From positions 1 through 27,912 of the IMG/VR virus record IMGVR_UViG_3300020171_000107: DNA of 27,912 nt. One strand, given 5' to 3'. Source of the DNA: a virus. The translations under genes and the position numbers were made by a program. Positions 1 to 27,912 of the stretch are shown here, in pieces. The notes beneath the pieces are model-generated. The model ran no database searches. It saw only the letters and a list, made by a program, of their open reading frames with translations, and had not been told where the DNA came from. Positions within the stretch are counted from its first letter, which is position 1; each line of letters opens with the position of its first letter.

Positions 1-760
1 CGAATCCCGCGAGCAAACCGCCAGCCTGTGCAACCCGTGGGGCTAACTTACCGAAAACTCCTGCCAACCTGGGGGCTTGAGCACCTCCAGCCAGAACGGT
101 TGCCGCCTTGCCGGGACCCAATAACCAGGGGAGGAAACCGAGGATGCCGCCACCACCTGCGGCTAACGGATTGGCAGCCATTTCTGCCTGGTAAGGTCTA
201 TACCAACCTCCCGAAGCAACCGTAGCGCCCCCTCCCGCGGCGGCCTTGCCTACTGTGACCGCGGATTCGCCAACATCACCCCATGTCACTTGCCCCAGGA
301 TGTCGCGAAGGCCCGGACGTGATGGGGCTTCGGCCTGTTTCATCTGCCGTCGAATGTCGGCTTTCTTGGCCTCTTTGATTACCTTCCCTTCGCCCAGCGA
401 AATATGACCGGGATCATATTTCTTGAACCTGCCTCCCCAGGTCCCCCCCATGCTTTCGGCAATCCGACCGGCCTTCACTGGGTCTGAGAACTGATAATCA
501 ATAGCCAATCCCCGTTCATGGAAAGACTGTCCCGGAGGAGCAGCCGCGAATAACTTACCATGACCGGACTTCTCCCATATCCCGGCCTGCGCCTCAGTCG
601 TCCTTCTTTGACTCACGCGTTTGAATGACACACCTGCCTTCGTCAACTTCGCCTCATACTCGCGTGACCAAGTCGCGAATCCAGGGTCAAGCCCCCCCGC
701 TGCCTGCTGCGCCTTTTCCTTTGCCAACGCCTGTCTAAACGCAAGGTCTAGGTCTGCCAT
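1..760 (-). CDS. M15-type peptidase at N-terminus of a large virion protein (3' end outside window)
   Basis: This reading frame is open from an ATG at 760 to the left window edge (253 codons seen, no stop). Residues 79-88 match the zinc-peptidase family M15 signature SxHxxGxAxD exactly (SFHERGLAID: S79, H81, G84, D88). A DPGHIS stretch (D116, H119) follows at the distance expected for the second metal and catalytic motif. M15 enzymes are D,D-carboxypeptidases or L-Ala-D-Glu endopeptidases that cut peptidoglycan peptides. After residue 130 the chain becomes charged, then Gly/Ala-rich and hydrophobic (around residues 205-225), as in proteins that contact membranes. The ATG directly follows the TAA of the upstream gene, and the gene lies next to ejection-type proteins. 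I infer a virion-associated wall-degrading protein used at DNA entry. A free endolysin is less likely because the chain continues well past the domain. Confidence 0.72.
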   Translation of the reverse strand, partial: MADLDLAFRQALAKEKAQQAAGGLDPGFATWSREYEAKLTKAGVSFKRVSQRRTTEAQAGIWEKSGHGKLFAAAPPGQSFHERGLAIDYQFSDPVKAGRIAESMGGTWGGRFKKYDPGHISLGEGKVIKEAKKADIRRQMKQAEAPSRPGLRDILGQVTWGDVGESAVTVGKAAAGGGATVASGGWYRPYQAEMAANPLAAGGGGILGFLPWLLGPGKAATVLAGGAQAPRLAGVFGKLAPRVAQAGGLLAGF

Positions 761-2044
761 TTATTGTCCACCCGTCGTCTTCCAGTAGTTAAAGTAAAGG
801 TATTCAAGTAACTCTTGACTCGGCTTGACGCCACTACCACTCAGGTCCTTTTCTAGGGCCTTCCTCATGGTTGGCCAAGCGCTCGGATATTTCGCCGCGT
901 TTTGCCGGATAACCCTGGATTGCGTCTGCTCCCAACGCATAAAACGAATTCCTTCTTGGAACTTGTGCAGGTTGTTTTTCTGGTGTTTTAAGTCGTCTTG
1001 CGAAACCTTTTTTAGGATATTGCCCTGCTGGTCACGGGTGACGATAGGACGATTGATTAAATCGCTAGTCCTCAGTACCTCCTTCTGAAGGTCCGACAAA
1101 CTAAGGCCCAACAAAGGATGAAGGGGCGGTTTGCCTGCCTTCGCTTCCCCCGGCATCTTCACGCCAGCAGGCGTCCCTCCTTCTTTGTAGGCCGCGCCTT
1201 TTGCTCGAACATCCTGCCAGGTTTCCGCCGTCCTAGCCCCAGCCGCCCCCGCTTGCGCTCGGTTCTCCGTTACCTGAGATTCCCATACCTTCGGCATATA
1301 CCTAGATTGGGTCCGATAGTATTCTCCTTGCGCATACGACCGGATCGCGTTCGCTTCAGCCGTTAGCGCTGCCGACTCCGCCCTGGACGTAGCTGCTTTA
1401 GCCTGGGCGTCTCTAAGGTCGGCTATAGACATGAGTTCGGCAATCTTGCTTTCGCTCTCCTTCTGCTTTCGCTGCTCCCCAACAACATCTTTGGCGTATC
1501 CAATCTTCTCCTCGCGAGTCATCTGAAGACTAGGGGCTTGAGGATATGAAGATGGTACTTGTCCATACTGCGGCATTGCCGCATTCAACGCATCAACCCC
1601 CAATCCACCTAGCATACCCATCGGTCCACCCATCGCAGCGGGGAGGTTTGGGACACGCGGAATAGCCACATTCGTAGGTGGTGGTGCCTGGTATCCGAGG
1701 CCGCGAAGCATAGATTCATATTCTCCGGGTTGCCAGGTTCCGGGGGTGATATTGCCCGCTTGTGCTTTCAGTAGGGCTGTGCGCGCTTCGTCTTCGGGGG
1801 TGGGGGGCCGCCCCATTTCCGTCGCCAGATTGTGTCGGGCCGTTTCCGCCTGCGTCGCCTCTCGTAGCGCCTGCTCCTGCTGGTCTTGTTGCATCTTCCA
1901 AGCATTCATAGCGGCCGTAACTGCCTCTTGACGCGCGGCCGCGCGCAGGCGCAGGTTCTCCTGTTGCCAGGCGGACTTGCCCGCCTGTTGTCCAGAGTAG
2001 GCGGAAAGTGCGGCTGTTAGTGCGGCAGGTAGCGAAAATGGCAT
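761..2044 (-). CDS. Ala/Gln-rich putative internal virion protein
   Basis: This 427-aa protein matches no family I can name. Residues 20-75 and 175-300 are rich in Ala, Gln, Glu and Arg and look like long helices or coiled coil. A Pro/Gly/Met-rich segment lies between them (about 95-170). The C-terminal 100 residues are mixed and basic. The composition and position, between an ejection-protein-like gene and an M15 peptidase gene, fit an internal core or DNA-ejection protein of a short-tailed phage; that is inference from context. The start is ATG 2044, preceded by an AGGGGG Shine-Dalgarno 8 nt upstream. That site overlaps the -35 region of the oppositely directed HNH gene, and an older, better ribosome-binding site seems to lie beyond the HNH insertion (see 2707-2721). 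Confidence 0.7.
   Translation of the reverse strand: MPFSLPAALTAALSAYSGQQAGKSAWQQENLRLRAAARQEAVTAAMNAWKMQQDQQEQALREATQAETARHNLATEMGRPPTPEDEARTALLKAQAGNITPGTWQPGEYESMLRGLGYQAPPPTNVAIPRVPNLPAAMGGPMGMLGGLGVDALNAAMPQYGQVPSSYPQAPSLQMTREEKIGYAKDVVGEQRKQKESESKIAELMSIADLRDAQAKAATSRAESAALTAEANAIRSYAQGEYYRTQSRYMPKVWESQVTENRAQAGAAGARTAETWQDVRAKGAAYKEGGTPAGVKMPGEAKAGKPPLHPLLGLSLSDLQKEVLRTSDLINRPIVTRDQQGNILKKVSQDDLKHQKNNLHKFQEGIRFMRWEQTQSRVIRQNAAKYPSAWPTMRKALEKDLSGSGVKPSQELLEYLYFNYWKTTGGQ
2037..2044. repeat. 8-bp direct repeat, left copy flanking the HNH cassette
   Basis: AATGGCAT occurs here and again at 2702-2709, on either side of the HNH gene and its promoter. On the minus strand each copy reads ATGCCATT. 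The left copy is the actual start (Met-Pro-Phe) of the 427-aa virion gene. This looks like a target duplication, or repeated exon-like homology, made when the cassette entered. Confidence 0.5.
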
Positions 2045-2057
2045 TTTACTTACCCCC

Positions 2058-2086
2058 TTGACTTTCTAACTGCAGTCCTGTAAAAT
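2058..2086 (+). promoter_or_regulatory. Sigma-70-type promoter of the HNH gene
   Basis: A -35 box TTGACT (2058-2063), a 17-nt spacer and a -10 box TAAAAT (2081-2086) lie directly before the HNH start codon. Each box differs from consensus at one position. Only seven bases separate the -10 box from the ATG at 2094, so transcription should start at or next to the start codon and give a leaderless message. This agrees with the lack of a Shine-Dalgarno sequence. Confidence 0.6.
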
Positions 2087-2093
2087 TAAAGAC

Positions 2094-2702
2094 ATGAAGA
2101 AAATATGCGAGTTCTGCCATAACGAGTTTGACGCCGTGCGAAGAGAACGTAGGTTTTGTAACCATACTTGCGCCAATCGGTATGTCTGGTCTTTCCTGCG
2201 GGAGGAAAACCATCCTTGCTGGAAAGGAGGCCGTCTCGTTAGGGGACGATATTGGACGGTCAAGTGCGCGGGTCATCCCCGCGCCAACAGGTTGGGATAT
2301 GTTATTGAACACCTTCTTTTGATGGAACGGAAGATCGGCAGGTCCCTCCTGCCGGAGGAAAGGGTACATCATATCAACAAAGACTCCCTCGACAATCGCC
2401 TGGAGAACCTTGAGTTATGTCCTAATCATCGAGAACATAGTCAACACCACCTAGAGGGACGCGGCCCCCGCAAGCCGAGAACCTTAGAACATGCCGCCAA
2501 CATTTCTGTTGCCCTAAAACTGAAATATCGAACGCCGGAAGACAGAGCGATTATGTCCGAAAGAGCACGGAACGCTTGGCGAAATCCCTCTTTCCGAGAG
2601 ACTGTCACCTCAAAAATCCGGGCAAATTGGCAAGACCCGGAAATCCGTCAAAGATACCTTGAGGGATTTTCCCGACGAAAACATCGTTCACGGGAAGGTT
2701 GA
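2094..2702 (+). CDS. HNH homing-type endonuclease
   Basis: This 202-aa protein has an N-terminal Cys4 zinc knuckle (C5, C8, C22, C26) and a central HNH_3-type motif: HH at 92-93, DNR at 100-102, N105, then C109 and H112. It ends in a basic tail where W-x-(N/D)-P-x-x-R occurs twice (AWRNPSFR and NWQDPEIR), resembling the modular DNA-binding repeats of phage homing endonucleases. HNH enzymes cut DNA with a single metal ion. It is the only gene in the left 26 kb on the plus strand, it sits between two virion genes, it has its own promoter, and no Shine-Dalgarno precedes its ATG. This is the usual picture of a free-standing selfish endonuclease. The family call is firm; active homing is inference. 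Confidence 0.9.
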   Translation: MKKICEFCHNEFDAVRRERRFCNHTCANRYVWSFLREENHPCWKGGRLVRGRYWTVKCAGHPRANRLGYVIEHLLLMERKIGRSLLPEERVHHINKDSLDNRLENLELCPNHREHSQHHLEGRGPRKPRTLEHAANISVALKLKYRTPEDRAIMSERARNAWRNPSFRETVTSKIRANWQDPEIRQRYLEGFSRRKHRSREG

Positions 2703-2709
2703 ATGGCAT
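2702..2709. repeat. 8-bp direct repeat, right copy flanking the HNH cassette
   Basis: This is the second copy of AATGGCAT. On the minus strand it gives ATGCCATT placed behind a strong ribosome-binding site. The short frame that follows encodes MPFNLP before wandering into the antisense of the HNH gene and stopping after 34 codons. The true virion gene on the other side of the cassette begins MPFSLP. Confidence 0.5.
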
Positions 2710-2721
2710 CGTGTTACCTCC
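2707..2721 (-). promoter_or_regulatory. Orphaned ribosome-binding site and start codon
   Basis: On the minus strand GGAGGTAACACG-ATG follows directly on the end of the ejection-protein-like gene. The same GGAGGTAACAC core is used at the starts of the genes beginning at 3355 and 26309. Here it leads only into a 34-codon frame antisense to the HNH gene. It is most simply read as the original translation start of the 427-aa virion gene, cut off by the HNH insertion. Confidence 0.5.
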
Positions 2722-3355
2722 GCCTCAACATATCTTCCAGACTGAATTCAGTACCATACGGAGTAGTCTGTTGCCCTTGATATACCACTGAAGGCGTGTT
2801 GGCAGCACCGGACAAGGTCTGTTTCTTACCCGTTTGATAAGCGGCAGCAGCGTTGGCGATAGCGGTCATAATGCTGCTCAGGGAATCGCCGGATCGTTCT
2901 GCCATCTGCCCGTACTGCCCGGAAATCTGGCCGCTCATGTTCACCCCACTCTGAAGAGCACCCTGCAATCCCGAAAGGCCCTGTTGCCTAGCATTCATTA
3001 GCCAGTCATAGGAACCACGGCCCAGGGCGCCTTGTGTCTGCGCCTGCCGATAGGCGGTCATGCTCGGAAGCATGGAGGAATCAAGCATCCCCCGCCGCTC
3101 CAGCCCCATCACGTCTTGATCCAACATGGTGCTGCCCTGGTTGCCCATCACACGCGCCATCTCCCTCATGGCAAGGTTATAGGCCGGATCAGACGCGGGG
3201 TTTTGAGCCATCCCCGTATAGGCCGAAAGGAGCGTTGGCATATACTGCGATAACAACGACTGCTGATACTTGAGTAACTTGTTCTGCGAATTCTGGGCGC
3301 TGTTATCCCCAAAAAGTCCACCAATGACTGCCGCGGCGGCTGGTATCCAAGACAT
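2714..3355 (-). CDS. Putative DNA-ejection / internal virion protein
   Basis: The 213-aa protein begins MSWIPAAAAVIGGLFGDN, a short Ala/Gly hydrophobic segment followed by a Gln/Asn-rich helical stretch. Met/Gln/Gly-rich helices come next, and the C-terminus is charged and ends in three arginines. Small internal and ejection proteins of short-tailed phages often start this way; the assignment rests on that resemblance and on position. The start chosen is ATG 3355, eight nt after a GGAGG site. A longer reading from a TTG at 3370 would place the start codon inside that site and is rejected. Confidence 0.6.
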   Translation of the reverse strand: MSWIPAAAAVIGGLFGDNSAQNSQNKLLKYQQSLLSQYMPTLLSAYTGMAQNPASDPAYNLAMREMARVMGNQGSTMLDQDVMGLERRGMLDSSMLPSMTAYRQAQTQGALGRGSYDWLMNARQQGLSGLQGALQSGVNMSGQISGQYGQMAERSGDSLSSIMTAIANAAAAYQTGKKQTLSGAANTPSVVYQGQQTTPYGTEFSLEDMLRRR

Positions 3356-3376
3356 TTGTGTTACCTCCAAAGTGAA

Positions 3377-3402
3377 GGGGGCCAGTGTTCACACTGGCCC
3401 CC
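3377..3402 (-). terminator. Strong hairpin, terminator- or attenuator-like
   Basis: This is a perfect inverted repeat with 12-nt arms (GGGGGCCAGTGT and its complement) around a TC centre. It lies between the 97-aa gene and the ejection-protein-like gene and is flanked by AA on the left and TT on the right. The T run on the minus strand is short and interrupted (TTCACTTT), so termination may be partial, or the stem may protect message ends. Confidence 0.55.
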
Positions 3403-3430
3403 TTACGGCTGATGACCTATGCGATGATAC

Positions 3431-3724
3431 TTACAAGGCGTGCCAAACCCGCTCCATTACAGGAGCCGGAAACCCGAAGGCGTTCTGGTTTGCCACCATC
3501 TCCAATATCTGAGCTTCGTCTGCCGTCACGTCCACAGAATCCTCAATGCTCTGGAGTTTCCTCCAGACAGGTCCGGGATTAGACGACGCCTCACGTCCAT
3601 TCGGGCGAAAGGAACTCAGAAGCTCACTCAGGGTTACTCTCAGGGTAAGTTCCGTCCCATCCGCTAGTTTGAACGGCTTTCCGGCCCAACTGGTAACTAA
3701 CTCATTCAATCCTTCGATCTTCAT
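3431..3724 (-). CDS. Small protein of unknown function in the tail region
   Basis: The 97-aa protein is not recognised. It opens with MKIEGLNELVTSWAGKPF and a KLADGTELTLRVTLSELL stretch, likely a beta hairpin followed by a helix, and ends in a helical segment rich in acidic and hydrophobic residues. The ATG at 3724 has an AGGAGG site at good spacing. It is translated just after the 76-aa gene and just before the hairpin at 3377-3402. Its place between the fibre and ejection-protein genes would suit an assembly chaperone or a minor tail part, but nothing in the sequence proves either. Confidence 0.65.
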   Translation of the reverse strand: MKIEGLNELVTSWAGKPFKLADGTELTLRVTLSELLSSFRPNGREASSNPGPVWRKLQSIEDSVDVTADEAQILEMVANQNAFGFPAPVMERVWHAL

Positions 3725-3733
3725 GGTTTCCTC

Positions 3734-3964
3734 CTATCGTATTGCTTGCAGAGCGGCATTCGCCGCAGCGACCTGATCTATGATCGCCCTCACTCGCATC
3801 AACAGATTGACCTTTTGGGCGGCGGTAATGTTGAGGTCGGTACTGTCGGCCCACCCCTGAAGTTTTCGACAGAAGTCCAGTCCGTTGCCGGCTACCTCCC
3901 AAACCGCCGCGAACTTCTCCAGGTATTGGGTTACTTTCGCTTGCTCGGCATCTGTCAGTGGCAT
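3734..3964 (-). CDS. Small helical protein of unknown function
   Basis: The 76-aa protein appears fully helical, with alternating charged and hydrophobic residues (AEQAKVTQYLEKFAAVWEVA, then RVRAIIDQVAAANAALQAI). It has no membrane segment and a single Cys. An AAAGGA site precedes the ATG, and the gene starts within a few bases of the fibre gene's stop. Small helical proteins behind fibre genes are sometimes folding helpers; that role is only a guess here. Confidence 0.6.
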   Translation of the reverse strand: MPLTDAEQAKVTQYLEKFAAVWEVAGNGLDFCRKLQGWADSTDLNITAAQKVNLLMRVRAIIDQVAAANAALQAIR

Positions 3965-3966
3965 AA

Positions 3967-5481
3967 CTAATTCATCCTTTCACAGGAAAGATAAACCGCG
4001 TATTGAGGACTGCCCAGGCCAGCGGCGAAGGTAGACGAAAAAGATACACTTCCCGAACCCAACCGCAGATAGATCACTCCCTGGGTAAACGCGTAACCAG
4101 TATGCAAAGCCATCGAAGAACTGGTCTGGGTTTTTGCTGATGTTCCGTCATTCCAGGCGAAGGTCAGTTGCACGAGTTCATTGCCAGCGCCGAGGGTTGT
4201 GCAGAACATATAGTAACTAATCCTATATTCCCCCGCCGTCCCGGCGTTCGTAAAGTTTGTGGACCCTATGCTTCCGGTCTGCCCAGTTAGCGCGACGTTG
4301 TCCACAATCGCCGGAACGCCGTAGCCCTCGGTGGCGACGGAATTGTAGTTGGTAATGAGGCCGGTCAGCGTCATCGCGCCCGTGCCCGCAAGTACGCCGG
4401 CGGACGCACCGCTCCAAACGGCGGTACTGTTCAGGGTCAACGCATCAGTGTAGGTATTCGACCAGTACCTTGAAGATGACCCGCAAGTAAACGCGCTGTC
4501 CGTATAGGGATAGAATCCAGTAGTGGTAAAGGCCATCCTAAAACCACTACCGATGTACCAGTAACAAATACCTGAACGTAGTTCTAGGTAGTCGTTAGCG
4601 CCAAACTTGAGTTGCAGGTTGGTGCCGGTTGTGGTCATTCCCTGCGCGGCCAGCACCCAGAAGTTATCGGCGTAGACGTTGGCCCAATATAGCGGCCCCG
4701 AAGTCCCCAGGTTATAGGTCGAATCCGCCGCTGGGGTGATGGTGCCGACGGTGTTCAGTCCGCCAACACCCAGGCTCAACCCTGCAAACGTGGGAGTGGA
4801 GGCGGTAGCAATATCTTGGGGGGTGGATAGCGTTACCGTAGTTCCAGCCCCGCCATCAGTCACGGTGATCTGATTTGCCGTTCCAGTCAACACCCGTTCG
4901 GAAGTGAGGGTAGCATTAAGCGCCAAAGTCACATACTGCGCATCTACCGGAGCACTAGCACCCGGTGCAGCAAGCGTTAATACCTGGCCAACAAGCGTAA
5001 GGGAAGGATCGCTCCCGACACCCAGCGTCACCGCGTCGTGGTGATCGTTTGCACCGATACTCGCTAATGCAGAATGCGCCGCACTGCCCGACACTACTCC
5101 GGCAGTCGCCTGCAACACTCCTGTCAACCCGGTCAAGGTCAACCCGCCGAAGGTTGGAGTCGCGGTTGTATGGATATTCTGGGGCAAGCTCAGAGTGGCG
5201 GTGTTCGCCGCCACGGTTACTTGATTGGCGGTTCCCGTGAGCACCTGAGCGTTAGAGAGTCGGCTATCGGCCTCCACAACTACGAACTTGGCGTCCAGCT
5301 CGTAGTCGGTTATTACCGTCCGCTCGTGGGTGACGGTAGTTACCTTGCCGCCTTCTACTGTTTGTACGCGAGCGTCCAGGCGGCGAACAGTCTTCCACAG
5401 GTCGTCGAAATCTTTATCTACCCCCAGGTCGTAAGGGACCCCCGGCAGTTGTGTTCTTGACCTTCGGTGTGGACCTGGCAT
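3967..5481 (-). CDS. Tail fibre protein
   Basis: This 504-aa protein has typical fibre features. A short coiled coil lies around residues 22-48. Two copies of a repeat follow, LTGTANQVTVAANTATLSLP (about 81-100) and LTGTANQITVTDGGAGTTV (about 198-216). Each is followed by PQ(N/D)I-x4-TPTF(G/A)GL, a repeat seen in many phage fibres. Two LG-x-W-x-N-x-Y-x-D type turns come next (YNLGTSGPLYWANVYADNF near 257-275, and again near 345). The C-terminal 120 residues are Thr/Ser/Gly-rich and look like a globular receptor-binding head. The start is ATG 5481 behind AAGGTG; one more upstream codon (TTG) is possible but unnecessary. It lies next to the nozzle-like gene, as in T7-like gene orders. The receptor is unknown. 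Confidence 0.8.
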   Translation of the reverse strand: MPGPHRRSRTQLPGVPYDLGVDKDFDDLWKTVRRLDARVQTVEGGKVTTVTHERTVITDYELDAKFVVVEADSRLSNAQVLTGTANQVTVAANTATLSLPQNIHTTATPTFGGLTLTGLTGVLQATAGVVSGSAAHSALASIGANDHHDAVTLGVGSDPSLTLVGQVLTLAAPGASAPVDAQYVTLALNATLTSERVLTGTANQITVTDGGAGTTVTLSTPQDIATASTPTFAGLSLGVGGLNTVGTITPAADSTYNLGTSGPLYWANVYADNFWVLAAQGMTTTGTNLQLKFGANDYLELRSGICYWYIGSGFRMAFTTTGFYPYTDSAFTCGSSSRYWSNTYTDALTLNSTAVWSGASAGVLAGTGAMTLTGLITNYNSVATEGYGVPAIVDNVALTGQTGSIGSTNFTNAGTAGEYRISYYMFCTTLGAGNELVQLTFAWNDGTSAKTQTSSSMALHTGYAFTQGVIYLRLGSGSVSFSSTFAAGLGSPQYAVYLSCERMN

Positions 5482-5485
5482 CAAT

Positions 5486-7891
5486 TCACCTTATCCGACT
5501 GTAGTAGATTCCGAATCTGTGGATCGCCACCGGAACCGAAGCCGTGATGCTAAGACGAGGCTGTATCCGATACCCTTCGACACTCCAGGGAAGACCTTCT
5601 CGTCCCCTGCGAATACCGTTACTCGAAGCCCCCAGCATAGTAGGAAGACACTTGACCCCTACCGTCTTGTCTCCTGTTCTCCCGGCAGTCCCTAACTTGT
5701 CCAAGAAGAAGGCCACTTGGAGGCGAGGCGCTGCCCCTCCGATCACCGTTCCCTCTATCTCTGTCTCAAACCCCCGGAGTCTGTGGTATCCTCCCGGCTT
5801 GTTGAAATCCAGGGACTTGAACAGATAGGCCGAGGAAATAGCGGTTCCCCCATCCTTGCAGGTTCCCGTCTGTTTCCATATCCGCGCCAGGGAACTGTCG
5901 GCGAAGAAGAGGTTGGCATTATCGCCTGGCCCTGCTGCTACGGCCAGCATAGACCTCGGTTGGCCTCGGTGACGGCTCCAACCCGACCGCATGATCTCCC
6001 CGTCCTGCGAGGTCCAAGTCCCCGTCCTAAAGTCGTATTCACACCACTCGTCTGCCGATCCGTTCTTGTAGGAGAACACAAAGCGCCGGTCCTGGTAGGC
6101 CGCCGATACGCTGGTGGCGTTTGCCGAAGTGATGGTCTTTATCAGGTCGCTAATCGGTTGCCCAATATCCCTGATCCCCTGGCCCGCCGACCATGCCCAC
6201 ACCGTACTGTTGGCCCAGTCCACCCATACCACTTCATTCTCGCAGGAAGCGGCTGCCAGGGGTCCATAAGCACCCGCCTGGTCTGACAACTTCTGCACCT
6301 GGAAGTTCAGCATGGAGTCACCAGACAACAGGTAGCAACTGTGCGTCTTGCCGATCCACAGCACGTCGCCGGTAGAGGACAGGCAGGTGACTCGCTGGCC
6401 GTTATCCCGGTCAATATCTATGTAGCCGCCTACCGTCTCCTTGAAGTTTTCAGGAACCCCACCCTGGAGCACATCCTTGTCTATATCCACCTGAATTAGG
6501 GTGGGGCAGGTTTCAGCATCATTCAGGTTGCTAACCCAAATACGAGAGGGGTTTGAGGAGTCAACGGCATAGATCATCCGGTGCTTGTGCTGCCGGATAA
6601 GACTTGCGCCCGCAGGAGGCACCCCCACCCCGGAGGCACTGTATGAGGAGTATTCCGCCCCCAAGTCCACATCCGATACCCTATCGACACAAGTCGGGTT
6701 GGTGGAGGTAGCGGGATTAGAGATCATGGTAGCAAAGTAGTAATCCCCCATTATCCCACCTACCGTCCGGTAGAGTTTGACCTTATTCACCAGGACGGTG
6801 TTGCTGCATCGTTGCAGGGCGAGCAGGGAATAGGGCGATAATGGACTTATGACTCCTACCTCGCTGGCGGGAGAAGCTAAACTCTCTTTTGCCAGAGAAC
6901 TTGAATAGAAGGTTGTCACCCAACGGGCGTCTTCGCTTCCCACGGCATCGGTGAGGATATGGTCGAAGTCTACCGCTACTGTGCCGTCGAGAGAACCCAT
7001 CCGCAAAGCCAACGATCCCACCGAAGCTCGGTAAGTCGGGGGGTTGAGTAGGGACAGATCGAACTCTACCTTGTGCCATCGGTCTTTCGACCTTATTGAC
7101 CCTTTCGACATATCCTCCAGGGTGTCGCTCCAACTGCTTCCGCCAGACTGCTTCACGGCCAATTTGCCTTCCGTGAAGCTGCGGGTGGACCGCACCATCA
7201 CTGATACCCGGTTAAACGCATTCCAGTTCTGGGCGGTCTGTATCTGCTTCTTGACCCCCAACCAACGGTCTTCAGAGCTGGCGCTTTCCGAGCGACATCG
7301 GATAAAGGTTGCGCCGCTGTAAGCAGCGGGAATAGTCAACGCCGAGATATGACCTGAAGGAGTATGGATATTAAAATATGACCACTTAGCCGTTGTCCCC
7401 ATCGCATCCCAGGCTACCTCACCGAGGTTCTGGATAACGGGGGCGGTCAGCGGTGCCGGAATAAGCTCCGTAGACAGGAAGACGGAGGTGTTACCCAGGA
7501 TGCGAAACACACCATCTACTCCATTCACTCCGTAGGCCCGCCCCCGGAACAGATCGAAGATTGTCCGGCAACCCCTGGTCAGGCTGATGGCATACCGTGA
7601 AACGGTGCCGGTATCAGTCACCTTGAAAACGGTAGTACCCCCAGCGGCCAACCACCACTTATTCGATCCGGTGGCGCGGTAGTACCGCCCTATTCCCCGG
7701 AAGGGGCCGCTACATAGAGTAGAAGTGTTGACCCGTCCGGCTCCCGGCCTCACCTTCATGGACTGCTCGTCATACCGGAAGTTGATTATCTCGGCGGCCA
7801 TGTCGTCCGGGAGGGCCAGGGGTGACAACTTGGCCGAGCGGCCACTGTTGAATTTGTGAAATTGTACGGCGTCTAGGCCATCTATTCTCAC
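5486..7891 (-). CDS. Large tail protein, tail-nozzle (tubular protein B)-like
   Basis: In this 801-aa protein the first 60 residues contain LALPDDMAAEIINFRYDEQS followed by MKVRPGAG, the pattern that opens many podovirus nozzle proteins. Blade-like segments with repeated aromatic-Gly strands follow (GIGRYYRATGSNKWWLAAGG). Around residues 170-320 there is a probable inserted beta-sandwich (from WSYFNIHTPSGHI to VAVDFDHILTDA) resembling carbohydrate-binding or laminin-like folds. The C-terminal half again has propeller-like strands (DVLWIGKTHSCYLLSG, RRFVFSYKNGSADEW). The gene directly follows three adaptor-like genes, the same order as T7 gp11-gp12. The start is GTG 7891 with a GGCGG site. Function is inferred from layout and strand pattern, not from a decisive motif. 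Confidence 0.65.
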   Translation of the reverse strand: MRIDGLDAVQFHKFNSGRSAKLSPLALPDDMAAEIINFRYDEQSMKVRPGAGRVNTSTLCSGPFRGIGRYYRATGSNKWWLAAGGTTVFKVTDTGTVSRYAISLTRGCRTIFDLFRGRAYGVNGVDGVFRILGNTSVFLSTELIPAPLTAPVIQNLGEVAWDAMGTTAKWSYFNIHTPSGHISALTIPAAYSGATFIRCRSESASSEDRWLGVKKQIQTAQNWNAFNRVSVMVRSTRSFTEGKLAVKQSGGSSWSDTLEDMSKGSIRSKDRWHKVEFDLSLLNPPTYRASVGSLALRMGSLDGTVAVDFDHILTDAVGSEDARWVTTFYSSSLAKESLASPASEVGVISPLSPYSLLALQRCSNTVLVNKVKLYRTVGGIMGDYYFATMISNPATSTNPTCVDRVSDVDLGAEYSSYSASGVGVPPAGASLIRQHKHRMIYAVDSSNPSRIWVSNLNDAETCPTLIQVDIDKDVLQGGVPENFKETVGGYIDIDRDNGQRVTCLSSTGDVLWIGKTHSCYLLSGDSMLNFQVQKLSDQAGAYGPLAAASCENEVVWVDWANSTVWAWSAGQGIRDIGQPISDLIKTITSANATSVSAAYQDRRFVFSYKNGSADEWCEYDFRTGTWTSQDGEIMRSGWSRHRGQPRSMLAVAAGPGDNANLFFADSSLARIWKQTGTCKDGGTAISSAYLFKSLDFNKPGGYHRLRGFETEIEGTVIGGAAPRLQVAFFLDKLGTAGRTGDKTVGVKCLPTMLGASSNGIRRGREGLPWSVEGYRIQPRLSITASVPVAIHRFGIYYSRIR

Positions 7892-7892
7892 G

Positions 7893-8531
7893 TTACCGCC
7901 TCGCCCAATCAGGATGTACTATCGCCCGCGGGGTTGACGGCATATTCAACCTCTTGGCGCGTTCCACGTGCTGCCGATAATCAGCCTGGGCAAGCGCATA
8001 ATGCTTGTCCCAATTCGGTTCTTCGGGATGGGTTTCCAGGTAGAACATCCGTAGCCGGTCAACCACCGCCCATTCGTATTCCGGCAGTATGCTGAGAGTA
8101 GAGGTTCCTGTAGGAATCGAGGAGTTGTACCTGTACCCACTCGCCACCAGAGTCCCCCCTTCGCCGGCGGTGGGAATGGGATAGAGTCCGATTTGATTGA
8201 AGTTCTCTCCGATGTACCAGCTTGAGGGGGTTCCGTCGCGAGTCAACCACTGGGCATCGGCGCTGAGTTCTTCCATATTGGTTTTGGCCAACACCTGCCC
8301 GGCGTGTCTCACGTTTACCATCTGGAACATCGCGGTGGACAACGCATACAGTCTCGTACTAGCCGTAGTGGTGGTGCCTACCGTTCCGTACCAAAGTTTC
8401 GTCTCCACCATGAAGTCCCGGTAGGCCCGTTGTAGCCTCACCATGCCACTCGCTTGACCCCAGGACAATTTCGTGTTCTTGGCATCCTCAAACGGCTGAA
8501 GGGCCTGTTGCATTATTTCATTGCTGGTCAT
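7893..8531 (-). CDS. Adaptor-like tail protein, paralogue 3 of 3
   Basis: This 212-aa protein is the last of three consecutive related genes. Shared features are an N-terminal helical pair ending in YRDFMVETKLWYGTVGTTTT, then RLYALSTAMFQMV, then a W(Y)-x-GENFNQIGLYP strand and a G-Y-R segment, ending in a basic helix (YRQHVERAKRL). Small proteins of about 200 residues in this position are the head-to-tail adaptors of short-tailed phages (T7 gp11-like). This copy is the most diverged in the C-terminal third and lacks the PQFH box of the other two. Its ATG overlaps the previous gene by four bases. Confidence 0.65.
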   Translation of the reverse strand: MTSNEIMQQALQPFEDAKNTKLSWGQASGMVRLQRAYRDFMVETKLWYGTVGTTTTASTRLYALSTAMFQMVNVRHAGQVLAKTNMEELSADAQWLTRDGTPSSWYIGENFNQIGLYPIPTAGEGGTLVASGYRYNSSIPTGTSTLSILPEYEWAVVDRLRMFYLETHPEEPNWDKHYALAQADYRQHVERAKRLNMPSTPRAIVHPDWARR

Positions 8532-9178
8532 TTTCGGGTTCTCTCCGCCTGGGAATCAGGTACTCCCTTCAGGTTACTCGCCTCCTGAACGTACCGCTCA
8601 TACCGTTCCTGGGCAGACTTGGCGACCACGGAATCGGGGGGAGCTAACCGGGGGATCAAACCTTCCGCCAACGCGCCGTGGAATTGGGGCAGGAACACCG
8701 GAGTACCCCCCGCGGTAAGGTCAGTCGCGGTACGATATCCAAATACCGTCATGGTTCCCACATACGAAGCATTATTAGTCATGCCCATAATGCCGATCTG
8801 GTTTATTCCCTCGGCCAAACACCAGACATAAGGCTTCGCCGAACCAGCACTATTCATAAAACTTGACAGGTTATCAGACATAAACGATGACTCCTTTTGG
8901 GCACCCCGTCCCATTACCACCCATTTTTTGTTGGTAGTAACCCACTGTTTCATATGAACCTCTACCGGCTCAAACATATATGTCGGCAACTGGTAGGTGC
9001 GCACCCCGGTCTTACAGACGGTGTTAAAAGTCCCATAGTAGAGTCTGGTCCGCGTCAGGAAGTCCTTCTGAACCCAGTTTAGTTGGCTAAGAGCGTACCC
9101 CTCCTGGACGTATCCCGTCCGTTCTCCCCACCTCCCCATCCTATCGAAGGCAATATCCAGGATGTCTTGCGCTTTCAT
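8528..9178 (-). CDS. Adaptor-like tail protein, paralogue 2 of 3
   Basis: The 216-aa protein shares LNWVQKDFLTRTRLYYGTFN, RTYQLPTYMFEPV, an EGINQIGIMG strand and GYRTATDLTAGGTP-PQFH with its neighbours. It differs by an insertion of roughly 10-15 residues in the middle (ESSFMSDNLSSFMNSAGSA). Start and stop are tightly coupled: its ATG shares one base with the TAA of paralogue 1 (TAATG), and its end overlaps the next ATG. The role is inferred as head-tail adaptor or neck component; which of the three copies contacts the portal cannot be told. Confidence 0.65.
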   Translation of the reverse strand: MKAQDILDIAFDRMGRWGERTGYVQEGYALSQLNWVQKDFLTRTRLYYGTFNTVCKTGVRTYQLPTYMFEPVEVHMKQWVTTNKKWVVMGRGAQKESSFMSDNLSSFMNSAGSAKPYVWCLAEGINQIGIMGMTNNASYVGTMTVFGYRTATDLTAGGTPVFLPQFHGALAEGLIPRLAPPDSVVAKSAQERYERYVQEASNLKGVPDSQAERTRK

Positions 9179-9801
9179 TACTTGTCACGCTCCATAGTCA
9201 GCATTCGACCATGCTTCTGAAGCGCCAGTTCGACGTATTGGTTGTACCGTTTCTCCGCTCGCTCGTAGGCAATCTGGTTGCGAGCGTTGTCAGCATCTTC
9301 GCTTGCCATTCGCATGATAAGCCCTTCGATCAGAACCGGGTGGAACTGCGGCTCCCAAATCGGTGTATTTCCAGCAGTCAAGTCCGCGGCTGTTCGGTAC
9401 CCCTCGGCTACTACCGTGCCACCGCTGCCTGCCGCCACTCGGCGATAGATAGCGATCTTGTTGAAGTTTTCACCGGGATACCAGGCCATTACCGAGCCCT
9501 GACTGTTCTTCCAGGTCTTCGAGTGGCTATAAACGTCTAACTCTTCCTGGCTGGCCCTGCCCAGGAGTCTCCCCCTGAACCGGCATCGCACAGGCAGGAA
9601 CATAGAGGTTGCTAGCGCGCACAAACGGTCCCCAGCGGTTACGGTAGTACCCACCGTACCATAGTAGAGTTTGGTCTGTATCAGGAACTCCCGCTGTGTC
9701 TCATTGACCCAATTCACCAGCATGGCACTGGAGAAGTGAGACACCCCCGTACCCTCTCCAAACCTTCGTAGGGCGCTGTCTTGAACATCGCTAACTTTCA
9801 T
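9178..9801 (-). CDS. Adaptor-like tail protein, paralogue 1 of 3
   Basis: The 207-aa protein is first in transcription order of the three. It carries VNWVNETQREFLIQTKLYYG, RLCALATSMFLPV, WYPGENFNKIAIYRR, and GYRTAADLTAGNTP followed by PQFHPVLIEGL. Its C-terminal helix is basic and Glu-rich. The same blocks in the same order in the next two genes show tandem gene triplication. The position before a nozzle-like gene supports a gp11-like adaptor. The ATG at 9801 lies 17 nt after the stop of the zinc-ribbon gene. Confidence 0.7.
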   Translation of the reverse strand: MKVSDVQDSALRRFGEGTGVSHFSSAMLVNWVNETQREFLIQTKLYYGTVGTTVTAGDRLCALATSMFLPVRCRFRGRLLGRASQEELDVYSHSKTWKNSQGSVMAWYPGENFNKIAIYRRVAAGSGGTVVAEGYRTAADLTAGNTPIWEPQFHPVLIEGLIMRMASEDADNARNQIAYERAEKRYNQYVELALQKHGRMLTMERDK

Positions 9802-9817
9802 GGCTTATTCTCCGTCG

Positions 9818-10027
9818 TTATAGTTCGGTGGCCCACAGGTGCGAGGGTGCATCGAAGCAGGCCCCGCAAACCGCCAGTCCGTCCTGCGGTATCAGGTCTC
9901 GTTTGTGGAACGTCCTACCGCACCTGTCACAATCCTTCAACTCGCCATAGAAGATGTCCGGGTTTTTCTCTTCGATTCCAGGGCTGGCAGGAAGCGGTAT
10001 TTCCATAGGGTATCTAGGGCTTGCCAT
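9818..10027 (-). CDS. Small zinc-ribbon protein
   Basis: The 69-aa protein has one zinc-ribbon: C33-x2-C36 and C54-x2-C57 with 17 residues between (KDCDRCGRTF and AVCGACFDA). The N-terminus is proline-rich and the rest has no known domain. The start chosen is ATG 10027, inside the last codons of the glycosyltransferase; an in-frame GTG at 10045 would add six residues, and neither start has a clear Shine-Dalgarno site. Function is unknown. It could bind nucleic acid or be a structural zinc protein. Confidence 0.65.
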   Translation of the reverse strand: MASPRYPMEIPLPASPGIEEKNPDIFYGELKDCDRCGRTFHKRDLIPQDGLAVCGACFDAPSHLWATEL

Positions 10028-10823
10028 TTTTTTTCGCCAATCCACACGTTAACTCAGGCCACCGCTCGTTATAGATGATCCGATTCTCGTTTACAATCGC
10101 CTCACGATCCAATCCATTCTCGGCGAATGTCCTTCCTCCGTGATGATGAATGAAGGTATCCGCACGAACCAGTAGTCTGTACCCGGCCTTTACCGCTCGG
10201 TTACAGAAGTCCGTATCCTCACAACCCCCAATCTTAAAACACTCGTCCATCATACCTATCTTATCGAACACCTCTCGCTTGATGAGTAGACACATTCCCG
10301 ATAATTGTATCGCACCTACCAGGCAACCCGAAAAAGCAGCCCCCCACAACCACGCGAAGGTCTCCAGACCTTGAACGTCCTGATAGGGTGGCGGGAAAAA
10401 TATCCCCTGCGGACGCACCTCTGGAGGACCAGACGTTGGCCCTACCATTCCCACATTAGGTTCGATGTAAAGCACGTCCAACATCCGATCCAACCACCCA
10501 GCCGTTACAACTGTGTCACTATTCAACAGCAGGATGTTGCGACCCGCCGCTGTTTTCACGCCCTGGTTGACGCCTGCTGCATAACCCCTGTTCGTCTCGT
10601 TGCGAATCAACTTGAGGTCCCGTTTCTCCAACCATTCAACCGTGCCATCAGTGGACCCGTTGTCCACCACAATCAACTCATAGTCTGGGTAGGTATGTTT
10701 CCTCACGCTTTCCAGACAATCTTTTGTGTAACGCAGACCGTTCCATGTCAACACCACTATAGAAGTAAGTCCAAACCCAGCCTTTTCTTCGTCGTTAGAA
10801 CCCTTTTCTATCCCTGTAATCAT
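10014..10823 (-). CDS. Family 2 glycosyltransferase
   Basis: This 269-aa protein has the GT-A fold signature of inverting GT2 enzymes. The nucleotide-binding part includes TSIVVLTWNG (20-29), VVDNGSTDGT (52-61) and NRGYAAGVNQG (78-88). The metal site is LLNSDT (99-104), a DXD-type motif with Ser. The acceptor side has GGCEDTDF (199-206), with the Glu-Asp pair expected for the catalytic base, followed by HHHGGRTF (226-233). This is close to the rhamnosyltransferase-like (WbbL) subgroup. There is no membrane anchor, so it should work in the cytoplasm on a sugar-nucleotide donor. It sits two genes after the three-module glycosyltransferase inside the virion operon, so the acceptor may be a virion protein rather than DNA or host surface sugar; that is inference. 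Confidence 0.93.
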   Translation of the reverse strand: MITGIEKGSNDEEKAGFGLTSIVVLTWNGLRYTKDCLESVRKHTYPDYELIVVDNGSTDGTVEWLEKRDLKLIRNETNRGYAAGVNQGVKTAAGRNILLLNSDTVVTAGWLDRMLDVLYIEPNVGMVGPTSGPPEVRPQGIFFPPPYQDVQGLETFAWLWGAAFSGCLVGAIQLSGMCLLIKREVFDKIGMMDECFKIGGCEDTDFCNRAVKAGYRLLVRADTFIHHHGGRTFAENGLDREAIVNENRIIYNERWPELTCGLAKKNGKP

Positions 10824-10901
10824 TTAAGGCACCTTCGTCGGACCAACGAGAGCAATCTGGGAGAGAGTCCAGATTCGTTTACCCTGCTTCTTCGGTGTCA
10901 T

Positions 10902-11282
10902 CTACTCTCGGTTTTCCAACCCGTACCCCAGGATAGACCAGCGACCACGAGAGGCCGCCCCCAGCGAAGAAACCGCCCGCATATACTGTGGAAATGGTCC
11001 CGCCAGTTGAGCGCACTTGGCTGTGGTCGCGCTAGCCTGCGGGTACGAGAACTTGTATGGCGCGGTAACACCCGCGGCAGGCATATCACGCCAGGTGCCC
11101 CCAGGAGACTTACCCTGGAACTTCACATCGAGGGTATGGGTGGTCCCCGTAATGGTAGTTATCTCCAGGAAAACCACCGCGCTTTTCAGGTCTCCCACCC
11201 ATACCGAAGTATGGTTAGTGGTCTGCGAAGCGGTGGCGATTGTGGAGAGTGACTTGAAATTGAGCGCACGAGTGTAATCCAT
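10902..11282 (-). CDS. Small beta-rich virion-type protein
   Basis: The 126-aa protein shows VWVGDLKSAVVFLEITTITG followed by TTHTLDVKFQGKSPGGTW. This strand pattern is common in small phage structural proteins with a jelly-roll or Ig-like sandwich. The rest is Thr/Ser/Ala-rich with few charges. The start is ATG 11282, six nt after AAAGGAG; an earlier TTG/GTG-type reading that would overlap the previous gene is rejected. The gene lies between two glycosyltransferase genes, and its many Thr and Ser residues make it a reasonable candidate substrate or decoration protein. No direct evidence supports that. Confidence 0.65.
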   Translation of the reverse strand: MDYTRALNFKSLSTIATASQTTNHTSVWVGDLKSAVVFLEITTITGTTHTLDVKFQGKSPGGTWRDMPAAGVTAPYKFSYPQASATTAKCAQLAGPFPQYMRAVSSLGAASRGRWSILGYGLENRE

Positions 11283-11293
11283 GTTCTGCTCCT

Positions 11294-11458
11294 TTAACCT
11301 TTCTCTTGATTTCCATAAGATTTTCTGATTTCGTTTCTTATCATCTCGCACATACCACACTTACAGCCAACGTGCGGTCCGGTGGGAGTACAGTAGGCCG
11401 GATGACCGAAGTATTTCTGATTCAAATCGTATGTACGTCCATACACTTCTACTATCAT
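11294..11458 (-). CDS. Cys-rich mini-protein, zinc-binding-like
   Basis: The 54-aa protein has a beta-like N-terminus (MIVEVYGRTYDL) and a cluster C23...C32-x-C34-x2-C37 with H29 nearby (HVGCKCGMC), enough to hold one metal ion. The start is ATG 11458, which forms an ATGA overlap with the stop of the large glycosyltransferase; GGTGGG precedes it. A longer frame upstream runs antisense-like through the glycosyltransferase end and is rejected. Function is unknown. Confidence 0.6.
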   Translation of the reverse strand: MIVEVYGRTYDLNQKYFGHPAYCTPTGPHVGCKCGMCEMIRNEIRKSYGNQEKG

Positions 11459-14322
11459 AGTCCCACCTGTACCAATAGTTTTTCCACCTGCTGATCGAGT
11501 CTGAGTCGGCTCCATATCCACCGTTCGGAACATCGAGACATCCCTTGCCAATCACCGGAGGCCAACAACTCCTTGATGACACCAGATAGGTTCTCTGCTT
11601 CTGCCTGCACCGGCCATATTCCGAACGGTTGGTCTTCTGTCAGGGGTTCCGTCACCACACAACACCCGCAACTCATACCCTCGGCTATCCGGGTCTCGTT
11701 ATTCAGCGCGTCCGTGTAGTGGATGTTGAGCGCGATCTTGCACTTATTCCAGAATTCCAGGGTCTTGCCCGGCTCGTATTCCCCGGTCAACACCTCGACG
11801 TTAATTCCTGCCTCCTTCAGTTTGTCAATCACTCCCTGGCGACGCTCGTTGATAATCCCCAGGAATCCCACGTCTATCGTTCTCTCCCGGTTCAAGTTGA
11901 AGTATCCGGCATGGGCACCACCCAGGTAGAGGGAGAAGTGTCCCTTATCCTGCCCATTCATCAGCACCTTCCCGGCCTCTTCGTGACTCGTCACCAACAC
12001 GTCAGCCCAGTCCACACCCGCCTTCGCCATTTCAATCTTCCGGTGGGAAATATCATCATCACCCATCACTTGTTCGGCATACCAGAAGACCTTCTTGCCG
12101 CCTGCTTCCGTCAACTTGGGGTCTTTAACAACCGCAGGATCACACAACAAAACCATGTCGGGTTTGTCGTCCGGGTTATTGACACAGCCTTGCCCAACCA
12201 CAGCCGCCCCCAGGTAATGTTCTATCCGGTGGGGAGCCATATCCCGCATCCCGACCCACACCACCGGCGGCTCCATAACCCTGTCAATCAGTCTACCCGG
12301 CACCGAAATATCCAATCTCTCCTCGGCCCATTCTCGCCAGTCTTGCGGTGTTCCCGCTCCCTTCTGAATCAGGGATACGGCCTCACCCACGGTGGAGAAT
12401 ATCTGGGCATGAGGGTAATACTCCTCGGAACTGATCCAACAATGGACTATCGGGCACAGACCCGCAGCCATCGCCTCAGCCATCGTGACTTCCAAACTCT
12501 CCTCTATCGAGGTGGACAGGAAGAATGACTTGTCGGCATACCAAGCGTTCAGGTCTTCCGGCCACGGCTCGAAGAAGACATTCTCGTGAAGGCCCAACTC
12601 ACCTACCATCTTCTCGCAATACAACGAGAGGCGAGAATCCTGCCAGGTGCCGGTGATATGCAACTCCATGTCTGGGTTCGTCTTGACCAGCTCGGCCATG
12701 ATCTGAAGGGCCATAGGCAGATTCTTCTTGGAGTTCAGGTAACAGGCCATCGCTATCTTATTGCCGGGTTTGGCGGGGGTAAGAGGTCCCGGAATTCCAG
12801 CTATATCAGGTGCTATCGAAAACCGAGAGGAATCTATCCCGGCATGGGCGATAAACCTATTGCACTGTTCGATAGCGGGAACCTGCCGGATCGCAAGTGA
12901 CTCCTGGTAGTGGGCTGTGAAGATCACCTCATCCACCTTGCTCCAGTCCACCTGCCGCAGCAGTCCGTCGTGTATCTCGTAACCGTGAATCCGTACCACA
13001 ATTCGCTTAGTCTTCGGCAACTTACTGGCCGCGATCAGTAACGGACCCGCCCACTCAAACCAGGCAACCTCGCACCATTCCAGGAGTTCGGGGATATCCT
13101 CCACGGCATCGCACATCTTCATCTCGTACCGACCATCCCAACGAGCGAACAACGGCTCCAGAAAGTCCTTCTGACCCCGGTCCACGAAGAAGGCGAGCCG
13201 GGTAAACCGAGGAGGCTTAATCCTGCCGGACATCTTCGCCAACCGCTTCACGGCATCTTCGGGGGCACCCGCCGCGATAGTCTTTTCCCGCCACTCCTTC
13301 GCCTCTTCCCAATCCCCCATATTGGCACACACCTGCGCCAGATTATAGAACGTGAGCCAACTGTAAATGTCTACGTCAAGAAAGAACGGTTCGTAGGGAT
13401 TGACCTTCATTCCGGCAGCAATCAGGAACCAGTGTTTCGCTTCGGGAAAGTTGTGCTTTATGACGGCCAACTGGCCGAGCAGGAAATAGCCCTCGGCCCT
13501 CTGGTAGTTGTCTATCAGTTCCGCCGAAAGTATCTGGCGGGCCCGATCTATCTGGTCCAACCGCACCAAACACTGGGAGGCATGAATCGCTGCCTGATAC
13601 CGCTCTAAGTCCCACTCGGCCACCTGGAAGTATTGATCGTAACACTTCATGGCCTCTTCCCAGTTGCCAGCATCTCGTTCTGTCCCGGCCAGGTAGAACA
13701 GACTCCTGTGGTCCTTCGGATTCTCTTCAATCTTCGGAATAAAGTACGACCTTGCCATCGCTACTCGCTGTACGTTACGCGCGCGACGGGCCTCCGTCGG
13801 CCTTGAATCCCGGTCATGGTAGAGAACGATAGACGGGCAGGGCGTTCGGCGATCCGATTCCACGTTGATGACGTTGTGCATCGGAAGGTCGAAGGTCCAA
13901 CCCTTCCGAAACAACCTCTCCACAAGGAACTGCTGTATCACCCGCCCTTCCTCTACCATCCGCATAATGGGAAGAAGAAGCTGATAATGACTAGGGCAAT
14001 CCTCGCAGACCTTCCGCAACGGCTCAACGCTCTCAGGAGCCAACTTCTCGTCTGCATCTATCGAAAGAATCCAGTCCCCTGTCGCCAATCCTATTGCGTG
14101 GTTTCTGGCCTTCGAGAAGTCGAATCCGCTGCCGTCACCCTTCGGGTCTTCCCATTGGAACTCATCGAAAACGTCCGCCAGGTTTTGAGCGAGTTCCTTG
14201 GTCCCATCCGTGGACCCGGTATCCACAATCACAATCTCATCTACCGCCGCGCGTATGCTCTCCACGCATCCCGGAAGTGTATTGAGTTCGTCCTTGACGA
14301 TGATACATACTGAAAGTTTCAC
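11455..14322 (-). CDS. Three-module glycosyltransferase (GT2 - TPR - GT4-like - CgeB-like)
   Basis: This 955-aa protein has at least three parts. Residues 1 to about 195 are a GT2 domain: LSVCIIVKDE, VDTGSTDGT (33-41), DFSKARNHA and a DXD-type SIDADE (87-92). Residues about 200-360 are TPR-like helical repeats (LFYLAGTERDAGNWEEAMKC, GYFLLGQLAV, LAQVCANMGDWEEAKEW). Residues about 370-680 resemble a GT-B enzyme of family 4, with VVRIHGYEIHDG and a C-terminal STSIEESLEVTMAEA (604-618), the donor-binding E-x7-E region. Residues about 687-955 resemble CgeB/DUF3880-type transferases (VFWYAEQ, VGFLGIINERR, NNETRIAEGMSCGCCVVTE). The chosen start is GTG 14322 behind AAGGAGG; a TTG 39 nt upstream is weaker. 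The size and fusion suggest that one polypeptide adds several sugars in turn. Confidence 0.88.
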   Translation of the reverse strand: MKLSVCIIVKDELNTLPGCVESIRAAVDEIVIVDTGSTDGTKELAQNLADVFDEFQWEDPKGDGSGFDFSKARNHAIGLATGDWILSIDADEKLAPESVEPLRKVCEDCPSHYQLLLPIMRMVEEGRVIQQFLVERLFRKGWTFDLPMHNVINVESDRRTPCPSIVLYHDRDSRPTEARRARNVQRVAMARSYFIPKIEENPKDHRSLFYLAGTERDAGNWEEAMKCYDQYFQVAEWDLERYQAAIHASQCLVRLDQIDRARQILSAELIDNYQRAEGYFLLGQLAVIKHNFPEAKHWFLIAAGMKVNPYEPFFLDVDIYSWLTFYNLAQVCANMGDWEEAKEWREKTIAAGAPEDAVKRLAKMSGRIKPPRFTRLAFFVDRGQKDFLEPLFARWDGRYEMKMCDAVEDIPELLEWCEVAWFEWAGPLLIAASKLPKTKRIVVRIHGYEIHDGLLRQVDWSKVDEVIFTAHYQESLAIRQVPAIEQCNRFIAHAGIDSSRFSIAPDIAGIPGPLTPAKPGNKIAMACYLNSKKNLPMALQIMAELVKTNPDMELHITGTWQDSRLSLYCEKMVGELGLHENVFFEPWPEDLNAWYADKSFFLSTSIEESLEVTMAEAMAAGLCPIVHCWISSEEYYPHAQIFSTVGEAVSLIQKGAGTPQDWREWAEERLDISVPGRLIDRVMEPPVVWVGMRDMAPHRIEHYLGAAVVGQGCVNNPDDKPDMVLLCDPAVVKDPKLTEAGGKKVFWYAEQVMGDDDISHRKIEMAKAGVDWADVLVTSHEEAGKVLMNGQDKGHFSLYLGGAHAGYFNLNRERTIDVGFLGIINERRQGVIDKLKEAGINVEVLTGEYEPGKTLEFWNKCKIALNIHYTDALNNETRIAEGMSCGCCVVTEPLTEDQPFGIWPVQAEAENLSGVIKELLASGDWQGMSRCSERWIWSRLRLDQQVEKLLVQVGL

Positions 14323-14366
14323 GGTCCCCCTGGCCTCCTTGTGGTGATCCTCCTGGCACAAAAGGT

Positions 14367-14399
14367 GGGGTCCGTGGGCAGGAGGAACCCACGGACCCC
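14367..14399 (-). terminator. Terminator-like hairpin after the repeat-fibre gene
   Basis: Perfect 12-bp arms (GGGGTCCGTGGG at 14367-14378 and its complement at 14388-14399) enclose a 9-nt loop. In the leftward direction the stem is followed by ACCTTTTG, a short T run. It sits between the capsid block and the glycosyltransferase block and could lower expression of the enzymes relative to the capsid proteins. Confidence 0.65.
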
Positions 14400-14452
14400 T
14401 GGCGGCAGGCGGCGGGCGAGGATGAAGGGGATGAACACCGCCTACCGATTCG

Positions 14453-15844
14453 TTAGTTGAGTACCATCCACGACACAGAGCCGGTTGCGCCCGTGGCGTT
14501 GCCCGTGAACAGCATCACCTTGAAGCTGGTCACAGGAACCCTGGCGGACACCTTCTCGAAGGCGTGGGCCTGTACTCCGGTGTTGGTATGGGAAGTCAGG
14601 AACAGAAGACTGCCCGTATGGATACGCGAGCAGGAGATCACCGCAGAATTGGTGATCGCTACTGCCTTCCCAAACACCGCTCCAGTACCACCAGTACCAG
14701 CGGCAACGTTGACGCCCTTGGCAAACCGGAAGGTCTTCCCGTTGCCAGTGACAGTCACGTTGTCTCTGGTAGTCAACGCGCCGGTAACGCCGAGAGCGCC
14801 AACAACACCCAGCCTGCTCCCGGCCATAGAGACAGTCCCATCTATTCGATGGGCCTTCCCTGCCCCTGTAACCACAACCGCACCTCCAACCTCAAACCTG
14901 GAGGTGCCGCGAAGGGTAACAGTCCCGTCTATGACGTGCGCTTTACCGGCTCCAGTGAGAGTGACGGAATCTCGGAAGGTGGCAAGACCCGTAACACCCA
15001 GTCTGGCACCCATCAGAGACACAGAACCGTCGAGTCTGTGAGACTTCCCGGCTCCCGTCAACATGACGTTTCCAGCCACGCTGAACTTGGAGGTCCCGCG
15101 TAGCGTTACGGTCCCGTCAACAACGTGCGCCTTACCCGCACCTGTAGCCGTTACGTTATCTCTAAACGTAGCGGGTCCGGTTACGCCAAGACGCGCGCCA
15201 TGCAGGGATACAGAACCGTCCAGACGGTGACTCTTGCCAGCTCCGGTGACAGTAACATTTCCACCGACAACGAACTTCGACGTACCACGAAGAGTCACAG
15301 TACCGTCTACGGTATGAGCCTTACCCGCGCCGGTAAGAGTGACATTACTGCGGGTAGTGAGGGCCCCGGTGATACCGACTGCACCCTCTATGCTCGCAGC
15401 ACCGGCGGCGTCAATCGCACCGGCTATCGTCACTTTACTTCCGGCCAGTGCAAGGGTTCCGTCAATGCGGTGAGCCTTACCCGCACCAGTCACTAGAAGC
15501 GCACCAGCGACACTCTGCTTCGTGGTGCCCCGCATGGTGACAGTTCCGTCAATGGTGTGTGACTTGCCCGCACCTGTCAGAGTGACATTACTGCGGGTAG
15601 TGAGGGCTCCGGTAATACCAACAGCACCCTCTATGCTCACAGCACCAGCAGCGTCAACTGCACCAGCTATAGTCAACTTGCTTCCGGCCAATGCGACAGT
15701 CCCATCAATCCGATGGGCTTTCTTGGCACCGGTGGCGATCACTGTACCCCGAAACACAGAGATACCAGTGACCCCCAAACCAGTGAGGGAGGCGGGAACG
15801 CCTCCCCCAATTATAGACAGTCCGTGGATAGGGGTTATAGCCAT
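14453..15844 (-). CDS. Ten-repeat fibrous protein, probable head fibre
   Basis: The 463-aa protein is built from ten copies of a TGAGKAHRIDGTV-like unit starting at about residues 38, 90, 119, 171, 200, 234, 263, 297, 326 and 366. Spacings alternate between 29 and 34 or 52 residues. Between them lie strands such as TLRGTSKFSVAGN and SLMGARLGVTG. The regular Gly/Thr/Val strands suggest a beta-solenoid or trimeric beta-prism shaft. The last 85 residues are non-repetitive (SRIHTGSLLFLTSH, FKVMLFTGNATG) and look like a small beta-rich tip. It directly follows the capsid gene (14 nt gap, AAAGGAG site) and precedes the glycosyltransferases. A head fibre, possibly glycosylated, is the best guess; a second tail fibre is the alternative. 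Confidence 0.75.
   Translation of the reverse strand: MAITPIHGLSIIGGGVPASLTGLGVTGISVFRGTVIATGAKKAHRIDGTVALAGSKLTIAGAVDAAGAVSIEGAVGITGALTTRSNVTLTGAGKSHTIDGTVTMRGTTKQSVAGALLVTGAGKAHRIDGTLALAGSKVTIAGAIDAAGAASIEGAVGITGALTTRSNVTLTGAGKAHTVDGTVTLRGTSKFVVGGNVTVTGAGKSHRLDGSVSLHGARLGVTGPATFRDNVTATGAGKAHVVDGTVTLRGTSKFSVAGNVMLTGAGKSHRLDGSVSLMGARLGVTGLATFRDSVTLTGAGKAHVIDGTVTLRGTSRFEVGGAVVVTGAGKAHRIDGTVSMAGSRLGVVGALGVTGALTTRDNVTVTGNGKTFRFAKGVNVAAGTGGTGAVFGKAVAITNSAVISCSRIHTGSLLFLTSHTNTGVQAHAFEKVSARVPVTSFKVMLFTGNATGATGSVSWMVLN
14735..15733 (-). repeat. In-gene tandem repeat array of the fibre-like gene
   Basis: The repeat is visible in DNA as well as protein. For example, a stretch of at least 28 identical bases starting at 15337 recurs at 15580, exactly 243 bp (81 codons) away, and the surrounding bases are also very similar. 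The supra-units are 81 codons (29+52) near the N-terminus and 63 codons (29+34) further on. Such near-identity invites recombination that changes fibre length in frame. Confidence 0.85.
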
Positions 15845-15858
15845 GACATTAAGCTCCT

Positions 15859-16752
15859 TTAACCCCCACTGGTCCCGTAAGCGCCTCTCCAGTCCGAATA
15901 TCCACAGGAGAACTCCATATTGACCTTATACTTAGCATCGCCTGTATCGAAGTCGTCACTGTTTGCAAACCGAGGACGCAACCTCCAGAAGAAGTTGAAC
16001 TCCCGGTCGTCATTCGGTGCCAACAGATACCAGGCATCCGCGTCAGTAAGATAGTCCCACACCACCGGAGCGATCCCGCGATTAGCGATCACGTTCTTGG
16101 TATTGGTCATCACCCACGGTTCGTTCGTGCTCTGAAGAATCTTCAGGGCTGTGAACTCGTCGGAAGGCGATACCAACAGGACCGTCGGCTTGACCGCGAT
16201 CCTGATGTTGTTGTCATCCCTCATGTTGCGGAACGCTGTAACGGCAGCCTCCAAAGAGGCGACCGATAGGTCCGCATCGGTTGTGGGATGATTGGCTGAA
16301 GTTCCCCCATGTTTGAGAGGATGCGCGGTGTTGAACAAACTCACCGCGTCAGGTCCAGTGTCAGCAAATCCATCATTATAAACCGCGGCCGCCACCGTTT
16401 CCACGGTGTGCCGGGTGGACTTGCCGAAAGCATTGGACATCCGGGACATAACCCGGTACTGGTCGTTGCGGTACATCTGCTCCGAGACCCGGAAACCCAG
16501 GCCGTAGATCAGATGGGTGTACCGCTTGGTATAAGCCTGAACCGGGTCTTCGTACTGGATAGCAGCCGATTCAGTCTTCTCTGGAATGACACCAAACCCA
16601 GTGATTCCCTGGTCATCCTCATACTTCCGAGTAGACGAAAGTACGTTGTAGACCCTGGAATACACTTCGGGCATGGAGTCGTATCGCTGAAAGAACACCT
16701 TCCTCAGCCCTGGTGCTAAGAGGGCTGAAAACGCACCTTGTACAGCAGCCAT
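15859..16752 (-). CDS. Major capsid protein (HK97 fold, Mu gpT-like)
   Basis: The 297-aa protein fits Mu gpT-like major head proteins. It has an N-terminal arm with FSALLAPGLRKVFFQRYDSMP, an E-loop-like stretch rich in charged residues (YEDDQGITGFGVIPEKTES), then the family-typical LFNTAHPLKHGGTSANHPTT and KPTVLLVSPSDEFTALKIL blocks. A closing beta section follows (WYLLAPNDDREFNFFWRLRP, ending SCGYSDWRG). HK97-fold subunits assemble into the icosahedral shell around the scaffold. No separate protease was found and the N-terminus is short, so cleavage of a delta domain is not expected. The ATG at 16752 follows AAGGAAGG. Neighbours (decoration-like protein, scaffold, portal) confirm the role. 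Confidence 0.87.
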   Translation of the reverse strand: MAAVQGAFSALLAPGLRKVFFQRYDSMPEVYSRVYNVLSSTRKYEDDQGITGFGVIPEKTESAAIQYEDPVQAYTKRYTHLIYGLGFRVSEQMYRNDQYRVMSRMSNAFGKSTRHTVETVAAAVYNDGFADTGPDAVSLFNTAHPLKHGGTSANHPTTDADLSVASLEAAVTAFRNMRDDNNIRIAVKPTVLLVSPSDEFTALKILQSTNEPWVMTNTKNVIANRGIAPVVWDYLTDADAWYLLAPNDDREFNFFWRLRPRFANSDDFDTGDAKYKVNMEFSCGYSDWRGAYGTSGG

Positions 16753-16767
16753 TGTTTTTAGCCTTCC

Positions 16768-17247
16768 TTAGTCAGGGGCAAGAGTGTGAATCTGAGAATA
16801 GACCGGGGTGATAGCCACATAAATGCGCCTACCAGCGCCAGTCGCCGTATCACGAGGGTCCAGACCCATGATCTTGAATATCTTGGTCGTGGACGCGTCC
16901 TCGTTGATGCGGTGGTTGTTAGTCGTGGTGATTTCCATATCAGCGAAATTACCGACCTTCCGCTCGGAACATGAACCTGTGGTTCGACCCTCGAACCAAG
17001 TGTTCGGGTCCGCCAGATAGACCAATGCCTTAGTGCTGGTTTCTGTTGCGGTGGTGGTAATATCGTGAGCGAAAATCCCGATGCAGGAAGTGTCGGCGGC
17101 AGCCGCCTCTCCAACCGACCCCAGGGTAGACAGAATAGCCAGATTACCCGAATGGATAGTCTGACTAATCTTTACCGGATAGGATCGGACAGAGGGTGGC
17201 CCGCCATGCAACGTGATTGCTGGGATTAACCCAGTAGCGAGGCTCAC
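16768..17247 (-). CDS. Putative capsid decoration / stabilising protein
   Basis: The 159-aa, beta-rich, Thr/Ala-rich protein begins SLATGLIPAITLHGGPPSVR and then KISQTIHSGNLAIL. This resembles decoration-type or DUF2190-like head proteins, which start with a short arm and a compact beta fold. A second half (TWFEGRTTGSCSERKVGNFA to RRIYVAITPVY) is also strand-rich. It lies directly before the capsid gene. The start is GTG 17247, eight nt behind GGAGG. A long structured untranslated stretch precedes it (17291-17487), so its translation may be controlled there. The family call is moderate. Confidence 0.6.
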   Translation of the reverse strand: MSLATGLIPAITLHGGPPSVRSYPVKISQTIHSGNLAILSTLGSVGEAAAADTSCIGIFAHDITTTATETSTKALVYLADPNTWFEGRTTGSCSERKVGNFADMEITTTNNHRINEDASTTKIFKIMGLDPRDTATGAGRRIYVAITPVYSQIHTLAPD

Positions 17248-17290
17248 TACGGTATCCTCCGTTGTTAGATTGGACTACGTTTCGGAGGCT

Positions 17291-17487
17291 ACCCGACCTG
17301 CGGAGTTCGGGTTGCCATGCCTGTTGTCTGAACTCAGCGGGAGAGCGCCTGAGCATGAGGGATGTTAATTTGAGGGTCCTTGAGGGACCAACATCCCCAC
17401 CGTCCAGGTTCTGCTCTCCCGCCGTCAGGCAGGACAATTCAGGTACTACGTGGTGTCGGTTCCGGTCGGGTTCAGCAGGACACCCGA
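17291..17487 (-). ncRNA. Structured non-coding region before the capsid genes (candidate RNA element)
   Basis: The 322-nt gap 17248-17569 holds no convincing gene but many nested inverted repeats. A 10-bp stem GCGGGAGAGC (17337-17346 with 17413-17422) encloses an 8-bp stem GGGATGTT (17359-17366 with 17390-17397), which in turn stacks on GGTCC/GGACC (17375-17379 with 17385-17389) around a TTGAG loop. On each side is a 6-bp hairpin made from the same pair, ACCCGA/TCGGGT (17291-17312 and 17466-17487). In the leftward transcript this gives a multi-helix leader about 50 nt before the decoration gene. It could be a regulatory leader, a processing site or a free RNA. No known RNA family was recognised. 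Confidence 0.5.
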
Positions 17488-17569
17488 TTGTCGGCACCGG
17501 AGACTGGGGTTACACGCCTGTCGTTAGCCTCAACACGATTGTAGGCGGTTGATACCTTAACGCCGCAAA

Positions 17570-17962
17570 CTACCGGCGATTTACTTCTACGTCACCAAAA
17601 CCTGCGCCGCGTCCTCCGGCTCGCGCCATCTCTTCGGCATGGCGCTCCTTGGCCCGGTTCAACTGAGACTTGGCATCCCTGCGCTCTTCGGCTTTCCTGG
17701 CTTCCCAAGTCTCACGGTCCATGCGCATAAGGATAGTGTCGCCCCGCTGAACGATCTTATCCGGGCCAACGGTCGTATCCCCAACCCTGTCCAGCTCTCC
17801 AACTTCACCCTTCGTGACGGGCACATACCCCAATGCCTTAGCCCTGTCTACGCGAACATCATCTTTACGAACGAACCGATAATGCTGGGCAGGGTCCTTA
17901 CCCCTCACCCGAAGCAAATCCGGTTCTCTCTCGTTAACAATTACCTTGTCACTCTTAGCCAC
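17570..17962 (-). CDS. Small charged head-region protein of unknown function
   Basis: The 130-aa protein has a beta-rich N-terminal half (DKVIVNEREPDLL, HYRFVRKDDVRVDRAKALGY and DTILMRMDRETWEAR). A highly charged helical tail follows (residues 85-118, Arg/Glu/Lys/Ala) and the end is glycine-rich. It starts at GTG 17962 within the last codons of the scaffold gene, behind GGAGGAAG, so the two are translationally coupled. The helical tail could interact with the scaffold or DNA. It is not recognised beyond this. Confidence 0.65.
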   Translation of the reverse strand: MAKSDKVIVNEREPDLLRVRGKDPAQHYRFVRKDDVRVDRAKALGYVPVTKGEVGELDRVGDTTVGPDKIVQRGDTILMRMDRETWEARKAEERRDAKSQLNRAKERHAEEMARAGGRGAGFGDVEVNRR

Positions 17963-18725
17963 GTTCTTCTTCCTCCGGTTGTGCGGCTAACGCCGCTTTG
18001 TGATCTAGCCATTCCTTCTCGGTTAAACCAAGACCCTGCATAGCAGTTCTTTCTACCTGCGAAATCGGTTGAGCTGTAGGTACTACCTGCTTTCCCGACC
18101 GAGACTCACTGAGATTCCATGCCTGCACCATCCTCTGACTACCAGCCGCCACCGGCCTCTGCTTCAACCGCTGGCCACGCTGGTAAGAACCCATAGAAGT
18201 ATCCACTACCGCCTGAATCACCTGCGGGTTGGTACGCTGGTTCAGGGGTACATTCTTCAACATTTCCTTCGCGTAGGTTACGGCTTCCTCCGGCAATTCC
18301 TCCCCCCACTGGTTCTGATACTCATAAATAGCCTGGTCCACCCTACTTTCCGCAATGGACTCAATCACAGGCATCACGTCGGCCAAGACTTGTTTCTTGG
18401 CCTGCTCCAGCAGGTGGACGTCTCGACGATTCAATACCGCACTCGGATCAGTAAAGAACTCGTTGGTATCAAGTTCCGCTTGTCCAGTTTCCTCCGGCGG
18501 TTCCTGGTGTATTGGTGCACTTTGAGCACGAAGGGTCTCGATGTAATTCCGGTACTCAGCCGCCTCCTGCGATTTCTCCTGAAGTCTGCGTTCGGCCTCC
18601 CCGTATGCCTTAGCCTGATCCTCTGGCGTTGCAAACTTCTCCTGAAGCCATTCCGGTCTTTCGGATTCTATGACTTCGGGTGTCTCTTGCTCCCCTACAA
18701 CAACCTCCTGATTTTCTTCAGCCAT
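17955..18725 (-). CDS. Capsid assembly scaffold protein
   Basis: The 256-aa, strongly acidic and helical protein carries, after an acidic start, PEWLQEKFATPEDQAKAYGE (residues 24-43). This is the KF-x(2-4)-ED-x-AKAY-x-E element typical of phage scaffolds. The middle is coiled-coil-like (AERRLQEKSQEAAEYRNYI; LLEQAKKQVLADVMPVIESI). The C-terminus contains a basic patch (RGQRLKQRP) of the kind that binds capsid subunits, then an acidic tail. Scaffold proteins line the inside of the procapsid and leave before or during packaging. Position between portal and capsid agrees. The ATG at 18725 has an AGGAAAGGA site. Confidence 0.8.
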   Translation of the reverse strand: MAEENQEVVVGEQETPEVIESERPEWLQEKFATPEDQAKAYGEAERRLQEKSQEAAEYRNYIETLRAQSAPIHQEPPEETGQAELDTNEFFTDPSAVLNRRDVHLLEQAKKQVLADVMPVIESIAESRVDQAIYEYQNQWGEELPEEAVTYAKEMLKNVPLNQRTNPQVIQAVVDTSMGSYQRGQRLKQRPVAAGSQRMVQAWNLSESRSGKQVVPTAQPISQVERTAMQGLGLTEKEWLDHKAALAAQPEEEERG

Positions 18726-19044
18726 TCGCGATCTTCCTTTCCTGCGAAACTGTGCAAGTTGTATATCCCGACAACCAGGGCATCACTCTACGCCAGAGTG
18801 CTCTCCTTATGTAACGGCCAGTAAAGCGGTATCCCTGACTGGTTCTCCAGAATCTTAGATGCCTCCACGTTCTTACCTCGGCCTCCCTCCCTGCCATACG
18901 CCCCAAAGGCGCAAACACTCCCCACCAGACAAAGTACTTAATCCACCTCCCTGCCTTCCAAATGGCCCAGTGGATAATTCGGTCCACTTCCCACCAAGGC
19001 ACATAACCCCACTCATCCCTATCAAAGTTGTACCACACGACCAC
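18718..19044 (-). CDS. Possible Trp-rich small protein
   Basis: The frame encodes 108 aa from GTG 19044 (a GTG at 19125 would give 135). It contains 13 tryptophans, with WYNFDRDEWGYVPWWEVDR followed by IIHWAIWKAGRWIKYFVWWG, a 20-residue stretch that could lie in or on a membrane. The tail is very basic (RHLRFWRTSQGYRFTGRYIRR). The stop overlaps the scaffold ATG by eight bases, as in neighbouring gene pairs, which argues for a real gene. Against it, no start has a clear Shine-Dalgarno site, and G-rich DNA can give chance tryptophans. If it is not a gene, 18726-19082 is otherwise empty. Confidence 0.4.
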   Translation of the reverse strand: MVVWYNFDRDEWGYVPWWEVDRIIHWAIWKAGRWIKYFVWWGVFAPLGRMAGREAEVRTWRHLRFWRTSQGYRFTGRYIRRALWRRVMPWLSGYTTCTVSQERKIANG

Positions 19045-19082
19045 ATCACTGACCGAAGGCGAATGATAACATGGGGGTTTTT

Positions 19083-19337
19083 TTATTGACCCACCCTCCT
19101 TTCCTCCATAAGTTCTAATTCCCACGTCGGACTTGCCAATACTTCCGCCAAAAGACTAATCTGCCCCGCTATCTGCGCCACATCAGGATCACTACTGTTC
19201 TTTGCCGTTGTCACTAACCTGGCAATCAACCCATGACGTTGCTCCTCCCACTTCAATCTGAGCATCCGCCAACCATCACTCGCCTCTAGCGCCTGAAGGG
19301 CCTGCTTTCTATCCTCCTTGCTCGTCCTATCGGACAT
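19083..19337 (-). CDS. Small helical protein of unknown function
   Basis: The 84-aa, all-helical-looking protein has SDRTSKEDRKQALQALEASD, then WRMLRLKWEEQRHGLIARLV and a C-terminal Leu/Glu-rich helix. No known motif was found. The ATG overlaps the zinc-binding gene upstream by 11 bases and is preceded by GAGG at good spacing. It sits directly after portal and its companion, so a small head-completion or portal-associated role is possible but unproven. Confidence 0.65.
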   Translation of the reverse strand: MSDRTSKEDRKQALQALEASDGWRMLRLKWEEQRHGLIARLVTTAKNSSDPDVAQIAGQISLLAEVLASPTWELELMEERRVGQ

Positions 19338-19512
19338 GATCTAAAACCTCATCAAGATTCGGTTGCCAGAATCCTCCTCCAATATAGCGCATAGGGATTT
19401 TGCAGGAGACACACTTCGTTGTCTGTGTATCGAAGTCCCAGGAGTTGCGATCTGGCTCGTGACCAAAAACCCTACACCACCAAGGAGTTTTCTTGCGACC
19501 TTCCTTGCTCAC
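19327..19512 (-). CDS. Zinc-binding mini-protein behind portal
   Basis: The 61-aa protein reads SKEGRKKTPWWCRVFGHEPD with C13 and H18, then CVSC (C34, C37). This makes a likely CHCC zinc site of a type common in small phage proteins. The start is GTG 19512, in a GTGA overlap with the portal stop, six nt after GGGAGG. The longer 72-aa frame starting inside portal is rejected on that basis. Function is unknown. Confidence 0.7.
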   Translation of the reverse strand: MSKEGRKKTPWWCRVFGHEPDRNSWDFDTQTTKCVSCKIPMRYIGGGFWQPNLDEVLDHVR

Positions 19513-21371
19513 TGTCCGCCTCCCATCGGAATAGGCGATTCCCAACCACCACCGCCAACATTAACACCTGCCATCGGTTGACCGCCAGGAGCACCCATCT
19601 GCTGACCCGGCATACCTGGCATTCCCGGACCCAGCATGGGGGGCTGTTCCGGCGGTTCCGGCCCAATATAGGACTCTACATCCCTGGCCTTTCCGAAGGC
19701 GTTCAACAGGTCCCTGGTGACATTCCAAAGACGGGTCATATCGGTCATCACAAGTGGATTCTGAAGAAGCGTAGTATAAACCTGAACCGCTTGCTGCTTC
19801 TTGTAATCTTCGTTCAAGGCACTCGCCGTCCCCGAAGGAACATATGTCACCGGCACCCTGAGAAAGTCGGGAGCCGCCTCGTCATATTGCAAATACAGTC
19901 CTACCAACTGCTCACACAACCCCGGTAACACCTCCTGGAAACAGGAGATCATCTCGTCTGTGCGCCCACTCGATCCCGAAGCCGACTGTTGTATCTCGGT
20001 GGCGGTATGAGTCCCTGTTGCTGGTTTGCCTAACCTAATCTCAGTCACTCCGGTCAACTGCTCCGCATAGGAGAGAAGCATCTGCTCTTCTTGGATCGCC
20101 GAGAGTTTAATGTCGCCAGTTACCAGTTGCTTAATGTCATCGTGACCTTCTACGGGAATAAAGTTTCCAGGGAAGAATTTGACATTCGATGGTCCACCCA
20201 TCGCCTGCATCGCCGAACGCAACATGGTGAACACCGGCGCAAGGAGGATCGTAGTCGCGTCCATGCGCTGATTATGGATAGCGTTTACTTCCGTCTGAAT
20301 GTACTCGACCTTTCCGGCCATACTCTCGCCGTAAAATCTGTTGGGTCTGCGCATCAGTCGGAATGGGTGGAAGTATGGTTTGCCGTGCATAAACGGATAG
20401 TCCACGATTCGCAACAGCACACCCTGCTGGTAGGCAATAGTAGCCAGTACCAGTTCCTCTAACCCGTCACCGTTCACGTCATGGTAGACCGGCCCCTCGT
20501 ATATCTCGAAGGGTTGGTCCTCGAAACGATCCTTCACTCCCGCACCCACCCCTTCGATCCGATCCTGCCTGGCTCTCACGCTTTCCTCGTCGGGCGAGGT
20601 GGTGGAGTCCTTCAGTTTGTCAACGTCCCGGTACTTGCCTTCCTTCTCGCCTCGCTTCAACTCATCAAACCGAAGCCACATCCGGCGAAAACACCCTACC
20701 GCTCGGTCAATCGAAGCGGCGTTGGCGGGAATGATCTCAAAGTCTTCCAGGTCAAGTATATCAAGTTCCGGCCCCCGCTCAGTTACATCCTTCTCGTAAA
20801 CCTTCAGACTGTCACCCTCACGTTCATGCCATTTGATGGTCTTCTGACGTTCCCGCCAACATAACTGAGCGATTGCCGTACCATCACGAGCCGACGCCTT
20901 AACCAGATCACGACCCAAAGTAGGCATCGCCAATACATTTACCAGCCGATCCTGAAGCCACTGCTCATGTAACTTAATCCAATTCTCTTGTTCCTTCGGA
21001 AGACTGTAGAGTGGTTTGACAATCACCATCGGGTCGGCAGCGAATACTGCACGAGTGACCTTATCTCCTGAAGACTGCACCGTCCAGGCGGTGATCGGGA
21101 CGTGGACATTACTCGCACCCTCCCAAGGGAAATTCTTAGGAGTCGTCACACCCTCGTAATTGTCGTTCCACTTCTTGAGTTTCTGAAGCAAACCCAATCT
21201 TCCGGTGTCTTCTCTGGCCCCTCTGATAGCGCGGCAAACCCAGGTGGTGAATTCCTGCCGCCTGCGCTCCGATAATTTCAGGTGTGCTATAGGTTCAGGG
21301 GTCAGAAACTCAGAAGGAACGACCGATTCCGGCCGTCCCTCCCTTGACAAATCAGTAGGCGATACACTCAT
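19509..21371 (-). CDS. Portal protein
   Basis: The 620-aa portal subunit belongs to the podovirus-like group. An N-terminal helical region leads to FPWEGASNVHVPIT (81-94), the conserved wing-domain box in which residues before VPI contact DNA or neighbours. The stem and crown follow: RRPNRFYGESMAGKVEYIQ, a long helix with QTEVNAIHNQRMDATTI, then TEIRLGKPATGTHTATEIQQ and a helical stretch before a Pro/Gly/Met-rich tail (from about 575). At residues 298-306 there is DVNGDGLEE, an EF-hand or dockerin-type calcium loop. Portals form the dodecameric DNA entry ring. The ATG at 21371 has a GAGGG site. The loop and the long Gly-rich C-terminus are unusual additions. Confidence 0.9.
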   Translation of the reverse strand: MSVSPTDLSREGRPESVVPSEFLTPEPIAHLKLSERRRQEFTTWVCRAIRGAREDTGRLGLLQKLKKWNDNYEGVTTPKNFPWEGASNVHVPITAWTVQSSGDKVTRAVFAADPMVIVKPLYSLPKEQENWIKLHEQWLQDRLVNVLAMPTLGRDLVKASARDGTAIAQLCWRERQKTIKWHEREGDSLKVYEKDVTERGPELDILDLEDFEIIPANAASIDRAVGCFRRMWLRFDELKRGEKEGKYRDVDKLKDSTTSPDEESVRARQDRIEGVGAGVKDRFEDQPFEIYEGPVYHDVNGDGLEELVLATIAYQQGVLLRIVDYPFMHGKPYFHPFRLMRRPNRFYGESMAGKVEYIQTEVNAIHNQRMDATTILLAPVFTMLRSAMQAMGGPSNVKFFPGNFIPVEGHDDIKQLVTGDIKLSAIQEEQMLLSYAEQLTGVTEIRLGKPATGTHTATEIQQSASGSSGRTDEMISCFQEVLPGLCEQLVGLYLQYDEAAPDFLRVPVTYVPSGTASALNEDYKKQQAVQVYTTLLQNPLVMTDMTRLWNVTRDLLNAFGKARDVESYIGPEPPEQPPMLGPGMPGMPGQQMGAPGGQPMAGVNVGGGGWESPIPMGGGQ

Positions 21372-21378
21372 GTTTCCC

Positions 21379-22278
21379 TCATACCCACGGTACTATTGCC
21401 TCCGAAGTCGAAACTTCTATTGGTTCACCCTTATACGTCGTCGGCTCCGCAGAAGAATATCTTCTGTCGTGAGTCAGTTCCATCACCCACGGTATCCTCG
21501 CCTTACCCATCGCCTGGTAAAGCAAACTGTAGACGCCAAGTTCACGCGCCAGATATACTGCATTAACCGGCAAACAAGACCCTCCCGCTTCGCCCGGCGT
21601 ATAAGGCGAATATCCGAAAGGTTTACTGGCGCACGCCTTCAGTACTTGGTTAAAATCCACTCCCAGTTTATCCGCCAACTCTTCCGCCTCATTCGCCCAG
21701 GCGATATTGACTACCCGCTGTGCGTTCTCGTAGAGTTTGGCAAATTCAGTGATCTTCGGGTCGTAGAACTCAAACACAGGTGCCTGCATGAAAGAACGGT
21801 AGAATTTCGCCGCCTTTCGTGCCGCTTCGCGACCTAATCCTCCCACCAACTTGGGTATGGACTCCAAGGGCCACTCTAGTTCGTGACCCGGCCAGAGACG
21901 TTCGGGAGAATGGGCAACGTGGAACCGTTTCGTGAGATGGTACTTCTCCACCATCGCGTCCGTGAATCCCACCGGGACGGATGATTCGATGATAAGAAGC
22001 ACCTTCCCGAACAGAAAACCACCCGGAAGAGAGGAAACTGCCTCTTCTACGGGTTCCGGCCCCTCCATCGGTGTATTGACACAGACCACATAAACGTCAG
22101 CCTTCTTGAACTGATCCCACGCCAATATAGGGGGAACCGGCACTTTCTTATGCCCACTTCTACACCAAAAACACTTCTCCGGGTCCTTGTCATAGACCAC
22201 TACAAAGTGATGCGCTTTACTTGCCGCCGCAGCCAACTGTTGCCCGATGTAACCGCCGCCCAGAATGGCTACCTTCAT
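21379..22278 (-). CDS. UDP-sugar 6-dehydrogenase-like protein, C-terminally short
   Basis: The 299-aa protein contains the first two domains of the UDP-glucose / UDP-ManNAc dehydrogenase family. The NAD-binding Rossmann loop is MKVAILGGGYIGQQL (G7, G9, G12). ESSVPVGFT (98-106) and HSPERLWPG (123-131) match family boxes. The central domain has KLYENAQRVVNIAWANE with K181 and N185, and the catalytic cysteine C235 lies in AGGSCLPVN. The family is usually about 400-440 aa and ends in a UDP-binding domain of roughly 100 residues, which is absent here. It may still act with an altered substrate, or bind rather than oxidise. The gene forms an ATGA overlap with the 55-aa gene before it and precedes portal. 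Confidence 0.82.
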   Translation of the reverse strand: MKVAILGGGYIGQQLAAAASKAHHFVVVYDKDPEKCFWCRSGHKKVPVPPILAWDQFKKADVYVVCVNTPMEGPEPVEEAVSSLPGGFLFGKVLLIIESSVPVGFTDAMVEKYHLTKRFHVAHSPERLWPGHELEWPLESIPKLVGGLGREAARKAAKFYRSFMQAPVFEFYDPKITEFAKLYENAQRVVNIAWANEAEELADKLGVDFNQVLKACASKPFGYSPYTPGEAGGSCLPVNAVYLARELGVYSLLYQAMGKARIPWVMELTHDRRYSSAEPTTYKGEPIEVSTSEAIVPWV

Positions 22279-22442
22279 GCCTTTCGCTTCCTCCCTTTGC
22301 GAATGTACCCACCTTCCGGCGTCAACCGATGCTCCCGCCCCATGCTCATCGCCATCGCCACGGCTTGCTTCTGCGGTTCCCCTTCATGCACCAGGTGCTC
22401 AATCTTCTTGCTGATCGCCGACTGGCGTTGCTTGCGTTTCAT
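22275..22442 (-). CDS. Basic 55-aa protein with KI-x-HLV-x-EG motif
   Basis: This short gene starts at ATG 22442 behind AAGGG. It encodes a very basic protein containing ISKKIEHLVHEGEPQKQAVA followed by MAMSMGREHRL and a Gly/Arg/Lys tail. SKKI-x-x-L-x-x-EG-x-P-x-x-QAVA is a pattern I recognise from many small uncharacterised phage and bacterial proteins, so this is very likely real despite its size. Its stop overlaps the dehydrogenase start (ATGA), and its 5' end lies inside the previous gene by 44 bases. Function is unknown; the charge would suit nucleic acid binding. Confidence 0.75.
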   Translation of the reverse strand: MKRKQRQSAISKKIEHLVHEGEPQKQAVAMAMSMGREHRLTPEGGYIRKGRKRKA

Positions 22443-22740
22443 CGCACCCTTCTTTCGGAATTAGAACACCTTTCTCCATGATCTCCTTCGCTAGAGTCTC
22501 TTGCCCGTAGAGTTGTGACGTTTGTTGAGAAATCTCACTGGCTATCATGGCATGGCATCCGTAACATAGGTGAAGGTGTCGATGGTTGGGAGCATCTGAC
22601 CTACCCACATAAGTCATCAGTTGGTAGAACACATCTCGTCCACCACCGTCCGGCCATTTCACGCGTAATCCTTCGAGTTGCAGAAAGAACCCCTCTCCTA
22701 CATACCTCCCGTCAATCCCACAGCGTTCACATTTACCCAT
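22399..22740 (-). CDS. CxxC...CxxC zinc-binding protein
   Basis: The 113-aa protein has a zinc site from C4/C7 (MGKCERCGID) and C59/C62 (HLCYGCHAM), with HRHLH in front of the second pair. This layout resembles HNH-like zinc cores, but the full HNH pattern is not present. The C-terminus is acidic. The start is ATG 22740; a GTG directly before it is an equal alternative, and no strong Shine-Dalgarno site was seen. Function is unknown. Nuclease remnants and DNA-binding zinc proteins are both possible. Confidence 0.6.
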   Translation of the reverse strand: MGKCERCGIDGRYVGEGFFLQLEGLRVKWPDGGGRDVFYQLMTYVGRSDAPNHRHLHLCYGCHAMIASEISQQTSQLYGQETLAKEIMEKGVLIPKEGCDETQATPVGDQQED

Positions 22741-22758
22741 CACTTGGCGCGCTTTTCA

Positions 22759-22968
22759 TTACGGCATTTCACCGTAAAGACCAGTCCATCCCCACTTGTA
22801 TTTAGAAAACCACCGCATGAAATGATCGAGATCGCTCTCTCCCTCTCGACGCGGGGTGGCCGCTTCCACCCGATCCATGTAATCCATTTCCTCCACTGTC
22901 GGATACTTCATTCCCAACGAACCATCAATCTTGTCAACTAATCCCTCTGTGTCAACTAACTTTTTCAT
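22759..22968 (-). CDS. Small acidic protein of unknown function
   Basis: The 69-aa protein has no recognised motif. It has an acidic middle with MKYPTVEEMDYMDRVEAA and an aromatic C-terminus (HFMRWFSKYKWGWTGLYG). ATG 22968 makes an ATGA overlap with the methyltransferase stop, and GGAGG sits 6 nt upstream, so it is certainly placed to be translated with that enzyme. Confidence 0.6.
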   Translation of the reverse strand: MKKLVDTEGLVDKIDGSLGMKYPTVEEMDYMDRVEAATPRREGESDLDHFMRWFSKYKWGWTGLYGEMP

Positions 22969-23486
22969 GGTGTTCCTCCTGCAACCTCCTCAATCATCGG
23001 ACACCCCCCCCATGCCCCCAGCACGTACTCGCTCGCCCCAACCTGCAACCCCCCCGGACCCAACTCCGACTTGCGTTCCTCGAAATGAAATTCCCCTTTC
23101 CTCTCATAGAGTACCCACCACTTGTGCGTTGACCATCCCTCCGGGTCTTCCTGACTTGCCATCCAATCCCGCGTCATGGTAGGACACAGAATCATCCCCG
23201 CCTTCGCAACGCGTAATAGCTCGTTAACCGCCTTTATCGGGTCATCAACGTGCTCTATCACGTCTCGACAGAACACGAAGTCCAACGACTGATCCCTAAA
23301 CGGTAATGCTTGTACGTCCGCAATAATGAACACCCGCTCGTCGCGCACCAGGTCAACGTGATTTGGCCTGTGCTTGTTGTCGTCCGGGTACAGGTCAACC
23401 AGGATGTTCGCCAACGGGAACGGATCAGACCCCGAACCTATATCGGCCACCCACGGACGCGGAAGTGACTCAATATCCTGTCGCAC
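22965..23486 (-). CDS. SAM-dependent methyltransferase (class I, Methyltransf_11-like)
   Basis: The 173-aa protein has motif I VADIGSGSDPFPLANILVDL (13-32), motif II/III IADVQALPF (55-63) and motif IV LDFVFCRDVIEHVDDP (68-83), followed by KAVNELLRVAKAGMILCPT. These are the standard parts of a small Rossmann methyltransferase. No DNA-type NPPY or PC motif is present, so a sugar, small-molecule or protein acceptor is more likely than DNA. The enzyme is near the short end of the family and its C-terminal cap is brief. The start is GTG 23486 behind GGAGG. Its start region duplicates that of the preceding gene (see the repeat at 23470-23501). Confidence 0.85.
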   Translation of the reverse strand: MRQDIESLPRPWVADIGSGSDPFPLANILVDLYPDDNKHRPNHVDLVRDERVFIIADVQALPFRDQSLDFVFCRDVIEHVDDPIKAVNELLRVAKAGMILCPTMTRDWMASQEDPEGWSTHKWWVLYERKGEFHFEERKSELGPGGLQVGASEYVLGAWGGCPMIEEVAGGTP

Positions 23487-23501
23487 CTACACGCCTCCTG
23501 T
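23470..23501 (-). repeat. Duplicated translation-start segment, copy at methyltransferase
   Basis: A 32-bp segment carries Shine-Dalgarno, GTG start and the first four or five codons, and recurs nearly unchanged at 23713-23744. The shared core is GGTGCGACAGGATA, with ACAGGAGG at the upstream end and four mismatches overall. The two downstream genes both begin with MRQD although their products are otherwise unrelated. Confidence 0.7.
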
Positions 23502-23729
23502 TGACGCTTCTTCCTCATAACATCGTTTATAATACTCACGCATTTCGGGAGCCGAAGTCGCATTCTTGCCTCGGCCACAACATTCGGAACACTGGCAACA
23601 AAGGGTATTCGATTTGTGTCCCTTGGCCTTTACAACGCACTGCTCCATAGCATCTAAACGTGCTTCCCGTTCCGTTGGTGAACTGGCAACATATGCCGCC
23701 TTATCCCACAAATCAGTATCCTGTCGCAC
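23487..23729 (-). CDS. Cys-cluster mini-protein (CCxCxxCC)
   Basis: The 80-aa protein shows a dense cysteine cluster at residues 44-51 (CCQCSECC) with further cysteines at 31 and 70, flanked by helices (TEREARLDAMEQ; APEMREYYKRCYEEE). This could bind zinc or another metal. No family was recognised. The start is GTG 23729 behind AGGAGG, inside the end of the terminase gene. Its stop is followed at once by the methyltransferase start. Confidence 0.6.
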   Translation of the reverse strand: MRQDTDLWDKAAYVASSPTEREARLDAMEQCVVKAKGHKSNTLCCQCSECCGRGKNATSAPEMREYYKRCYEEEASTGGV

Positions 23730-23744
23730 CGACTCCCCTCCTGT
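23713..23744 (-). repeat. Duplicated translation-start segment, copy at terminase end
   Basis: This is the partner of 23470-23501. Here the segment also encodes the last residues of the large terminase (GVGATGY then stop), while in another frame it supplies the Shine-Dalgarno site and GTG of the 80-aa gene. Confidence 0.7.
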
Positions 23745-25098
23745 CTACATAACTTCGCTGCCTCACTATCCCCATCGCGGGTGACGGATCGGCCATGAGT
23801 AAGTACCGCACACAGTCTGCCAAATGCCACTTGCCCTGTGCTGGCTTCGCCTGTCCTGTCTTCTCCAGGCGCTTCACGTCCCAAGGATACGAGATCAGGT
23901 CCTCTATCACCCCCTCACACAGCCCGCGAAACACCTTTAGCGTCTGCTGGTGTACCGCCTGCTGCACCTTGGCTATCCCCAGGTCTAGGTTGTCATTCCC
24001 CAGTACCGCCGTCACCCCAGCCGCTGAATATAATGCCTGAATTGACTTCCCGCTATCCGCCGTATGATCTGCCCCCATGTTCGGGTCCATTACCGTCATG
24101 GTGATCGGTTCCCCCCCACTTAGTCCCCTGATAGCCGCCGCGTGCTCCTTCACAGTGGCCGCTACAGCTCGGTAGTACCGGTAAACATACACGACTCCCT
24201 GAGGATCAACTGCCGCCCACACGCACCCCGTATCCGTGCCAATTCCCGGATCAATAGCTCTGTACCTGGCCCAGCCGGGAGGTATCGGAAACGGATCGCA
24301 GACGTTATGCTCCGACCACATGTCGTATACCTGCCCCTCCCAGGCTTCATGGCTTCCGTATACATGCCTTCTCTGCCACCCCTCCGGCATCGCCAACATC
24401 TGCTCGATATACTCGGCTGGCAGGTTCCCCCTGTTCTCCAGCATCGAAGTCTCGATGATCGTAGTGGGTGACTTCTTCTCCGGCCCGTACGCCCACCGCC
24501 ATACCCAGTTGTGGCCGAAGTAGTTGGTCGAGATGCAGAAGGGCCATGACTTCATGTTCGCCTGGGTAAGTCGAGTGGTCAGCATGGTGGCAATCTCTTC
24601 GGGCACCTCGGCGGCCTCGTCTATCCATGCGCCAGCGAACTCCATAGACCCCAGCCCCGTCACGTCCTCCAGGTGGCGGAACATCACCTCCGACCCGTTC
24701 TTCAGCGTCAACGTCCGCTCCTGGGCCTTCCATGATCCCACCCATTCCTTGGGACACATCCCACCTAGGCTGGACGAGAAGAACGTCCGCATGGTCGAAT
24801 CGCGCAGGTCCGTGAACGCCTGCCGTGCTATCAGCCATCGCGCACCAGGGTTATCGCGCATATGACGGAGCACGAAGCCCGACAGGCCCTCCGTCTTGCC
24901 GCACCGGTAACCGCCGAACCAGATGATGAACTTCGTCTCCGCGGTTAGGCAGGTATGTTGGCTCTCCGTCTCCGCCATGCCGCGGATGACGAACGGCTCA
25001 CCCTCCAGCACGACGCTGACCGGGCCGCGGAGCTGCTCCTCCCGCCACATCAGGACGGCGGCCAGGCATTCCTTTGTGTAGGGTAAGACTTGCTTCAC
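23713..25098 (-). CDS. terL: Terminase large subunit
   Basis: The 461-aa packaging motor has an N-terminal ATPase with Walker A GGYRCGKT (62-69), Walker B GAWIDEA (156-162, D160 and E161) and coupling motif CISTNY (188-193). The C-terminal RNase H-like nuclease has its acidic residues at D283 (AIDPGIGTDTG), D338 (VMDPNMG) and D428 (HLADCVRYLL). The protein cuts concatemeric DNA and pumps it through the portal. The length fits the family. The start is GTG 25098 with a GAGG site. A long folded intergenic region lies just upstream, and a small-terminase-like gene lies two genes before. Confidence 0.95.
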   Translation of the reverse strand: MKQVLPYTKECLAAVLMWREEQLRGPVSVVLEGEPFVIRGMAETESQHTCLTAETKFIIWFGGYRCGKTEGLSGFVLRHMRDNPGARWLIARQAFTDLRDSTMRTFFSSSLGGMCPKEWVGSWKAQERTLTLKNGSEVMFRHLEDVTGLGSMEFAGAWIDEAAEVPEEIATMLTTRLTQANMKSWPFCISTNYFGHNWVWRWAYGPEKKSPTTIIETSMLENRGNLPAEYIEQMLAMPEGWQRRHVYGSHEAWEGQVYDMWSEHNVCDPFPIPPGWARYRAIDPGIGTDTGCVWAAVDPQGVVYVYRYYRAVAATVKEHAAAIRGLSGGEPITMTVMDPNMGADHTADSGKSIQALYSAAGVTAVLGNDNLDLGIAKVQQAVHQQTLKVFRGLCEGVIEDLISYPWDVKRLEKTGQAKPAQGKWHLADCVRYLLMADPSPAMGIVRQRSYVDRRGVGATGY

Positions 25099-25207
25099 TT
25101 GCCTCGACCTTTACCTTGACCCGCGGCTTCTGCATGCCTTAGAACGCAACGTCGGACAACTTTTCGGAGGGAGTTCAACCCCTCCACGCCTAGACCCCCT
25201 CTGAAAC

Positions 25208-25289
25208 GGCCCTAGAACCGATTGGCGCGACCTCTCAGGCTCAGGACGAGGAATTGTACGTCCTGGCCCTCTGCGTGCCTTCTAGGGCC
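25208..25289 (-). other. Long folded element before the large terminase gene
   Basis: The 211-nt gap 25099-25309 has no convincing gene but a strong fold. Perfect 10-bp arms GGCCCTAGAA (25208-25217) and TTCTAGGGCC (25280-25289) enclose a 6-bp pairing GGCGCG/CGTGCC with one G-T (A-C in the leftward transcript). Inside that is a 10-bp helix with one bulged T built on CAGGACG/CGTCCTG. A further GGAGGG/CCCTCC hairpin lies at 25166-25185. It could be a structured RNA controlling terminase expression, or a packaging-initiation site, since such sites often lie in or near terminase genes. Confidence 0.5.
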
Positions 25290-25309
25290 ATTTCCCACCG
25301 TCGAAACCC

Positions 25310-25549
25310 CTATTGCAGAAGGGGGCACCCCTCCGGGGGATTAGCCTTCAGCCCCATACCGTTCCAAATATCTTCTGAGGTATGGACCGTCCTCCCATGT
25401 TGGCAACTCCACCATCCGCAACCCCGACAGTGAACCGAAGAGCCTTCCTGCCAGCCCCTCTGCTCCCATTCCTGGCCTCCACACTTCGGACAGCGTCCGT
25501 CCCACTTGTAGCCCTTGCCGTACAGCTCGCGATCCGATCCCCTAGTCAT
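25310..25549 (-). CDS. Zinc-ribbon protein
   Basis: The 79-aa protein carries C20-x2-C23 (RCPKCGGQEW) and C41-x2-C44 (VHCRGCGWW), a clear zinc ribbon with a Trp-rich turn, plus an extra C49, H51 and C75. The start used is ATG 25549 behind AGGGGGTGGAGGG; a GTG at 25588 would add 13 Gly/Gln-rich residues. It sits between the terminase genes. It could be a DNA-binding accessory factor, but this is not shown. Confidence 0.65.
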   Translation of the reverse strand: MTRGSDRELYGKGYKWDGRCPKCGGQEWEQRGWQEGSSVHCRGCGWWSCQHGRTVHTSEDIWNGMGLKANPPEGCPLLQ

Positions 25550-25642
25550 CCCTCCACCCCCTACATGTTGGGCTTGCTTGCTTCCCACCTGCCGAATTCG
25601 ACCCGTCTAGCCTCAAAACAACGTCCGAGAATAACTATTATG

Positions 25643-26101
25643 TTAAGTTTCACTCTCTTTGCCATACCCCAGCACCCCTATAGCCTGCTTGATATAATTC
25701 TCCACCTGGTCGGGCGATAGCGTCGCCAGCACCTCCCGCACGTCAACAGGCTGAATCGGCTTGCCACAAACCCGGTCAACAACATAGCGAGCACAGTCGT
25801 CATTCGGAGGCTGGAGCCAGCGCGACCTGGGGTCTTTTGGGTCAACACGAAGGCCCTGGGCAAGTTCAATAATAGTCTTCATCGCAGAGGGCGCAGCCTG
25901 TTCTGCGAGGTTAAGAGCACGATACCAGCCTGGCAAACGCCCCGCACGTTTGCGATTCTGCCATAGCTTATTCCCCGGTGCAAAAGGAACAGCCGGCAGG
26001 TTTTTGCCAGGTTTAGCAGTCACCAACTCGCTTGTCCGAAGCTCGACTTCGGCGCGAATACGCTCCTTGATTGCAGCCATTTGCTCTTGCGCTTTATCCA
26101 T
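25643..26101 (-). CDS. Putative terminase small subunit-like protein
   Basis: The 152-aa protein has a helical, charged N-terminus, then FAPGNKLWQNRKRAGRLPGW (40-59), a basic box with a Pro-Gly turn. A helical block NLAEQAAPSAMKTIIELAQG follows, then DDCARYVVDRVCGKPIQPVD. The end is an acidic helix. The GNKLW...GRPPGW-like start and the D-R-x-x-GKP-x-QPV box occur in phage proteins encoded just before large terminases (DUF5681-type or small-terminase-like). These proteins pick the packaging site on DNA. The start is ATG 26101 with GAGG. The assignment rests on position and this box; a DNA-binding protein of another kind is possible. Confidence 0.6.
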   Translation of the reverse strand: MDKAQEQMAAIKERIRAEVELRTSELVTAKPGKNLPAVPFAPGNKLWQNRKRAGRLPGWYRALNLAEQAAPSAMKTIIELAQGLRVDPKDPRSRWLQPPNDDCARYVVDRVCGKPIQPVDVREVLATLSPDQVENYIKQAIGVLGYGKESET

Positions 26102-26102
26102 T

Positions 26103-26309
26103 TCAGCCTCGGATTGAAGAGAATTTGCCTAGAAGTTGGAGGAACAGATCACAACGTCTACGATCTCGGAAGGCGTCGAAGTTGGGAGTCTCGACCGCTG
26201 GCCGCGCTTCCTTGCAGACATGGCGCATAGGCCAGGGAATAGAGCGAGGGCCATAGCGCCATTCGGGATGTTGTTGCAGCTCGGCTTCGTCGAGAGGCTC
26301 GCGCGGCAT
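26103..26309 (-). CDS. First gene of the leftward operon, unknown function
   Basis: The 68-aa protein begins PREPLDEAELQQHPEWRYGP, then RSIPWPMRHVCKEARPAVE and a basic, hydrophobic end (RRRCDLFLQLLGKF). No family was recognised. Translation signals are good: GGAGGTAACAC precedes the ATG at 26309, with a second AAGGA closer in. It is the first gene after the leader terminator, so it is expressed only when transcription passes that point. One base separates it from the small-terminase-like gene. Confidence 0.6.
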   Translation of the reverse strand: MPREPLDEAELQQHPEWRYGPRSIPWPMRHVCKEARPAVETPNFDAFRDRRRCDLFLQLLGKFSSIRG

Positions 26310-26325
26310 TCCTTCGTGTTACCTC

Positions 26326-26364
26326 CGAAAAGGAAAAGGGCCTTGGAGATAAAGCCAAGGCCCT
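26326..26364 (-). terminator. Intrinsic terminator in the leader of the late operon
   Basis: Read leftward, AGGGCCTTGG (26346-26337 side) and CCAAGGCCCT form a perfect 10-bp stem with an 8-nt loop, followed at once by TTTCCTTTTC. This is a classical rho-independent terminator. It lies about 35 nt after the leftward promoter and directly before the Shine-Dalgarno site of the first gene, so it acts within the leader rather than after a gene. Confidence 0.75.
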
Positions 26365-26404
26365 GGGAGAGCGTAGCAGGCAGAATCATGATGATACGAT
26401 TATG

Positions 26405-26433
26405 AAAGTACCACAAAAGGGTCAAGGTGTCAA
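26405..26433 (-). promoter_or_regulatory. Leftward promoter of the late operon
   Basis: On the minus strand TTGACA (26433-26428), a 17-nt spacer ending in TGG, and TACTTT (26410-26405) form an extended -10 promoter. A second possible pair (TTGACC with CATAAT, 15-nt spacer, 26425-26399) overlaps it. Transcription would begin near 26398 and run into the terminator at 26364-26326. Confidence 0.55.
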
Positions 26434-26537
26434 ATCAGGCACGGATAGGGTATTGACATGGGGTAACGGATAAGAGCCATAGCACCCCCCTTCCGTAGGT
26501 TTCCCCCCAAGTAGAATGAGCCTGCCTAAAATAGTTC

Positions 26538-26566
26538 TTGACAAGCTAGCATAGGCATGGTACAGT
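26538..26566 (+). promoter_or_regulatory. Rightward promoter of the short-gene operon
   Basis: TTGACA (26538-26543), a 17-nt spacer ending in TGG and TACAGT (26561-26566) form a strong extended -10 promoter, with the start site expected near 26573 and AAAGGGG following. It has the same architecture as the leftward promoter (TTGACA, 17 nt, TGG-TAC), so both are likely read by the host's main RNA polymerase. The two promoters diverge from the 26310-26588 intergenic region, which otherwise holds only the leader terminator. Confidence 0.75.
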
Positions 26567-26588
26567 ACTATTTAGAAAGGGGAAGCAA

Positions 26589-26753
26589 ATGGCAAGCAAG
26601 CAAGCAAGCATGAAAGTCTATGTGGTGACCTGTTTCCGAGGGATCGTTGGAAAGGTGATGTGCGCAAGGAATCTTAATCGTGCGATAACGTTATCGCACA
26701 GAAAATACAACAACGAGCGCAACCCCATTATTGACGTTCGCGAATACCACTAA
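26589..26753 (+). CDS. Small first gene of the rightward operon
   Basis: The 54-aa basic protein starts at ATG 26589, six nt after AAAGGGG and just downstream of the strong promoter. It begins MASKQASMKVYVVTCFRGIV and continues with RNLNRAITLSHRKYNNERNP and a short acidic end. A likely beta strand is followed by a helix with an RA-x3-S box; no named family. Four GCAA tetranucleotides follow the start codon directly, and a second in-frame ATG (26610) lies after them. A 20-bp palindrome occupies codons 31-37. The position suggests an early, possibly host-directed, function. Confidence 0.7.
   Translation: MASKQASMKVYVVTCFRGIVGKVMCARNLNRAITLSHRKYNNERNPIIDVREYH
26680..26699. promoter_or_regulatory. 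20-bp perfect palindrome, operator-like
   Basis: GTGCGATAAC is followed directly by its reverse complement, with a CpG at the centre. The centre resembles LacI/GalR-family operators, which are palindromes around CG. It lies inside the first rightward gene, about 107 nt after the expected transcription start. A repressor or roadblock site is the simplest reading. Confidence 0.5.
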
Positions 26754-26788
26754 AAGCAGAGGCCGGGAGGCCGGAAGGAGCAGAGGAG

Positions 26789-26989
26789 ATGACAACAGCA
26801 GATAGACTGATTAAGCATGGGATTAGCGTGTACCACCCGGTACACGGCGGGCCGTTCAAGGGCAGGGTAAAGCATGTTTACCTGCTGGCCGGAACCTATC
26901 GGGTAGCTGTTCCTGAGCTGGGAATCAGCTTCGGCTTTGCAAGGCACGTTGACCAGCGAACACGAACCCTAGTATTGGAGTCCGCTTAG
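26789..26989 (+). CDS. Small protein of unknown function
   Basis: The 66-aa protein appears mostly beta: RLIKHGISVYHPVHGGPFKG, VKHVYLLAGTYRVAVPELGI, then FGFARHVDQRTRTLVLESA. This looks like a small SH3- or barrel-type fold. An AGGAG site precedes the ATG. It is the second gene of the rightward operon. Function is unknown. Confidence 0.65.
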   Translation: MTTADRLIKHGISVYHPVHGGPFKGRVKHVYLLAGTYRVAVPELGISFGFARHVDQRTRTLVLESA

Positions 26990-27001
26990 AGGTTTCTTGC
27001 T

Positions 27002-27023
27002 CCTGCGCCTCACGGGGCGCAGG
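27002..27023 (+). other. Hairpin between rightward genes 2 and 3
   Basis: CCTGCGCC and GGCGCAGG form an 8-bp stem around TCACGG. No T run follows, so it is more likely a message-stabilising or processing stem than a terminator. Confidence 0.4.
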
Positions 27024-27054
27024 GCGGAAGGAATCAGGAAAGGAGAATCCAAAA

Positions 27055-27237
27055 ATGAAGACGGGACTGAAAGCGAAGCTAACTACCCTGAAGGATTTGG
27101 CTGCCCTGGACGAGACGCGCATGGGGGGGGAGTGGGGTCCTTATGGCAACAGGGAGTATTGGCGCGGCCGCAGGGATGGCATCCTTGAGGCCATCAGGTC
27201 TATCGAATCGCCAACGTTCGGGGCTGTCCATGACTAA
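27055..27237 (+). CDS. Small protein of unknown function
   Basis: The 60-aa protein has a helical start (MKTGLKAKLTTLKDLAALDE), a Gly/Trp/Tyr loop (GGEWGPYGNREYWRGRRDG) and a closing helix (ILEAIRSIES). It has a good AAAGGAG site. An eight-G run at 27123-27130 lies within the gene. No family was recognised. Confidence 0.65.
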   Translation: MKTGLKAKLTTLKDLAALDETRMGGEWGPYGNREYWRGRRDGILEAIRSIESPTFGAVHD

Positions 27238-27394
27238 CCCAGCCGCTCAGGAAATGGCGCGGCTATCGAACGCCGCGCAGAAGAAGCGCCTGGGCGAAGA
27301 AGGTTACCGGCAGCAGAGGCGCGAGGCCGGTAGGCTGGGTGGTGAGGCCAAGGCGAGAAACCGGAAGGAAGCCTTGAAAGGAGGGGAGAAGTGA
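27230..27394 (+). CDS. Small basic protein with GRLGGEAKA motif
   Basis: The 54-aa, very basic protein from ATG 27230 overlaps the previous gene by eight bases. It has a helical start (NPAAQEMARLSNAAQKKRLG) followed by QQRREAGRLGGEAKARNRKE, which resembles the short KGG/GG-x-A repeats of small stress-type or DNA-binding proteins. A longer upstream frame overlapping the 60-aa gene is rejected. Translation seems coupled, since no good Shine-Dalgarno site is seen. Confidence 0.55.
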   Translation: MTNPAAQEMARLSNAAQKKRLGEEGYRQQRREAGRLGGEAKARNRKEALKGGEK

Positions 27395-27642
27395 TGGGTC
27401 TGAAATACGGCGAGATTGGGCTGTCGGATACTCGACAAGGCAAAGATGAAAGCGTCTTAGATTATGTCGAGCGAACTGGGTATTTGCCCGAATCCTACTT
27501 TGAGCGAATCTGCCCAGAGGGACACCACATGATTTTGCAAAGTCTAAACATTCGACACTGGGACGGCGTAGAGCCCATCGGTAGCGCGTCCTGGTATTGC
27601 CTGCTTTGCAACGAACACCTTCAGGAAGATGGGCTCCTGTAA
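27394..27642 (+). CDS. Small protein with CHCC-type zinc site
   Basis: The 82-aa protein has C40 and H44/H45 (CPEGHH), then C69, C72 and H75 (YCLLCNEH), a probable zinc knuckle. It has an acidic N-terminal part with VLDYVERTGYLPESYF. The ATG at 27394 shares one base with the previous stop (TGATG), behind AAAGGAGGGG. It is the last gene of the rightward operon, ending just before a hairpin. Confidence 0.65.
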   Translation: MGLKYGEIGLSDTRQGKDESVLDYVERTGYLPESYFERICPEGHHMILQSLNIRHWDGVEPIGSASWYCLLCNEHLQEDGLL

Positions 27643-27664
27643 CGCTCCACCTTTCCTTCCCCCC

Positions 27665-27690
27665 AGGCCCGGCACTCACCCGCCGGGCCT
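27665..27690 (+). terminator. Terminator of the rightward operon
   Basis: AGGCCCGG and CCGGGCCT form an 8-bp GC-rich stem with a 10-nt loop, followed by CTCCTTTG. The T run is weak, but the place (22 nt after the last rightward stop, between convergent genes) fits a terminator. Confidence 0.5.
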
Positions 27691-27912
27691 CTCCTTTGCC
27701 CGGTAGGAGTCACAGCTCTCAATCACTCCCGCCAATAGGTCGAGTTCGGCATCGAAGGCGGTCAGCTTCCGATTAATCCTATCGCTCCTGGGGTCGTTAT
27801 GGCCGGAATGACTTTCGCCAAGAGACGACAGCCAGCTCGAAGGGGTAGTCATGCGCTCCAAGTCAAGCTCGGCACGAATACGTTTGAGGTCGGAGAGGAA
27901 GTCAAATTCCCT
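27676..27912 (-). CDS. C-terminal part of a leftward gene entering from the right edge
   Basis: The frame is open from the right edge to a TGA at 27676 (78 codons seen). The peptide is helical and acidic at its start (REFDFLSDLKRIRAELDLER), then polar (SSWLSSLGESHSG), then helical again (INRKLTAFDAELDLLAGVIE). No domain was recognised, and the 5' end is missing. It converges on the rightward operon, and its last bases overlap that operon's terminator. Confidence 0.6.
   Translation of the reverse strand, partial: REFDFLSDLKRIRAELDLERMTTPSSWLSSLGESHSGHNDPRSDRINRKLTAFDAELDLLAGVIESCDSYRAKERPGG

Follow-up and report, generated by a model that had tools for sequence, protein, structure and literature searches.

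We propose that sugar enzymes encoded among the structural genes of a viral genome fragment form a late-expressed, cytosolic virion-glycosylation module, carried as an exchangeable accessory cassette, and we favour this reading with modest confidence. Different sets of sugar enzymes occupy the same spot in many relatives, and the virus particle is therefore most likely decorated. The fragment is positions 1 to 27,912 of IMGVR_UViG_3300020171_000107, and this whole 27.9-kb stretch is the window referred to below. The replication region is not contained in it. The prophage and host search gave matches only in two contigs from MAGs, one labelled Nanoarchaeota and the other Acidobacteriota. The gene content claimed in the original prediction (capsid, repeat protein, hairpin, transferases, small ORFs, methyltransferase and short dehydrogenase) is borne out on the minus strand, as follows:

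22965..23486, minus strand: SAM methyltransferase, 173 aa (PF08241, 6e-12)
21379..22278, minus strand: truncated nucleotide-sugar dehydrogenase-like protein, 299 aa (partial PF03721, plus PF00984)
15859..16752, minus strand: major capsid protein, Mu gpT / Phage_capsid_4 type (PF25209, 9e-20; PF10124, 3e-12)
14453..15844, minus strand: beta-repeat protein, 463 aa (63-residue period)
14367..14399, minus strand: GC-rich hairpin with a 13-bp stem, between virion genes and transferase (folding)
11455..14361, minus strand: multi-module glycosyltransferase, 968 codons (Pfam GT2/TPR/GT4/PF13524)
14005..14313, minus strand: its GT2 (GT-A) module, residues 17-119 (8e-19; motifs VDTGSTDG and DAD)
13273..13725, minus strand: its TPR module, residues about 213-363 (Pfam)
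12442..12768, minus strand: its GT4 (GT-B) module, residues 532-640 (3e-13; E-x7-E motif nearby)
11638..11829, minus strand: its C-terminal CgeB-like GT-B module, residues 845-908 (PF13524, 7e-11)
11294..11551, minus strand: 85-aa ORF with a Cys cluster (no family above the cut-off)
10902..11282, minus strand: 126-aa protein (ATG at 11282 behind AAGGAG)
10014..10823, minus strand: second GT2, 269 aa, polymer-type (chondroitin-synthase-like) GT-A (PF00535, 2e-26)

The order runs from capsid through repeat protein, hairpin, 968-codon transferase and two small ORFs to the second GT2, while the methyltransferase and the shortened dehydrogenase lie upstream of the portal on the same strand. By gene order and Pfam, sugar enzymes are thus interleaved with capsid and tail genes, and spacing and strand suggest that the whole block may be a single operon. 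The 101 nt around the hairpin fold at -51.9 kcal/mol (z=-6.75). The hairpin is strong and, as predicted, terminator-like; it is non-canonical as a terminator, because only four T come after it.

Translation of the large transferase more likely starts at the GTG at 14322, giving 955 aa. It was described earlier as a three-module enzyme, and Pfam agrees, assigning three catalytic modules (GT2, GT4 and CgeB-like) plus the TPR. Both GT2 domains of the block have PF00535 matches and nucleotide-binding/DxD-type motifs; those of the second GT2 are VDNGSTDG, NSDT, ED and HHGG, and its PDB match is 2z86 (3e-14). In a phmmer comparison with the PDB, bounded by which structures have been solved, the lead GT2 domain matches GmaR best (1.6e-23), followed by SunS (2.8e-7), so that its sequence is nearest to protein/peptide glycosyltransferases among solved structures. 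It is also fused to a TPR (residues 213-363), as in enzymes of the GmaR/SunS type. SunS, the SPbeta S-glycosyltransferase, is a prophage GT2 of the same type with a single catalytic module, in contrast to the three found here, and its substrate is a bacteriocin peptide. GmaR likewise has an N-terminal GT2 followed by a TPR, but carries an antirepressor domain in place of the two GT-B modules. GmaR is the flagellin O-GlcNAc transferase of Listeria, for which a TPR role has been proposed (PMC9638930), and the TPR of FlmG binds flagellin (PMC7591256). By analogy with these two enzymes, the TPR module is a candidate acceptor-binding scaffold.

Relatives show where such genes tend to sit. When viral contigs were scanned with single sequences of the capsid, the repeat protein and the 968-aa protein, no matches came back, and alignments were needed as queries; capsid relatives are 39-49% identical. 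PF00535 was scanned across 150 records whose capsids or portals are related (100 plus 50 closer ones). Where the capsid is of gpT type, nearly all matches fall in the 5 kb that follow the capsid gene; the remainder lie mostly between portal and capsid. Among the 100, this downstream position holds for 9/9 matching records with a Mu-gpT-type capsid, counting matches inside the stretch examined (p about 1e-5 if records are independent). Among the 50, nine of the 11 records with a match have one within 5 kb downstream and the other two have theirs between portal and capsid. In a scan of 50 records, PF08241 matches two, both times after the capsid. The glycosyltransferase-like phrog_1574 falls in the 5-kb zone after the capsid gene in 10 of 13 places. 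A gene-position tally from hand-chosen seeds was biased towards downstream genes, and the positional claim therefore rests on the Pfam and PHROG scans. In both gene order and positional enrichment, phage glycosyltransferases are encoded with virion genes. The predicted interleaving with structural genes is accordingly seen here and in many relatives, with differing enzyme sets.

GT2-TPR-GT4 fusions lie near the capsid gene in six other phages (L007, L133/L177 and L259-L262). The Manatee Spring podovirus MW202718 (L007) and the IMG/VR contigs L133 and L259-L262 have a homologous portal, and some also carry further glycosyltransferases and methyltransferases, but their capsid is SU10-type and not Mu-gpT-type as here. 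The CgeB-like third module was not seen in L007 or L177. A homologue of the methyltransferase immediately precedes the portal in L183/L185/L186, and one follows the capsid in L096, L182 and L223; L096 has an additional epimerase, a full UGD-like gene and a GT4.

Of 42 close relatives whose sequence extends 3 kb or more beyond the capsid, 15 carry glycosyltransferase, methyltransferase, radical-SAM or GT9-like genes there and 27 carry none. Most relatives are thus without the enzymes, and the block is therefore accessory. Relatives that keep the repeat fibre but none of the transferases had been named as evidence against the system. This holds in part: the 27 lack transferases but retain capsid and post-capsid proteins. 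No full-length relative of the repeat protein was detected, so the comparison could not be run exactly as worded. The patchy distribution and widely differing enzyme sets might also be expected of morons without a selected particle function, gathered behind the capsid gene where insertions are tolerated. We regard this as highly improbable: one functional class (glycosyltransferase, methyltransferase, radical SAM, GT9, epimerase) is repeatedly enriched at the site, and the catalytic motifs are intact.

The repeat protein is probably a capsid-attached fibre or decoration protein and, if the particle is decorated, the leading candidate acceptor of sugar. Its 63-residue period (29+34) is joined by two 18-residue insertions. 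It had been called Thr/Ser/Gly-rich; with 17% Gly, 14% Thr, 13% Ala, 12% Val and only 7% Ser, Gly/Thr/Ala/Val-rich is the better label. Neither the phage collection nor the PDB gave a match. Its N-terminus, MAITPIHGLSIIGGG, resembles post-capsid proteins of glycosyltransferase-bearing relatives, a kinship resting on a short motif on which 22 of 4096 ORFs score equally well. In each of the five distinct relatives whose motif is closest, a glycosyltransferase directly follows the protein. Similarity of the C-terminus to the fibres of relatives was not significant. The predicted model is all-beta at low confidence (pLDDT 50) and had no Foldseek match below 1e-3; neither result is used as support.

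Proximity to structural genes is no proof of a structural substrate. The enzymes might instead alter a host surface glycan late in infection or lysogeny, as in serotype conversion, for superinfection exclusion or receptor change. Such use is common among phage glycosyltransferases (PMC12619734), the second GT2 resembles polysaccharide synthases, and the sets of glycosyltransferases, methyltransferases and hexapeptide-transferases in some relatives fit surface polysaccharide too. We nevertheless consider this unlikely. The genes lie within a late head-tail block and not in a lysogeny or early cluster, and the lead GT2 is closest to enzymes that act on proteins. By hydropathy, no protein in the window looks membrane-embedded (maximum 19-residue value 1.86). 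The GtrA flippase (PF04138) was not found in 19 glycosyltransferase-bearing relatives, with 7 control genomes positive. By these two checks, the flippase or membrane glycosyltransferase of gtr-type conversion is lacking.

Glycosylation of phage DNA at hypermodified bases, which would shield the DNA from restriction, is a very improbable role. Phage glycosyltransferases are established DNA modifiers in general (T4, PMC13216743; also cited in PMC12619734), and partner enzymes could be encoded elsewhere, since the replication region is outside the window. Against this, the lead GT2 is of the protein-glycosyltransferase type, the genes are placed among late structural genes, and PF00303 (thymidylate-synthase/hydroxymethylase) was not found in the 19 relatives, the complete MW202718 among them, although the control search rang in 9 genomes. 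A Tet_JBP profile search gave no match in its controls and is uninformative on DNA modification.

A real protein-glycosylation cassette could also serve an acceptor outside the particle, either a host protein (for example flagellin or an adhesin) or, as with SunS, a small peptide that is secreted. GmaR and SunS act on such acceptors, and two small ORFs adjoin the transferase. These ORFs, however, have no conserved counterparts; relatives keep glycosyltransferase genes beside capsid and fibre, and in L260 a lone GT2-TPR-GT4 gene has structural genes on both sides. We judge this reading improbable. The 126-aa protein had been put forward as a dedicated substrate. It has a weak match to phrog_5707 (3e-4), no significant relative among 422 slot proteins and a failed structure prediction (pLDDT 37), and the phrog_5707 scan of relatives matched nowhere, controls included; the proposal was dropped on these grounds.

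The dehydrogenase was predicted to be shortened, and the portal begins 8 bp after it, so it is genuinely short. It retains GGSC and EFAKLYEN motifs, and its best solved relative is 4r16. Its N-terminal Pfam match is partial, the C-terminal NDP-binding domain PF03720 is absent by Pfam, and PKD is replaced by PVN. The 299-aa protein thus lacks the three-domain architecture of UDP-glucose/GDP-mannose dehydrogenases and is, by sequence, probably not a normal UDP-sugar dehydrogenase, which tells against a working enzyme. A 241-aa protein in L184, considered as a second short dehydrogenase, found no support from Pfam, PDB or BLAST. Overall, the virion-glycosylation system as first conceived is partly supported: its interleaved genes, its protein-glycosyltransferase-like GT2, the window's lack of membrane-like proteins and the lack of GtrA matches in 19 relatives speak for it, and the 126-aa substrate and a working dehydrogenase are unsupported.

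According to PMC12363180, which cites Freeman et al. 2023, mycobacteriophage virions are glycosylated by phage glycosyltransferases (Che8 gp108-gp110, Corndog and Myrna), and capsid and tail-tube proteins have been shown to be modified. Like the block here, that system combines phage-encoded glycosyltransferases with a SAM methyltransferase domain. It differs in that Che8 gp110 is a GT25 (PF01755) and gp108 a GT2+methyltransferase fusion, whereas none of the ten proteins of the block that were scanned with Pfam matches PF01755. Che8 also encodes its glycosyltransferases at the genome's far right end, whereas the GT2-TPR-GT4-CgeB protein, a candidate virion modifier, is inside the structural block.

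From the observed gene order and hairpin, structural genes and, past the hairpin and perhaps at lower expression, sugar enzymes would be made late in infection. The GT2 module, its TPR gripping a protein acceptor, would, by analogy with GmaR, SunS and FlmG, add the first sugar to a virion protein rich in Ser/Thr, for which the repeat fibre next to the capsid is the likeliest candidate. Chain extension would fall to the GT4 and CgeB-like modules together with the separate GT2, and the methyltransferase, a candidate sugar O-methyltransferase, may cap the chain. Nucleotide sugars would be drawn from the host; the shortened dehydrogenase is probably not functional as a normal UDP-sugar dehydrogenase. 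The decorated fibre or capsid would then be built into particles.

More tentatively, and with clear doubt, we speculate that a broad group of uncultured phages uses the capsid/tail-adaptor slot as a dedicated, exchangeable 'particle glycan' locus. Here, one cytosolic GT2-TPR-GT4-CgeB polypeptide would both begin and lengthen an oligosaccharide on the repeat fibre. The fibre would be anchored to the head by its N-terminus, and its glycan load would vary between phages. To our knowledge, virion glycosylation is experimentally established in few phages, mainly mycobacteriophages. If our reading is true, a recurrent capsid-linked locus with varied enzymes would suggest that sugar-coated particles are a common and fast-changing phage trait. 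Genes of the glycosyltransferase, methyltransferase and radical-SAM classes that closely follow the capsid gene would be a genomic marker for such phages, one that could help explain differences in particle stability, adsorption and recognition.

The window spans an entire viral record from IMG/VR (27,912 bases), a linear fragment that carries all its main genes on the minus strand. Re-examination bore out the gene list and coordinates of the original prediction:

Gene order in the direction of transcription (all minus strand)
Genes 1-5: putative small terminase, large terminase, methyltransferase, short nucleotide-sugar dehydrogenase-like gene, portal
Genes 6-9: scaffold-like gene, two small head genes, capsid (16752-15859)
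Features 10-15: repeat protein (15844-14453), hairpin, 968-codon transferase (14361-11455), 85-aa ORF, 126-aa ORF, GT2 (10823-10014)
Features 16 to end: 75-aa Cys-rich gene, three SU10-adaptor-like paralogues, 801-aa virion protein, tail-end genes

GTG 14322 is the probable start codon of the transferase; the 126-aa protein begins at ATG 11282. Two neighbouring stable hairpins (14355-14455, minus strand; z -6.75) separate repeat protein from transferase and, by analogy with terminators after phage capsid genes, could possibly control dosage downstream of abundant virion genes. The adaptor-like paralogues (7893-9801, minus strand; phmmer 1e-31 to 5e-11) form an unusual tandem triplication, and one matches PF24175 SU10_adaptor. 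An HNH_3 endonuclease ORF (2094-2702) lies on the plus strand, opposite to the flanking tail-end genes, and is probably a selfish insertion. The dehydrogenase-like protein, previously proposed as a UDP-sugar dehydrogenase, retains the GGSC cysteine. From its sequence we do not count it as a functional enzyme of that kind, since the C-terminal NDP-binding domain is absent, the Rossmann part is gapped, and PVN replaces the family PKD.

Sugar genes cluster behind the capsid gene in related phages. A PF00535 scan, blind to position, covered 150 records. Nine records from the first two sets have the window's capsid type and a match inside the examined stretch, and in every one the match lies no more than 5 kb past the capsid gene. 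This zone makes up 28% of the examined sequence in those records. The probability of such clustering is about 1e-5 assuming independent records, although independence holds only in part. In a further record, G047, the matches lie at least 9 kb downstream. In a closer set, 9 of 11 had a match in the 5-kb zone, the remaining two lying between portal and capsid. PF08241 matched 2 of 50 records, each just after the capsid, and phrog_1574 occurred at 13 places across 12 records, 10 of them in the zone. Homology seeds placed glycosyltransferase (GT), methyltransferase, radical-SAM or GT9-like genes downstream in 15 of 42 close relatives (those whose sequence extends 3 kb or more beyond the capsid). 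The association of sugar genes with this position is therefore real, but the cassette is optional.

The family phrog_1574, of unknown function in PHROGs, overlaps GT-A-like glycosyltransferase families. It recurs shortly behind the capsid gene, at a distance of 0.3-2.5 kb, in the Mu-gpT-capsid phage loci L019, L059, L068, L080, L081, L088, L147 and L148.

Alignment-based scans yielded 80 loci each for capsid, portal and close capsid, and enzyme sets differ among many relatives. Annotated-phage capsid relatives reach 39% identity, and most are without GTs near the capsid. Behind the SU10-type capsid of the Manatee Spring podovirus MW202718, found by portal search, come a 166-aa gene, one for a GT2-TPR-GT4 protein of 762 aa and two more genes annotated as GTs; further on, another annotated transferase lies between two methyltransferases. 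In L096, whose capsid is 44% identical to the window's, a 173-aa fibre-like protein follows the capsid, and then, in order, GT-like, radical SAM, methyltransferase (34% versus the window's), GT2-like, radical SAM, epimerase, full-length nucleotide-sugar dehydrogenase-like and GT4-like genes. L183 and L186 carry a methyltransferase immediately upstream of the portal, and a fibre-like gene, one GT and two GT4s after the capsid. A GT2, methyltransferase and GT9-like triad is common to L182, L194 and L195. A GT2-TPR-GT4 type gene lies downstream of the capsid in L259, L261 and L262, and a single one is surrounded by structural genes in L260. One contig assigned by binning to a Nanoarchaeota MAG, L257 (JAHIVR010000218.1), has a capsid 47% identical to that of the window; this contig seems almost identical to viral contig L098, raising the question of host versus binning. 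B12-binding radical-SAM-like proteins recur in post-capsid sugar blocks, where they perhaps C-methylate sugars or proteins:

Radical-SAM-like proteins in related loci
L096, 11908-13146 and 15274-16551: Pfam-confirmed
L121, 8085-9332: Pfam-confirmed
L214, 6884-8125: by homology
L223, 6191-7456: by homology

The transferase combines GT2, TPR repeats, GT4 and a CgeB-like PF13524 domain (Pfam), with VDTGSTDG, DAD and E-x7-E motifs all present. Its best matches among solved structures are GmaR (1.6e-23) and SunS. GmaR transfers N-acetylglucosamine onto flagellin, its TPR being proposed for flagellin recognition (PMC9638930), and the TPR part of Caulobacter FlmG has been shown to bind the acceptor flagellin (PMC7591256). 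Because of this kinship and these TPR roles, a protein acceptor is the best prior for the transferase, by analogy. The second GT2 resembles polymerising GTs such as chondroitin synthase, in keeping with chain extension.

Which protein might be the acceptor? The repeat protein, which begins MAITPIHGLSIIGGG, has a period of 63 residues; its description as Thr- and Gly-rich held, but it is Gly/Thr/Ala/Val-rich rather than Ser-rich. The N-terminal pattern M-x-x-T-H-[FH]-x-G-[LI]-[SC] occurs in post-capsid proteins of L096, L183, L186, L187 and L223, and 22 of 4096 ORFs match it as well as the repeat protein does, so kinship by N-terminus is suggestive only. A GT directly follows the post-capsid protein in all five loci. 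These proteins contain 20-25% Ser+Thr and 12-17% Gly (21% and 17% in the repeat protein). We regard the repeat protein as a fibre or decoration protein anchored to the capsid; as acceptor it is the most likely candidate, with the capsid protein second. The 126-aa protein, earlier singled out as a candidate substrate, had no traceable relatives in searches of related loci and merits no special claim. An acceptor protein outside the virion is a less likely possibility.

Modification of the host surface is an unlikely role for these enzymes: the window holds no membrane-like proteins, and GtrA is missing across 19 GT-bearing relatives. Glycosylation of phage DNA seems improbable, the PF00303 enzyme being absent from the same 19, one a complete genome, though the window itself is a fragment; the control of a Tet_JBP scan for DNA modification gave no signal. 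On balance, we lean towards the virus particle as the target of the window's sugar enzymes.

For the mycobacteriophages Che8, Corndog and Myrna, glycosylation of capsid and tail-tube proteins by phage-encoded enzymes is established, as cited in PMC12363180. The Che8 genes, a GT2-methyltransferase fusion, a GT2 and a GT25, lie near the right end of its genome, whereas the window has another enzyme set, beside the capsid. Our literature search, of partial coverage, found no report of GT genes downstream of a capsid gene. Phage virion glycosylation itself is already known, and the window's block would be a variant of that kind.
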